Source: a virus
Direction: 5' to 3' (one strand)
IMG/VR virus record: IMGVR_UViG_3300034060_000588
Location: 18,962-82,961 of that record
DNA: 64,000 bases
The notes below the pieces were generated by a model. The model did not search any database. It saw only the letters and a program-made list of their open reading frames with translations, and was not told the DNA's origin. Below, one piece after another: positions 1 to 64,000 of this stretch (position 1 is its first letter; each line of letters begins with the position of its first letter). The position numbers and the translations under genes were made by a program.

Positions 1-262
1 AAATCGGTATGTTTAAATAGGTTACTGTGGGTGCTGGTGATACACAACTATCTTGTATTTCTAATACATATGTACCAGCGGTAAGACCACTAAAATAATA
101 TGTTGTTGTTGCTGCCGATGTTGGTAAAAGGCCAGATGATGATGTTTCTGATACCGTATATGGTGCTGTACCACCGGTAATTTCAATATATATTTCACCA
201 ACCCCAGTACTTGTACAGTCACCGGTTATAAAAAGATCATATGTTATAAATCCACATCCCAT
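1..262 (-). CDS. Partial SprB/Ig-like repeat surface protein (3' end beyond window)
   Basis: The frame opens with ATG at 262 and stays open to the window edge (87 codons). Its start overlaps the stop of the upstream gene by 1 base (TAATG), so the two are probably translationally coupled. The visible part reads ITGGTAPYTVS, then a Ser/Thr-rich stretch, then SGLTAGTYVLEIQDSC. The G-G-T-x-P-Y ... G-L-x-A-G-T-Y ... D-S-C pattern is that of SprB-type repeats of Bacteroidota gliding adhesins and of related Ig-like beta-sandwich modules. As the last visible gene of a baseplate operon it is most likely a fibre or adhesion protein. Function is inferred from this one repeat; the rest is not visible. 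Confidence 0.6.
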   Translation of the reverse strand, partial: MGCGFITYDLFITGDCTSTGVGEIYIEITGGTAPYTVSETSSSGLLPTSAATTTYYFSGLTAGTYVLEIQDSCVSPAPTVTYLNIPI

Positions 263-3200
263 TATGCATTGTCTATATCTTGTGCGGCACAGAGAATATC
301 AAAGTCTATACCTATGTTTAGTTCAAAAAGTTGTGTAATATCAATCGGTATACAATTATTATTGTAAACATATACTTTATCACCAATAATATTATAAGAA
401 ATTCCATATGTAAGTAAACTAGCTAAAGCACCATTTACCGAGTTTCTCCAAAGGTCTTCACTTGGTATACTAAAAATTGGGTTTGAGTACCCATATCCGT
501 TGAAAAACTCGTATGAAACTACATTAGTCCCATCTATTCTAATATCCACGTACCAACTTGTTACTAGTGTGTTATAATCACAACTACTTACATTTTCTAA
601 AGTGTCTAAATATTCGTTCAGTAACGTTGTTAATACATCACCAAAAGTTTTAATTTGTGGGTCGTTATCCCAAGGAAATAAATTACATTCAACAACTTGT
701 ACTGGGCAGTCAAATGGAAAAATTGATGTCGTTAAAGAACAAGGTTTACAAGGTATTGGTATAATTTGACAACCACATTGTCTACGCCAAACAAATTTTT
801 GTCTATGAAATATTGAGTTTTCATATCTTACACCGGTGTTCCATATTGTTGTTGCCGGTACCATTTGTTCTATTAGTCTAATCCAATAATCACCAAGACC
901 ATTCACATAATCAATCATTTTTTGATATGTAAAATCATCATTTGGTATATTAACATAAGAATCGGATTCTAAATATTTCCAAAATATGGATTGTAATGTT
1001 GGGTATCCACCAGTTTTTCCGTCCGTAATGAATTGTCTATTTCTAACATTGATCATATTATGCCAGAAAGTTTGTGCAAACTCAAAAAAGGATTTTTCTC
1101 TTGGTTTAGGTATTGATTCTGTCCAGTCTATACCACCTCTTTGTGGATACGGTGTATATGGGAATGGGTTACATTTTGTTGGTGGTACGTAATTTAAACC
1201 TTGTTCTGGTATAGGAAAATTGTATGTTCTAGACATAGACCAAACGTCATACAAAAGACCTTGTCCTGGATTCAAGAAAATGTCCACATTTTTAACATTT
1301 AGTATTAATTTGTCTTCCTCTGCTCTATAATATGCGGTGAAACCACCATCACTAGAGTTTCTTATACCAGTATTATTACTATTCCAACTTTTTTTATTAT
1401 CAAGTGTTTTTCTTATTTTGAACCCCATATTTAAGTATGGGAAATTTCTATATCTATTCAAATATTCTTCCCCATAATTAAATGGTTGTAATTTTGTTTG
1501 ATATGTTGGGTTATCACCAGTAAAAACACTTACAGTTGGGTCAAATTCCGCTGGCATTCTGTGTTGGGGTGTTGATTCAAACCAACCACCACCAATCTGG
1601 AAAAAGTAATCTTCGGTTACTCTTGGCATACTAGGATAACCAAATCTATCTATTGGGTAGTCAACTCTAAGCGTTGTAATATCTTCTATAATTGGCGATG
1701 TTGTAAATCCTGTATATGGAACACCAAAAATTGTATAGACATCTGTTGGGTCAATAACTGACACTTCATCAACATATGTTCCTGCTGATATTTTTGTAAA
1801 TCTTGACTCAAATTGATTTATATTAATTTTTTGGTCGGCAACATAAACATATTCGTTAAACTCAACTAGAGCTTCCGGAGCACCAACAAGTCGTAATAAT
1901 ATCTCAATTGATTTTCTAGTACCTTTTGATTTAAATAAAAAGGCGGAGTTCATTATTAAATTTCTATAAAACTGGAAGTTCAACTCATCTGGTGTTTGTC
2001 CGACTGGTAATCCTTCAAATTCATTTGTCCCTTGTTGAAAAAGGGATGTTAGTAGTTGTTCGTCACTTATTGGTGATATATTAGTATTCCACCCTAAAGT
2101 TTGTGCTAAATTTTTAAGTAGTTGTGATGGAACGTCATTACCCACATTATAATTAACCGAGTTCATATTAGCTAAAGAAATGATAAACTTTCTTGTTTCA
2201 TCAAAACTTCTACCATATATTTGTAATACTTTTTCTATTTTTTGATCCGGTGTGTCAAATTCTTTTAAAGCACCGGTCGTTAAAAACCTAGATATTAAAT
2301 TTGTTCTATACTCATCTAAACTAGCACCAATATCATTTAGTTTATTAAGATAATTGGTAAAATATTGTGTCTTAATGTCTAAATTCCACTGATTTGTCGT
2401 AGGAAATGTTGCAAACTCTTTAGTAAACACAAAATTTCCTAATTCATCTTCAATTGTTTTGTTAAAAAATGCTGTATATTTTGGTACAATGTTTCTATTT
2501 AATAAAAATCTTTCAACCTCATCAAGGTCGTTTGAAAAGACTTCATTTACGTGTAACTCTTGTGGTCTAATTAGTAAGTTGTCGGTAGATATTGTGTTGT
2601 ACCCAAATGGTCTTCCTGTAACATAAAGACTCATAACAGTATCAGTGTCCTCAACACCAGAAAAAAACGTGATTGGGTACTCAACACCATTAATAAACAA
2701 AGAATAATTTTTATATTCTACGGTAAAGTTTCTTAACCTAGAGGTCTCAATTTCTTTTAATTCAATGTTCCTAGTTGAGTTTGTACTATAATCAATGTCA
2801 AAAGGGTTTACAATAGAACTCAAATTAACTTCAAAATACGTTTCATCGTTAACCTGATTATAAAAAATGTTTTTTGCTGTTTCTTGTGATATAAAATTTG
2901 GTAAAACATTATTTATTTCTAACCCAGCTGGAAAAAAATTAATTATTCGTGTAACTGAAGCTGACAATCTTTTACTCAATGACCCAAATAATGCAAAATT
3001 TGTAATTTCACTTAAATCAAAATTTGGGTAAACTTTTAAATTTTTTGCACTATCTATTCTAGACTGTAATAAAGTGTCAATACTCATAGAGTCTAAACTA
3101 ATCGGTTCTGAAAATGTACCAATATTAAATGTCCTATTAGTTTTTTCAGTAATAGATGTTGTAAACTGAAAATTTCCTTGGGTAAAACCTCCCCCATCAA

Positions 3201-3282
3201 CTATTTGGAAACCAACTAGATTGTCTGAAAAAGAGCCTTGGCCGCTGGCTTGTGGTGGACACGTATATTTAGTTATTGCCAT
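262..3282 (-). CDS. Putative baseplate wedge protein, gp7/P2 gpI-like
   Basis: This 1006-aa virion protein follows the 302-aa gene with a 1-base overlap. Residues about 300-480 contain two helical stretches and a segment with KGTRKSIEILLRLVGAPEA (about 452-470). This resembles the tail protein I (P2 gpI) pattern, in which G-T-xx-xI/LxxLL precedes an acidic beta strand. In T4 the equivalent position in the wedge is held by gp7, which is of similar size (1032 aa), and a gp6-like partner is encoded upstream at 13590-15428. The C-terminal half is Tyr/Asn-rich and holds a cysteine cluster (QCGCQ, then CKPC, about 832-850). The gp7/gpI label is an inference from a short motif and gene order; a generic baseplate protein is the safe reading. 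Confidence 0.5.
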   Translation of the reverse strand: MAITKYTCPPQASGQGSFSDNLVGFQIVDGGGFTQGNFQFTTSITEKTNRTFNIGTFSEPISLDSMSIDTLLQSRIDSAKNLKVYPNFDLSEITNFALFGSLSKRLSASVTRIINFFPAGLEINNVLPNFISQETAKNIFYNQVNDETYFEVNLSSIVNPFDIDYSTNSTRNIELKEIETSRLRNFTVEYKNYSLFINGVEYPITFFSGVEDTDTVMSLYVTGRPFGYNTISTDNLLIRPQELHVNEVFSNDLDEVERFLLNRNIVPKYTAFFNKTIEDELGNFVFTKEFATFPTTNQWNLDIKTQYFTNYLNKLNDIGASLDEYRTNLISRFLTTGALKEFDTPDQKIEKVLQIYGRSFDETRKFIISLANMNSVNYNVGNDVPSQLLKNLAQTLGWNTNISPISDEQLLTSLFQQGTNEFEGLPVGQTPDELNFQFYRNLIMNSAFLFKSKGTRKSIEILLRLVGAPEALVEFNEYVYVADQKININQFESRFTKISAGTYVDEVSVIDPTDVYTIFGVPYTGFTTSPIIEDITTLRVDYPIDRFGYPSMPRVTEDYFFQIGGGWFESTPQHRMPAEFDPTVSVFTGDNPTYQTKLQPFNYGEEYLNRYRNFPYLNMGFKIRKTLDNKKSWNSNNTGIRNSSDGGFTAYYRAEEDKLILNVKNVDIFLNPGQGLLYDVWSMSRTYNFPIPEQGLNYVPPTKCNPFPYTPYPQRGGIDWTESIPKPREKSFFEFAQTFWHNMINVRNRQFITDGKTGGYPTLQSIFWKYLESDSYVNIPNDDFTYQKMIDYVNGLGDYWIRLIEQMVPATTIWNTGVRYENSIFHRQKFVWRRQCGCQIIPIPCKPCSLTTSIFPFDCPVQVVECNLFPWDNDPQIKTFGDVLTTLLNEYLDTLENVSSCDYNTLVTSWYVDIRIDGTNVVSYEFFNGYGYSNPIFSIPSEDLWRNSVNGALASLLTYGISYNIIGDKVYVYNNNCIPIDITQLFELNIGIDFDILCAAQDIDNA

Positions 3283-4190
3283 TATCCGGTTATATTTGTA
3301 AAGTTTTTACTAAAGTCTATATTGTTACCTCTATCTTGTCTTACTTCATATAATAAGTCATTAAATTGATCTTTAATTTCATATAAGTTGTATTGTTTGT
3401 AGATATTGTTATCAGAATCGTAAATTGTGTAAATACCATCATCAATTGACTTGGTTTGATTACCGTAAAGAGCAATGGCAAGGGTTGAGATGTCGTGTTC
3501 AGCAATTTCAATTTCTGTTGTAATCGGATTAAAAAATGTGTTTGTAATTATTATATTTTGATTTGGTTGACCAATAAATGGTGTTGCGTTTGCTTTATTT
3601 GTTGGTGACGAAGATGGTGAAAGGGTACAAAACATCAAATTAGTTTGAGTTTCAACATATCTATATCTTATATTCTGTTGAATGCTATTTGTTACGTTCG
3701 TTGTTACTGGTTCACAGTAAAACGATGAGGTGACAATTCTAAAGAAATTTGGTATCTTTGTTCCGTCTGAATTTAAATATTCCACTCTAAACCCAACAAG
3801 ACCTTGGTTTGTAAATTTATTTAAAAATTGTGTTGGTACATTATTTAAATCAATAACAATACCTTTTACATTTGGTAATGATAATAAAACACCACAATCA
3901 GTGATTGATGTTCTAATTTCTGCCGGTCTAATATATAATGTGTATATACCTAATTTATTAAATTGATCTACTGGTAGTCTCAAGTTATAAAGACCCCCAA
4001 GTATTTCAACACCACTATTGCCACCAGTTTCATTATTATGAAAATATGGTCTCAAAACCGTACTTGCGTCCAGTTTTGTTAATACAAAGCTAGTTGTTTC
4101 GTCTCTTGATGGGGTATAATTTAATATTATTTCCACATCATCTGGACTAACATCTGAAGGTCGTATCGTTCCGTAATTACCTATTGCCAC
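3282..4190 (-). CDS. Hypothetical virion protein, 302 aa
   Basis: The gene starts with GTG at 4190 (GTG GCA ATA), matching the ATG GCA ATA opening of the following gene. No family is recognised. The protein is rich in Asn, Thr, Ile and Tyr, with alternating hydrophobic residues that suggest beta structure, and has no signal peptide or membrane segment. It lies in a minus-strand run of structural genes and overlaps the gp7-like gene by 1 base, so it is probably a baseplate or fibre-attachment component. A TATTTAT box precedes it by 29 nt, suggesting its own promoter within the operon. Confidence 0.5.
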   Translation of the reverse strand: MAIGNYGTIRPSDVSPDDVEIILNYTPSRDETTSFVLTKLDASTVLRPYFHNNETGGNSGVEILGGLYNLRLPVDQFNKLGIYTLYIRPAEIRTSITDCGVLLSLPNVKGIVIDLNNVPTQFLNKFTNQGLVGFRVEYLNSDGTKIPNFFRIVTSSFYCEPVTTNVTNSIQQNIRYRYVETQTNLMFCTLSPSSSPTNKANATPFIGQPNQNIIITNTFFNPITTEIEIAEHDISTLAIALYGNQTKSIDDGIYTIYDSDNNIYKQYNLYEIKDQFNDLLYEVRQDRGNNIDFSKNFTNITG

Positions 4191-4219
4191 AAATTAATAT
4201 TTAACAATTTTATTTTATT

Positions 4220-4226
4220 ATAAATA
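4220..4226 (-). promoter_or_regulatory. TATTTAT box upstream of the 302-aa gene
   Basis: The gene-sense sequence is ACTATTTATAATAAAAT, ending 29 nt before the GTG start. It closely matches the boxes before the sheath and adhesin genes. Confidence 0.45.
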
Positions 4227-4227
4227 G

Positions 4228-5403
4228 TTAAAGGTCGCTTTTTTCAACCTTGAAAAACTTATATCCGTATTTTTCTAAATCACCTAAATTATCTACTTCC
4301 CCAATTCTTTCAAATGTTTCAAGTACTGATGTTTTACCACGTTCAACAAACACATTACTCAATATTTGTGGTTGATCTATGATATTCATAAGTGCCTCAT
4401 TTTTTGTAATAGCAGTCATTATCAAATTATCACTGGTAAAACCAGATGAATATGTGAGATAGATTGTTGTACCGTCTTCATAATCATAGTAATCAATATT
4501 ATTAATTGTATAGGCAGTGTAGTCAAGTGTTGGGTCTGGTGTATAAACAATACCTACACATCCAGAAGATCCGGTAACGGGTATTCCGGGTTTAAATTTA
4601 CCACCTAAAAGTGAGTATTTAGGTCCATATTGTTCCAAATCATTTATTGCTGATTGAGTATAACCAGAAATAGCATAAGGAACTGTTGTGTACCCTGACG
4701 AGAAAAAATCATTTAGATTTGTATTTGAGTCTCCAGTAAAAATGTAGTCGTAACTTACTGGTGTTGCACTCCAACTACCAATATTTGGTGTAAAAAACGC
4801 AGTTCCTTCTGGGTTAAAAATCGTAACGTTTGTAAATGGTACTGTTACGGTCTTTGTTATTGTTGATACACCCCAAGGTGAGTTAGCATAAAACGTAATT
4901 TCGTATTGTCCAGGTGAAAGTGGGTATGTGTGTGTTGTCGACGATGTTGTTAATGTTTGTAATGGTGATCCGTCGCCCCAATCTATTTTATATGTTGTTA
5001 AACTTAAAAATTTTAAATATTCAGTTTCAGATGTGTTATAAAATATATATGTATATGGTGTTGAGGTGTCAGCACTAAATAAAAAGTTTTTCATTAGTGA
5101 AGACTGGAGTACCGCACCGTCAAAAACAGAATAATAACCAATATCAATCGCTGTTTGTGTAAATAAAATCGGTATTGTAAGACCGGTTAATAAAGATGTA
5201 CCACCAGTTCCACCGCTAAGTATATCTGTTAAACCAGAATAATACCCTGTTGTGCCGGTTATTGTTTCTATTGTTGTTGCAGTTATTGGGCAACACTCAT
5301 CAATATCATAATACGTATTTGTCCCAGCCGTGTATGGTACACGAACAATATCAGAAAGTAAATTTCCTGGTGATACTTTAAAGTAATATCTTTGTTCTTC
5401 CAT
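4228..5403 (-). CDS. PKD-domain virion protein
   Basis: The protein has 391 aa. Residues about 135-195 form a PKD-type beta sandwich: the diagnostic WGDGSP motif near residue 142 is followed by HTYPLSPGQYEITF and a closing ITKTVTVPF strand. The N-terminal 130 residues are Gly/Thr-rich, with DIDECCPIT holding a Cys pair. The C-terminal 100 residues are more polar and may contact the baseplate. PKD modules mediate carbohydrate or protein contact in many Bacteroidota surface proteins and phage fibres. Placed between baseplate genes, this is probably a fibre or decorated baseplate protein. The fold assignment is fairly firm; the binding role is inferred. Confidence 0.6.
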   Translation of the reverse strand: MEEQRYYFKVSPGNLLSDIVRVPYTAGTNTYYDIDECCPITATTIETITGTTGYYSGLTDILSGGTGGTSLLTGLTIPILFTQTAIDIGYYSVFDGAVLQSSLMKNFLFSADTSTPYTYIFYNTSETEYLKFLSLTTYKIDWGDGSPLQTLTTSSTTHTYPLSPGQYEITFYANSPWGVSTITKTVTVPFTNVTIFNPEGTAFFTPNIGSWSATPVSYDYIFTGDSNTNLNDFFSSGYTTVPYAISGYTQSAINDLEQYGPKYSLLGGKFKPGIPVTGSSGCVGIVYTPDPTLDYTAYTINNIDYYDYEDGTTIYLTYSSGFTSDNLIMTAITKNEALMNIIDQPQILSNVFVERGKTSVLETFERIGEVDNLGDLEKYGYKFFKVEKSDL

Positions 5404-5404
5404 T

Positions 5405-6232
5405 TTATGGGTTTACGTATTCATACCAAACAATCGGTGTTCCATTAACACCAACTACTTGAGTAGGGTTTATTGTGCTAAAAGTCTGATAAGTTTTTGT
5501 GTTATAATCTAATTTTACTCTATAATAGAAATAATCGTCAGAATTAAATGTAAACAAACTTGGTGTGAATGGTGTTATTTGAGGTCTATTCATCATTCTT
5601 ATAAAATTACCCGTTCTTCCATTAAAAAATTTGGCGCTCATATAAAATTCATCAATATCAATATAGTTTCTATCTCTTAACCAATATATAAAAAACCCTT
5701 CTTTATCACCCAAATAATCTAAACTAAATTTAGGTTTTCTTATATTAACATTTGTTACAATCGCAGATAAATTTACGTTTTGAAATTCCCCTTGTTGTAC
5801 CGGCAATATTATTGAGAAATATATGTTTTGTGTTACATCGTTGGGCGTGTCATAAAAGTCTAGTTTGAAGAAGGATTTTGTAAAAGGTTTTCTAAAATAG
5901 TAGATTTCTGGTGTTGTAAACCCTAAATTAAGGTATGTATCGTCCCAATTTGATGTTGTTACCGTTGCGGCAGTTATTGGTAGTGAATAATTATAAAAAT
6001 TAAATTCATAGTTTATGTTTGTTTTTGTTCTTAAATTTACATCAAGATATTCTTGGTGTGCAAATCTACAAATTTCAAAATCATTTGCGATTCCAATAAT
6101 TTCTTCTAAAATAGTTTTTTGGTATTCATCAATACTATCGTCTTTACCTGTAAAATCCCATTTCATTTCAATTGGGATGTTAAGATATTTTTCGTTATTA
6201 TTTGGTACTATTCTGTATTTATTCACACTCAT
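5405..6232 (-). CDS. Hypothetical baseplate-region protein, 275 aa
   Basis: No family is recognised. The protein begins MSVNKYRIVPNNNEKYLNIP and is mostly beta-like, rich in Tyr, Phe, Asn and Thr, with no membrane helix. It overlaps the end of the 580-aa gene by 14 bases in another frame and is separated from the PKD gene by a single base, so the three genes are almost certainly co-translated. Position suggests a structural role in the distal tail; nothing in the sequence defines it further. Confidence 0.5.
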   Translation of the reverse strand: MSVNKYRIVPNNNEKYLNIPIEMKWDFTGKDDSIDEYQKTILEEIIGIANDFEICRFAHQEYLDVNLRTKTNINYEFNFYNYSLPITAATVTTSNWDDTYLNLGFTTPEIYYFRKPFTKSFFKLDFYDTPNDVTQNIYFSIILPVQQGEFQNVNLSAIVTNVNIRKPKFSLDYLGDKEGFFIYWLRDRNYIDIDEFYMSAKFFNGRTGNFIRMMNRPQITPFTPSLFTFNSDDYFYYRVKLDYNTKTYQTFSTINPTQVVGVNGTPIVWYEYVNP

Positions 6233-7961
6233 CTACTGTAGGTTCTGCTATTGTTGTTATATTAGGATTATTAATGTTTGATCCTTCTGGTATAATTCTA
6301 AATGTGTAATTTTCATATGGGTAATGTGCATCATTTAAAAAAGGATAATCAACCCCTCTACCTAAATCGTCTATAAAACCATAATCATAAATATCTCTCC
6401 ATAAAAATCCATTGGATAGGTTTGAATAAAAAGAATATGCTGGTATGTTATATAGTCCATCCGGAATTAAGGTTTCAATATAATCTGAAAATATCTTAAT
6501 TGTTAATGGTTGGTGTGGGTAATAAAAATAACCGAGATTATTGGTTAAATTTGTTTTCAGATCAAACCAAGTTGGGTTAAATGTTATTTTATGGTTATAT
6601 CTAGATACAACCCGTTCTAATTGTTCATAACTGTTCCACTCACAAAAATCACCATCCATTGTATTCCCAGAAACAAAATTATTTGTATAAACAAATGGTC
6701 CTTGAGTTGGTGTAACGTTACTAAAATATGATGTTGTAGGATATGTTGTATTTGACAATGAGTTGCCCCACCAAGGATTTGGGTTACCTAAATATAATGG
6801 TTGATTAAATTCCCAACCTTGTTTTAGTGGGTTTGTCCAACCAAAATAACCCTTCCAAATTACAGTAAAATAAAGTGACGATACTGGTCTTTTTTGATTA
6901 TCTATGAGGTTTGAAATATCAATGTCGGTATTAAAACTCAAATTATACGCCCTTGTTATGTCTTTTAAAGACATTCTTTCCTTATTGTTTGGTGTTAAGA
7001 CGGCTAGTTCTTTTTTATATTTTGTTTTATATATAATTTCTTCAAACCCAGTTTTGTTTACAACCGCGTCTTCAAGGTTAGTTAATAACTTATGTCTTCT
7101 AACATAATATTCCGACACAGTTTCGGGATTTTTTGGATTAACAATTCTTTTAAACGTTCCTTGTTGGTTTGTTAAAAATGTTGTTCCGGTATAACCAAAA
7201 TTTGTAAGATTAAAAACATATTCTTCACTATCAAAACCACTATTACCTAAACTTGTGACTTGAAAGTATGTATCTCCGTTATAATTTGTTGACAATTCTA
7301 CCCAGTCGTATAGATTAAGTCCGTGTTTAACTGGACATCTAAACTGGATCACGTTTTGATTTTGTTCACTACCAATATCAATAATATGTGGTATGCCGTC
7401 TAGGGCTGTCCAATACCAAGAAGCATTTGTGACCTCATCAATTATAAACAAATCTTTGTTGTAATCATTTTCAAATGGGTATGACATATAATATGTCCAA
7501 TTATACGTTGTAGCACTCTTATTTACGAAATATAGGTGTGGTGATGTCGCACCTATGTTGGTTGTGTAACCACCAATATTATTATCTTCTCTAATAAAAT
7601 CAAATTCCCATGCTTGTGGGTTGCCGTCCCAAGCAATTGTTGTTGGTGTTGCGGCGGTAATTTGGTTTATTTGATTTTGTATTGCATTTGTGTAATACAA
7701 ATTATTTTTAAATGGTAAGTAATTTGTGGATCCAGTATAAGAATTTTCAAAAACAATACTAAATTTTGCCGAAGGTCTAAAAATCGTTGATTTTTGTCTT
7801 TCGTTGTTATATACAACGGCTAAATCAACGTCAGCGCTCCTATCAAGTTCATATAGGTCTTTACCTTGTTGTTCTAATGAAACATCAATGGTCGTATCCG
7901 TATCAATGCTCACCGCATTTTTTTCAGAACCTAAAATTATTGTTGTTTGATCTATCTTCAT
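6219..7961 (-). CDS. Hypothetical virion protein, 580 aa
   Basis: The protein is unrecognised. It has an acidic N-terminus (about residues 1-45, Asp/Glu/Thr-rich) followed by a long aromatic- and Asn-rich region with many Trp and Tyr residues, as is common in tail fibre and baseplate beta structures. No signal peptide, membrane segment or catalytic motif is visible. The gene starts 1 base after the stop of the 1850-aa gene and its end overlaps the 275-aa gene by 14 bases. It is most likely a distal tail structural protein. Confidence 0.5.
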   Translation of the reverse strand: MKIDQTTIILGSEKNAVSIDTDTTIDVSLEQQGKDLYELDRSADVDLAVVYNNERQKSTIFRPSAKFSIVFENSYTGSTNYLPFKNNLYYTNAIQNQINQITAATPTTIAWDGNPQAWEFDFIREDNNIGGYTTNIGATSPHLYFVNKSATTYNWTYYMSYPFENDYNKDLFIIDEVTNASWYWTALDGIPHIIDIGSEQNQNVIQFRCPVKHGLNLYDWVELSTNYNGDTYFQVTSLGNSGFDSEEYVFNLTNFGYTGTTFLTNQQGTFKRIVNPKNPETVSEYYVRRHKLLTNLEDAVVNKTGFEEIIYKTKYKKELAVLTPNNKERMSLKDITRAYNLSFNTDIDISNLIDNQKRPVSSLYFTVIWKGYFGWTNPLKQGWEFNQPLYLGNPNPWWGNSLSNTTYPTTSYFSNVTPTQGPFVYTNNFVSGNTMDGDFCEWNSYEQLERVVSRYNHKITFNPTWFDLKTNLTNNLGYFYYPHQPLTIKIFSDYIETLIPDGLYNIPAYSFYSNLSNGFLWRDIYDYGFIDDLGRGVDYPFLNDAHYPYENYTFRIIPEGSNINNPNITTIAEPTVDECE

Positions 7962-7962
7962 C

Positions 7963-10900
7963 TTACTCTAGGTTAAGGTAAATTTGTATGTATCTATTTA
8001 TTGCTGTTTTTCCGGCTTTAAGACCAAAATAAAAATGGTATGGTGCTCCCACAATGTTATGTGATAAATCACCAACGACTGGACCAGAAGATGGTGGTAG
8101 TCCTGGTGATACACCAAAATTAGAATCAACAGGAACTCCGGCAGCGTTAAATTTGGTTATGTAACCAACATTAGTTCCACCAAGTATTTTAAAATATGGG
8201 TCTGTTAGATAATTTAAATCTTGATATCCTTTAGCATAAAACCCATTAAATTGATCTGGTGTTGTATTCCAGTTATTGTCTTCAGTACCAAAAATAACGT
8301 TTGAATTTGATTTTAATTTCCATCTATAATGTGGTACATTTTGTGTGTTTGGGTATCCGTAGTTATACTGAATGAGTGGTGATTGATTAAACGTTTCGCT
8401 ACCTGGACTATATCTTCTTCTGTATTTAACATCCTCGGTTGATGATGAGTAAAAAATACCGAACAGTCCTCTACCAAAAGGCGTGTTGTTGTCTTCACCC
8501 ACATATATAAAATTATTAGGATATGTGTCTGTAGCAAAAGAAATTACTTTAAATTCCGAATTAATAGATAATGCTTGAGCAAAATCACCGTCAATTCTAT
8601 ATCCACCTCTTGTACTATTAAAAAACTGATTTATTCCAACACCTTCGGAAAAAGTACCTGAAGACGAAAAATTACCAAACATTTGTTCAATAAAATTGGC
8701 ATTAACTAATCTTGATAAAAACCCCAATTTAACAATGTCAGATGTGTCGCTATAACTTGTTGATTTTACTTGATCAATGAAGTAACCTTGTAAGTTATTA
8801 TCACCACAAATTTCATTTATAAACTTATCCCTAGGGCCTAAATCCATAATTGTTGTTGGGAATTGGATTTGTTTATCGTTAAATCCACCAGAACCAATAA
8901 AGACACCACCAAAAGTACTACCATTTGGTCTTTCGGCTCCAATAAATAAATTAAAAGTACTGTCCCAAGGTGAACTCCTATAATAAAAATTATCACTTAT
9001 CTCGTTGTAGATGACATTATGGTCACAAAAATCAAAAGCCGAATCTTTTAATGGGTTTAAAAAATACCGATTTCCTTTTTTTATTGGGAACATATATAAA
9101 TTACCGTTAATCCAGTTGTTTTGGAATGTTTGAGAAAAAATCCCTCTACAAGCGGCATATAAAACAGTAAATCTTGTTTTCCACTCTAAAAAATATTCAA
9201 TATCATCCGGAATACCTAAAATATAAATTCCGGCTTTTTTTGTTGGGAAACAATAACACCCCTTAACAAATCTTTTTTTATTGTCATCAACACAATCTTG
9301 ATCAATACCCAAGTTTAATCCTGTTCCTTGGTAACATCTTAACGGCACCATATTGTCACATTCTAATGATTGTGTTATACCTGTTAACATTTCATCTTCA
9401 TCAGCACTTTCACCAGTAATTTCTTGTGGTCCAGTACTTAACGGTATGTTCACAGCTAGTCCGATGTTTACGTAAATCACAAAATTATCGTTTTGATGTA
9501 GTGCAAATCCCGTACCTAATTCAGATTCTTGTGTTTTATCTGATGTTGGGAGTCTGTCACTTCTCATAACCAATCTAGATGAATTGTTAAAATCAACACC
9601 AACCAATGGGTTAGTTGTACTTGCAGTATATCTATAATATGCTGGTGAATATACAGAATAAATGTCTTGTGCTGGGTCTAGTTCTTCTGGATAACCATAA
9701 ACAGAAGGATTACCAACTCTATCTATAAAATATGGATCTGCAAACGTTGCCCAATTTGTAATATTTAAGTTATTAAATTTTGAAGCAATGAATGATGTTC
9801 CACCAACATAAGAAGTACTATAATTTGGTAATGTTCTGTCACTAGAAATTAAGTTTGTAGTATTAGACAATATTGATAATATAGGTAAATTTACATTAGG
9901 TCTATAGTTCGCACCACCAGGTCCTGGTAAACCACCACCAGTACTGTTTAACGTTGTATCATCCGTTGATAAGTAGTAATAAGGGTTAAACGATGTGAAG
10001 GCCGTGTATGGACTTGTTACAGTAAACGTATAGGATGGGTAATATAACCTATTATCTGAATTATCAATTGTATTATGTGATTTGGGTTTCGGTGAGTTAG
10101 TTCCTCTAATTGGGATATTTAAATATTTTAAACCAGTAAACGTGACACTGTCTGGTGTTGTAAAACCAAATATTCTAGATAAATCGTACTTAATTTCTTG
10201 TTTATCTGTATATGGGTCAACACCTCTTGTTAAAAATAATATTTCATACGTATTGAAATTTGTCAAAGACGATAACGAATCATAATTACCAATTTGTCTT
10301 GTATGTGAAACAAGGTCTGGGTCTGTATAAAAGAAAGTTTCAGCACTAGGTCCGGTAGTAAACGGATAATTACTTGTATTGTTTGATGAAACTTCAAGGG
10401 CTCTTGCAATAACATAATTAATCTTGTGTCTTAAATATTCTTGGTGAAATAGTTGTGGATTATTAGTTCCGTTTGATTGTGTCAAAAATTGTGAAACTGT
10501 CAAACCGGTTATTACCTGGAAATATTCTATGTCGTTTGGATATTTAAATTCACCGTTATTTGTTGTTTGGTTAATTTTAATTTGTGCCGTTAACTCTAAA
10601 ACACCAGAGGGGTCTGTAGGATTGGCATAATTTACAAATTTTACTAATGGTGTTGTCCCTGTTGTTGTTGTCCCTGTTATGGAATTTGTTAAAAACTGAT
10701 TTTCTGTTGCTCCGGTTATATTAACATAAGCGGGTGATGTTAGTGGGTTTTGGAAACTAACTAATTGGTTTACTAGTTGTCCTGTTGTTCCTGGTTTAAC
10801 TAAAATAACTAAAATTTGGTCATCAAAAGAATCACTACCTAATGATGGGTTTACCGTAGTGGTTATTCTATTTAAACTACCTAATGGTGAGGCATTGTTA

Positions 10901-13515
10901 AAGTATTTATCTCTAGAATTAAACTCGTTTAATTTTTGTGAGTATGTAACGTCTGTTGGAAACCCAAACCATCTTTCATCATTACCAAGACTTTTATCTG
11001 CGGCAAACAAAAATGGTTGTGGTGCGTGGAGTTTTTGGATTGATGAACCAACAATAAGGTCACTTCCAGTAAATAATCTTCTAAAATCAACTGTTGCTCT
11101 AACCACATTGGTTGTGTCTAACTCATTGTCATTTACAGAATAAGTTAGTGATTTATATTGACCACCATTATAAAACCAACCACCATTTGCATCTGTTGGT
11201 GAAAACCCTGGTCTTTGTGAAAAATTTGGGTGTTCCGGTACGTAATTTGACGCTTGGTTTATTGGTGCTAAAAGTGAATTTGATATTGATGTTACATCAG
11301 TAGATCCAATACCGGGTATAACAATTTGGTTATCTGCATATGAATTTGTTATAAATTGTTCAATATCACTTTGTGTTATCTCGTCAACTTCTGGTTCGGT
11401 GCATGAACATTCACAGTTTGTACATTCTGGGTATGACAATAGTGGTAATGAGATCGGAACACGTTTTAATGGTACAATATATCTAAAAAACAAATATGTC
11501 ATATAACCAAGTAACCCTAAAAGAGCTAAAAGACCAGTATAAACAAGACCAATTACTATAACACCCCAAATACTCAAAGAAGGAACTAATGAACTGACGT
11601 ATGAAATTGCATCACCAAGATTCATAGCGTATTGGACAATAAAATAACCAGTAATGATGATTGCAAAAAGTATAAGTGCTTTTACTAATGGCCATAGTGT
11701 GTAAACAAGGTGTGTTGCTACAATAAGAGCCATTATTGGGAATGTTAAAATGTTTAATAAAAACGTAAGTAACTGAAACCATAAATCTTGATTTCTTATT
11801 ATATCATTAACAGGGTAAATATTATTTTCTGTCCTACAAGTTCTATCATCAATTTCTTTAATACCCAAATGTGTCCATCTGGCAGCACCAAATTTATAAC
11901 GGTCAAGAAACATTGCTGTTGTATAAACCTTATTATAATTAAATTGATAAAAAGTGTCGTCACAATTTATGGCTTCAACTGGGTTTACGTAATCGTCCCA
12001 CTCAAGACTAAACGCATAAGATTTTAATAAGTCAAAATAATCTTGTGGGTAAAATTGGAATTTTATAATAACGTTTTGTGTTGTATCAATTGGCGTAAAT
12101 GCCCATTGGAATATGTCACCAATATTAACGTTTAAACTCTCAAGTGTCCCGACATAGGGTATACTGTTTATTGTTAATGAAAGGTTTTCTGCGTTTATTA
12201 ATTCAAGTAAACTTAAACCACCATTAAATGTCATAGTTTCACTATAGGTTGTCAAACCGGCTGTAATACTGCCACCTACACCAACATAAAACACTTGGAA
12301 TTGTGGGTACCCATACGGGTCGTTATTTGATGCCGACCACCCGTATTCTTTTACATTGGGTACTAAAAAATTTGCCCTAATAATATCATTACTATTACCG
12401 TTTTCATTTTGCCATTTTATTTTAAACCGGTATTTTCCTTTTGTTGGTATACCCACATTTGGGTTTGAGGATAAAACTTGTTCACCAAATTCATTTGTTG
12501 TAACATAATCTAGGTTCATCGGTACATCAACGACAAACGCTCCGTTTTCATCTATAACCCTACCTTCGTTTATTAGTTTGTATTCTTCAAGAATTGGTAA
12601 TCCTTGATTATCTAAATTTATTGTTTGTCGTATTGATAAAATTTGTCCTGGTCCGGCAATTAACTCACAAAATTTTCCAGTATCTTTTTGTGGTTTACAA
12701 TTTATTTTTTGTGCGTTCTCATCCGTATTTGACATTATCGATCCGAGAAATACGGAAACCGGATTGATCTTTATATTATATTCTTTTGTTAAATCAAAAT
12801 CAACTCTATTAATCCCTAATTGACAAATGTTTGTATCACCCCACAATGGTGAAACATCAATAATTCTATTAAAGTTAATAATTTGTGGTAATTCATCTAA
12901 ATTTGAACTCGTTTTAAAATTACTACCATTAAAGTCATTTTCAACAGCATTTCCAGTTCTTATCAAGTCTTGTGGTGTTAAAGAAAAACAACCGATGTCT
13001 GATAGGTCAACATCCATAACAAGTGTTTGTGATCCGGTTGGTACACCAAAAATCATATAATCCCCACTATCATTTGTTTTTACTGTAAATTTATAATATT
13101 TGTCGTACACCTCAACCCAAGATTGGTTTAATAAAACCTCATCTTTATCTGGGAAACTACCTGTTGCCGAATGATTTGTGTATGATGGTGACTTTGGTAA
13201 TAAATTATACCTATATCCTTGTTCGTTCCTATCTGTTAGTGTTTGATATGGGTATAACTCACTTATGATTGGGTTTTGGTTGTCTTCGTCTGATAAAGGA
13301 ATAAATACAGATACTTTAGCGTTTGGTAAACCAAATCCATTGTTAACTGAAACTCGGCCAACGATTACACCATAGTCAGAACAAACCCTAGTGTATATTT
13401 CGCTTTGTAATATCTTTAGTGATAAAATTTCAAGAAATTCAAAGTCTTGTTCTAATTTAATGTCAATGTGTTTATCAACACCGGGTGTGGCTTTTATTCT
13501 ATATGATTTGGGCAT
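7963..13515 (-). CDS. Giant baseplate-region protein with carboxypeptidase-regulatory-like domain and membrane helices
   Basis: The protein has 1850 aa. Residues about 47-175 resemble a CarboxypepD_reg/SdrD B-like beta sandwich: GVIVGRVSVNNGFGLPNAKV, then TNDSGDYMIFGVPTGS. Residues about 571-690 hold three or four strongly hydrophobic helices (for example IMALIVATHLVYTLW and WGVIVIGLVYTGLLALLGLL), immediately followed by a Cys cluster CTNCECSC (about 694-701) and an acidic stretch. The remaining 1100 residues are Asn/Thr/Tyr-rich and fibre-like, with a further Cys-containing segment near 1380-1420. Membrane helices are rare in tail structural proteins; they could insert into the host envelope during entry. 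Neighbours are the gp6-like wedge upstream and the 580-aa protein downstream. Function is otherwise unknown. Confidence 0.6.
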   Translation of the reverse strand: MPKSYRIKATPGVDKHIDIKLEQDFEFLEILSLKILQSEIYTRVCSDYGVIVGRVSVNNGFGLPNAKVSVFIPLSDEDNQNPIISELYPYQTLTDRNEQGYRYNLLPKSPSYTNHSATGSFPDKDEVLLNQSWVEVYDKYYKFTVKTNDSGDYMIFGVPTGSQTLVMDVDLSDIGCFSLTPQDLIRTGNAVENDFNGSNFKTSSNLDELPQIINFNRIIDVSPLWGDTNICQLGINRVDFDLTKEYNIKINPVSVFLGSIMSNTDENAQKINCKPQKDTGKFCELIAGPGQILSIRQTINLDNQGLPILEEYKLINEGRVIDENGAFVVDVPMNLDYVTTNEFGEQVLSSNPNVGIPTKGKYRFKIKWQNENGNSNDIIRANFLVPNVKEYGWSASNNDPYGYPQFQVFYVGVGGSITAGLTTYSETMTFNGGLSLLELINAENLSLTINSIPYVGTLESLNVNIGDIFQWAFTPIDTTQNVIIKFQFYPQDYFDLLKSYAFSLEWDDYVNPVEAINCDDTFYQFNYNKVYTTAMFLDRYKFGAARWTHLGIKEIDDRTCRTENNIYPVNDIIRNQDLWFQLLTFLLNILTFPIMALIVATHLVYTLWPLVKALILFAIIITGYFIVQYAMNLGDAISYVSSLVPSLSIWGVIVIGLVYTGLLALLGLLGYMTYLFFRYIVPLKRVPISLPLLSYPECTNCECSCTEPEVDEITQSDIEQFITNSYADNQIVIPGIGSTDVTSISNSLLAPINQASNYVPEHPNFSQRPGFSPTDANGGWFYNGGQYKSLTYSVNDNELDTTNVVRATVDFRRLFTGSDLIVGSSIQKLHAPQPFLFAADKSLGNDERWFGFPTDVTYSQKLNEFNSRDKYFNNASPLGSLNRITTTVNPSLGSDSFDDQILVILVKPGTTGQLVNQLVSFQNPLTSPAYVNITGATENQFLTNSITGTTTTGTTPLVKFVNYANPTDPSGVLELTAQIKINQTTNNGEFKYPNDIEYFQVITGLTVSQFLTQSNGTNNPQLFHQEYLRHKINYVIARALEVSSNNTSNYPFTTGPSAETFFYTDPDLVSHTRQIGNYDSLSSLTNFNTYEILFLTRGVDPYTDKQEIKYDLSRIFGFTTPDSVTFTGLKYLNIPIRGTNSPKPKSHNTIDNSDNRLYYPSYTFTVTSPYTAFTSFNPYYYLSTDDTTLNSTGGGLPGPGGANYRPNVNLPILSILSNTTNLISSDRTLPNYSTSYVGGTSFIASKFNNLNITNWATFADPYFIDRVGNPSVYGYPEELDPAQDIYSVYSPAYYRYTASTTNPLVGVDFNNSSRLVMRSDRLPTSDKTQESELGTGFALHQNDNFVIYVNIGLAVNIPLSTGPQEITGESADEDEMLTGITQSLECDNMVPLRCYQGTGLNLGIDQDCVDDNKKRFVKGCYCFPTKKAGIYILGIPDDIEYFLEWKTRFTVLYAACRGIFSQTFQNNWINGNLYMFPIKKGNRYFLNPLKDSAFDFCDHNVIYNEISDNFYYRSSPWDSTFNLFIGAERPNGSTFGGVFIGSGGFNDKQIQFPTTIMDLGPRDKFINEICGDNNLQGYFIDQVKSTSYSDTSDIVKLGFLSRLVNANFIEQMFGNFSSSGTFSEGVGINQFFNSTRGGYRIDGDFAQALSINSEFKVISFATDTYPNNFIYVGEDNNTPFGRGLFGIFYSSSTEDVKYRRRYSPGSETFNQSPLIQYNYGYPNTQNVPHYRWKLKSNSNVIFGTEDNNWNTTPDQFNGFYAKGYQDLNYLTDPYFKILGGTNVGYITKFNAAGVPVDSNFGVSPGLPPSSGPVVGDLSHNIVGAPYHFYFGLKAGKTAINRYIQIYLNLE

Positions 13516-13532
13516 TAAATTTCCTTTTTTTG

Positions 13533-13539
13533 ATAAATA
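13533..13539 (-). promoter_or_regulatory. TATTTAT box upstream of the 1850-aa gene
   Basis: The gene-sense sequence is ACTATTTATCAAAAAAAG, 17 nt before ATG, with an AAGGAAA ribosome-binding-like stretch between. A TTCAAAAAATAA direct repeat lies just upstream (about 13555-13587). Confidence 0.45.
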
Positions 13540-13589
13540 GTTTATTTCCTATTTTCAAAAAATAATCTTTTTATTCAAAAAATAAATTA

Positions 13590-15428
13590 TCAAGAGATAT
13601 TAACGGTCTTATAATTTAAAACCGAAACTGTAATGTCCTTATTTTGGAATCTAATTTGGTAGATTTGGTTAGGTTCTGCAAATATTGTTTCATTAACAAG
13701 TTTAATTAATTTTGTACTTGGGTCTTCGTATTCTTGTGACGTTTGGGATGATGAGTACTCACCACCAACTCTATTAAACACAAAAATACCTGATGTTGAG
13801 ATCACGCCGTTTTCGCTTTGAATTAGTCTTTTAAGTTCCGAAATGTAAACGTTTTGTCCTAATTCCCTATTTAATGGGCTAAAGAATGAACTTGTAATGT
13901 TGATTATATTTGTAACAACTTGTCCTTGACTTTGTGTACTGTCTAAAATGACATCAATTTCTATTGCTAGATCTATAACATTTGCTGTTTCAACCGAAAT
14001 GTAATCATTAATCATTCTATAATTTGATAAATAATTTGCGACATTATTTTTTAATGTATTTGACACAACTTCTGTGAGGTTACCACTATTGTCATATGAA
14101 AGCATTTTAATTTTAATCTTATTATCTTCTTCCATAATTGATACTTTACCTGGCGCTCCGAATTGAGAAGGCATTGTTCTAATAATTGATTCATAATCAT
14201 TAATAGTAACGGCTCTATTTTGTGCTGCAAAGTTAAAAGATACATACTGTCTTACTTCTTCTGTTGTTGGTGGATTAGATCCACCTATAGCGGCAGTAAC
14301 GTTATTACAACTCAATGAGTTTACAACACTATTGTTGGTTGTTTGAGATGGGCCATTTACATAAAACGAAACAGTACCAATTTGGTTAATAACATTTATA
14401 CCAACATTACTAACTTGACCACCACCAATTCTATATTGTATGAATATTGTGGAGTTGGACTTTAAAGTACTACCTAGCGCAAAATTATTCATATATTTAT
14501 TCAAATCCATCGCATAACCATTACGAGCAAATTCCCTCAACTGGTCTTCCGCAGATGTGTTACCACCACCAAATGTCATTTTAAAGAATCCTTCTGGTGT
14601 AAATTCAGTTATAAATTTAGTATTAGTTGTAAGATATCTACCTACTTTAATTCCGGGTTGATCTGATGGTTTTGTCGGGTCCTCAACAAACACTCTATCT
14701 TCAGCCAAGGCTTTTACTTCATACCAACGATTTTCTAAACCTAAAAATTCTTGTGGTTCTGGTATTGTTGTATACTGTGTTCCATCTTTTAATAAAACAC
14801 TTGTTATACCTAAAACATTTTTTTCTGGTAAAAATAATTCTAAAAATGGTCTAACATCATTTGCATTAATTACTTTTTTGAAGACTTTTGTTGTTCCGTT
14901 TACAACAACTTCCCGTTTTGTAATTGTGTAGTTTATTAGTCTATTGTTTGAATTAAAATTTGGTATTTTAAGTCTATTTGGGAATCCCTCGGCATTTACT
15001 GGTGATGAAAAATCAATATCATAAACAGTTTCAAACGGTTGTCCAGCACCAGAGACTTGAGCCCCTCTTCGTAATATACCGCAATACCTTAAATCTTCTT
15101 TATCACCATTTGCATCAACAACAATGGAGAAATCAACAAGTGTTACTGATGGTCTAGACCCTGGTATTTTTAAACCATAAGTTCTTGCTAGGTTATAAAT
15201 AGATGTTTTTTGTTGTGCAAATTGTAAGACAGTTTCCTGAACACTTCTATCTATTTGATATTGTAAATTATCATTAACCGCAGCATTTAAATCTAACAAA
15301 ACAGAAAAGACACCAGCGTCGTTAAAATTTTGTACTACGTCTGGGTAATATTCTTTTGTGAAATTAATTAATTCCGTTCTTATCCCTTGAAAGTCCCTAG
15401 TCGTGTATGATATTTTTTTATTTGCCAT
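13590..15428 (-). CDS. Baseplate wedge protein, gp6/J-like
   Basis: This 612-aa protein has the layout of the Baseplate_J/T4 gp6 family. An N-terminal helical region (NFNDAGVFSVLLDLNAAVND, about 34-53) is followed by a YQIDRSVQE segment, a beta-rich middle, and a C-terminal region with the conserved Y-E-S-I-I-R-T order and an ISELKRLIQSENGV segment near 540. gp6 dimers form the outer ring of the contractile-tail baseplate and bind gp7 and gp53/gp25. Length is close to T4 gp6 (660 aa). It sits next to the gp25 gene, the usual partner. It starts MANKKIS, as does the next gene. Identification is confident at family level. Confidence 0.8.
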   Translation of the reverse strand: MANKKISYTTRDFQGIRTELINFTKEYYPDVVQNFNDAGVFSVLLDLNAAVNDNLQYQIDRSVQETVLQFAQQKTSIYNLARTYGLKIPGSRPSVTLVDFSIVVDANGDKEDLRYCGILRRGAQVSGAGQPFETVYDIDFSSPVNAEGFPNRLKIPNFNSNNRLINYTITKREVVVNGTTKVFKKVINANDVRPFLELFLPEKNVLGITSVLLKDGTQYTTIPEPQEFLGLENRWYEVKALAEDRVFVEDPTKPSDQPGIKVGRYLTTNTKFITEFTPEGFFKMTFGGGNTSAEDQLREFARNGYAMDLNKYMNNFALGSTLKSNSTIFIQYRIGGGQVSNVGINVINQIGTVSFYVNGPSQTTNNSVVNSLSCNNVTAAIGGSNPPTTEEVRQYVSFNFAAQNRAVTINDYESIIRTMPSQFGAPGKVSIMEEDNKIKIKMLSYDNSGNLTEVVSNTLKNNVANYLSNYRMINDYISVETANVIDLAIEIDVILDSTQSQGQVVTNIINITSSFFSPLNRELGQNVYISELKRLIQSENGVISTSGIFVFNRVGGEYSSSQTSQEYEDPSTKLIKLVNETIFAEPNQIYQIRFQNKDITVSVLNYKTVNIS

Positions 15429-15438
15429 TTGTATGTTT

Positions 15439-16089
15439 TTATAAAGTTGTATATCTTAATTTGAGACCTAATATAAATAACTTTGTGTCATTTTGAAAGG
15501 TGGTTATTGAAAAATTGTCGTTTGTTGTTACAGCTGAAAAAACCGGTAAAACGTCTAATTGTGTGAACGTATCAATTGTATACGAATATGTTATTGCTGT
15601 GGAAATAAGGTTTCCACCAAACAAATCCCCATTTTGACCATAAACCAAGTCAATGTCGGTTACTACATTACCACTAAACTCTGGTATCGTAATAATGTCA
15701 GAACTAATTATACTACCAAAATCATTAGGTATACTACCACTTATCGCAACAGGATCTGTACCGCCGTCACAAAATGGTTCATAAAAAAACCCCTTAAACT
15801 CCAAATTTAACCCGGCTGATTTATAAAAAACTTCTTTTGTTATTGGTAAACCTGTTATTGTAAATGTACCACCAGTTGTATTTTCAATTGTTATTGTTCC
15901 TGCGGAATACGTACCACCAGTTGCAAAAACATCTGTAAGACCACTTAAAATGTATGTTTGTACATCCTTTAATGGTGTACTGTTTGTAACACCAATAGGG
16001 TTTTGGTAATTTACAATTGCAATAATATCGTTTGGTGTATAGTCTGAAAAACCAACGAAAGGTAACTGGGATATTTTTTTATTTGCCAT
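15439..16089 (-). CDS. Small fibre-like virion protein with KKISQLP N-terminal module
   Basis: The protein has 216 aa. It opens MANKKISQLPFVGFSDYTPN and continues into YILSGLTD (about 46-53) and Gly/Thr-rich beta sequence. The first 80 residues align by eye with the N-terminus of the 609-aa repeat adhesin (58265-60094): KKISQLP, DYT, D-x-x-A-x-V, then SGLTD. K-I-S-x-L-P openings recur in phage tail fibre and attachment proteins, so this module probably anchors the protein to the tail. The C-terminal part differs and has no known domain. Being between gp25 and gp6, it may be a short fibre or a wedge accessory protein. Confidence 0.55.
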   Translation of the reverse strand: MANKKISQLPFVGFSDYTPNDIIAIVNYQNPIGVTNSTPLKDVQTYILSGLTDVFATGGTYSAGTITIENTTGGTFTITGLPITKEVFYKSAGLNLEFKGFFYEPFCDGGTDPVAISGSIPNDFGSIISSDIITIPEFSGNVVTDIDLVYGQNGDLFGGNLISTAITYSYTIDTFTQLDVLPVFSAVTTNDNFSITTFQNDTKLFILGLKLRYTTL

Positions 16090-16095
16090 TTGTCT

Positions 16096-16557
16096 TTAAA
16101 TATTTAAAATTACAAAATCACTTGAGTTAAAAGCTCCGTTTGTATTTCTATAATCAATTTTTATTTTTGCTGTGTGCTCCTCTGTTGCAATGTTTGGTGT
16201 TTTAAATTCTCTTTGACCACCTTCACTAATGTATGTTGTGTCTTGACTGTTAACTTGTTGTGCGGCGTCTGTTATTGATATATTTGTAATTAAAATTCCA
16301 GGCATATAGTTCTCAACAGATTCTCTTATTTCACTTTCAATTTCAGAAAATGTTGGTCCGTCTAACGGTTCAAAAATATATTCATATAATCTTGTACCAA
16401 AATCTGGAAGAAAATATCTTGACCCTTTTCTTGTTAATAGTAAGTGAATTAAATTACTTCTAACCTCTTCCTCTCCAGTATCTGAAGCGTCTAAATATTT
16501 TCCAACGTATGAATCTACAAAAGGAAAATTAATACCATAAGTTATACCATCTGCCAT
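16096..16557 (-). CDS. Baseplate wedge protein gp25 (GPW/gp25 family)
   Basis: The protein has 153 aa. The core RKGSRYFLPDFGTRLYEYIF (about 43-62) and EIESEIRESVENYMPGILI (about 72-90) match the GPW_gp25 fold found in T4 gp25 (132 aa) and P2 gpW. gp25 sits at the wedge inner ring, bridging gp6/gp53 to the sheath initiation site. It lies directly upstream of the fibre-like and gp6-like genes, as expected for a wedge operon. The family call is confident. Confidence 0.85.
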   Translation of the reverse strand: MADGITYGINFPFVDSYVGKYLDASDTGEEEVRSNLIHLLLTRKGSRYFLPDFGTRLYEYIFEPLDGPTFSEIESEIRESVENYMPGILITNISITDAAQQVNSQDTTYISEGGQREFKTPNIATEEHTAKIKIDYRNTNGAFNSSDFVILNI

Positions 16558-16562
16558 ATCTA

Positions 16563-16569
16563 ATAAATA
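16563..16569 (-). promoter_or_regulatory. TATTTAT box just before the gp25 gene
   Basis: The gene-sense sequence is TATATTTATTAGATATG with only 5 nt between box and ATG, so a promoter here would give a nearly leaderless mRNA. Confidence 0.35.
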
Positions 16570-16593
16570 TAGTATTGGGATATTTTATATAAA

Positions 16594-16622
16594 TAAAAAA
16601 AATCACTGATTTTTCAGTGATT
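16594..16622 (-). terminator. Rho-independent terminator overlapping the end of the DUF5522 gene
   Basis: A perfect 9-bp stem (AATCACTGA at 16601-16609 with TCAGTGATT at 16614-16622) and a 4-nt loop are followed on the minus strand by a T run. The stem contains the last codons and the stop of the 76-aa gene. It separates the replication block from the gp25 operon. Confidence 0.75.
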
Positions 16623-16833
16623 CTTTTAAGTTTGTATTACCTTTTTCGTAAAGTGGTTCGTAGGGGCAATGCCTACAATTGTTTCCACAACATTTACCTC
16701 GTTTCATATGGAAAGATTCTGTCATAACAATATTTCCAGAATCATCCTTATAAAAGTCAGGTTCAGGAGATTTTTTAGTTGTCTCCTGAACATATAACTG
16801 TTGTATCCAATCTTTTGATGAGTTTACTGTCAT
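16603..16833 (-). CDS. DUF5522-type cysteine-rich small protein
   Basis: The protein has 76 aa. It carries the family signature: a variable N-terminus, then DFYKDDSGNIVMTESFHMKR, then GKCCGNNCRHCPYEP (about 46-60). The four Cys plus His suggest a zinc or Fe-S site. DUF5522 proteins are common in Bacteroidota and their function is not known to me. The gene lies alone between two terminators, directly downstream of the ribonucleotide reductase, with no visible partner. It was probably acquired from a host. Recognition of the motif is confident; role is unknown. Confidence 0.7.
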   Translation of the reverse strand: MTVNSSKDWIQQLYVQETTKKSPEPDFYKDDSGNIVMTESFHMKRGKCCGNNCRHCPYEPLYEKGNTNLKESLKNQ

Positions 16834-16855
16834 TTTAGTTAGTTTTTCTTTGGTT

Positions 16856-16889
16856 ATAAAACGCTAACAAAACTTGGTATGTTAGCGTT
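16856..16889 (-). terminator. Hairpin terminator after the ribonucleotide reductase gene
   Basis: A perfect 10-bp inverted repeat (AACGCTAACA at 16860-16869, TGTTAGCGTT at 16880-16889, loop 10 nt) is followed on the minus strand by TTTTATAA. The short T run makes termination efficiency uncertain. Confidence 0.6.
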
Positions 16890-16918
16890 ACATTATTTCC
16901 CCAACTTGCTTTCATATC

Positions 16919-18778
16919 TTATACAATTTCACACGCACCACCAGCACAAGCGGCTTCACCACGAAGATCGGTGTTATCTTGTAACTCAATAACTTTTGTA
17001 AGATCTACATCTTTTAATGTTGCGGATAATCTTTCAAAGTCTTCTTTTTTACAATCTTCAAAAGGTGCCTGGGTATAAGTTCCTCCGTTGTAGGGCAAAA
17101 CAGATAGTCCATTATAGAATTTTCTGTTTTTCCACATCCAGTCACCTACTAAGTCCCACTCGTCTTCTTTAATTGAGACTGTCGCAGATACATTGTGTGT
17201 GTTTTGTCCTGTTCTATGTCCATTTCTGATCCACTCTTGAGATACTTTTTTTACTCTTTCCAGCATTTGAAATACTGATTCATATCGTAGAATTGATCCT
17301 TCTGGTGACATTTGTGGTATTGTAATTACCGCAGTATCGTGTGGTCGGAAGTACTCATCTTCAACTAATTCTGGGTGATTAATCGCAAGGTATGAATATA
17401 TTGCCTCATTTTTTCCAACACGGATTCTTCTTAAATAATAGTCATTATGCCAAGCGTGAATACCAGATGCTGTGCCTAAAACCAATGATGATGTACCAGA
17501 TGGTTTTACAGTTGTTGTACGGGCGGCTTTGTTAATACCAATTAAATTTGCAACTCTTTCGTTTTCTTCTTTAACGGCTTGAGCGGCTGCTTTCATATCA
17601 TAACCCAATACAACACCAGAACCAATGCCTGTCATTCCAACACCAATAAGTGCGTCTTTTTCTGTTGTTCTTTTCCAAACATCTCTCAAGTAATGAAAAT
17701 CTGTGTAACCCGCTTGTAGTGTTCCGATGAACGCAGCACCTTTAACTCGTTTTTCAAAGTCTTCTTGTGAATCAATATCTGAAGAATTAACTTCACATAG
17801 ATTACAGAATTGGTATGGTCGTAAACCGATTTCACAACAAGGATTTGTTCCCCAATCTTTATCGTTTGATAAATAAATTCCTGGTTCACCAGCACCTGAT
17901 AGTTCAATTCTTTTCCAAAGACCCATAAAATATTCTTGTGTTACTTTATGTCTTAATAAAACCGCTGAATTGTTTGCTCTACCTCTTTGTGGGTTTGATT
18001 CCCACCAATTTCCGGATTTACAAGAAATCATTTCATCATCATCAGCTGAAAATAATGAGATAAGTGCTGCACGTCTGATTCCACCAGCCAATACTGCATC
18101 AGCAATATGACATACAATGTCGTGAGTTTCAATTGGTGTTAATTTATCACCATCGTTTTTGTTTTCCAACACCTTTGTAATGTGGTGAATACAATCTTTT
18201 AATGGTTGAGGGCCTGGTGCTTTTCCACCAGACGTTACAAGGTTTGCCCCTTTTTGTCTAATATCTGAAAAATCAAATATTGGTGTTGATGCTTTGTACC
18301 CAAAATAAGATTCCATCAATACTTTAATTGCGTCAGCCCACCCTTCAATAGAATCTCCAATTAAGTATCTTCTTGTTCTTGTTGGGTTTGGTTTTTTAAT
18401 TTCCTGTAGTTTATCTACGTGATGTTTTTGAACTGAAAACCCTACACCTGTTCCACCTAATAACAAAAACATTGTTTCTGAAAATGCGTCTGTGTGGTCT
18501 ATCGGTAAATAAGCACAGTTATAAACTCTGTTTGGTGAAATCTCAATTGGTTTACCACCAAATTGTAATGATCTCATAGATGGAAGAATTTTTTTATCGT
18601 ATACCATTTTGTACACTTCTTCTATCTCGTCTTTAATTTTTGGGTATTTTTTCTGATGCATTTCTTTATTTCTTGTCACCAGTTCTTCCCAAGTTTCCCT
18701 TCTGTTTAATTCAGGTACAAATTTAGCGTATTTCATATGTACCGTAATATCGCTCAATATTTTTTGTGAAATATTCAT
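16919..18778 (-). CDS. nrdJ: Adenosylcobalamin-dependent (class II) monomeric ribonucleotide reductase
   Basis: This 619-aa enzyme converts ribonucleotides to deoxyribonucleotides for phage DNA synthesis using a B12-generated thiyl radical. Key cysteines are visible: C88 in YNCAY, C314 (thiyl candidate) in NPCCEI and C325 in QFCNLCEVN, with the same 11-residue spacing as C408/C419 in Lactobacillus leichmannii RTPR. The C-terminal CAGGAC (C611, C616) is the reductant-exchange pair. A glycine-rich LLLGGTGVGFS and an AARTTTVKPSGTSS stretch match the family. It is shorter than RTPR (739 aa). No intein or intron is seen. No NrdB partner is needed; activity depends on host cobalamin. It is the last gene of the replication operon before a hairpin. 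Confidence 0.88.
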   Translation of the reverse strand: MNISQKILSDITVHMKYAKFVPELNRRETWEELVTRNKEMHQKKYPKIKDEIEEVYKMVYDKKILPSMRSLQFGGKPIEISPNRVYNCAYLPIDHTDAFSETMFLLLGGTGVGFSVQKHHVDKLQEIKKPNPTRTRRYLIGDSIEGWADAIKVLMESYFGYKASTPIFDFSDIRQKGANLVTSGGKAPGPQPLKDCIHHITKVLENKNDGDKLTPIETHDIVCHIADAVLAGGIRRAALISLFSADDDEMISCKSGNWWESNPQRGRANNSAVLLRHKVTQEYFMGLWKRIELSGAGEPGIYLSNDKDWGTNPCCEIGLRPYQFCNLCEVNSSDIDSQEDFEKRVKGAAFIGTLQAGYTDFHYLRDVWKRTTEKDALIGVGMTGIGSGVVLGYDMKAAAQAVKEENERVANLIGINKAARTTTVKPSGTSSLVLGTASGIHAWHNDYYLRRIRVGKNEAIYSYLAINHPELVEDEYFRPHDTAVITIPQMSPEGSILRYESVFQMLERVKKVSQEWIRNGHRTGQNTHNVSATVSIKEDEWDLVGDWMWKNRKFYNGLSVLPYNGGTYTQAPFEDCKKEDFERLSATLKDVDLTKVIELQDNTDLRGEAACAGGACEIV

Positions 18779-18803
18779 TTTTTATTAGTTTAATTATTTT
18801 ATT

Positions 18804-20189
18804 TTATGATTTTTTTTCTTGTTCTCTTTGTTGTCTTTTCTCCAACAATTCCTTAACTCGTAGTCTTTGTCTTTCTTCTTTTTGTTCCTCAATACCTAAA
18901 AATGTAGTTGTGGATTCAGTATCAATTTCAATCATCGCATTATCAAATTTACAATTTTCAAACACCACACCGTCATCTCCAATACGAGACTTGGTAATTG
19001 CAATTGTGGCTAACTTCATTTCTTTTTGTTGTAATGTCTTTGCTATTGAAATAATAACGTGTCCTACTTGTGCTTTCTTAATTGATCCACCCATTTGGTC
19101 TGTTGTAACAACCTCTGATGAAATAGAAGCTCTATTTCCTTGTGTTGCAGTCCAACCAACTAGGTCTAATTCGTGACACATAGCTTCAAATCCTCTCATT
19201 ACGGATCCTTCACTTTTCCATTCATCCCCTAGGTTTTTATCCGGAACAACACAATCAATGTAATCTAAAACAACCATATCTATTTTAATACCATCTGCAA
19301 TCATCTTTCTAATTTCATTTTTGATTTGCAACATAGTTTTTGTGTCAGATGGTAATTTCTTTAAGATTAACTCATTTGTCATTGTTTCCTTGATTTCTGT
19401 TACTTTGGCCATCACCTCTTCCTTTTTTTCTGACAATTCGTCAGGGTGAATCTTTGTCCAGAGAATAAAATGTTTTCTCTGTATCACTTTTGGGTTGTCT
19501 TCAAAAAATACTTGAAGAACGTTAAATCCTAGGTTAAATGCGTGGTTTGAGATCTTTGTAAGAATGGTTGATTTACCTACACCGGTAGGTGCTAAAATAA
19601 CACCTATTTCCCCTTTTGCTAATCCTCCTTTCAACAACCTATCAATACCTGGTATTCCCATTGGTATTGGGTGTCTATAGTCTTCATCTAGGACTTGGTC
19701 TAGGTTTGAAAAAACGTCTAACATTGAGGTGTCCTTTGATCCAACAAGTAATGCGTCTCTTACCAATTCTTCTAGTGTGTCATAGTTTTCAAACTCACCT
19801 CCGTCGATAATCTTTTGTGCCTTTTTCATCACTTTCTGTAATTCTTGTTGTTTACAGAATTTAAGTGCCTTTTCCTGTACAAAATCCGCTCCGTCAATAG
19901 GTGCAGACTTGATTTTCTTAACTGTATCAAGTACAACTTTAATGGCGGTTTCTTGTTGTAATTCGGATTTTGCGACTTGTTCTAGGGTATCAAATGATGG
20001 TGTATGTTCATACTTTGTATAGTACTCTTTTATCATTTGAATGATTATTTTAAAATACTTGTTTTCAAAATAATTGTTTTCAATTACCTCAATAATTGAG
20101 TGTGAAAAGTCTTTGTCTACAATGATTTGGTTAAGTAGTTGTATTTGAAAATTGTTACCAAGATATTCAAAGTTTTTGTTCGTCGCCAT
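18804..20189 (-). CDS. Replicative DNA helicase, DnaB/T4 gp41-type
   Basis: This 461-aa SF4 helicase unwinds DNA ahead of the polymerase. Walker A is APTGVGKST (about 199-207), followed by the H1a-type VLQVFFEDNP (about 227-236). Walker B is MVVLDYIDCV (about 305-314), and GWTATQGNR (about 349-357) with Q-x-N-R matches motif H3. An N-terminal helical domain of about 150 residues is present. The extreme C-terminus is a charged Gln/Glu/Lys/Arg-rich tail. Length matches T4 gp41 (475 aa). Preceded by the 149-aa unknown gene in the same operon. No primase is found in this window. Confidence 0.85.
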   Translation of the reverse strand: MATNKNFEYLGNNFQIQLLNQIIVDKDFSHSIIEVIENNYFENKYFKIIIQMIKEYYTKYEHTPSFDTLEQVAKSELQQETAIKVVLDTVKKIKSAPIDGADFVQEKALKFCKQQELQKVMKKAQKIIDGGEFENYDTLEELVRDALLVGSKDTSMLDVFSNLDQVLDEDYRHPIPMGIPGIDRLLKGGLAKGEIGVILAPTGVGKSTILTKISNHAFNLGFNVLQVFFEDNPKVIQRKHFILWTKIHPDELSEKKEEVMAKVTEIKETMTNELILKKLPSDTKTMLQIKNEIRKMIADGIKIDMVVLDYIDCVVPDKNLGDEWKSEGSVMRGFEAMCHELDLVGWTATQGNRASISSEVVTTDQMGGSIKKAQVGHVIISIAKTLQQKEMKLATIAITKSRIGDDGVVFENCKFDNAMIEIDTESTTTFLGIEEQKEERQRLRVKELLEKRQQREQEKKS

Positions 20190-20212
20190 ATAATTTCCTT
20201 CTGTTAGTAAAG

Positions 20213-20219
20213 ATAAATA
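20213..20219 (-). promoter_or_regulatory. TATTTAT box upstream of the helicase gene
   Basis: The gene-sense sequence is AGTATTTATCTTTACTAAC, 23 nt before ATG, followed by an AGAAGGAAA ribosome-binding-like stretch, one of the better SD-like boxes in the window. Confidence 0.45.
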
Positions 20220-20222
20220 CTA

Positions 20223-20672
20223 TTACTTTTGAATAAATTGTGGATAAAAATAATTAAATTTTCTACCTGAAAAAATGTCAGTAAGTTCTGATAATATGTT
20301 TTTCAGTCTTGGGCGTAGGTCTACGGTGTATCTGACCTTTGGGGGGTATACTTTTGCATCAAACGACCTCTGACAAATTGTCACATTTTCTACCTTAATA
20401 TAAAGGTTAAAAATTTCTTGACCCTCTGTTATAGATGTGTTTAACACTTCTGGGTTCTCCATAATTTCATATTGGTTTTCCAACATATAAATTACGGATC
20501 TCATTTTTAAATCATATTGTAACCCATTACAAAATGATTTAATGTAATCATAAAATTCTTCTGATTTGTGTGCGCTTTTGTTAAATCCTTTAACGTTAAA
20601 GAATCGTTGTACAACAATGTTGTCATTACACGTTAATAAAAATTCTACTTTTGTTACGTCTTGCTCTCTCAT
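20223..20672 (-). CDS. Hypothetical protein between helicase and exonuclease genes, 149 aa
   Basis: No family is recognised. The protein is mixed alpha/beta with an N-terminal strand (VEFLLTCNDNIVVQRFFNVK), a central helical segment and a basic C-terminus (VRYTVDLRPRLKNIL, then GRKFNYFYPQF). It has no Cys cluster or nucleotide-binding loop. It starts 10 bases after the exonuclease stop and is followed by the helicase gene. Operon position makes a replication accessory role plausible, such as helicase loading, but nothing in the sequence proves it. Confidence 0.5.
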   Translation of the reverse strand: MREQDVTKVEFLLTCNDNIVVQRFFNVKGFNKSAHKSEEFYDYIKSFCNGLQYDLKMRSVIYMLENQYEIMENPEVLNTSITEGQEIFNLYIKVENVTICQRSFDAKVYPPKVRYTVDLRPRLKNILSELTDIFSGRKFNYFYPQFIQK

Positions 20673-20682
20673 TTTTACTTTT

Positions 20683-21699
20683 TTACTTTTTTTGTTTGTT
20701 TCTAAAATTTGTTTTCTCTTTTCTTGATAGTTTTAAAAATGGCTTTAAAAAATTCACCCAGGCATCGTCCCCCTTTGGGAGAAATTTAAAGAATCCGTCG
20801 TCCATCATCATTCTTATTAGATTTCTATGTCCTCTTCCGTTTGGATCCAACGACTCTGAATAATATAATCTAACTAAATCTTTTCCTTCATCTGAAATTA
20901 ATGGGTTTGCAAGATCCACTAATTTTTCGTTGATTGTGAAGAACTCCTCTCCAAATATTCCCTCTTTGGTTTTCCCGCTTAGGAGATTTTGTAAGGCCAC
21001 ATTTCCTTTTTGTTCCGAAAGTAAACTCTCTGCCTTTGTTAAAATATCGGTATATTTTAATTCAGTATCAAGTATTTCAGGAAATAATTTAAGAAATGTT
21101 TTTTCACCCAAATAAAAAATACCATCAATATTATCTGAACTATCACCAGTTAATATTTTGTAAGTTTTGATATTGTAATGTGGTATCTCTGATGTGTCCA
21201 TTTTAATACCATCACCATTTTTATAATATCGTTTTTGTTGGGGTGAATATATAGTTACCATTTCAGAAATTAATTGTGTTAAATCTCTATCGGATGAAAA
21301 TATTGTTTTATCCTCATCTTCAGAAATTTGACAATAATAAGCGATTAAATCGTCAGCCTCCGATTTTTCAACTTCTAATTGTCTAACAAACATTTCTTCT
21401 AGGTATTGTTTTACTCTATTTTTTTGAGTAGTAAAAGATTGTTCTCTAAAATCTTCTTCGTCTTTTTGTTTTCGGTTAAGTTTGTATTTGGGATAGATAA
21501 GTCTTCTTTGTGAGGAACTAGTTTCACTATCCCAAAATACCACAACTTTATTGTAATTACTTTCCTCTAAAAATCGTCTTAAAGTGTTTAAAAAGTGCCA
21601 AGTACCACCGACGTGTTCTCCTTTATTAAAAAAGTCTTTAACGCCGTGAAAACCAATTTTTAATAGATTATTTCCGTCAACTAATAAAGATTTAGTCAT
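20683..21699 (-). CDS. 5'-3' exonuclease / RNase H of the T4 rnh (FEN) type
   Basis: The protein has 338 aa, close to T4 RNase H (305 aa). Metal-binding acidic residues are in the expected order: LLVDGNN (about 5-11), VVFWDSETSSSQRR (about 53-66), EKSEADDLIAYY (about 112-123), TIFSSDRDLTQLI (about 132-144) and ILTGDSSDNIDGI (about 184-196). These form the FEN/PIN-like active site that removes RNA primers and 5' flaps during lagging-strand synthesis. The C-terminus is basic (KLSRKEKTNFRNKQKK). The gene overlaps the methyltransferase gene by 8 bases. Confidence 0.85.
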   Translation of the reverse strand: MTKSLLVDGNNLLKIGFHGVKDFFNKGEHVGGTWHFLNTLRRFLEESNYNKVVVFWDSETSSSQRRLIYPKYKLNRKQKDEEDFREQSFTTQKNRVKQYLEEMFVRQLEVEKSEADDLIAYYCQISEDEDKTIFSSDRDLTQLISEMVTIYSPQQKRYYKNGDGIKMDTSEIPHYNIKTYKILTGDSSDNIDGIFYLGEKTFLKLFPEILDTELKYTDILTKAESLLSEQKGNVALQNLLSGKTKEGIFGEEFFTINEKLVDLANPLISDEGKDLVRLYYSESLDPNGRGHRNLIRMMMDDGFFKFLPKGDDAWVNFLKPFLKLSRKEKTNFRNKQKK

Positions 21700-22714
21700 T
21701 AGAAATTTCGTTTATTGGGTTTGACAATACTGGTTCTTTTTCCTGGATATAGTTAGAGAAAAACTCTGTAAATATGGCTTCCATTACTGGTACACAAATT
21801 GAGTTTCCGGCTAAAGATACGTGACCTTTTGTTGATAACGATGTTGCTAATAATAAATCAATATCTTCATCACGAACACCCATAAATCTATAACCCTCTC
21901 TTGCGGTAATTGTTCTTACTCTACCGTCTCTTGTCATAATCTGTGGGGATCCACTGGTTGTTAGACAAGGTGAACATCCTTCAATAGAATAGATCCTTCT
22001 TGCTTGGTCGTAACTAATATCGTCTCGTCTAGCAATTAACCTACAAATTGTGTGATGTTTTGGTTGATGTAAAGTGTATGGACAATCAATAAATAACGAT
22101 TGATCTTCGGTATCCTCAATAAATGTGTCCATAGGTATCCTAGTTTTTTTGTGACTGTCAACATTCATCATTTTTTGTTTTACATCATCTTTGTCACCAT
22201 TTAAAACAGAAATCATAAAAACTCTTTCTCTATTTTGGGGACAACCGAAATCAGCACCATTTAAAATTTTCCAATATGACGTATAACCTAATCCACGAAG
22301 AAAATAAATGTGTTTTTTAAAATTTTCATAATGATTTTTAGACACAAGATTTTTAACGTTTTCCATCAACAAATATTGTGGTCTATTAACGGATAATAAT
22401 CTTTCAACATCAAATAGTAACCCACTTCTTGTACCTTCTTTAATTCCTCGTTGAACACCTGAAATTGAGATGTCCTGACAAGGGAATGAATATGTTAATA
22501 AGTCACAATCTGGAAAGTTATTTTCATCAACTTTTGTTATGTCTCCTAAATTTCCACTTGTTGTTGTATGTAAAGCATCGTAACATTCGTTTGCTTGTTT
22601 GAAGTTGTCACAGTTTGCAACATTTTCATAATTAACACCAATGTATTTAAGTGCCAACTCTTGTGTTCCGTAACCGGAAAATAATGATACTACTTTTAAT
22701 TTATTATTATTCAT
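21692..22714 (-). CDS. DNA (cytosine-5) methyltransferase
   Basis: This 340-aa enzyme methylates cytosine C5 in DNA using S-adenosylmethionine. Conserved motifs run in standard order: motif I VVSLFSGYGTQELAL (about 8-22), motif IV YSFPCQDIS with catalytic Cys near 79, motif VI YLLMENVKN (about 114-122), motif VIII QNRERVFMIS (about 160-169), and a C-terminal motif X-like GHVSLAGNSICVPV (about 302-315). The target-recognition region is short (about 180-270), so specificity cannot be read. No restriction enzyme is adjacent, suggesting protection of phage DNA from host restriction. It overlaps both operon neighbours by 8 bases. Confidence 0.88.
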   Translation of the reverse strand: MNNNKLKVVSLFSGYGTQELALKYIGVNYENVANCDNFKQANECYDALHTTTSGNLGDITKVDENNFPDCDLLTYSFPCQDISISGVQRGIKEGTRSGLLFDVERLLSVNRPQYLLMENVKNLVSKNHYENFKKHIYFLRGLGYTSYWKILNGADFGCPQNRERVFMISVLNGDKDDVKQKMMNVDSHKKTRIPMDTFIEDTEDQSLFIDCPYTLHQPKHHTICRLIARRDDISYDQARRIYSIEGCSPCLTTSGSPQIMTRDGRVRTITAREGYRFMGVRDEDIDLLLATSLSTKGHVSLAGNSICVPVMEAIFTEFFSNYIQEKEPVLSNPINEISND

Positions 22715-23711
22715 ATACCTTTTCTTCTTTTAAATCAAATTCACCATCTACACCAATAATATTTTTCCAATATTCGGCATGTTCACTTTTGTAGGTCTCA
22801 ATAGACTTCTTTTCTTCTGTCGCATCTTTTCCAGGTAAAAAACCGTGGGGTGTTACAATAATTTTACCATCTTCAAAACCAAGGCCATTTATATGGTTTT
22901 TCATAACCGATACTTTTGTTCTTGACGCAAATTTAACAGTTCTTTTATCTTTTGTTGCCGTAATTTTTGTTGTTCCAGCACCTTTTTGGTTTCCGTATAA
23001 AAATACCAAAGATGAGTTTAACCAAATTGCTTCACCACCTTTTGCTTTGATTTTTGGTTGACCAAATGGATTGTCTGGTAATTCAACCCAAGGTTGGTTA
23101 ACGATAATTAACGTATTTTCGTATTTTGTATCTGCTTTTCTTGATCCAGAAATACGTTGGTTAATTCCCATACCGATCTTATCCGCTAAAACACTTGCGT
23201 TGTGTTGTTTACCACCTTTACCTTCGTAAGTCATTTTACAAGGAACTGAACCAACTGAATCCCACATAATACATAAAGAATAATCAAGTTCACCTTTTTC
23301 TTGTGCGTCTAATAACTCATTAATATATTCGGTAATTTGTTCAATATAACTAAAATTATTATTAAACAAGAAGAAACCATCCCAAGTTAACTCGCCGGTT
23401 TCTTCATCTACAACCTCTTCACATTCAAAACCCATAAGTCTTGAGTGTTCAAAAGACCATTTTTGTTCTGTAATGATAAAAACAGGTAGTATCTCTTTTT
23501 TCTGTGCGTCAACGGCTGTTTTTACAAGTGCTGTTGTTTTACCAGTATCAGAGTGTCCTAAAAACATATTAATATGTCCCATCGCTGGACCTGGTAAGCC
23601 TACCGCATCTAAAAATGCTGGTCCTAAATCAAAATATCTTTGTGGTTTGTATTTTGCGTCCGATGAGAATTTTTTCTTTATCGAACTAAAGTCTGTTTTT
23701 TTAATTGCCAT
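22707..23711 (-). CDS. uvsX: RecA/UvsX-like recombinase
   Basis: This 334-aa strand-exchange ATPase has Walker A LGHSDTGKTTA (about 51-61), Walker B LCIMWDSVGSVP (about 143-154) and a RecA-type NTLIIVNQPW segment. AKGGEAIWLNSS matches the region after loop L2. It would drive homologous recombination and recombination-dependent replication together with gp32. Length is a little less than T4 UvsX (391 aa). The gene sits between gp32 and the methyltransferase, sharing 8 bases with the latter. A hairpin lies upstream between gp32 and this gene, so its transcription may be partly separate from that of gp32. Confidence 0.85.
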   Translation of the reverse strand: MAIKKTDFSSIKKKFSSDAKYKPQRYFDLGPAFLDAVGLPGPAMGHINMFLGHSDTGKTTALVKTAVDAQKKEILPVFIITEQKWSFEHSRLMGFECEEVVDEETGELTWDGFFLFNNNFSYIEQITEYINELLDAQEKGELDYSLCIMWDSVGSVPCKMTYEGKGGKQHNASVLADKIGMGINQRISGSRKADTKYENTLIIVNQPWVELPDNPFGQPKIKAKGGEAIWLNSSLVFLYGNQKGAGTTKITATKDKRTVKFASRTKVSVMKNHINGLGFEDGKIIVTPHGFLPGKDATEEKKSIETYKSEHAEYWKNIIGVDGEFDLKEEKVYE

Positions 23712-23734
23712 AAGTTTTTTTTAAAAAGATAAGT

Positions 23735-23768
23735 AAAAATGGGTACATTGTCTACTAATATACCCATT
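23735..23768 (-). terminator. Hairpin between the gp32 and UvsX genes
   Basis: An 8-bp stem (AATGGGTA at 23738-23745, TACCCATT at 23761-23768, loop 15 nt) is followed by about 5 T on the minus strand. It is weak and may attenuate rather than stop transcription, giving more gp32 than UvsX. Confidence 0.5.
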
Positions 23769-23781
23769 AATTTAAATAAAA

Positions 23782-24648
23782 TTAGAATGGTAACTCTTCG
23801 TCAATTTCGTCATTTACTTGTGGATCCACAGTTTTTGGTTCTGGTTTAGAATTTCCACCACCCATAGTAATTTCAGCTTCTGTTGTATTACTATAAGCAT
23901 ATTTTCCAGCGTCTGAATCCCATCTTGGTGTTTCACCTCTAGCAATCGCTTCAAGATATTCGGCAGGTTTTTTAGAATAAACACCATCCCAAGTAAGTTC
24001 GTCTTCAACCCAACTTTTCATTGTGTCGTCGTCTTCGTGAACTGGTGTTGGGTCATCATACATAACCGTTTGGATTACCGTATAGAACGCACCTTTAGGT
24101 GTTTTTGCTTTTGTTAGTTCAAGAATTAAATCTCTACCTTTGTCAGCATCTGCAACATCACCTTTTGCTTTGTAGATTGGGATAATTTTATCAAAAATTC
24201 CTTCCTGTTTGTAATTGTGTTTGAATCTCCAAAATTTAGGTCCGTCTTGTTCGTTGTCACGGTCAATAACTTTAACAATATAAAACTTACGAGGTTTGTA
24301 TTGTTTTGCCAATTCTTTGTCGGATTCTTTACCAGTTGACATTAATTCCTCATAAACCTCACTTAACGGTGAACGCTCATTGTCATTTTTTCCTGGATCG
24401 TAGAATTTTTGCCATTTACCATCAACATTGATTTCGTGAAACCAAACCTCCTTAAAGGGTGAGGATCCGTCGGGTGTTGGTAGGATACGAATCTTTTTTT
24501 GTGCTTGCTTTTCGTTGTCTTTAAGTATTGCAGCAAAATACTTTTTCATTCTCTCTTCTTGTGACATTTTTGAAGTGGAAGAAGAACCACTTTGTTTTGC
24601 ATTCTCGTACTGAGCCAAAACCGCATCTAGAACATTGCTTGTCGCCAT
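23782..24648 (-). CDS. Single-stranded DNA-binding protein, T4 gp32-like
   Basis: This 288-aa protein coats single-stranded DNA in replication and recombination. Features of the family are an N-terminal basic/helical segment, the IRILPTPDG strand (about 53-61), the FWRFKHNYKQEGIFDKI segment (about 140-156), and a C-terminal acidic tail ending DEIDEELPF that in T4 contacts partner proteins. Length is near T4 gp32 (301 aa). Unlike T4 gp32 it contains no cysteine at all, so the zinc site of T4 gp32 (H64, C77, C87, C90) is absent. It heads the replication operon after a strong terminator. Confidence 0.8.
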   Translation of the reverse strand: MATSNVLDAVLAQYENAKQSGSSSTSKMSQEERMKKYFAAILKDNEKQAQKKIRILPTPDGSSPFKEVWFHEINVDGKWQKFYDPGKNDNERSPLSEVYEELMSTGKESDKELAKQYKPRKFYIVKVIDRDNEQDGPKFWRFKHNYKQEGIFDKIIPIYKAKGDVADADKGRDLILELTKAKTPKGAFYTVIQTVMYDDPTPVHEDDDTMKSWVEDELTWDGVYSKKPAEYLEAIARGETPRWDSDAGKYAYSNTTEAEITMGGGNSKPEPKTVDPQVNDEIDEELPF

Positions 24649-24718
24649 ATATATATTTGTTTAAAAGTTTACAATAGAAAATATAAGTTAAATAAAAATA
24701 GTAGTCAATATGCTTAAT

Positions 24719-24755
24719 AAAAAAAAGTTTAAGGTCGTAATTTGCGACCTTAAAC
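24719..24755 (-). terminator. Strong rho-independent terminator ending the inner-tail operon
   Basis: A perfect 11-bp stem (GTTTAAGGTCG at 24727-24737 with CGACCTTAAAC at 24745-24755, loop 7 nt) is followed by eight T on the minus strand. It lies 1 base after the stop of the 230-aa gene and isolates it from gp32. Confidence 0.88.
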
Positions 24756-24756
24756 A

Positions 24757-25449
24757 TTACATTGTATCGTTTTCGTCATTAAAGTCATTAAAGGTATCTC
24801 TAACTGCTTTAGGTGACATTTCTTCAACTTGGTCTGTGGTTAAAACGTACTCATTCTTTCCGCTTTGTTCCATTTCACCTTGTTTGTCTTCAAAAAAATC
24901 TGATAGTTTCTGGTTGAATGGCCCAGAATCAAGACTTCTCAATTCCAATTTTTCAACCGGTGTTTTTGGTCTAAATTTATCAAATTTAGCTTCTAGGTCA
25001 TTAATTTTGTTAACAAGATTATCCATTTCTCCTAATTTACTTTCCAAGTTTTGTAGTTGGCCAAATAAATTATTAAAATATTCTTCTTGTTTATCCGACA
25101 TAGATTTTTGTGTATCAACAAGATCGGTAATATCAAGTTCTTCAACATCACCACTATCGTCCATACTTTCTTCATCACCTTTAACTTCTTCAACATCTGG
25201 ATCATTAGCAATATCAACAGTTGTTCCTGTTGTTGCGCCAGTAGCCCCTAAATCACCTCCCGGAGGTGGTGGTGGTGTTCCTAAATCAGTAGGTTCTGCC
25301 GTTGGTGGTGGTGGAATCTCTCCAGGTATTTCTTCTCCTTCAATTGGCGCTCCCAAATCAATTGGTTCTTCAGCCGCTTGTTCAACAATATAGTTGTTGA
25401 TACTATTAAATCTTCTAATTTCTTCAAGTATTTTTTTGTCTACTTTCAT
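24757..25449 (-). CDS. Acidic Pro/Gly-rich coiled-coil protein, 230 aa
   Basis: No family is recognised. Residues 1-22 form a basic helix ending in NNYIVEQ. Residues about 25-75 are Pro/Gly/Thr-rich with PPPP and PPPPPG runs. Residues about 80-115 are strongly acidic. Residues about 118-160 look like a coiled coil (LFGQLQNLESKLGEMDNLVN). The C-terminus is acidic. The I-V-E-Q junction fits the (I/L)xE cleavage rule of T4-type prohead proteases and resembles the starts of the 130-aa and HAD-like proteins. It could be a scaffold-like or capsid-internal protein; this is inference. It is the last gene of the inner-tail transcript. Confidence 0.5.
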   Translation of the reverse strand: MKVDKKILEEIRRFNSINNYIVEQAAEEPIDLGAPIEGEEIPGEIPPPPTAEPTDLGTPPPPPGGDLGATGATTGTTVDIANDPDVEEVKGDEESMDDSGDVEELDITDLVDTQKSMSDKQEEYFNNLFGQLQNLESKLGEMDNLVNKINDLEAKFDKFRPKTPVEKLELRSLDSGPFNQKLSDFFEDKQGEMEQSGKNEYVLTTDQVEEMSPKAVRDTFNDFNDENDTM

Positions 25450-25450
25450 T

Positions 25451-25678
25451 TTAACCGTTTAATAATGTTTTTATTCCAGATTTGGTTTCAACGTGGATTT
25501 TTTTAAATTGTCTCATTGTGTTGTCAACTCTTTCAATAAGACCATCCTTCATTCTAAGTGTATAACAATCTCCAGTATCTAAATCACAAACTTGTTTTGT
25601 GCCGTCACCCATATCTTTTTCCGACATTCTTGTATTTTTACCAAGATAATTGTCTAATATTAATTTAGTGTTGTTCAT
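25451..25678 (-). CDS. Hypothetical small protein, 75 aa
   Basis: The family is unrecognised. The sequence has VCDLDTGDCYTLRMKDGLIERVD (two Cys flanking a turn), which suggests a small beta hairpin, and a basic C-terminal half. It lies 1 base upstream of the 230-aa gene in the same direction, so the two are co-translated. A good TATTTAT box lies 14 nt before the start. Confidence 0.5.
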   Translation of the reverse strand: MNNTKLILDNYLGKNTRMSEKDMGDGTKQVCDLDTGDCYTLRMKDGLIERVDNTMRQFKKIHVETKSGIKTLLNG

Positions 25679-25692
25679 ACAATTTTTTATTT

Positions 25693-25699
25693 ATAAATA
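25693..25699 (-). promoter_or_regulatory. TATTTAT box upstream of the 75-aa gene
   Basis: The gene-sense sequence is GATATTTATAAATAAAAAA, 14 nt before ATG. It also contains TATAAATA, the classical T4 late box, in the same orientation. Confidence 0.5.
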
Positions 25700-25716
25700 T
25701 CTAGTAATTTCAAATA

Positions 25717-28700
25717 TTATAAAGATTCTAATAAATTATAAGATTTGGTTATTTTTTCTTTGATTTTTTCTTTATCAGACTCAATCATTTCATCGTACAC
25801 TTTTGTTGATTTGTTTTTTGGGAAATCAATTATATATGTTTTAGTGACAGCATTTATTATTGTCGTTTTTATTTGAGCATCTGTTGTTGCTGTTTTATCT
25901 AAATAAGATTCAATAGATCCCAATTTTCCGGTATATTTATTTATCATAAAATCAAGGAATTTTTCCAAGTTAGAAAATTTTGCCATTGGTACTTTTAAGT
26001 TTGTCCCTTGATCAACACAAAAATATTCTGAATCAAAATATGTTGCTGATCCACCCCAATCTATATTAAGTGGTATTGCCGCATAATTGTTTTCAACACT
26101 TTTAAAGTTTTGAGAATTAAAACTTCCAATGTATATTGTACTAAAAATAAAAGCTCTTAAAAGTCCTGATCTTTCACTATCCAAACCTTGACTCTTAATT
26201 TTTTGGGTTAATAAATCATATAAATTTTTAAACGTTGTTGTCATTTCTGTTGGTGTGATATTTACATAATCTTGGTATGATCTAATTAAATTGGCTGAAC
26301 AACTCTGTGTTGATACGGTACCAATACCGGATGTTGCATAACTTACAGAACTATTTACTTCTGTTTTAACATTTTCTGGTGTTTCACTTAATCGGTTATC
26401 CTCTTCTTGAATTTTTTGTCTTAATGATGTTAAAATTTTAGTACTTAATGACTGTAAATATTTATCAAGAGCTGGAATACTATAAAAGGGTTGTCTCTGG
26501 CCTTCAAATGTTGTATCAAAACCAGAATCATTAATTTTATGGGTTACTTTTGTAATCATATATGGACCGCTAAACATTGGTACGTATCTCAAGTTAAAAT
26601 ACATCATTGGTTGTATCATAGCGTTACCTAACATATCAACACTACATTTATAACTTCTATTTCTATATACGTTATATAAGGAAGCACTTTGTGATGCGCC
26701 AGCTCTATTTCTATTTAAGTTAGCCATTTGGTTTAACATTTCTAAAGATTCTGTTGTTGGGTCTCCGGGTTCTTGTGAAACATCAAATCTTTTAAATATC
26801 TGTTGATTTTGTGGTCCCATATCAACGTTAAAACCAACAACTTTGTTTGATCTATCCCAATCTTGTTTTCCGTCTTGATCTTCAACTAACGGACAATCGC
26901 TGGCTCTTCGTAAATCAAAAGCGTCGTCTCTAAATCTATAATCAACGTTTTCATTAAGTGCTAAATGTTCACTAGGTTTACTGGCGTATAAACACAAAAA
27001 TTTTGAACTAGTTTCTCTATAGTCTAATGTTGCAAATGTCCCAAACAATGTATTTGCAAACTCTAACGACCCTTCTGGTGCTGGGGTTGGGTTTTTACTA
27101 GCATCTTGTACGTTATAAAAATTGGCGTAAGCTGGTAATGTAAAAAATGTAAAATTATTTTCAGTTATTATTGTTGAAACGATGTCTATCATTTTATTTT
27201 TATACGAACCATAATCAATTGTGTCTTTTGCTTTAAACACATCAACATAAATTTTTTGTCCAACGTCCCTACTTGCTCTATCAAATAATAATACGTCTTC
27301 AAATAGAGTTTTTGTTTTATAGTCACCTCCGGCAATCCAGGTATCGTTTAGTCCCTTGAACATATCATATAGTTCATACCTTGTTTGTTCCCCATCTAAA
27401 TCCGCTTTTACCTTTTTTGATTCTTTTTTTATTGTTACAGATTTTAAATTTTTTCTAACAGTTGTCAACTCTAAACCCAATACTGTGTTAATATATGTTT
27501 CACTTTTAGTGATATAATTAGACATAAGAGTAAAAAACTTTGTCCTATTCAGTGATGGGTCTTGTAATTTTTGTGTAGCATATATCTTTATTATTGGTGC
27601 AAAATTTATCACGTTTTGTTCTGAAAATTCCACATTTATATCAATAAAAAAATCTGTTATATATGAACCCGAATCAGAATACCTTAACAAAGTTATTTCA
27701 GAAAAACCAACATAGGTTTCTAATGTCTTCCAGGTATTTGGGTATTGTAATTTTGAGTTTGCTAATGTTATTGTGTTTGATGACGATGGTAAAGCGTTTG
27801 GTGAATTTGTTTTATAGTAGTTATATGAATATGGATCTTGTATAAAATCGTTTGAGAATGTATAAAAGAGTCTTTTGTTAAAATTAGACGGGTTTCCGTA
27901 TTTTAACACAACTTGATATTCCATAAAGTTTTTAAAGTTGCTTTGAAAATTTGTTATCTGATTTTCTTGAACTTCCTGAATTATCTCACTAGCAGTTGTT
28001 TTTGTTGGTTTTGGTATTTTCATCAACAACCTCATAAGTGCTTGAAAGTTTTTAAAGTCTTTTTGTGATTGTAGTTCTTCGTTTTTTGGTGATAATGTTG
28101 TTTCGTAGTCATAAACCGATTTAGAAAATAATAAAAATTCTTTCTCTAATGTATCTAAAACATCTTTATCAAATGCACTAAACATATCGTCTATCTTTGA
28201 ATAATTTGATGACTTCCCGTTTATTGAAAAGTTTTCTTGTGTTGGTAATTCGGATAAGACGTTTTTTAAATATGCATCCGGTGATGGTATGCTAACCTTT
28301 TGGTCATCAAAATAACCGTAGTTAGGTGCTTTCCAAAAACTACGTATACTACCGTTAAATAATGCTGGATTGTTTTTTAATTCTGTTTTTAAATTTCCAA
28401 TATTGTTAAAACATTCCTGACCAACTTGGTTTGTTGGTGCGCCAAAAGACGGTAGTGGAAATATAAACTCTTCGTCTTGGACTGGTGCATAACAACTCCA
28501 AGATTTCAACATTAAAGATCTATTACTACTCAAAGGGTCAAATCCGTTTAATTTTGTTAAAACGGTATTGTTGTCAAAATTTAAATATAATGATCCGTCA
28601 TTTATTGCAGCTTGTATGTCTCCACTTGAGTAGTCTATATTTTCTACATTTGCCAATTTAAAATCTGTCAATGATAAACCAGTTGGGTATGTTTCAGAGA

Positions 28701-31700
28701 TTAAATACTTTCCAGCACCCCCCGTTGTTCCAGAAATTTGAGAAAGAATTGTTGTGCCTAAAATAATGTTAGGTCCGGATAATATACTCCCAGTAATTAA
28801 ATCTGGTGATGTAATACTCACAATTTCTAAAATATTTGTTGTTGCCGAAACTTTACAAGTACCGGAAACTTCATATGTCGAATCAAAAACTCTTGTCCCT
28901 TGATAAAAAACGTTAAAATCGTCTAATGTTTTTGGGTAAAACCCCGTGTTCATAACCGTTTTACTAAGTGGACCAACAGTTAAATCTTCTTGTAGTACAA
29001 ATTTGTAAGGTGATCCGTCAATAATTAGATCATAATTTTTAGTTACAGCACTTGTGATTGGGTCGTAATTTCCTTCGTAGTTAAAATCTCCCCAAATGTC
29101 TTGTAAAAAATCAACACCGGTTTCTATCCAGGTTTTATACCTATGCCAAACACCACCATATTTTAAGATCCAAGAATATGGTAATTTATGTATTGCCCCA
29201 TATTTTTTTAATGTTGCTAACACATAGTCTAATTCTTTTATAACACCGTTATCGTAAGTTTTATATCTCTCAACTGTAGTTGTTAATGGTAAACTACTTA
29301 AAAAAAGATAAGCAGCTTCTTTATATGGATATTGGTTAAAAGAATTGTACCTAAATTCATAAACACCTTTTTGTATTGCATTAACAAAATAAGGTGTGTT
29401 TAATATTGATGTTGTTTGTGCGGCAGTAAGGTTATTTGTGTAATTAATATAATTTAAATTACCTTCAGTTATATATTGTTTATTAAAACTTCTACTTTCA
29501 TAGAATGTTTTTAAATTCGTCAAATTTAATGTCTGGGAGAAGGTTGTCGGTTCATAATTAAAATTTGATATTGGTAATTTTAATACTGCCGATCCTTGTT
29601 CAAAGTTTGTAACAGATTTATAAACTTCATTATAATTTAAAACATTTGCCGTTATAAATGTGTCAATAGGAAAATTAATAACACTTCCGCCGGCCATATA
29701 ATTTTGTATCCAACCTATATTGGTTAATGGGTATATGTCCGGAAAATCAAAATTTTCAACAACAACATTTTTACTAAAGTATTTTGTGATTAGATCGCTA
29801 TTATCAACAGACAAACTTGGTTTACTTTCGTTGTTGTCTAAAATCTCAACATTAAAAATCTCAAATGTTTTTTTAGTGTCATTTTTTATATATGGTGTAT
29901 TAAACTCACCTCTTATATAGTTTTGCCAAGATGGTCCTTGTCCCTGATTTGAGATGTCTCTTAAAAAAGATAGAAAATCAGATAAATCATATTCTTTTAA
30001 CTTATTAGATAAATAAGGGTTGTCATCACCTAGAGCTTCCACAATATTTAATCTTTCCATTTCGGCAACATAGAAAGGTATGTTATATTGATAAACACCA
30101 TCTCTATTCATTCTTTCATAAAATGAATTAATAAGTAACCTTTCATACATTTCGTAGAAAAACTTAACTTCTTCAGTGTTGGCAAAAACGTCATTCCCAA
30201 TAGGAAACTCTATAGAGTTAAGACTTAATCTTTTTGGGTTTACCAATGAGTTTGAAATTGTTTCGGGTTCAGGTATTTGTGTTTCTCTTGTTGAGTATCC
30301 ACTTATAAATTCCTCAATGAACTCAACCTCTGGCCAAATTTCTGGGTTAAACGCATTCAAGGACGTTGCAACAGCATCATCCCCAGGATAAACTAGTTCA
30401 TATTTCTCACCATCTTTTTTGGTATCGTTTTTATTTATAATTTGCGGCCAAGGGTATACCGGTGTTTGTGATTCCGGTAAATCTTTTACATCAACACTTG
30501 ACGCAGTACTGTTGTTAAAAATTGCTCCCTTCCTAAACCTATCTTCTCTTACATTCCAAGCTTTAGTGTGTACATCGTCCATAAGTCTCAATAGTGCTTC
30601 GCCTTGGGCGAAAAAGACGGCCAAAACATTTCTAATTGTTGGTTCAAACCCTATACCACCATCGGCAACACTACCCGAAATTCTATTAGACAAATCTTTT
30701 GTTAGTTCGTCTTCTATTGTTTTTTTCTGTTTTAAAAAATCTTCTTTAATTTTGTTAATTTTCTCAATAAATGAGTCTTTACCTTCATAAAAATATAAAT
30801 CTTTACCATTAATTTCTTTCCCTATTTGTACTTCAAATCCACTAGTTATTTGTTGATTACCTATTGGGTATTCATTACCTGTTCTCTGAAAATAAGTTTT
30901 TTTTAAATCTAAATCAGACGTTGATTTTACACTACTAATAAAAATACAAAAACTTGTTGAGTTACATACAATATCAATTGGTACACTATTTTTAGTGTTT
31001 TTACCTAATGTTTTGTTATTTTCAAGAAGTTTGTTGTATTTTAAAACAAGCGCTTTAAGTCTTACGTCCGCATCAAAAATATTTATTAGTTCTTTTTTAT
31101 ATAAGTAATTTAATCGACCTAAAGTGTCTGTATAAGGGTTTTTTTCGTCTAAAAAAGTTTTAACCCAAGAGTCTGTATATGTCACAACTTCAGATCTATA
31201 CAACTCCAAGTTTTTTTCAAAATCATCAATATCGTTTAGAATATTCATATTTGTTTTCTTAAAACTTTCATAAATTGTTTTTAAGAAAATATTTAACCTT
31301 CTTTGTAATTGTTGAATTGTTAGCTCTGGGAAATTTTCATCAATTAACCCTTTAGACTTATATTCAGAATAAAGTTCTTTCATTTTTTGGTAACCACCGC
31401 TAGAAAATGACCTATCTAATGTTACGGAAGAAGTTTGGTTTGTTTGAGTCTCGTTCTTTGTTTCAATAACTGACCTATACATAAATGGAACAGCTAGCAT
31501 CCCACCCCACGGAATGTAGGATAATATAGAATATTTGTATGAATAAAATTTTAACTGTACTCTGAAATTACCACTGCTTGAATCATAACTACTTGTAAAC
31601 GTGTATAACATTAACGGTATTCTCACCGCTTTACCTAAATAACCTTTAATTGTTAGATAAAAAATTGGGTATGGTAGTTGGAAAAAGGCCGCGTAAGGTG

Positions 31701-32235
31701 AGTTATTTCCACCTTCAAAAAGTGCCCTACCTTTAACGTCTTCTAGTGTTACATCAATAACTGGTAAAAAATCTGTACCATATGTTATTGATATATCTGT
31801 TATACCTAATAGTCCGTTGTCAACCGCACCTGGTTGTCCGTCTGAAGTTAGTGTTTGTTGAACGTAGTAGTTATCGCTTTTATTTGGTGCGTATTTTACA
31901 TTTGAGTTCACTTGGTTTACACCTCTGCCTTGTAGGGTGTTTTTTCCTGTTATTTCATCGGTGTATGCATCATCAAGAAACGTCTTAAATCCGGGGTTTA
32001 AAAAATTTATCTTACCAACGGAAATTGTTTTAAGGGATTCGTCAAGTGGTACACCAACGGCTAATTTTGTCCTAGGGACAACATTACACTCAAGATTAGC
32101 GTACATAATCAAATCTTCGTGATTGATTAATCGTTCACTTACTTTTCCGTTATTATCAACTAACTTATTTGGGTCTATAACGGTAATGTTTTGATAATCA
32201 AATTCAACTAAAATATTTTCGCCGTTATTTACCAT
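25717..32235 (-). CDS. Giant tail protein, putative baseplate hub component (2172 aa)
   Basis: The N-terminal 250 residues are beta-rich (ITDISITYGTDFLPVIDVTL, about 145-165). The middle, about 280-650, has long helical and coiled stretches. Near residues 1885-1920, GPYMITKVTHKINDSGFDTTF and EGQRQPFYSIP resemble the end of gp27/gpD-like hub domains, in which a strand reading 'x-Y-x-I-x-x-V-x-H' precedes a Phe-rich strand. This is followed by a helical C-terminal domain of about 250 residues. It is flanked by a LysM/gp53-like gene (11-base overlap) and the tape-measure region, where hub proteins are expected. No lysozyme motif is seen. The hub role is inferred; T4 gp27 has only 391 aa. Confidence 0.5.
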   Translation of the reverse strand: MVNNGENILVEFDYQNITVIDPNKLVDNNGKVSERLINHEDLIMYANLECNVVPRTKLAVGVPLDESLKTISVGKINFLNPGFKTFLDDAYTDEITGKNTLQGRGVNQVNSNVKYAPNKSDNYYVQQTLTSDGQPGAVDNGLLGITDISITYGTDFLPVIDVTLEDVKGRALFEGGNNSPYAAFFQLPYPIFYLTIKGYLGKAVRIPLMLYTFTSSYDSSSGNFRVQLKFYSYKYSILSYIPWGGMLAVPFMYRSVIETKNETQTNQTSSVTLDRSFSSGGYQKMKELYSEYKSKGLIDENFPELTIQQLQRRLNIFLKTIYESFKKTNMNILNDIDDFEKNLELYRSEVVTYTDSWVKTFLDEKNPYTDTLGRLNYLYKKELINIFDADVRLKALVLKYNKLLENNKTLGKNTKNSVPIDIVCNSTSFCIFISSVKSTSDLDLKKTYFQRTGNEYPIGNQQITSGFEVQIGKEINGKDLYFYEGKDSFIEKINKIKEDFLKQKKTIEDELTKDLSNRISGSVADGGIGFEPTIRNVLAVFFAQGEALLRLMDDVHTKAWNVREDRFRKGAIFNNSTASSVDVKDLPESQTPVYPWPQIINKNDTKKDGEKYELVYPGDDAVATSLNAFNPEIWPEVEFIEEFISGYSTRETQIPEPETISNSLVNPKRLSLNSIEFPIGNDVFANTEEVKFFYEMYERLLINSFYERMNRDGVYQYNIPFYVAEMERLNIVEALGDDNPYLSNKLKEYDLSDFLSFLRDISNQGQGPSWQNYIRGEFNTPYIKNDTKKTFEIFNVEILDNNESKPSLSVDNSDLITKYFSKNVVVENFDFPDIYPLTNIGWIQNYMAGGSVINFPIDTFITANVLNYNEVYKSVTNFEQGSAVLKLPISNFNYEPTTFSQTLNLTNLKTFYESRSFNKQYITEGNLNYINYTNNLTAAQTTSILNTPYFVNAIQKGVYEFRYNSFNQYPYKEAAYLFLSSLPLTTTVERYKTYDNGVIKELDYVLATLKKYGAIHKLPYSWILKYGGVWHRYKTWIETGVDFLQDIWGDFNYEGNYDPITSAVTKNYDLIIDGSPYKFVLQEDLTVGPLSKTVMNTGFYPKTLDDFNVFYQGTRVFDSTYEVSGTCKVSATTNILEIVSITSPDLITGSILSGPNIILGTTILSQISGTTGGAGKYLISETYPTGLSLTDFKLANVENIDYSSGDIQAAINDGSLYLNFDNNTVLTKLNGFDPLSSNRSLMLKSWSCYAPVQDEEFIFPLPSFGAPTNQVGQECFNNIGNLKTELKNNPALFNGSIRSFWKAPNYGYFDDQKVSIPSPDAYLKNVLSELPTQENFSINGKSSNYSKIDDMFSAFDKDVLDTLEKEFLLFSKSVYDYETTLSPKNEELQSQKDFKNFQALMRLLMKIPKPTKTTASEIIQEVQENQITNFQSNFKNFMEYQVVLKYGNPSNFNKRLFYTFSNDFIQDPYSYNYYKTNSPNALPSSSNTITLANSKLQYPNTWKTLETYVGFSEITLLRYSDSGSYITDFFIDINVEFSEQNVINFAPIIKIYATQKLQDPSLNRTKFFTLMSNYITKSETYINTVLGLELTTVRKNLKSVTIKKESKKVKADLDGEQTRYELYDMFKGLNDTWIAGGDYKTKTLFEDVLLFDRASRDVGQKIYVDVFKAKDTIDYGSYKNKMIDIVSTIITENNFTFFTLPAYANFYNVQDASKNPTPAPEGSLEFANTLFGTFATLDYRETSSKFLCLYASKPSEHLALNENVDYRFRDDAFDLRRASDCPLVEDQDGKQDWDRSNKVVGFNVDMGPQNQQIFKRFDVSQEPGDPTTESLEMLNQMANLNRNRAGASQSASLYNVYRNRSYKCSVDMLGNAMIQPMMYFNLRYVPMFSGPYMITKVTHKINDSGFDTTFEGQRQPFYSIPALDKYLQSLSTKILTSLRQKIQEEDNRLSETPENVKTEVNSSVSYATSGIGTVSTQSCSANLIRSYQDYVNITPTEMTTTFKNLYDLLTQKIKSQGLDSERSGLLRAFIFSTIYIGSFNSQNFKSVENNYAAIPLNIDWGGSATYFDSEYFCVDQGTNLKVPMAKFSNLEKFLDFMINKYTGKLGSIESYLDKTATTDAQIKTTIINAVTKTYIIDFPKNKSTKVYDEMIESDKEKIKEKITKSYNLLESL

Positions 32236-32548
32236 AATAGAATCTATAATTATCTAAAGTAGATTTATACTCTTGTAATGAAGTTACTAAAGGATATGGT
32301 ATTGTCAATACTGATCCGTCTGGAATGTTAAATTCAAAACCAGTAAATTCAGGATTTGCTTGTAAGATCAACCAACCAAAAAATGGTGAATTATAATATT
32401 GTTGGGAAATTTTATCTAATCTAGATTGACCAACTCTATAGATATATTTTTTATCACTACTTTTAGGTTGTAATGTTAAGTAAGGAACAACAGTTTGTTC
32501 TCCGTTTACTAAAAAATTACTATATCTATTGTAGTATTGTAATGCCAT
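32225..32548 (-). CDS. LysM-like baseplate protein, gp53/gpX type
   Basis: The protein has 107 aa. It has a single LysM-like core: YIYRVGQSRLDKISQQYYN (about 35-53), then WLILQANPEF (about 59-68) and FNIPDGSVLTIPYP (about 73-86). That order (Y-x-V-x2-G-D/S-x-L-x2-I-A/S then N-P ... L-x-I-P) occurs in T4 gp53 and in P2-type tail protein X, which join wedge to hub or tube. No signal peptide is present, so it is a virion part rather than a secreted wall-binding protein. It overlaps the 2172-aa gene by 11 bases. Confidence 0.68.
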   Translation of the reverse strand: MALQYYNRYSNFLVNGEQTVVPYLTLQPKSSDKKYIYRVGQSRLDKISQQYYNSPFFGWLILQANPEFTGFEFNIPDGSVLTIPYPLVTSLQEYKSTLDNYRFYYGK

Positions 32549-32550
32549 AA

Positions 32551-35500
32551 TTAATTAAATGTTGTTTTGCCGTTGAACGTCTCTTTATTTTCATTCAAGT
32601 TTTTATTGTTATATAAGTCTTTTATTTTTTTCTTTTTCTGTCCGCTATTACCAATCTCCTCTGTTGTGTAACCAATTTTTTTATCTTTAAAAAAGTTTAT
32701 GGTTTGTGATGCTCCTTCAAGTGTAAACTTAATTTCATATTTTGAGAACTCTTGAAATTCTACATCCTTGTCCAAAGTTTCAAAATATTTAATTTCTGCT
32801 ACGTGATCATCATAACACCTATTTTTGAATCCAGTACATATTTCTTTAATTTGTAATTCTAAACCATTTATTTTTTTCACTTCACTATCAATTAATGAAT
32901 TTACAAAAGCATCAAATTTATTGTTGTTTAATAGTATATTTGACATCCCCATATAATATCTTTTATCCGGTATTGTTGTAATTTTTAAATCTCCTGAATT
33001 AGATGTGTAAATCGTATTTTCTTCGTCATAAAAACTTTCGGATAAGATTATTTTTGTTTTGAGTAGATTTAAAAAATAAATTAGATCTCTTTGAGTTGAT
33101 TGTTGGTAAGCGTCGGTTATTTCTGTTATTAGTTGATTGGTTGATTCAGCAGATAAACTATAAACCTTAATATCACCAGTTTTTAATTTTACACCATCTA
33201 AATTGTCGCAAACAACATCTGTCTTTCTTAATGAATAATTTAGTGTTTCTTCTGTTGCAACAATACTATTAACTTGTTGTTGTACCAATAAATTTAATTC
33301 AATTTCGTTAGTTTTAAGAGTCTTTTTCAAAGTTTCTTTAATATTTCTAAAGATATTACTTGGTATGTTTTTAATGTTATTCATACCAACAATTATTGGG
33401 TTTGTGTCGTCGTTAACATCTTTTACACAATTATCAATTAATTTACCAAATCTTTTTGATATGTTATCTGGTTTTCCATATAAAACCGTTTCTTTTTTTA
33501 ATGTTAGGTCTAAAATATTTCCTTTTGTGTAGTTACTTTTTTTATACACTAATTGAGAAATACCCCAATTTGTTACTTCAGTTATTGACTTATTTTGATT
33601 AACAACAGTATTAAAATAATTTTTTGTATTTTCTTGTAATTCACCCATAAGATTGTAATAACTAATTTCACCAGTTTCAATACCCGTTGTTGTGTCTAAA
33701 TTAGTTGTTACAATATTACCAATCGGTGTTAACCCTTTTTGTGATATCTGATTTTCAACATCTTTAGATTTAACTGGGGGTCCTGCGTTACCAACTATTA
33801 ATTTTGCTAGTTGTAAGTCTCTATCACTTATTTCTTTTTTATCCGTAGATATTGATCTTTCGTCATAAATTTCAGTATTACCATAGTAATTGAATGAGAG
33901 CGCATTTTGAAGTTGTTTGATTGGTCCGGCCAAACCTTGTCCGCCTATAAAATCAAAACTTAATGTAATTTTTGCAATCATTGGTTGTACACCAATACCT
34001 TCTGGGTTTATATCGTAAACTAATGGGTCAAATGTAATACCTAAACTATTTGGGATAATTTTAGTGTGGTAAAAATCTCCAATCCTTAACACTAATACTG
34101 GTGGTGTTCCAAACGAAGTATTTAATGCGTCGTTATATTTCAATTGATTATCATTTCCTACAACTGGTATTGTTTGTCCCGGTCTCATACATTGGTTTAA
34201 GAATGTCAAACGAGAGTTTAATCCTTCTGGTGTTGTTGAATGGAATGCCGGGCTAAAATATTTTATTTTTTCTTTTATGGATTCATATACCATTGGGTTT
34301 GTTTCCTTAATGGCTTCAAAATAATCACACTCTGAAAACAAATTTCTCAATATTTTTTTTGATATTCCTTCTTTTAATTTTTGTACTGGGTCTGGTTTTT
34401 TTACTGGTTTTTTTGGTGGTGTTATAATTACAGTGTTATCCGGATTTGGGTCTGGATCTGGGTTTGGTTCAATAACTGGGTCTACTGGTGCCGCTTTTGT
34501 TGTATAACTTTGTAATATAACACTTCTACAAGCCATAGCCGGAACGTTAAATTCACCCTTCGTTTCATTACAATTGATCGTATTTCCGTTGTATGAAACA
34601 ATGGACTGAAATGCAAGAGCTTCGGGTTCCGCTAAAATTAATTTTCCGTCGGTATAATAATCTTTAAAGGTTTTAGTATCACTTACCTTTTTTTGAAAAA
34701 GATACTGTAGTACTGAATCGTACCTTCTTTTAGCTAAAAATCTATTGTATACGTCTGCAGTTTGATTACAAGCACTCCCACCACCAACAGTATTTGTCGC
34801 CCCAACAAAAGTCATATTTACTTCACCGCCATCACCTAAAATATTCCCAATTTTATCTAAAAATTCATCAACAACTGAAACACTTTTTTCTATTTCCTTA
34901 TTAAAAAAGTCAATAACAGAGTCTGCCGGATATTCAACACCATTATTTTTTGCCGCTTCTTTGTTTGCAACATAATTACCATTATTACCAACTTTTGTTG
35001 TTTTTTGAGTTAATAAATTTTTATAGTAAGTACTATAATCGTCATCACTTGTTATTTGTTCACACTTACCACCAGAAATTCTGGGTTGTCCTTGAGCAAA
35101 ATAGATCATATAATTAGGAGTTAATTCTTCTTCAATAATAACTTTTTTACGGGAATTATCAGTACCTGTACCATCGGTTGTTTGATTACCAGAGTTAGCC
35201 CCACCACTTTTTTCTTCTTTTATTTTACTTATTTCACTTAAAACAGTATTAACTTCTTCTGGTGTTGTTCTCGCATCATTTAATATTTCTTGATACGTAT
35301 ATAATTCACTAATTGGTATTTGATTAAATTTTGCCGCCAAATCATATAAATCGTATTTTACGCAACCAGCAAAAAACGAATCCACAATTGAGTTAACTTC
35401 TTGATCTGTTTTTTTTGCTAATTGTTTTTCAATAATTGTATTTAAAGAGGATGGGTTATCAACAACAATTTTCCAAGAAATTGTTCCGGATCTTGACGAA

Positions 35501-43480: not shown

Positions 43481-44194
43481 TTATACAAATGTTCCTGATG
43501 TTACCCAAGAACCACCAACTCTTTTTTCTATTATAAATGTTGCCCCAGATATTCTCATTCTCCAAGACCCATTTGTGTTCACATCTCCAAAATAAATATA
43601 TCCGGATGACTGGATATTGGCATTTGGCATATAAACCATATCATTTTCTGTTGCAATAATACTTTGTCCACCTACAACAGCACTTCTTGTACCAATAGAT
43701 TTATTTGCATAACCACCAAGTATCATTGAGCAATCACCTACCGTTGTGTTTGACCATCCACCACCAATAAATGAATAACAACCACTTGATGTGTTTTGAT
43801 AACCACCACTTACAATTGAAGCACTTCCACTTGATGTGTTTTGTATTCCACCACTTACGGTTGAGCAATTAGCTGAAGCTGTATTGTCAGTACCACCATT
43901 TACTGTTGAAAAATATGAACTGGCCGTGTTTCTTCTTCCACCACTTACAGTTGAGGTTGAGCCAATTGCTTTATTTTGTATTCCACCACTAACAGTTGAG
44001 GAATTGTTATTTGCGGTATTTTGTTGTCCTCCCGTTACAATTGAGTAGTCACCAATTGCTGAGTTATTATTCCCAATTCTTTGTGTTGAGTCTATTCCAG
44101 AACCCACTTCATACAGTGAAGAACCACCTGGTGTAATTTCCGTTCCACAAACAAATAGTTTTATTGTTTCTATTTTGTCTACATTTAAAGGCAT
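43481..44194 (-). CDS. Repeat adhesin 2 (237 aa) with a distinct C-terminal tip
   Basis: The N-terminus, MPLNVDKIETIKLFVCGTEI followed by SSLYEVGSG and STQRIG, is nearly identical to that of adhesin 1. Eight or nine repeats follow (STVSGGxxNTASS type, about 50-165). The C-terminal 65 residues differ from the other adhesins: SGYIYFGDVNTNGSWRMRIS, then FIIEKRVGGSWV, resembling a small beta tip domain found at fibre ends. The same base with a different tip is the hallmark of module exchange. It lies 20 nt upstream of adhesin 3. Confidence 0.65.
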   Translation of the reverse strand: MPLNVDKIETIKLFVCGTEITPGGSSLYEVGSGIDSTQRIGNNNSAIGDYSIVTGGQQNTANNNSSTVSGGIQNKAIGSTSTVSGGRRNTASSYFSTVNGGTDNTASANCSTVSGGIQNTSSGSASIVSGGYQNTSSGCYSFIGGGWSNTTVGDCSMILGGYANKSIGTRSAVVGGQSIIATENDMVYMPNANIQSSGYIYFGDVNTNGSWRMRISGATFIIEKRVGGSWVTSGTFV

Positions 44195-44209
44195 AATTTT
44201 TTGTTTTTA
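44077..44209. repeat. Adhesin 5'-region repeat, copy 1
   Basis: About 133 bp, roughly 85-90 percent identical by eye to 44911-45043. It covers the first 38 or so codons of adhesin 2 and the leader before its ATG. Confidence 0.8.
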
Positions 44210-44257
44210 ATTTTTTTATTAAGGTACGATTTCTAAAACAGTACCATTTCTCCAAAC
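44207..44257. repeat. 51-bp exact repeat, copy 2 (adhesin 3' ends)
   Basis: This copy is identical to 42228-42278 and lies at the end of adhesin 1. Together with the 5'-region repeats it provides ready sites for homologous recombination that would delete or swap adhesin 2. Confidence 0.9.
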
Positions 44258-45028
44258 AGAGCCAGATGGTAATCCAGCAGATGATGTTGGTATATTTTTA
44301 ATAGACAAATTATTAACAAAAGTTGCACAAACTCTATCGGTAGAAATATTTGCACCAACAATAAATGAACAATCGTGTTGTGCTGTATTACATTGTCCAC
44401 CAAGTATTGCCGAACGACCATTTATTGATGTGTTACAATAACCACCACTTACGGTTGAATAAGACCCACTTGATGTGTTACGATATCCACCACTTACGGT
44501 TGAATTATAACCACTTGATGTGTTAAGATAACCACCACCTACGGTTGCGTAATCCCCACTTGATGTGTTACTTCGTCCACCACCTACGGTTGAATTATAA
44601 TCTCCACTTGATGTGTTATTATAACCACCACCTACGGTTGCGTAATCCCCACTTGTTGTGTTATATGATCCTCCACCAATTGTTTGTCCATTATAATATG
44701 ATGAAACAGTTACATTACCAGTTCCACCAGCAATTGTATTACCATAACTTTCATAACAAGCGCTATAAGATGATATTGTATTACAAGAACCTCCACCAAT
44801 TGTTGACCCATATATTGGAGCATTATAATATGATGAAAATGTACCTATTGTGTTTCTTTCACCACCACTAATTACCGAACAATCACCATTTGCTTCGTTA
44901 TTAACACCGATTCTTTGTGTTGAACATAGGCCAGAACCAGTCTCATAAAGTGAAGAGCCGCCCGGTAATATTTCCGTTCCACAAACAAATAATTTTATTG
45001 TTTCTATTTTATCTACATTTAAAGGCAT
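44219..45028 (-). CDS. Repeat adhesin 1 (269 aa)
   Basis: The N-terminus is MPLNVDKIETIKLFVCGTEI, then SSLYETGSG, as in adhesin 2. A less regular region (about 50-115, Tyr-rich) leads to at least seven near-perfect 15-16-residue repeats (TVGGGYNNTSSGDY type, about 115-210) that are also 45-48-bp repeats in DNA. The C-terminus, CSFIVGANIS to NGTVLEIVP, is shared with adhesin 3. It is the first gene of the adhesin unit, preceded by a TATTTAT box. Slippage or recombination in the DNA repeats could change fibre length. Confidence 0.65.
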   Translation of the reverse strand: MPLNVDKIETIKLFVCGTEILPGGSSLYETGSGLCSTQRIGVNNEANGDCSVISGGERNTIGTFSSYYNAPIYGSTIGGGSCNTISSYSACYESYGNTIAGGTGNVTVSSYYNGQTIGGGSYNTTSGDYATVGGGYNNTSSGDYNSTVGGGRSNTSSGDYATVGGGYLNTSSGYNSTVSGGYRNTSSGSYSTVSGGYCNTSINGRSAILGGQCNTAQHDCSFIVGANISTDRVCATFVNNLSIKNIPTSSAGLPSGSVWRNGTVLEIVP

Positions 45029-45043
45029 AATTTTTTGTTTTTA
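44911..45043. repeat. Adhesin 5'-region repeat, copy 2
   Basis: Partner of 44077-44209. The non-coding leader before ATG is included and nearly identical, so both genes probably share translation signals. Confidence 0.8.
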
Positions 45044-45058
45044 AATCTTTATTTTATT

Positions 45059-45065
45059 ATAAATA
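45059..45065 (-). promoter_or_regulatory. TATTTAT box heading the adhesin cassette
   Basis: The gene-sense sequence is AATATTTATAATAAAATAAAG, 30 nt before ATG and just downstream of the sheath terminator. Confidence 0.5.
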
Positions 45066-45111
45066 TTTACAGTTTAGTTAAACTAACTATTATTTCGCTT
45101 TTTTTATGAAA

Positions 45112-45140
45112 AGAAAAACCCCCACCGTTAAGTGAGGGTT
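45112..45140 (-). terminator. Rho-independent terminator after the sheath gene
   Basis: A 9-bp stem (45117-45125 with 45132-45140, one G-T wobble, loop 6 nt) is followed on the minus strand by TTTTTCTTTT. Confidence 0.85.
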
Positions 45141-45160
45141 TCTATTAAGTTTGATAGTTT

Positions 45161-48100
45161 TTAAATATCCTCAAACGATGCACCAGTTGGTGTGATATAG
45201 AATGTAATATCTATAAATTCTAGTGAACGTGTTGGTTTGATATAAATTTTACCAGTCATTTGGTTTCTGTCTAAATCAGAAGTATCGGAAGATACCGTAA
45301 CTCTAAAGTCATATAAACCTCTATCTCTTCTAATTGCATCCAAAATTGGGTTTACAGCATTTAAAAAGTCTTGACGTACTTGTTCATCGTTTTGATCAAA
45401 CAACAATCTTACAGATACAGCAGAAATCAATTTACGAGCTTGTAGTAACAATCTTCTTACGTTGATTCTATCAAGAGCTGATTCTCTAATTTGAAGTGTT
45501 TTATTACCCCAGATTACAGTACCAACATCAGAGAAGGTTGCGATTGGGTTAATTCTTCCTTGATATAAAGTATCTCTGTCTTCTTGTGTTAATTTCTTAC
45601 GAGCTTTAACCGCATTAACCAAACCACGAGTGTAACCAGCCGCCGCAAACCAAGGGAATGCGATATTATCAGTAAGTGCCAAGTTTCTTGTAACTTCAGC
45701 CGTTGCTGGAATGTAGATTTGTGTGTTATTTACACTATCTCTTGTTAATACCCAAGGATAATATGTTGCAGTGTAGTTAGAGTCAATACCGGCTTCTTCT
45801 AAATTATCAACAGCTTCTTGAGGGTAAATTAAACCATCAGTACCAGTTGTTGTTGGTAAGAATAAGTTGTAATCAGGACTAGTTGCAATATATAAAGAGT
45901 CTGCTCTTTCGTACTCAATCATCTCAATAGCTTCACCAATAAGATCACTGTTATTAACATAATCAACACCTGGCGTTGTAAATACATTAATGTTCACAGC
46001 TTCTGGATTAGCAAATGTTCTAATACCTAATAAATAAGCGTAATAATCTGTATTACCGTATTCTTTAGTACCATCACCAACAGATATTTGTTTGAAAGCA
46101 CCCCAACCTGTTGCATCTGGGTATCTATCTGTGTTACAAGCACCATTTAAGAACCCTTTACGACCTAATACATAGTTATCGCCATTTGTTCTATATTCTC
46201 TGTATATATCCCATCCGTCAAATCCACCTTGAACAAACAAAGTATATTTTCTTGAGTATAATCTATAATATGGGTTTGTATCAACCGTTGGTTCAGAAGA
46301 GAACGGTGCGTCACCAACAAAGAATCTAGGGTCACCACTACTAACAAAATTACCATTGATTGTAATACCAGAAGCATTCTTATCCATATGGAAACCTCTT
46401 GTCTTATAATTCCAATTAGAACCATCTAGATCACAAGATGTTAATGGATTTTGTTTACCAGTATACTCAAAGAAGTCAGAGTCATATCCTAATTGATTTG
46501 AAAACCCTAAATAAGTACGTCTTACATTATCACCAGAACTCAACGTTGTGTTATCACTACCCGTTGATGTACCAAATGGTGGATTCCAAATAACTTCACC
46601 AGGGAAATTATATTTTGTTTTATAAATTGGATATGGTGGTTTAGCTCCAGCATATTCTCTAAATGTATATCCATCAAAACCACAAGGTAACGCATCTACT
46701 GGTGCATCCTCATTCATCTCAACCATAATAAATTTAGAGTTTAATTGGTATTCACCATCTAAAGTACCAATTTTCTTTGCAACAAAATTATTTTGTGATG
46801 GGTTCATTGAACAATTCGTGAATTTTTCTAAAACTGTTGGGTTAGAATCTGTATCATAATAATCTCTAACTAAAACACTAAATGTTCCGTTAGCAAATGA
46901 AATGTCAAAAATTGAAACTTTAACATTGGTATTTGCAGAATTACCATCAGCTACCGTATAAAACTTAAATAAGTCAAACACTTTATTACCTCTTACTTCA
47001 GATACAACCCAAGGAGAAGATGGTGTTTGATACCTATCCAAATACCAACCAATAGAAGTATTTGACTCACTTTGTGCTGAGTCAAGAGCGATTAAGTCTG
47101 AACTTAAACCTCTAATATATCCTTTTTTGTATGCATAATTTAAAAACGATTGGAATCTTTCCTCTAAAAACAAAGGAACGACAGCTTTAGGTTTTGCAAA
47201 GTTAGATGTACCAAACACTTTTGAAACATATTCAGCATCATTAGATGTGAAAGACGTTTCAAAACTGAAAGAAGAACCAGCAGTATTTGTAACATTAACA
47301 AGGAACGTTGAATAAGGATCTTTTGTTACTGCTGAGTATGGTCCAGTCATATCTAAAGAAACATCAGTTAAACCAGTAACTTCATATGTTGGTACATTAC
47401 TATCTGTATAAGTTGCAATACCTCTAGAACGTAATGTTGCAACAACAATATCGTCATAATCTGTAAAAGTGTTACCAGTATAGTAATAGATTTTACCAAC
47501 AACAGTACCAGAATAACACTCAACAATAGCCGCTTCAGTTGTTGTGGTTGTTATGACCGGAACTGGAGTAACACAAGGGTTAGTTGTTGTTGAAGTTGTA
47601 GATGTTGACGTTGTAGACGTTGAGATTGGATTTAAAAGGGTTAAATTTTGAACAATTGTCCAGAAAGAAAACCCAGTATAATTACCATTCCCAGTTGGGT
47701 CAAACAAAGAATAAAACCAAGGATCGTTAGTTGAATCACTTAATGTATTTGCTGTGAAAGTTAAATTAGGTACTTCAAAAACGTTTGTTTCTGCCGTAAA
47801 GCCCATTGTTGTCATACCCGAATAATCAACACCATCAACACTACCAAAGTAATTTATATTCTCATCTTCCGCTATAAGTGGAACTGGATCTGTAATTGTT
47901 GATAATATTAATTGTTGGACACTATCGTTAATTGATATGGTACTACCATCAAATAACGGAGTTTGTTCATTTAAAATAGATTCTATAATTGTTGGGAATG
48001 AATCTAAATAAAAAATAGAGCTTGCTGAGTTGGTACAACCAGTGAAATCAACACTAAATGATGTTGTTTTAGCTGAAGTACAAACAAATTCACAATCCAC

Positions 48101-48490
48101 TACTGCACCGGTTAAACAATAAACGTCAATTGTTGCAGGATCTACGTTTGCAACCGTTTTAATAGACCAAGATGGTCCAGCGTCATAACCTGATAAACCT
48201 AAAATTCTTGTTACAAACAATTGGTTAGATTGTTGTAAATACGATTTTGCGATATACGCGGCCTCATATTTAGGTATTTGAGTGTTGATAAATTTAGTTG
48301 GGGATGTACCACCAAAGTACGTTTGAAACTCGTCAAAATTTCTTACGAAGATCGGTTCGAAAGCGGGACCTCTTAAAGTCTCACCAACAATACCTAAAGT
48401 TGTAACACCAACGCTTTGGGCTACAAAACTTAAATCTACTTCAGAAGTATAAACACCTGGTGATACGAATACTTTACTGTTAGTTGCCAT
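45161..48490 (-). CDS. Contractile tail sheath protein, T4 gp18-like, with large insertions
   Basis: The protein has 1109 aa, much longer than T4 gp18 (659 aa). The N-terminus SPGVYTSEVDLSFVAQSVGV and GIVGETLRGPAFEPIFV (about 10-50) and the C-terminal third (VWGNKTLQIRESALDRINVR, then LLFDQNDEQVRQDFLNAVNP, then the FIDITFYITP end) are typical of the tail sheath family, the C-terminus forming the conserved inner handshake domain. The middle holds inserted domains, including a Ser/Thr-only linker near 295-325 (STSTTSTSTTSTTT, then ITTTTTEA) before a beta domain. Inserts likely project from the sheath surface. It has its own TATTTAT box and terminator, as suits an abundant structural protein. 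Confidence 0.88.
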   Translation of the reverse strand: MATNSKVFVSPGVYTSEVDLSFVAQSVGVTTLGIVGETLRGPAFEPIFVRNFDEFQTYFGGTSPTKFINTQIPKYEAAYIAKSYLQQSNQLFVTRILGLSGYDAGPSWSIKTVANVDPATIDVYCLTGAVVDCEFVCTSAKTTSFSVDFTGCTNSASSIFYLDSFPTIIESILNEQTPLFDGSTISINDSVQQLILSTITDPVPLIAEDENINYFGSVDGVDYSGMTTMGFTAETNVFEVPNLTFTANTLSDSTNDPWFYSLFDPTGNGNYTGFSFWTIVQNLTLLNPISTSTTSTSTTSTTTNPCVTPVPVITTTTTEAAIVECYSGTVVGKIYYYTGNTFTDYDDIVVATLRSRGIATYTDSNVPTYEVTGLTDVSLDMTGPYSAVTKDPYSTFLVNVTNTAGSSFSFETSFTSNDAEYVSKVFGTSNFAKPKAVVPLFLEERFQSFLNYAYKKGYIRGLSSDLIALDSAQSESNTSIGWYLDRYQTPSSPWVVSEVRGNKVFDLFKFYTVADGNSANTNVKVSIFDISFANGTFSVLVRDYYDTDSNPTVLEKFTNCSMNPSQNNFVAKKIGTLDGEYQLNSKFIMVEMNEDAPVDALPCGFDGYTFREYAGAKPPYPIYKTKYNFPGEVIWNPPFGTSTGSDNTTLSSGDNVRRTYLGFSNQLGYDSDFFEYTGKQNPLTSCDLDGSNWNYKTRGFHMDKNASGITINGNFVSSGDPRFFVGDAPFSSEPTVDTNPYYRLYSRKYTLFVQGGFDGWDIYREYRTNGDNYVLGRKGFLNGACNTDRYPDATGWGAFKQISVGDGTKEYGNTDYYAYLLGIRTFANPEAVNINVFTTPGVDYVNNSDLIGEAIEMIEYERADSLYIATSPDYNLFLPTTTGTDGLIYPQEAVDNLEEAGIDSNYTATYYPWVLTRDSVNNTQIYIPATAEVTRNLALTDNIAFPWFAAAGYTRGLVNAVKARKKLTQEDRDTLYQGRINPIATFSDVGTVIWGNKTLQIRESALDRINVRRLLLQARKLISAVSVRLLFDQNDEQVRQDFLNAVNPILDAIRRDRGLYDFRVTVSSDTSDLDRNQMTGKIYIKPTRSLEFIDITFYITPTGASFEDI

Positions 48491-48523
48491 TTTTTTTATT
48501 GTTTTATTTTTTTATTTATTATT

Positions 48524-48530
48524 ATAAATA
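48524..48530 (-). promoter_or_regulatory. TATTTAT box upstream of the sheath gene
   Basis: The gene-sense sequence is AATATTTATAATAATAAATAA, 33 nt before ATG, almost identical to the adhesin-cassette box. Confidence 0.5.
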
Positions 48531-48566
48531 TTATGAAATTTTGTAAAAACTTTACATAAAAAAAAG

Positions 48567-48573
48567 TATTTAT
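48567..48573 (+). promoter_or_regulatory. TATTTAT box upstream of the RHH gene
   Basis: Plus-strand AGTATTTATATTTTGGT, 36 nt before ATG 48610. It is directly followed by the GGTAG/CTACC repeats. Confidence 0.45.
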
Positions 48574-48578
48574 ATTTT

Positions 48579-48608
48579 GGTAGGTTTTTTTTCTACCTTT
48601 TTTCTACC
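48579..48608 (+). promoter_or_regulatory. Candidate operator for the RHH protein
   Basis: GGTAG (48579-48583) is followed by CTACC (48593-48597) and a second CTACC (48604-48608) separated by T runs, giving an inverted plus a direct repeat between the box and the start codon. This is a typical place for autoregulatory binding by an RHH protein. Confidence 0.4.
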
Positions 48609-48609
48609 T

Positions 48610-48774
48610 ATGGATAAGGATGTCAAAAAGATAAAAAATTTAAAGATCGCTGTTGAAGTTCACGAAGTCTTGAAAAAGTATTGTGACAAGCGGGGAATAA
48701 AAATGTATAGGTTTTTGGAAAACTTAATACTAGAAAAATGTAAAGAAAAGAAGGATATTTACGGCGAAGATTAA
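48610..48774 (+). CDS. Small ribbon-helix-helix DNA-binding protein (54 aa)
   Basis: The start is ATG 48610; an upstream TTG at 48577 in frame would add FFSTFFLP-like residues encoded by the repeat region and is less likely. The pattern is that of an RHH/CopG repressor: strand KNLKIAVEVHEVL, helix KYCDKRGIK, then MYRFLENLILEKCKE. Such dimers bind DNA with the beta ribbon and often repress their own gene. It is isolated on the plus strand between minus-strand tail genes and its stop codon interlocks (TTAA) with that of the gp15-like gene. Confidence 0.65.
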   Translation: MDKDVKKIKNLKIAVEVHEVLKKYCDKRGIKMYRFLENLILEKCKEKKDIYGED

Positions 48775-49805
48775 AGTAATTTTTGTTGGAAAATAATTTG
48801 AGCACTATCTGTCGTAACATTTTTTACTGTAATAATTTTTATTACGTCATTTGTATTAACTTGTATTTCAGAAAGATTTGTTCCGTAAAAATCGTCATTG
48901 ATATAAACAGTGTAATCATTCGTGTTAATTGTATTTGATAAAAATAAATCCGCAATATATTCTATTGTTAATGTTTTTTCTGTTTCGGTTGTTGAGAAGT
49001 TAAACACCAACTCTGATGGTTTATTATCACGTCTTTTTTTACTTCGTTTTGTACTTGCAGTATCTGTCTCATATATTTGAAAGATTCTACTTACCGCTGG
49101 TTGTACCTCAAATTCGTCTTCATCTATTAAAAAACCCATCATTGTAAATTCATATTTTTGTATATAGAATTTTCTTTTTTCTAAATCCACAACAGACTCA
49201 TCAGTATTACCATCAAATTTTATTGGGATATAATGACCCTTAATCATTTGATACGACTGTAAAGAAGAAAACTTTGTAAGAACAATCTGATTAAATTTAT
49301 TTAATTCTCGCATTCTATTACAAATTATTGCAACAGTAAATTTAATATCAACAGGTACTGGTTGTGGTATTTTATAAATGTCCATACCGTGTCTTTGACC
49401 GTCCCAAGTTGGTACTCTAGCGTAAAAATATAACCTCCTATTTGGTATGTTATAAATTATTGCCGGGTTATTACCGTATTTAACTTCCGGATTACGAATA
49501 ACCGTAATAAAAGGGGGTTCTATATTCTTGTCTATATTTTGAAAATTCCAGGTTTCAACAAACTGCGACCAGTTTTGAGTTGTAACTAAAATATCAACCA
49601 TAGGCACAGTAGTACCCTCAACAACAGTTTTTAATTCGTCACGAACAAAATCTAAAAAACCCCTATCTAAATCAGCATGTAAAATTGATTTAGGTAAATA
49701 CGTACCATCTTCAGCGATCATATCTGCCAATTCTTCCCGTCTAGGAAATAAAGTTTTACTTCTAGTAAGTGGTATATCTTTTTTAATTTTTTTCGGTAAA
49801 CTCAT
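48771..49805 (-). CDS. Putative tail completion / sheath stabiliser protein, gp15-like
   Basis: The protein has 344 aa. Residues about 205-260 contain GHYIPIKFDG, then DLEKRKFYIQKYEFTMMGFL and DEDEFEVQPA. This resembles the T4 gp15 region where a 'P-I/F-K' strand, a paired-Arg segment and an 'E-W/F-S/T-x-x-x-x-G-W/F' strand are followed by an acidic PP/P turn. gp15 caps the tail and joins it to the neck. T4 gp15 has 272 aa. The C-terminal 80 residues after a basic STKRSKKRRDN linker form an extra beta domain. It is in an operon after the gp14-like gene, as expected. Moderate confidence. Confidence 0.5.
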   Translation of the reverse strand: MSLPKKIKKDIPLTRSKTLFPRREELADMIAEDGTYLPKSILHADLDRGFLDFVRDELKTVVEGTTVPMVDILVTTQNWSQFVETWNFQNIDKNIEPPFITVIRNPEVKYGNNPAIIYNIPNRRLYFYARVPTWDGQRHGMDIYKIPQPVPVDIKFTVAIICNRMRELNKFNQIVLTKFSSLQSYQMIKGHYIPIKFDGNTDESVVDLEKRKFYIQKYEFTMMGFLIDEDEFEVQPAVSRIFQIYETDTASTKRSKKRRDNKPSELVFNFSTTETEKTLTIEYIADLFLSNTINTNDYTVYINDDFYGTNLSEIQVNTNDVIKIITVKNVTTDSAQIIFQQKLL

Positions 49806-49807
49806 TT

Positions 49808-50320
49808 TTATAATCCTTTAAATTCGTTTGGACCTACTGGTGCGGCAATAATAGTCCTATAGAATGGTTTATAGCCTTTGTAAGTATGTTTAAAATCAGA
49901 TGTAATCCTACCGTCATTAACAACAGAGTAATATCTCACAAAATTTTCACTATCATAATAACCAATATAATCACCAAAAGAGACTTCTATGTTTAGATCG
50001 TCTAAAGTTTTATTGTAAACAGAAATAGAAATGTTACCGGGTTCCATTTGATCCATTTTAGTTGACCCCAAAAATTTATTTTCTGGCGCTGCAATCTGAA
50101 CATAAGCGTTAAACTCAATTGGTGGAAAGAATTTAATGCCGTCCTCTAGGGTTTCACCATAAACATCGTCAGTTTTAATTTTTGTCCTATCTATACGATA
50201 TAAAACACAAGTAAAATTCAAATCACCAACCAACCACTCCTGACCCATCTCAACCTCAAGTCTAAAGTCGTCTTCACCAAAAAATTTTCCGAGTCTTGTA
50301 ATAGGAACTTTATTTGTCAT
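49808..50320 (-). CDS. Putative neck protein, gp14-like
   Basis: The protein has 170 aa. DDVYGETLEDGIKFFPPIEF (about 51-70), then ISISVYNKTLDDLNIEVSFGDYIGYYD (in two strands, about 97-123) and YYSVVNDGRI recall T4-like gp14: 'I-Y/F-G-E ... Y-x-x-P-V/I', an internal F/L-x-x-x-L strand, 'P/S-x-G-D-x-I-x-Y/W' and 'Y-E-I/S-V'. gp14 and gp13 form the neck that closes the head after packaging; a gp13-like gene lies nearby on the other strand (53749-54882). No other motif is visible. The gene is 2 bases from the gp15-like gene. Confidence 0.5.
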   Translation of the reverse strand: MTNKVPITRLGKFFGEDDFRLEVEMGQEWLVGDLNFTCVLYRIDRTKIKTDDVYGETLEDGIKFFPPIEFNAYVQIAAPENKFLGSTKMDQMEPGNISISVYNKTLDDLNIEVSFGDYIGYYDSENFVRYYSVVNDGRITSDFKHTYKGYKPFYRTIIAAPVGPNEFKGL

Positions 50321-50334
50321 ACCGTTTTTTCTTG

Positions 50335-50341
50335 ATAAATA
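50335..50341 (-). promoter_or_regulatory. TATTTAT box upstream of the gp14-like gene
   Basis: The gene-sense sequence is AATATTTATCAAGAAAAAAC, 14 nt before ATG, within the 58-nt divergent region shared with the SNF2 gene. Confidence 0.45.
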
Positions 50342-50378
50342 TTGATTTTATTGTTATTTTTATATATAACTAATAATT

Positions 50379-52139
50379 TTGGAATCACAAAAACAATTAA
50401 TAGAACACAAATCTCTTGATTTATTGGACTCATATAGTGGAGCTAATAATCATATTCTTCATATGAAGACCAAAAAAGAAACGAATAAAAAGTTTTACCC
50501 TACAAGGACACAAGCGGAATATGTTGTAACATATTTTGATACAAAACCTAAAGTTGCTCGTAAGTGGGTTGAACTTGACCCATACTTTGCTAAAAAGTTT
50601 GCTCAAGAAAGGTATCTACTTGAAACACCAGAAAAAATTTACATTGAAAAACTACTTGTTGAAAAAGACAAGTCTTATCATATTTGGGGTAAGTTTTTTG
50701 AAAAGGATGTTTTGTCTGAATTTTGGATACCTAAATCATCTTTAATTAAATCACAAACGGTAGATGAGGTTAATATTGACTACTCTAAATACGATCACAG
50801 ACCACCACTATCACATCAGATAGAAGCAATAGAAAAACTTGTTGGGTCTAAACGATTTATATTAGCTGACGATATGGGGCTTGGTAAGACCACATCCACA
50901 ATAATTGCAGCACTTGAGACTGGTGCAAAGAAAATATTAATTGTTTGTCCGGCATCACTTAAAATAAATTGGGAAAGAGAAATTGCAAATTATTCAGATA
51001 GAACCTGTTATATTGCGGAAGGTAAGAAATTTTCAACTGAAGCCGATTTTGTTATTGTTAATTATGATATATTAAAAAACTTCCACAATAAAGAAGATAA
51101 AGAAAATTCACTATTGTTACAATCTAAATTTGAACTTGTAATACTTGATGAAGCACATATGGTATCAAACGCTCAAGCACAAAGAACAAAACTTATAAAT
51201 GATTTTACAAAAAATGTAAAAAGAGTTTGGTTACTTACTGGTACACCAATGACTTCTAGACCGATTAATTATTATAACTTATTAAACCTTATTGAAAGTC
51301 CGGTCGCACAAAACTGGATGGCTTACGCAATTCGTTATTGTCAAGGTTTTCAGTTTAGAGCCGGAAATAGAAAGATATGGAATGTGACCGGAGCCTCAAA
51401 CCTAGAAGAATTAAGAGATAGAACATCAAAACAAATTTTAAGAAGATTAAAAGAAAATGTGTTAGATTTACCGGATAAAATTATTACACCAGTTTATTTA
51501 AGGACATCGTCAAAAGAATATAAAGACTTGATGGGTGAGTACTATGAGTGGTTAGAAAATAAAAAAGAAGAATCATCATCACTTACCATTCAGTTTTCAA
51601 AAATTATGAAGGTAAGAAAGGTAATTGCTAATGAAAAAGTAAAAGACACAATTGAGTTCGTTCAAAACATCATAGATCAGGGAAAAAAAGTTATTATCTT
51701 TACAAACTTTACCGACACACTACAACTAATACATACCCACTTTGGTAAGGAATCGGTTTATTTAGACGGTAGTTGTAATAAAGTACAAAGACAGTACGCT
51801 GTTGACCAATTCCAGGAAAATGAAAAAATTAAAGTTTTTGTTGGGAATTTAAAAGCTGCCGGTGTTGGTCTTACTTTAACCGCGGCTGAAGTTGTGATTA
51901 TGAATGACTTATCATTTGTACCAGCGGAACACGCACAAGCAGAAGATAGGGCGTACAGATATGGTCAAAAAAACAATGTCCTTGTTTATTACCCAATATT
52001 TGAAAATACAATAGAGGGTGTTATCTATGATATATTAAATAAGAAGAAGAAAGTGATTGGCACCGTAATGGGGGATGAATTACAAGAATCTGGTGACGTT
52101 GTTGAGGAAATTTTAAACTTGATCAATAAGAAAATGTAA
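50379..52139 (+). CDS. SNF2-family DNA helicase/annealing translocase
   Basis: The protein has 586 aa from a TTG start; ATG 50463 would remove 28 residues (KSLDLLDSYSGANNHIL) that look like real coding sequence, so TTG is preferred. Helicase motifs: I LADDMGLGKTT (about 162-172), Ia VCPASLKINW (about 188-197), II LDEAHMV (about 256-262), III WLLTGTP (about 283-289), V VGNLKAAGVGLTLT (about 487-500) and VI AQAEDRAYRYGQ (about 520-531). The layout resembles the SMARCAL1/HepA branch with fork-remodelling or annealing activity, a role that UvsW serves in T4. It is divergent from the neck genes and precedes the plus-strand neck cluster. Confidence 0.82.
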   Translation: MESQKQLIEHKSLDLLDSYSGANNHILHMKTKKETNKKFYPTRTQAEYVVTYFDTKPKVARKWVELDPYFAKKFAQERYLLETPEKIYIEKLLVEKDKSYHIWGKFFEKDVLSEFWIPKSSLIKSQTVDEVNIDYSKYDHRPPLSHQIEAIEKLVGSKRFILADDMGLGKTTSTIIAALETGAKKILIVCPASLKINWEREIANYSDRTCYIAEGKKFSTEADFVIVNYDILKNFHNKEDKENSLLLQSKFELVILDEAHMVSNAQAQRTKLINDFTKNVKRVWLLTGTPMTSRPINYYNLLNLIESPVAQNWMAYAIRYCQGFQFRAGNRKIWNVTGASNLEELRDRTSKQILRRLKENVLDLPDKIITPVYLRTSSKEYKDLMGEYYEWLENKKEESSSLTIQFSKIMKVRKVIANEKVKDTIEFVQNIIDQGKKVIIFTNFTDTLQLIHTHFGKESVYLDGSCNKVQRQYAVDQFQENEKIKVFVGNLKAAGVGLTLTAAEVVIMNDLSFVPAEHAQAEDRAYRYGQKNNVLVYYPIFENTIEGVIYDILNKKKKVIGTVMGDELQESGDVVEEILNLINKKM

Positions 52140-52156
52140 TTTTATTATTTTTTATA

Positions 52157-52163
52157 TATTTAT
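52157..52163 (+). promoter_or_regulatory. TATTTAT box upstream of the 130-aa gene
   Basis: Plus-strand TATATTTATTAAATAAATT, 13 nt before ATG. Confidence 0.4.
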
Positions 52164-52176
52164 TAAATAAATTATT

Positions 52177-52569
52177 ATGAATAGTAGAAGTCAAACCAAA
52201 ATTAGAAAAATACAACAAATAAATTTGTTAGCCGAAGAACGATATTTAAAAACCAAAGGGTTGTTATATGAAGGACCCCAAGAAGACGTTTTAAAATGTT
52301 TTACAGATAATGGTGTTGAAGAAAGTTTAATACCAGATTCTTGTAACCCACAAGGGGTTGGACAAAAATTTGATATTACAGCTTGTGCTGCGGCATTACC
52401 AGGTGTAATTACTAGTGTTCCGGAGGATAAACAAGAAGCGTTAAAAACGTGTCTAATGAATTTAGTTACAATGAATGTTGATTTTGGTGATATCCAAAAC
52501 ACAATAAACAAAGGTATTAAAATGGGTACAGATATTCTTAAAGGAACTGGTATTGGTATTAAATTTTAA
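52177..52569 (+). CDS. Hypothetical protein with (I/L)xE N-terminal segment, 130 aa
   Basis: The family is unrecognised. Residues 1-21 form a basic helix, IRKIQQINLLAEERYLKTKG, followed by LLYEGPQED; L-A-E and L-Y-E both fit the T4-type prohead protease rule. The mature part would be small, with four Cys (KCFTD, DSCNP, TACAA, KTCLM) and a hydrophobic Gly-rich C-terminus (GIKMGTDILKGTGIGIKF) that resembles a membrane-active peptide. It forms a single-gene unit with its own box and terminator. A capsid-internal or ejected protein is possible but unproven. Confidence 0.45.
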   Translation: MNSRSQTKIRKIQQINLLAEERYLKTKGLLYEGPQEDVLKCFTDNGVEESLIPDSCNPQGVGQKFDITACAAALPGVITSVPEDKQEALKTCLMNLVTMNVDFGDIQNTINKGIKMGTDILKGTGIGIKF

Positions 52570-52593
52570 TAAAACATTTAAAATATTAAAACA

Positions 52594-52618
52594 CCCCTTC
52601 TAACCGGAGGGGTTTTTT
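52594..52618 (+). terminator. Rho-independent terminator after the 130-aa gene
   Basis: A 7-bp stem (CCCCTTC at 52594-52600 with GGAGGGG at 52606-52612, one wobble, loop 5 nt) is followed by TTTTTT on the plus strand. Confidence 0.85.
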
Positions 52619-52629
52619 ATTTTATATTA

Positions 52630-52636
52630 TATTTAT
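52630..52636 (+). promoter_or_regulatory. TATTTAT box upstream of the peptidase-SOD fusion
   Basis: Plus-strand TATATTTATAGAATATG, only 5 nt before ATG. Being right after a terminator, the gene must have its own promoter here, which supports the box being a promoter element. Confidence 0.5.
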
Positions 52637-52641
52637 AGAAT

Positions 52642-53724
52642 ATGGACGTTTCTATAAAATGTAATAAATGTGATTTTGATAACAAGGATTTAGATCTTTA
52701 TAAAAGATTTATTAATTTCTTAAATAAGAATTACCCAGTTAAAAAGAAAGTTGAGGTAATTTTTTCTGGTGAAAGAATTGGTGATATGACAACCGGATCT
52801 AGAACGGATAATAACGAATTGAGAATCCTAACAAAAGGACGAATGAATCGTGACATTATGAGAACACTAGCCCACGAATGGGTTCACGAGTGGCAAATGT
52901 CAACAAAGGGTATGGAAAAAGGACCAAACATTGGTGGACACAGTGAAGATGAGGCAAACGCTGAAGCCGGATCTGTTATTAAAAAATTTGAGGAAAAACA
53001 CCCACATAAGGAAAAAACAATCTACGAATCTTTAACAAATAAAATTAATCTAATTAATGAACAATTAATTTTAGAAGAAAAGAAAACCATTAGGAAAGAA
53101 TTTTTAATGGAAATGAAAAAAATAGGTATTGAAAAATTACCTTATTCTTATTCGGCACTAAAACAGTTTGTTGATCCGGAAACAATGGATATTCACTATA
53201 ATAAACATTACAAGGGGTATGTTAAAAAACTGAATGATGCTTTATCAAAAAAGAAATATAAAGATGTTGAATTGGAAGAAATTATTCAGTCTATCAGTAA
53301 GTACGACACAAAAATAAGAAACAACGCAGGTGGTGCTTTTAATCACGCCTTATTTTGGAAAATGTTGTCACCAAAAAAACAACTACCAAAAGGAGAAATT
53401 CTTGAGAAACTTACCAAACAATATGGTAATATAAAAAAAATGAAGGACGAGTTTAACCAAGTTGCCACAGATAGGTTTGGTTCTGGTTGGGTTTGGCTTG
53501 TACTTACAAAAACAAATAGGTTAAAAATTATGTCAACACCAAACCAAGATAACCCACTTATGAATATCATAGACGGTGGTGGTTATCCATTACTGGGACT
53601 TGATTTATGGGAACACGCCTATTATTTAAAATATCAAAACAAAAGAGATCAATATATAAAAAATTTCTGGAATCACGTAAACTGGGAATTTGTAAATGAA
53701 TTGTATTTGAATAGAACTAAATAA
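52642..53724 (+). CDS. Metallopeptidase-superoxide dismutase (Fe/Mn family) fusion protein
   Basis: The protein has 360 aa and two domains. Residues 1-120: a small zinc peptidase-like domain with LAHEWVHEW (H78-E79-x-x-H82) and a downstream E-D-E-x-x-x-E (102-108) that could give the third ligand. Residues 126-160: helical linker with KINLINEQLILEE. Residues 165-357: a complete Fe/Mn superoxide dismutase starting LPYSYSALKQF; metal ligands H185 (DIHYNKHY), H235 (NNAGGAFNHALFW), D321 and H325 (LGLDLWEHAYYLKYQNKR) are all present. N301-Q302-D303 in the C-terminal half is the MnSOD-type glutamine. It would dismutate superoxide, possibly from inside the virion. It is followed 24 nt later by the gp13-like gene. 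Domain calls are strong; the purpose is inferred. Confidence 0.85.
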   Translation: MDVSIKCNKCDFDNKDLDLYKRFINFLNKNYPVKKKVEVIFSGERIGDMTTGSRTDNNELRILTKGRMNRDIMRTLAHEWVHEWQMSTKGMEKGPNIGGHSEDEANAEAGSVIKKFEEKHPHKEKTIYESLTNKINLINEQLILEEKKTIRKEFLMEMKKIGIEKLPYSYSALKQFVDPETMDIHYNKHYKGYVKKLNDALSKKKYKDVELEEIIQSISKYDTKIRNNAGGAFNHALFWKMLSPKKQLPKGEILEKLTKQYGNIKKMKDEFNQVATDRFGSGWVWLVLTKTNRLKIMSTPNQDNPLMNIIDGGGYPLLGLDLWEHAYYLKYQNKRDQYIKNFWNHVNWEFVNELYLNRTK

Positions 53725-53729
53725 TTGGA

Positions 53730-53736
53730 TATTTAT
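53730..53736 (+). promoter_or_regulatory. TATTTAT box upstream of the gp13-like gene
   Basis: Plus-strand GATATTTATAAAGAAAAAAC, 12 nt before ATG 53749, filling the 24-nt gap after the SOD stop codon. Confidence 0.45.
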
Positions 53737-53748
53737 AAAGAAAAAACT

Positions 53749-54882
53749 ATGTCTATAATTTCTGAACCCGAAAGAACAAATTTGTTCACAAAAGTACGTC
53801 ATCTACTTGGCGCACCGCTTAGATCCGTTGAATTAGAAGACGAACAAATGGATACATTACTTGAGTTCTCAATTGATGAATATTCACAATATGTCCAGGA
53901 TTGGTTAATAGAATCACAATGGACTTCGTTATATAATTTGAATATTGAAACACAATCGGTAGCAAAGGCGTTTATTACAAAAAGTTTAGATTACGAAACT
54001 CGTTATACTTACGCTTACTCTAAAATTGTTGGACTACAAGCTGGCGGAGAATGGGAACTTAAAAAAGATTATATCCAGTTAGTACCTAACCAACAAATTT
54101 ATGAAATCCCCGCAAATAGAGAAATTAATGAGTTATTGTGGTTTAGTCCACCAACATTAAATAACACTATGTTTGATCCGTGGTCATTCGGTTCACTAGG
54201 TTATGGTGGAGGCCTTGGCGGTGGTGGAGGTCTAGCACAAATGGGTGGTAATATGGCCGGGTCGTATTTTATGACACCAGCGTTTGATATGCTGTTAAGA
54301 ATGCAAGAAATTAACATTCAAAGAAGAATTATTGCCGGTGATTTAACATATAGAATTACCGCACTTCCTGGGGGCAAAAAAGCAATACACTTAATGAACA
54401 CGCCTGGTGGTAAGTTTGATTTTGGTAACGGAACACTAACCAAGGGTAAGGTATGGTATTGGTATTACGACACCACTAATGGTGGTAAAGACGATTGTTT
54501 AAAACAAAATCCAGATATCATTACATTACCGTCTGACGTACCATTTGATAAAATGAATTGGGACGAATTAAATAACCCAGCACAGGTTTGGGTTAGAAGA
54601 TGGTTTGTTGCATACTGTAAAGAAACTTTATCTAGAGTTCGTGGTAAGTTTAGTGGCAATCTAAAAACTGGTGACGGTGGTGATTTAACTATGGATTATC
54701 AGTCTTTAGGTACTGAAGCAAAAGATGAAAAAACAAAATTAATTGATGAATTAATTGGTTCAGAAGGTAGACTCACAAGATTAAAACCGGAAAAAGTTAT
54801 GGAAAGAGAAGCGTTAATCGCAGAAAATCTCAATAAACAGTTGAAATTTAGAGCGATGCCTAGACAAATATATGTTATTTAA
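53749..54882 (+). CDS. Putative neck protein, gp13-like
   Basis: The start is ATG 53749 (377 aa); an in-frame TTG at 53725 would place coding sequence across the TATTTAT box. The protein has an N-terminal helical region (VRHLLGAPLRSVELEDEQMD), a central Gly-rich loop GYGGGLGGGGGLAQMGG (about 160-176 of this form), and a C-terminal helical part with WVRRWFVAYCKETLSRVRGK and GTEAKDEKTKLIDELIGS. T4-like gp13 neck proteins have this order: helical N-terminus, Gly-rich excursion next to D-P-W, and a long C-terminal helix pair that contacts the portal. It would act with gp14 in closing the filled head. Confidence 0.6.
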   Translation: MSIISEPERTNLFTKVRHLLGAPLRSVELEDEQMDTLLEFSIDEYSQYVQDWLIESQWTSLYNLNIETQSVAKAFITKSLDYETRYTYAYSKIVGLQAGGEWELKKDYIQLVPNQQIYEIPANREINELLWFSPPTLNNTMFDPWSFGSLGYGGGLGGGGGLAQMGGNMAGSYFMTPAFDMLLRMQEINIQRRIIAGDLTYRITALPGGKKAIHLMNTPGGKFDFGNGTLTKGKVWYWYYDTTNGGKDDCLKQNPDIITLPSDVPFDKMNWDELNNPAQVWVRRWFVAYCKETLSRVRGKFSGNLKTGDGGDLTMDYQSLGTEAKDEKTKLIDELIGSEGRLTRLKPEKVMEREALIAENLNKQLKFRAMPRQIYVI

Positions 54883-54884
54883 TT

Positions 54885-55238
54885 ATGAAACCAAGAAGAA
54901 TCGTAATACGAAACACACCAACAACACAAAAAGAAGATGTGAAACAAACAACTTCATTTAAATATAAAATAATAACCTCATCTAGTTATGTTGCGGTTGA
55001 CGAAGATGTTATTTTAGTTAAAAAAACAAAGAGTTGTCAAATAACACTACCTTTAAACTTCACAGAAGGTAAAAAAATAAATATAAAATCTTTTACAAGT
55101 ACATTAATTGTTCCGGAAAAAGGATTAATAGATGAGGATTGGGAAGAACTGGCTTTAGAAAATGGTTCTTCCGTACAACTTATACTAATAGAAGGTAGTT
55201 GGTATATATTATCAAGTGATGGTTTAAAAATGGGTTAG
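54885..55238 (+). CDS. Small beta-rich virion-like protein, 117 aa
   Basis: The start is 3 bases after the gp13-like stop. Residues about 35-117 read as a fibre-type beta module: ITLPLN, then KKINIKSFTSTLIV, then VQLILIEGSWYILSSDG. The order 'I-T/L-P ... G-x-x-I-x-I-K ... L-x-x-x-x-W-x-I' is common at the ends of phage tail fibres. It could be a neck whisker, head decoration or fibre cap; no precise match is recognised. Its stop interlocks (TTAG) with the polymerase stop on the other strand. Confidence 0.45.
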   Translation: MKPRRIVIRNTPTTQKEDVKQTTSFKYKIITSSSYVAVDEDVILVKKTKSCQITLPLNFTEGKKINIKSFTSTLIVPEKGLIDEDWEELALENGSSVQLILIEGSWYILSSDGLKMG

Positions 55239-58165
55239 ATATATTCTTCCCACCCCTCTTCGGCTAATTCGTAAATATATTGTGGGTTTATACCAACATT
55301 TTCCCAAAAAACAACTTCACCTTGTTCCATATCAATTAGGTCTTTTTGTATATCGTCCTGGTCTTTTTCCTCAAATGGAATCCCATTTATTAAAATACAC
55401 TGATCTTTTGTGAAGAATGGTCTATCTTCTGGATTTTTAACTAAAAGACCATCCCTTACTTCTTCTTTAAAAACAACAAGTAATGGCTCAACCCTTTTAT
55501 TAAAAGTTGCAATCGCTCTTTGGATATTGTAATTACCGGTTAAACCTGGGTTACTTTCTAATTCTTGGGGGTTAATTCTATAACAGTTTAATTGTACAAC
55601 AGAACCGACAAGATCAGAAAACGCTCGTTGGTATGCCGAATCTGTTGGAATACCTGTGTTTGCTTCTTTATTTGGTGAGTCACTTCTTACCCAGTTATCA
55701 TCAGACCAAGATTGTTCCCATCCATTTTTAAGTAAGAATTTTACTTTTTCTTTATGACTTTCATTAGTTTGGAAAAATAAATTTAAGTGTTCTTGTGACC
55801 AACCCTTCTTTGGTTTATTAACTTTCTGAACATCACCGTGTGACGCCTTTGTTCCGTTGTTTACATAATAGATTACATCACCAAGACTAACATTAAGTCC
55901 TTCATTAATTGCAAGTTCCATATGTGCTTGTCTTGACATAAAGGCGCCAGCTTTTGTTTTGGTTTTACTTCGTTTAATGTAATCATCAATTGATTGTTTT
56001 ATTCTTGCTTTACTCGCAATATCAATAAGTGGTATTTTTTGATCAAATATTTTTTCTAGGTATTCATAGTACCACTCAACAAATCCTTGACCGTCACCAT
56101 TAAGTAAAAGTTTAATTCCTTTGTCTAAAAAAATCTCAATATACTTTGGCATCTTTTTAGATTTAATACTATTTCCCGTAAGTTTTACTTTACCTCCGTG
56201 TTCTAGTGTTGCATAGTTTTTACGAGCTAAGTTAATACAAGAATCCCAAGTTCCGTCACAATCAAGCCCCATTGTACCACGCATGAACCGGTCGTTAAAT
56301 TCGGCCACATCAGCATCATACCCAGTATATTCTTTTCCTTCTTTAACTAACCAGTTAAGACCACGACCAATATATTTTCTATCTTCTACACCACCATCTG
56401 GTAAAGAAAAGTTCATACCATCCGTATCGCAGACTAACGGCGTATAACCTCTTTTTACAAAGAATTTTAACATTTGTCTTAAATATTGTCTTCCGGTACA
56501 CGTAATCTTTTCCCCCATATCCATATCACCCCAAGGAAATACTTGTGGCGCTGACAACGCACCAAATAATGAGTTAATAAAAATTTTAATTGGTAATTGT
56601 TTTGTATCAAATGACTTTGCTTTCTTTTTATCTATTGCTTTATATTCTGATGCCAAGTTCTTATACATAATACGACTATCCCTAAAATAAGATAATAAAC
56701 CCTTCATTACACCAGTTATGTCCGATTCTGGGAATACATCGTGTGTTAATTGAATTGAGGGATAAAGTGAGGAGTAGTCAAGTTTTAAGACATTCCTTGA
56801 AAACCCTGTTTTAAGTAGTCTTGATAATCCACCAACAAAGTTTCTTTTTTCTTTTTTCGCCGGAATTGCAAGACCGTTTTTATATGACCAAGCAAGCATT
56901 ACAAGCTTCCAGATTGTTGCCGTACCCATTGTTGATACTCTTTCATATGTTGTTGGGAGAAGTGACGCCAGAAGAAAGGATCCTTGGTTAAACTCCTCAT
57001 CAACAAGTAATGTTTCTTCCAAGTCATCGTCCAAGTAACGCTCAACAATATCGTCACCAGTTGTTTTGATGTAAATGTCAGCTCTTCTTGAACATACCTC
57101 ATCTATCTTTTCGTCGACACCAACCTTTTTATATTTACCGTTTTCTATGTTTAACCAATACTCATTTTTTTCGGCGTACATAGGACCGATTTTTGTATGG
57201 TCAATATAAACACGGTCTTTAGCTTCACCGTCAATAAATTTTGTAATGTATTTAAGACCCGCTTCTTTAATTGACGAATTAATTGCTTGAGCTCTACGAA
57301 CCGAATGTATAATATCAATAATGTTATAACCCCACATTTGAGTTTGAGTAAATTTCTCAACCTCATTACCAAGTTTTAACATTGAGTCCTTTTGTGTTAT
57401 TGACCGTTCTCCGTGAAGTGACTTTGCAATTTTTTTAATATCAAGATTTAACATTTTACACCTTTCGTAAATCCAATACCAGTCAAAGTTTGCCGAATTA
57501 TAACCGGAAATGATTGATGGTTTTATTTCGTCTATAATTTTAAAGAACTCAACAAGTCCTTTTCGTTCTTCGTCTTCATTTGAACACTCAATTACTTTTC
57601 TATAACCGTTGTTTGTTTTAATCCCAATCATAAATATACGACCATCCTTTGGTTCTAAAGAGGTCGTCTCAAGGTCAAATACAAGTCTGGTAATATCATT
57701 GTATTCATCAAACCCTTTAAATAATCTTTTTTCTTTTGAAATTAGGAATTGTTCTGTTGGTGTTAACATTAAGAATTTATCTTTTGCTTTTTCACCCCAA
57801 GGATCAATACCACCATCTCTAAAAAATTGTGATAAGGATCTATACCCTTTTAATGATTTAACAAGGAATGTTAAACCTTTTTCTAATTGCTCATTCCCAT
57901 CTGTCCTTAATTTCTCAATAACAATACCATATTTTGACATTGCTTCTTTTTGTAATGCTTTTGAACCTTGATAAAAATTAAGCCCACGTAAGTCACCAAC
58001 CCACGCAAACGCAATTAAACTATCTCTAACGATTGATTTTCCCTTTCCGGGTACTTCTTTGATTTTATAAATGTGGTCTTTTTGATAATCAAACTCTATT
58101 GCCACAATGTGTTCTTCAGGATCGTTTCCTTCTAGGAACGATTTAATTTCTTCTGCCGTAATCAT
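55235..58165 (-). CDS. Family B DNA polymerase with proofreading exonuclease, T4 gp43-like
   Basis: The protein has 976 aa (T4 gp43: 898). Exonuclease motifs: Exo I VFDLETTSLEP (about 161-171), Exo II SGYNSANFDWYW (about 219-230), Exo III within the IDIIHSVRRAQ region. Polymerase motifs: A KLDYSSLYPSIQ (about 458-469), B KIFINSLFGALSAP (about 524-537), C VCDTDGMNFS (about 578-587). It replicates the phage genome with the helicase, gp32 and clamp (not in this window). An N-terminal domain of about 150 residues and a C-terminal acidic tail (GQ-like clamp contact not clear) complete it. A hairpin with 6-bp stem and 8-nt loop lies upstream of its start. Confidence 0.9.
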   Translation of the reverse strand: MITAEEIKSFLEGNDPEEHIVAIEFDYQKDHIYKIKEVPGKGKSIVRDSLIAFAWVGDLRGLNFYQGSKALQKEAMSKYGIVIEKLRTDGNEQLEKGLTFLVKSLKGYRSLSQFFRDGGIDPWGEKAKDKFLMLTPTEQFLISKEKRLFKGFDEYNDITRLVFDLETTSLEPKDGRIFMIGIKTNNGYRKVIECSNEDEERKGLVEFFKIIDEIKPSIISGYNSANFDWYWIYERCKMLNLDIKKIAKSLHGERSITQKDSMLKLGNEVEKFTQTQMWGYNIIDIIHSVRRAQAINSSIKEAGLKYITKFIDGEAKDRVYIDHTKIGPMYAEKNEYWLNIENGKYKKVGVDEKIDEVCSRRADIYIKTTGDDIVERYLDDDLEETLLVDEEFNQGSFLLASLLPTTYERVSTMGTATIWKLVMLAWSYKNGLAIPAKKEKRNFVGGLSRLLKTGFSRNVLKLDYSSLYPSIQLTHDVFPESDITGVMKGLLSYFRDSRIMYKNLASEYKAIDKKKAKSFDTKQLPIKIFINSLFGALSAPQVFPWGDMDMGEKITCTGRQYLRQMLKFFVKRGYTPLVCDTDGMNFSLPDGGVEDRKYIGRGLNWLVKEGKEYTGYDADVAEFNDRFMRGTMGLDCDGTWDSCINLARKNYATLEHGGKVKLTGNSIKSKKMPKYIEIFLDKGIKLLLNGDGQGFVEWYYEYLEKIFDQKIPLIDIASKARIKQSIDDYIKRSKTKTKAGAFMSRQAHMELAINEGLNVSLGDVIYYVNNGTKASHGDVQKVNKPKKGWSQEHLNLFFQTNESHKEKVKFLLKNGWEQSWSDDNWVRSDSPNKEANTGIPTDSAYQRAFSDLVGSVVQLNCYRINPQELESNPGLTGNYNIQRAIATFNKRVEPLLVVFKEEVRDGLLVKNPEDRPFFTKDQCILINGIPFEEKDQDDIQKDLIDMEQGEVVFWENVGINPQYIYELAEEGWEEYI

Positions 58166-58192
58166 AATATACTATTTGTTTGGTCTATTCTC

Positions 58193-58212
58193 TGTCATAC
58201 ATAGGGATGACA
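58193..58212 (-). promoter_or_regulatory. Hairpin in the polymerase gene leader
   Basis: The mRNA-sense stem TGTCAT (58207-58212) with ATGACA (58193-58198) and an 8-nt loop CCCTATGT lies 27 nt before the start codon. T4 gp43 represses its own translation through a leader hairpin with an 8-nt loop, so this is a candidate operator; the greater distance from the start is a point against. Confidence 0.35.
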
Positions 58213-58226
58213 TTTACCTTATACAA

Positions 58227-58233
58227 ATAAATA
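58227..58233 (-). promoter_or_regulatory. TATTTAT box upstream of the DNA polymerase gene
   Basis: The gene-sense sequence is TATATTTATTTGTATAAGG, 61 nt before ATG, the most distant of the set, leaving room for the leader hairpin. Confidence 0.35.
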
Positions 58234-58264
58234 TAAAATAATAATTTTACTTTGTCAATTTAGA

Positions 58265-60094
58265 TTATAGAATTTTTAGAAACCCACTACCGTCTTTGTA
58301 TACCATACCTGTCACCAAACCTCCAGTACCAAGCTGTATGTTTTTAATGTATAGTTGATTAACGTGTGTTGTACAAGTCCTAACTGTAGTAATAGCGTCG
58401 CCAACTACGAAAGCACAATTGTGACACGCAAAATTATTAGAACCACCCAAAATTCCACCATATGCCACATTACCAATTCTGTTTGTGTTACCATTACCTA
58501 TAATACCATAACAACTAGTTGCGCCAGTAATTTTATTGTTAAAACCGTTTGATATTGTACCATAACAAGCTAGAATAGTATTTGCCTGACCATTATTAAT
58601 AAGACCATATGGTGATGTTGGCCCAATTGTATTTTTAAATCCACCAATGATTACACCTAAAACTTCAGACACTGTATTTCCGCTACCACCACCTATTTGT
58701 GATAAATTACCAGTACTTGTATTTCTACACCCACCAACAATTGTTGAACCAGAATTTGTTATCGTGTTGTTTACTCCACCACCAATAAATGAACGAGAAT
58801 TTGTTATTTTATTTGTAAAACCACCAGAAATTGTTGAAGCGGAAGATGAGACTGTATTTCCAGTACCACCAGCTATAAATGAATAACTACCACTTGTCGT
58901 ATTTTGTTGTCCACCACTTATTGTTGAACCACTACCAAGTGTGACATTTAATTTTCCACCACCAATAAATGAATAATCACCACTTACAGTGTTAAACCTA
59001 CCAGCACCAAGAGACGAAAATGCACAACGAACCTCGTTATTAAAACCACCACCAATTATTGAGTTAGGACCAATAACTGTGTTTTGATATCCACCACTTA
59101 TTGTAGAGAAATCACTACATATCGTATTACAACCACCACCACCAATAAATGATTGGATCGTATTTATTGTGTTAAAATATCCACCACTTATAGTTGAGTA
59201 GCAACCGCTTGACGTGTTAAAATATCCACCACCTACGGTTGAAGAACTACAATCTGATGTGTTAGAATATCCACCACCTATGGTTGAGTAGTTAGAGTTT
59301 GCAAGATTTTCCTCACCTCCACCAACAAAGGAACACCCAAATCTAGACGTGTTTAACCTTCCACCAGTAATAACATTAAAATTACCAAAAGCTTGATTAT
59401 TAAAACCACTACCAACAAAACTATAATCGTTTAAAACTTTATTTTCTTGACCTCCACCAACAAAACCATACCACCCGCTAGAAGTTCCAGAAAAACCTCC
59501 ACCAACAAAACTATAATTACCAGAAGCAGTATTATCCCAACCACCAGAAACAACAGAACAATAACCACTGGCATCAGCGTTTACGTTAATTCTCTGTGTT
59601 GAGTCAACACCACCACCAATTTCATATAAACTTGTTAGACCTGTGATTGTAACACCAGATATTTGATTATTTAAAGTTAATGTTTGTGTGTTTTGGTTAT
59701 AAGTACCACCAGTAACATAGTGGTCGGTATAACCAGTTAAAAATCCGTTTACCTGGAACGTTGCACCACTATTGTTTGTAAACGTACCAATACCTGTTAC
59801 CGGATCATATGTACCACCAGTAACCTTTAAATCACTACCTAAAATACTTAAATTTGCTTGATAGTTATTACCATCATTAACTGATGCCTCTAGAATATAT
59901 GTACCATTGTTAAAGGTAAGACCGGTTAAATAATAATCTGTAAGACCACTAGTGATGTATGAACCTAACTTATTTAATTCTGTTTTATATGTCACCCCGG
60001 CTGGGTCTAAACCATAACCGACTAACGCAAAAACATCAGTTCCTGTATAATCTACATTGTCAAGAATTGGTAATTGTGATATTTTCTTATCCAT
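58265..60094 (-). CDS. Long repeat adhesin / tail fibre (609 aa)
   Basis: Residues 1-85 form a KKISQLP-type anchor module shared with the 216-aa protein at 15439-16089. Residues about 86-155 are Gly/Thr-rich beta sequence (TGGTYxxxTxTLTLNN). SLYEIGGGVDSTQRI (about 156-170) matches the base of adhesins 1 and 2. About twenty-four 15-16-residue SxxGGGxxNT repeats follow (175-555). The C-terminal 50 residues (CAFVVGDAI, then THVNQLYIKNI, then MVYKDGSGFLKIL) resemble the cap of adhesins 1 and 3. It is probably a long trimeric fibre. The 157-aa gene lies 3 bases upstream. A different anchor on the same shaft and cap shows module exchange. Confidence 0.68.
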   Translation of the reverse strand: MDKKISQLPILDNVDYTGTDVFALVGYGLDPAGVTYKTELNKLGSYITSGLTDYYLTGLTFNNGTYILEASVNDGNNYQANLSILGSDLKVTGGTYDPVTGIGTFTNNSGATFQVNGFLTGYTDHYVTGGTYNQNTQTLTLNNQISGVTITGLTSLYEIGGGVDSTQRINVNADASGYCSVVSGGWDNTASGNYSFVGGGFSGTSSGWYGFVGGGQENKVLNDYSFVGSGFNNQAFGNFNVITGGRLNTSRFGCSFVGGGEENLANSNYSTIGGGYSNTSDCSSSTVGGGYFNTSSGCYSTISGGYFNTINTIQSFIGGGGCNTICSDFSTISGGYQNTVIGPNSIIGGGFNNEVRCAFSSLGAGRFNTVSGDYSFIGGGKLNVTLGSGSTISGGQQNTTSGSYSFIAGGTGNTVSSSASTISGGFTNKITNSRSFIGGGVNNTITNSGSTIVGGCRNTSTGNLSQIGGGSGNTVSEVLGVIIGGFKNTIGPTSPYGLINNGQANTILACYGTISNGFNNKITGATSCYGIIGNGNTNRIGNVAYGGILGGSNNFACHNCAFVVGDAITTVRTCTTHVNQLYIKNIQLGTGGLVTGMVYKDGSGFLKIL

Positions 60095-60097
60095 ATT

Positions 60098-60571
60098 TTA
60101 AATGTTTGTATAACAAATTTTAGTTGTTGTAGTTGTAACAACAGGTAGGTTAGGTGAAACACAACAAGGAAATTCAGTAACGTAACAATTTTCATAAGGT
60201 AAATCGTCAGCAATAAAACTATCTTGTATGTTTATGTATAATTTTTCTCTTATTGGTAAAATTAAAACACCTTCACTATTTCTTAATAAAAACTGACCTT
60301 CATATCTACCAACCTTTCTCGTGTCAGTACCCGTGAATTGATAATAAACATAATATTCTGGACTCATATCTGGATCAATAAACACCTTATTAACAAAACC
60401 AGCGGGTCTTGTTATTATTTTTGGTATACCGGTCTCCACATCAACCATAGAAAAAAAGATTGCCGATTCTTCTATGAGTGTCATCATTTTATTATAATCA
60501 CTTCTACCATCTTTAACAACTTGCATTTTTAAAATTGGTAAAGTAGCATTTTTTTTTATAAACCACTCCAT
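60098..60571 (-). CDS. Hypothetical virion protein with BppU-like N-terminal pattern, 157 aa
   Basis: FIKKNATLPILKMQVVKDGR, an internal FSMVD strand and GTDTRKVGRYEGQFLLRN (about 82-99), then PIREKLYINIQDSF, follow the pattern of the baseplate upper protein (BppU) N-terminal domain: 'I-x-F/M-x-M ... D-T-x-x-x-G-x-Y-x-x-x-F ... P-x-x-x-x-I-x-I'. Such domains connect receptor-binding proteins to the baseplate. The C-terminus has Cys pairs (EFPCCVSP) and a Thr run TTTTTKICY like that in the sheath insert. It is paired with the downstream adhesin (3-base gap), so it may be its adaptor. Moderate-to-low confidence. Confidence 0.45.
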   Translation of the reverse strand: MEWFIKKNATLPILKMQVVKDGRSDYNKMMTLIEESAIFFSMVDVETGIPKIITRPAGFVNKVFIDPDMSPEYYVYYQFTGTDTRKVGRYEGQFLLRNSEGVLILPIREKLYINIQDSFIADDLPYENCYVTEFPCCVSPNLPVVTTTTTKICYTNI

Positions 60572-60585
60572 TAATGTTTTTCTTA

Positions 60586-60592
60586 ATAAATA
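60586..60592 (-). promoter_or_regulatory. TATTTAT box upstream of the 157-aa gene
   Basis: The gene-sense sequence is ACTATTTATTAAGAAAAAC, 14 nt before ATG. Confidence 0.45.
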
Positions 60593-60657
60593 GTTACATA
60601 TTTAAAAAATTTTTAATAAAAACAATTAAAAAAGTGAAACCTTTTTATTTTAACTGA

Positions 60658-60664
60658 TATTTAT
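60658..60664 (+). promoter_or_regulatory. TATTTAT box upstream of the RHH-HNH pair
   Basis: Plus-strand GATATTTATTAATATG, 4 nt before ATG 60669. Confidence 0.4.
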
Positions 60665-60668
60665 TAAT

Positions 60669-60827
60669 ATGGGAAGAAAGTTAATGGAAGAAAAAGAACG
60701 AAAAATCAAATTTGGAATTAGTTTAGATCGTAAAATTTTTGATAGAATGGTTAATGAAAAAAAAAATAAATCTCGGTTAATTGAAAAATTATTAAAAGAA
60801 TATTATGGAAACAAAAATTTGCAGTAA
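60669..60827 (+). CDS. Small ribbon-helix-helix-like protein (52 aa)
   Basis: The gene is too short for the usual length cut-off. It starts ATG GGA AGA AAG at 60669 and reads KIKFGISLDRKIFDRMVNEK, then KSRLIEKLLKEYY: a strand followed by two helices, as in RHH/Arc-type DNA-binding proteins. The first 12 residues are charged. Its end overlaps the HNH gene start by 23 bases in another frame, so the two are coupled. It probably regulates the pair. Confidence 0.55.
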   Translation: MGRKLMEEKERKIKFGISLDRKIFDRMVNEKKNKSRLIEKLLKEYYGNKNLQ

Positions 60828-61392
60828 ATGTAAGGAAGAAAAAAATGTTTGTGAGTTCTATAATAATAGAAAATCAAAAGACGGTAAAAGGTCAAGATGT
60901 AAAAAATGTTTAAATTTACAAAACACTTTATATGTTAAGAAAAATAAAGATAGAGTTAATACTATTAAACAAAAATATGTTGATAATAACAAAGAAAAGG
61001 TAAAACAAAGTAAAAAAGAATGGTTTGATAAAAACCCTAACTATAGAAATGAATGGACCATTAATCATTATAAAAATGATTTTCTTTTCAGATTAGTCAA
61101 CATAATGAGAGCAAGAACAAGACTTTTTTTAAACTCAAAAAATATTAAGAAGAAAAACAACACATTTGAAATTGTAGGGTGTTCGCCTGAATTTTTAAAA
61201 GAATATCTTGAAAAACAATTTACTGAAGGTATGAATTGGGATTTATTTGGTAGACATATACATATTGACCACATAATTCCATTATCTTTTGCGAAAACAG
61301 AAGAAGAAGCGTATAAACTTTGTCATTATACAAATTTACAACCACTTTGGGCTGAAGATAATTTAAAAAAAAGTAATAAAATTTTAAATTAA
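60805..61392 (+). CDS. HNH endonuclease with zinc ribbon
   Basis: The protein has 195 aa. Residues 6-36 form a zinc ribbon (ICSKCKEEK, then RSRCKKC). A Lys-rich helical stretch (about 45-80) likely binds DNA. The C-terminal HNH core is HIHIDHIIPLS (about 150-160), then NLQPLWAEDNLKKSNK (about 176-191), with the paired His and final Asn of the beta-beta-alpha metal fold. It looks like the free-standing homing endonucleases common in T4-like genomes. It is the only plus-strand coding in this stretch and its stop interlocks (TTAA) with the glycosyltransferase stop. Likely a mobile gene. Confidence 0.78.
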   Translation: METKICSKCKEEKNVCEFYNNRKSKDGKRSRCKKCLNLQNTLYVKKNKDRVNTIKQKYVDNNKEKVKQSKKEWFDKNPNYRNEWTINHYKNDFLFRLVNIMRARTRLFLNSKNIKKKNNTFEIVGCSPEFLKEYLEKQFTEGMNWDLFGRHIHIDHIIPLSFAKTEEEAYKLCHYTNLQPLWAEDNLKKSNKILN

Positions 61393-63050
61393 CTCTCTTT
61401 TCTTAACTCTTTTGAATAGTGGTCAAACCTTTCATGTTCAACTGGTGTTAATAATAACAAACTACCCCGTAATTGATTTTTCTTTGTTAACTGATAATGA
61501 TGACTCATCCAGGTATTTTCAAAAGGGTGTACCCATTTTGTGTCCAAAAACATTTTTTTATTACCTTCCTGACTTATAATATGAGTCCAGTTACAATAAT
61601 ATATTTCACCATCAACATATGGTAATCCTTTGTGTGATACTATATGATTAAATTTGGTTTTTGGTGCACTTGGATCCAAACCAGTTACCGGTAAATTTGG
61701 TTTTTCTGGAAAATATTCGTTTCTTTTTTCTTGTGGTAGATTATACCAAGCCCAACAAGTCCCATTGTCACCATAAAATTCACTATAATTTATTTTCAAA
61801 AAGTCAAAATTTTCTTTATTCATTATTTCAGTACACTTGTTAAATAAATTTGTTGTGTATCTATTAAAACCGTTTCTACAAGTTTCATTTGGTTTATTTT
61901 GAAAAAACATATCGTCTTCTGACCACCACATATATTGTAAATCTGTATTGGCAAAATGTTCGGCAACAAATTGTCTTCCACCACAAATACCCAAATTATT
62001 TTTCTTTATGTGCTCAAAACCATATTCATCACATAGCTCACTATACCTTGGTGTTGTTGAAAGATCGGTTGAATTATCAAGTAAGAATTTTTTTGTTTTA
62101 TGGATAAAGTTTGGATCATAGTCCAACATTGATTTTATTAGGATCTCAAATTGTTTTGGTGAATTAAAAGTAATTACATAAAGACCAATATCTCCATTAT
62201 AATTTTTTACAACTTTCTTTCCTTTATTTTTTAAAACAGTAGTCTCGTTTTTAACATCCTCAAAAAACTTCCACAACATACCGTCATCACCAATCTCAAA
62301 ATAATTTATAAGATCTGGGAATTGATATAATAATATGGTAAAGAGACTTTCTTCTGTCCCCATAAAACCATTTTTTAAAGTTTGTTGTTTTAAATTATAA
62401 TACAAACCATTCATATCAGCAATCGCTTCTTTTGTACCACCAAAAAATCCACCTCTAGCAACAATATTTGGACTATCATTTGTTAGTCTTTTCATATGTT
62501 GAAAATCAAATCCGTGTATTTCAGTTTGTGTTTCATACGGAAAACAAATAAAAGTAAAATCTTTTACAAGTTTAGGTATTTTTTCTAAAACTTTGTCGTG
62601 GGTAAAATAACCAGGATGAACCGTATTTGATAAACCGGCGTCAATCCAGAAAAGTAAGTCCGAATTAAATTTGTCTAAAATTTTTGCATCATGCAATAAA
62701 AACATTTTAGACATAACAAGTGGGTTGTACATCTCAAGTTTCGCTTGTGTAGACTCGGAAAGCCAACCGACTTGATTATACCAGTCCGGATTAGTTCTTA
62801 TATTTTGAATGTCTTGATAAAAATCATTATTTTTAAACCAATCTAATGTTCTAAAAATAAATTGTGTATTATCTTCTGATCTATGTTTAAAAACAAAATC
62901 TCTTAATTCTTGGTCACCAAAAACAATCATATTGTTCTCAACTTGTAATAGAGACTCAAATTTAGATAAGTAATAGTCAAATGTTCTTGACCAACCTTCT
63001 GTTAATTCGCCTCTACCTATATCCCATAAACCAGTTACTAATGTTATCAT
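61389..63050 (-). CDS. Two-domain glycosyltransferase (HtrL/YibB-like plus GT-A)
   Basis: The protein has 553 aa. The opening MITLVTGLWDIGRGELTEGW and the following WLSESTQAKLEMYNPLVMSK and LLFWIDAGLSNTVHPGYF match the HtrL_YibB family (about 1-270). From about 290, IGLYVITFNSPKQFEILIKS, then KKFLLDNSTD, then GGRQFVAEHF and YMWWSEDDMFF (about 372-382) form a GT2-like GT-A domain; the EDD is the likely metal site. It could glycosylate phage DNA bases, virion proteins or the host envelope. It lies 3 bases downstream of the methyltransferase gene, so both may act on one sugar or glycan. Fold call is good; the substrate is unknown. Confidence 0.7.
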   Translation of the reverse strand: MITLVTGLWDIGRGELTEGWSRTFDYYLSKFESLLQVENNMIVFGDQELRDFVFKHRSEDNTQFIFRTLDWFKNNDFYQDIQNIRTNPDWYNQVGWLSESTQAKLEMYNPLVMSKMFLLHDAKILDKFNSDLLFWIDAGLSNTVHPGYFTHDKVLEKIPKLVKDFTFICFPYETQTEIHGFDFQHMKRLTNDSPNIVARGGFFGGTKEAIADMNGLYYNLKQQTLKNGFMGTEESLFTILLYQFPDLINYFEIGDDGMLWKFFEDVKNETTVLKNKGKKVVKNYNGDIGLYVITFNSPKQFEILIKSMLDYDPNFIHKTKKFLLDNSTDLSTTPRYSELCDEYGFEHIKKNNLGICGGRQFVAEHFANTDLQYMWWSEDDMFFQNKPNETCRNGFNRYTTNLFNKCTEIMNKENFDFLKINYSEFYGDNGTCWAWYNLPQEKRNEYFPEKPNLPVTGLDPSAPKTKFNHIVSHKGLPYVDGEIYYCNWTHIISQEGNKKMFLDTKWVHPFENTWMSHHYQLTKKNQLRGSLLLLTPVEHERFDHYSKELRKES

Positions 63051-63053
63051 AAT

Positions 63054-63683
63054 TTATTCTTTTATTTTACAAACCCAAACAGCTTCAGTAAAAATCTCTC
63101 TTTTATAATCAATTAGATTGTTTTTATCACAAGCTTCAGTAATATTATGTTCCGAAATCTCGTGCCAGTTCCAAGACTTCATAAAAACTTCTTTTTGGAA
63201 AACTTCGGTGTTTTCCGCATAATCGTGAGCTAAAATATAATCACCAGATTTTAAATAGTCTGAAATTAAATTGAACTCCCTTATTTTATCACCACCGTCA
63301 CAAAGAACAATTGTTACACCAGGGGTTTGTATAAAATCAATCACACTTTCTTTTAATGTTGTATACGACTCATTAAACACATTCTCAATTCGTAAATCAA
63401 TTCCTTCACTAATTAGAACATCATATTCTTGTCTTTCATATATATCATAAGTAAGAATGTTACAATCAACATTTAAATTTTTACAGACTTCATTTAAAAA
63501 TCGTGTAAACCCACCCAAGGACGTCCCAATCTCTAATATACGACTAGGTCTAACTTCCTTTATAAAACTATAAAAAGCCTCAAAAGCCTTTGGATTTTGT
63601 TGTGCCGCCCAACCATCAAAAACACTTAAACTATCATTCTCAAGTAAATTTGTTTTTTTTGTTAATAAATTTTCTATATCCAT
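63054..63683 (-). CDS. Class I SAM-dependent methyltransferase
   Basis: The protein has 209 aa. Motif I ILEIGTSLGGFTRFL (about 48-62) binds SAM; ILTYDIYER (about 75-83) gives the acidic ribose-binding Asp, VTIVLCDGGDK (about 123-133) is the post-IV strand, and GDYILAHDY (about 146-154) carries a metal-type D. The layout resembles the Methyltransf_24/cephalosporin-hydroxylase-like and sugar O-methyltransferase group. Its co-translated neighbour is a glycosyltransferase, suggesting sugar methylation. Substrate unknown. Confidence 0.7.
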   Translation of the reverse strand: MDIENLLTKKTNLLENDSLSVFDGWAAQQNPKAFEAFYSFIKEVRPSRILEIGTSLGGFTRFLNEVCKNLNVDCNILTYDIYERQEYDVLISEGIDLRIENVFNESYTTLKESVIDFIQTPGVTIVLCDGGDKIREFNLISDYLKSGDYILAHDYAENTEVFQKEVFMKSWNWHEISEHNITEACDKNNLIDYKREIFTEAVWVCKIKE

Positions 63684-63687
63684 TATT

Positions 63688-64000
63688 TTATAAATTACCT
63701 GTTAATCTGTCACACCATCCTTTAGATTTTGAGTATGGCCATACGACCCAATATTTTGGTCTTTCGGTTGTGTTAAACTCTCTCCATACTTTACAATAAC
63801 CGTCTGGGTCATTCTTCATATTTCTAATCTCTTGTTCGTCCGCATCTTGTCTATGTAAGGTTTCGTCTTTTTCATTATGGAATGCAACAACCCAAAACTC
63901 ATAATCATCTTCTGGTACTAAATTATACGCAACATCAATACAATGTTTAAATATTGAAGAAAAACTATTGATCCATTCTTCTTCCGTTTCATATTCAGTT
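63688..64000 (-). CDS. Hypothetical protein, C-terminal part only
   Basis: The frame is open from the window edge to a TAA at 63688-63690 (103 codons seen). It reads EFWVVAFHNEKDETLHRQDA, then KVWREFNTTERPKYWVVWPY and GWCDRLTGN at the end: Trp-, Asp- and Glu-rich with alternating hydrophobics, no motif recognised. It lies 4 bases upstream of the methyltransferase gene in the same direction and is probably part of the glycan-modification unit. The N-terminus is outside the window. Confidence 0.5.
   Translation of the reverse strand, partial: TEYETEEEWINSFSSIFKHCIDVAYNLVPEDDYEFWVVAFHNEKDETLHRQDADEQEIRNMKNDPDGYCKVWREFNTTERPKYWVVWPYSKSKGWCDRLTGNL

What the first reader, a model, noticed from the sequence alone, without database searches (positions are those of the whole stretch)
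52642..53724. Phage-encoded metallopeptidase fused to a complete superoxide dismutase
One uninterrupted 360-codon frame joins a small HExxH domain (H78, E79, H82) to an Fe/Mn SOD with all four metal ligands (H185, H235, D321, H325) and the Mn-type Gln302. I know of no described phage protein with this architecture. It stands directly upstream of a gp13-like neck gene, in a cluster of head-neck genes, not among metabolic genes. A virion-carried or late-expressed SOD could blunt an oxidative burst on infection; the peptidase could release it or act on the envelope.
Basis: partly seen in the sequence, partly recalled or inferred. Interest (0 to 1): 0.85.

Follow-up and report, generated by a model that had tools for sequence, protein, structure and literature searches.

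The report
Capsid-packaged peptidase–superoxide dismutase polyprotein (predicted)
A widespread family of uncultured freshwater T4-like jumbo phages makes one protein that joins a small zinc-peptidase-type domain to a complete superoxide dismutase (often plus a swappable nuclease-type domain), with what look like the phage's own capsid-protease cut sites at the joints, so it is probably packed into the virus head and injected into the bacterium as a detoxifying and counter-defence kit.

Summary
In detail: 52642-53724 is one 360-codon frame joining an HExxH minizincin domain to an intact Mn-type Fe/Mn SOD. It is not an assembly error. IMG/VR holds hundreds of relatives (246 and 376 stretches in two scans). 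All 80 best hits of the first scan span the whole fusion, and in 70 distinct sequences every catalytic and metal residue is invariant. Both halves are under strong purifying selection.

In the whole protein only three [LI]-x-E triads are conserved, all in a 20-residue linker (P1 = E140, E146, E157). L/I-x-E is the T4 gp21 prohead-protease site. Relatives encode a gp21-type (S77) protease and a gp23-type capsid protein with LINE|A at the expected site. Cutting at E157|M158 leaves a canonical 203-residue SOD; 'EFLME' matches the T4 capsid-targeting leader 'EFIAE'. In 35 of 67 distinct sequences a further module is fused after the SOD, usually again behind L/I-x-E; one is PD-(D/E)XK-like, and the tree needs at least 11 payload changes.

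Best reading: a head-internal, ejected polyprotein matured by the prohead protease. Packaging, cleavage and SOD activity remain inferred.

The parts
52642..53724 (+). peptidase-SOD fusion ORF, 360 aa
   Evidence: 80/80 best relatives full length
52642..53031 (+). minizincin domain, residues 1-130
   Evidence: AF2 model pLDDT 84; BFVD matches to IrrE N-terminal-like/SprT-like phage proteins; weak Pfam hits to M91, SprT-like, M78, DUF4344
52873..52887 (+). HEWVH (HExxH) zinc motif, residues 78-82
   Evidence: invariant H78/E79/H82 in 70/70 sequences
52945..52953 (+). E102-D-E104, candidate third zinc ligand (inferred)
   Evidence: both Glu invariant 70/70
53032..53127 (+). linker, residues 131-162, predicted helix of lower confidence, holding the candidate cleavage/targeting cassette
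53053..53061 (+). candidate prohead-protease site I-N-E140|Q
   Evidence: [LI]xE in 28/29 clusters, middle residue variable
53071..53079 (+). candidate prohead-protease site L-E-E146|K
   Evidence: [LI]xE in 27/29 clusters
53104..53112 (+). candidate prohead-protease site L-M-E157|M, within 'KEFLME' like the T4 leader 'QEFIAE'
   Evidence: [LI]xE in 29/29 clusters; T4 ipII/ipIII N-termini
53113..53721 (+). Fe/Mn superoxide dismutase, residues 158-360
   Evidence: Pfam, PDB; ligands and second-sphere residues 70/70
52177..52569 (+). upstream 130-aa ORF with a leader-like N-terminus (INLLAE...GLLYE|G)
   Evidence: function unknown
52593..52613 (+). terminator-like hairpin separating the fusion from the upstream gene
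52630..52637 (+). TATTTATA 12 nt before the fusion start, candidate late-promoter element
   Evidence: exact octamer upstream of 30/81 relatives' fusions, always at offset -11/-12
53749..54882 (+). neck / head-tail adaptor gene (ORF from TTG 53725)
   Evidence: weak PHROG 211, E 1e-9; 20-31 nt downstream of the fusion in 71/77 loci

Best explanation
The gene encodes a head-internal (ejection-type) polyprotein of a T4-like jumbo phage. The precursor is recruited into the prohead core through a leader-like helix between its two domains. During head maturation the phage's gp21-type (S77) prohead protease cuts after the Glu of L/I-x-E sites in that linker (E140, E146, E157). This frees the M78/SprT-like minizincin and a normal 203-residue Mn-type SOD, which stay in the head and enter the host with the DNA. 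There the SOD removes superoxide produced on infection, and the zincin acts on a host or phage protein. In relatives a third, exchangeable domain rides along behind another such cassette; one kind is a PD-(D/E)XK-like domain. Shown here: the fusion, its conservation, the linker triads, the protease and capsid-protein homologues, the payload changes. Inferred: packaging, cleavage, injection, enzyme activity, benefit.
For: Only three [LI]xE triads in the whole fusion are conserved in at least half of 29 clusters, and all three lie in the linker with variable P2 (28/29, 27/29, 29/29). T4 gp21 cuts after L/I-x-E, and T4 internal proteins are targeted by removable leaders and ejected (PMC9026906). 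Four relatives, including both of about 300 kb, encode S77 proteases (E about 1e-23) and gp23-type capsid proteins with 'S(F/H)LINE|A' where T4 gp23 has 'SFLTE|A' at E65/A66. Linker 'KEFLME|M' resembles T4 ipII/ipIII 'QEFIAE|A' and the stand-alone relative of the peptidase domain in Synechococcus phage B23, 'MNYKQFLRE|S'. E157|M158 leaves a canonical-length SOD. C-terminal modules begin behind L/I-x-E in nearly all extended forms examined. The CD module also occurs as neighbouring stand-alone genes whose leader 'MKIIITE|NQSDKIN' recurs at the fused junction 'NIITE|NQSDKIN' (L166). In the 304-kb relative, near-identical leaders ending in L/I-x-E sit on otherwise different proteins; leader motif in 46/285 N-termini versus 9/285 at residues 61-88 and 12/238 in Bacteroidota ORFs (Fisher 1e-7 and 4e-5).
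Against: No proteomics: neither packaging nor cleavage has been seen. The cassette is internal, whereas known T4 targeting leaders are terminal. The plain N-terminal [LI]xE rate is also raised in Bacteroidota ORFs (1.65-fold versus 2.02-fold), so only the fuller leader motif discriminates. The window's own contig carries no S77 or gp23 match (fragment of 82,961 bases). Only 2 of 41 window ORFs carry the leader motif. P1' residues Q, K and M differ from the A/S seen at the T4 sites looked at. E140 is Q in 4 of 70 sequences. One extended form (L063) has V-x-E at the first C-terminal site.
Confidence: 0.62

Rival explanations
1. The fusion works uncut in the infected cell as a late, non-virion bifunctional enzyme; the linker is only a conserved inter-domain helix.
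For: The linker is modelled as one helix (residues 131-160). Other phages carry stand-alone SODs among host-takeover genes, e.g. next to clpS/ibpB in Callisto and near topoisomerase genes in Vibrio phage 2.275.O.
Against: A plain spacer need not keep L/I and E at P3/P1 while P2 drifts, three times, and nowhere else in the protein. Leader-like cassettes also recur at the junctions to otherwise unrelated C-terminal modules.
Confidence: 0.17
2. The zincin domain cuts the polyprotein itself, as proposed for the metallopeptidase domains of phage polyvalent proteins.
For: Iyer et al. [quoted passage not shown] Every intact HExxH domain found among the best relatives is joined to the SOD.
Against: The conserved triads match the prohead-protease specificity. 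A stand-alone relative of the peptidase exists in cyanophages with no fused partner. Stand-alone CD proteins bear the same kind of site without any zincin.
Confidence: 0.13
3. SOD is also made separately from an internal start codon (M156/M158), so the fusion is partly a two-product gene.
For: M158 is invariant (70/70). The window has AGGAAAG before M156. T4 genes 17 and 21 are annotated with internal starts.
Against: The Shine-Dalgarno-like stretch is not kept in relatives and M156 is often replaced. The invariant E157 and L/I155 are not explained.
Confidence: 0.06
4. Assembly join, frameshift artefact or decayed gene.
For: None found.
Against: Same fusion in hundreds of contigs from many metagenomes, low dN/dS, invariant active sites.
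Confidence: 0.01

Closest known systems
T4 internal head proteins (IPI-III, Alt) with capsid-targeting leader and gp21 processing
   Same: L/I-x-E sites, leader-like EF[LI]xE segment, gp21-type protease and gp23-type capsid protein in relatives; proposed packaging and ejection
   Different: cassette lies between two enzyme domains; cargo is a SOD plus a minizincin plus changing modules; no T4 internal protein is a SOD
Polyvalent proteins of phages and conjugative elements (Iyer et al. 2017, PMC5512222)
   Same: multidomain, zincin-like peptidase as the common domain, variable effector partners, proposed delivery with DNA
   Different: 'superoxide' does not occur in that paper; conserved prohead-protease-type sites suggest cutting by the virion protease; short (360-743 aa)
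Virion-packaged Cu/Zn SOD of chlorovirus PBCV-1 (A245R; review PMC7019647)
   Same: virus SOD expressed late and packaged, associated with lower superoxide on infection
   Different: unrelated SOD family (Cu/Zn), eukaryotic virus, not fused
Stand-alone Fe/Mn SODs of jumbo phages (PA5oct/Callisto group, Vibrio phage 2.275.O)
   Same: Fe/Mn SOD in a large tailed phage
   Different: about 26% identical, no peptidase domain, not beside neck genes; here the SOD is closest to Bacteroidota SODs at up to 55% identity
M78 (ImmA/IrrE/PprI) and SprT-like minizincins
   Same: HExxH helix plus downstream Glu helix; fold matches in BFVD
   Different: below every Pfam cut-off; PDB matches only weak (best E 0.03; M61, YbeY, PprI among them); substrate unknown

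Membership tests
Fe/Mn superoxide dismutase | both Pfam domains over cut-off | tested here: met
   134.5 and 81.5 bits against cut-offs 20.9 and 27
Fe/Mn superoxide dismutase | four metal ligands and second-sphere residues | tested here: met
   H185, H235, D321, H325, H189, Y193, W283, Q302, W323, E324 invariant in 70/70
Fe/Mn superoxide dismutase | enzyme activity with Mn or Fe | not testable with these tools
   needs purified protein
M78/SprT-like metallopeptidase | HExxH plus downstream Glu ligand | tested here: met
   H78/E79/H82 and E102/E104 invariant; which Glu binds zinc is not known
M78/SprT-like metallopeptidase | profile match over curated cut-off | tested here: not met
   best Pfam hits 12-18.5 bits, under cut-offs of 22-30 bits; hence 'minizincin of unassigned family'
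M78/SprT-like metallopeptidase | fold | tested here: met
   BFVD IrrE N-terminal-like protein TM 0.58/0.77, 27% identity; PDB matches weak
T4-type internal (ejection) head protein | gp21-type protease and gp23-type capsid protein in the phage | tested here: met
   in 4 relatives; not on the window's own fragment
T4-type internal (ejection) head protein | L/I-x-E cleavage motif next to a targeting leader | tested here: met
   three conserved triads in the linker only; leader is internal rather than N-terminal
T4-type internal (ejection) head protein | present, cut and ejected from the mature head | not testable with these tools
   needs virion proteomics
Phage polyvalent protein | two or more effector domains with a zincin hub, variable partners | tested here: met
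   constant zincin+SOD core with at least four C-terminal payload types
Phage polyvalent protein | zincin belongs to one of the published polyvalent clades | not tested
   published clade alignments not held here

The most novel reading that the evidence does not exclude
These jumbo phages use a general packaging code: short interchangeable leader cassettes with twin L/I-x-E sites, placed at N-termini of dozens of proteins and between the domains of fusions. It would load a large cargo of enzymes into the head, here a cleavable peptidase-SOD-nuclease set that detoxifies and disarms the host at the moment of DNA entry.
Probability: 0.4. Interest if true: 0.87.

Novelty: new variant of a known kind. 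Interest (0 to 1): 0.72.

Why it matters
If right, an antioxidant enzyme is delivered by a bacteriophage particle itself, which would link phage infection to an oxidative response that must be quenched within the first minutes. It would extend the T4 internal-protein principle to cleavable polyproteins, and it gives a sequence rule (conserved L/I-x-E between domains or after a leader) for predicting which jumbo-phage proteins are packaged and injected. That rule is directly testable by virion proteomics.

Tried and rejected
Assembly artefact: rejected. Fusion to the downstream neck gene in long relatives: suspected when about 700-aa ORFs appeared, rejected because the neck gene follows separately and the extension is another module. 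Internal start for a separate SOD: upstream Shine-Dalgarno-like sequence not conserved. Peptidase domain in bacterial genomes: 592 pattern matches, no relative. PADLOC defence models: none. Pfam and PHROGs for the C-terminal modules: nothing convincing. Plain N-terminal [LI]xE rate as evidence for leaders: too unspecific, since Bacteroidota ORFs also show enrichment. First alignment of all loci was disturbed by untrimmed C-terminal extensions and was redone on trimmed sequences. Stand-alone CB module in six large relatives: none found beyond the fusion.

Full report
OBSERVATION. The window is bases 18962-82961 of an 82,961-base viral record. Residues 163-358 are a Fe/Mn SOD by Pfam and by solved structures, nearest S. 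aureus-type Mn/Fe SODs at 1e-59. Residues 1-130 have no Pfam or named PHROG family. An AlphaFold2 model on 31 relatives (pLDDT 84) resembles phage IrrE N-terminal-like (M78) and SprT-like minizincins; PDB matches are weak and mixed (M61, YbeY, PprI).

NOT AN ARTEFACT. A scan of IMG/VR gave 246 relatives; the best 80 all match over essentially the whole 360 residues at 69-94% identity. A scan with the peptidase half alone gave 376; every intact one among the best 80 also has the SOD. In 70 distinct sequences the HExxH residues, E102/E104, the SOD metal ligands and second-sphere residues never vary. dN/dS is low in both halves. In six large relatives SOD occurs once and only as this fusion. The peptidase half was not found in one-genome-per-species bacterial and archaeal contigs. 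The SOD's closest bacterial relatives are Bacteroidota, up to 55% identity, which fits, but does not prove, a Bacteroidota host.

MODULAR ARCHITECTURE. Among 67 distinct complete forms, 32 end after the SOD as in the window; the rest carry a further module: CB (17), CC (8), CD (5), E (4) or one other. On the tree of the peptidase-SOD core the payload changes at least 11 times. CB's model matches the PD-(D/E)XK N-terminal domains of the methylation-dependent restriction enzymes Eco15I and NhoI (probability up to 1.00 but E only 3e-3), so a nuclease-type fold is likely but not proven. CC contains 'GQDFDV...YFIQVKP', which by eye also looks like a PD-(D/E)XK core (untested). CD also occurs as stand-alone genes flanking the fusion (L041, L042, L044, L166).

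THE LINKER. I asked where [LI]-x-E is conserved in the fusion, because T4 gp21 cuts after L/I-x-E (PMC9026906). Of all positions only three pass 50% of 29 clusters: residue 140 (28/29), 146 (27/29) and 157 (29/29). All are in the linker, all with a variable middle residue, while the rest of the protein, including the much more conserved SOD, has none. Cutting after E157 leaves M158-K360, exactly a normal SOD. The extended relatives repeat the pattern: their third module usually starts behind LNE/LKE/LSE/LTE/ITE, often followed by a second site about eight residues on. In L166 the junction 'IITENQSDKIN' equals the N-terminal leader 'MKIIITENQSDKIN' of neighbouring stand-alone CD proteins.

THE PROTEASE AND ITS OTHER SUBSTRATES. 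Relatives carry a gp21-type S77 protease with the T4-like 'ELNHP' and 'SSRG.GSL' segments, and a gp23-type capsid protein whose N-terminus reads SFLINE|A or SHLINE|A where T4 gp23 reads SFLTE|A at E65/A66 (the T4 cut position is from general knowledge). T4 ipII and ipIII begin MKTYQEFIAE|A; the linker reads KTIRKEFLME|M; the stand-alone peptidase relative in Synechococcus phage B23 begins MNYKQFLRE|S, although that of S-SRM01 has no such start. In the 304-kb relative about 50 ORFs begin with such leaders, in two recurrent families (MKKVIRLTESDLTRIVKRVINE| and MKIIITE|SQ) on otherwise different proteins. The fuller leader motif is enriched against internal positions and against bacterial ORFs; the bare triad rate is not a clean discriminator.

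MECHANISM. Best supported: a head-internal polyprotein, targeted through the linker cassette, cut by the prohead protease, ejected with DNA. Shown: fusion, conservation, linker triads, protease and capsid-protein homologues, payload changes. Inferred: packaging, cutting, ejection, SOD activity, benefit. Precedent for a virion-packaged SOD that lowers superoxide is PBCV-1 (PMC7019647). Precedent for injected multidomain proteins with a zincin hub is the polyvalent protein class (PMC5512222), whose paper does not mention superoxide. Rivals are an uncut late enzyme, zincin autoproteolysis and an internal start; each is listed with its test.

NOVELTY. The parts are known kinds (Fe/Mn SOD, minizincin, T4-type internal protein, polyvalent protein). 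Their combination, the internal cassettes and the exchangeable third domain were not found in any annotated phage record searched or in the papers searched. I rate it a new variant of a known kind.

Noticed in passing
L180-L194 (304-kb relative, G001): About 50 of 355 ORFs begin with leader sequences ending in L/I-x-E, in two recurrent families ('MKKVIRLTESDLTRIVKRVINE' and 'MKIIITESQ'), on otherwise different proteins. A similar body occurs with different leaders (48611-49135 versus 72090-72572). Possibly a large packaged proteome.
   Followed up: partly
window 52630-52637 and 53730-53737; G001: TATTTATA stands about 12 nt before the fusion start and near the neck gene start. It is found in the 60 nt upstream of 9/42 window ORFs and 47/325 G001 ORFs, more often than its reverse complement TATAAATA (0/42 and 19/325). 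Candidate late-promoter element.
   Followed up: partly
L041, L042, L044, L166: Tandem arrays of about 150-aa stand-alone 'CD' proteins flank the fusion, several with a two-site leader (MKIIITE|NQYKLIKE|N). Function unknown.
   Followed up: partly
L151, L153, L154, L168: A further C-terminal module of about 370 aa after the SOD, with no family assigned.
   Followed up: no
L178:2836-3210 (Synechococcus phage B23 gp332): Stand-alone 124-aa relative of the peptidase domain with a T4-like leader MNYKQFLRE|S, annotated only as hypothetical.
   Followed up: partly
window 41228-42187 (-): ORF with N-terminus MLHKKIVKGIIDEMLVEQ resembling the leader-bearing 299-aa protein at G001 214321-215220 (MNYSVLTRQIIKE|MVNEVEEKKYGVKYYAFDWDDN); both contain a D-W-D-D-N motif.
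   Followed up: no
'phages' collection hits H1-H9: Several records labelled as phages (e.g. OR850395, OR844989) give strong matches to ordinary bacterial SODs and look like host contamination.
   Followed up: no
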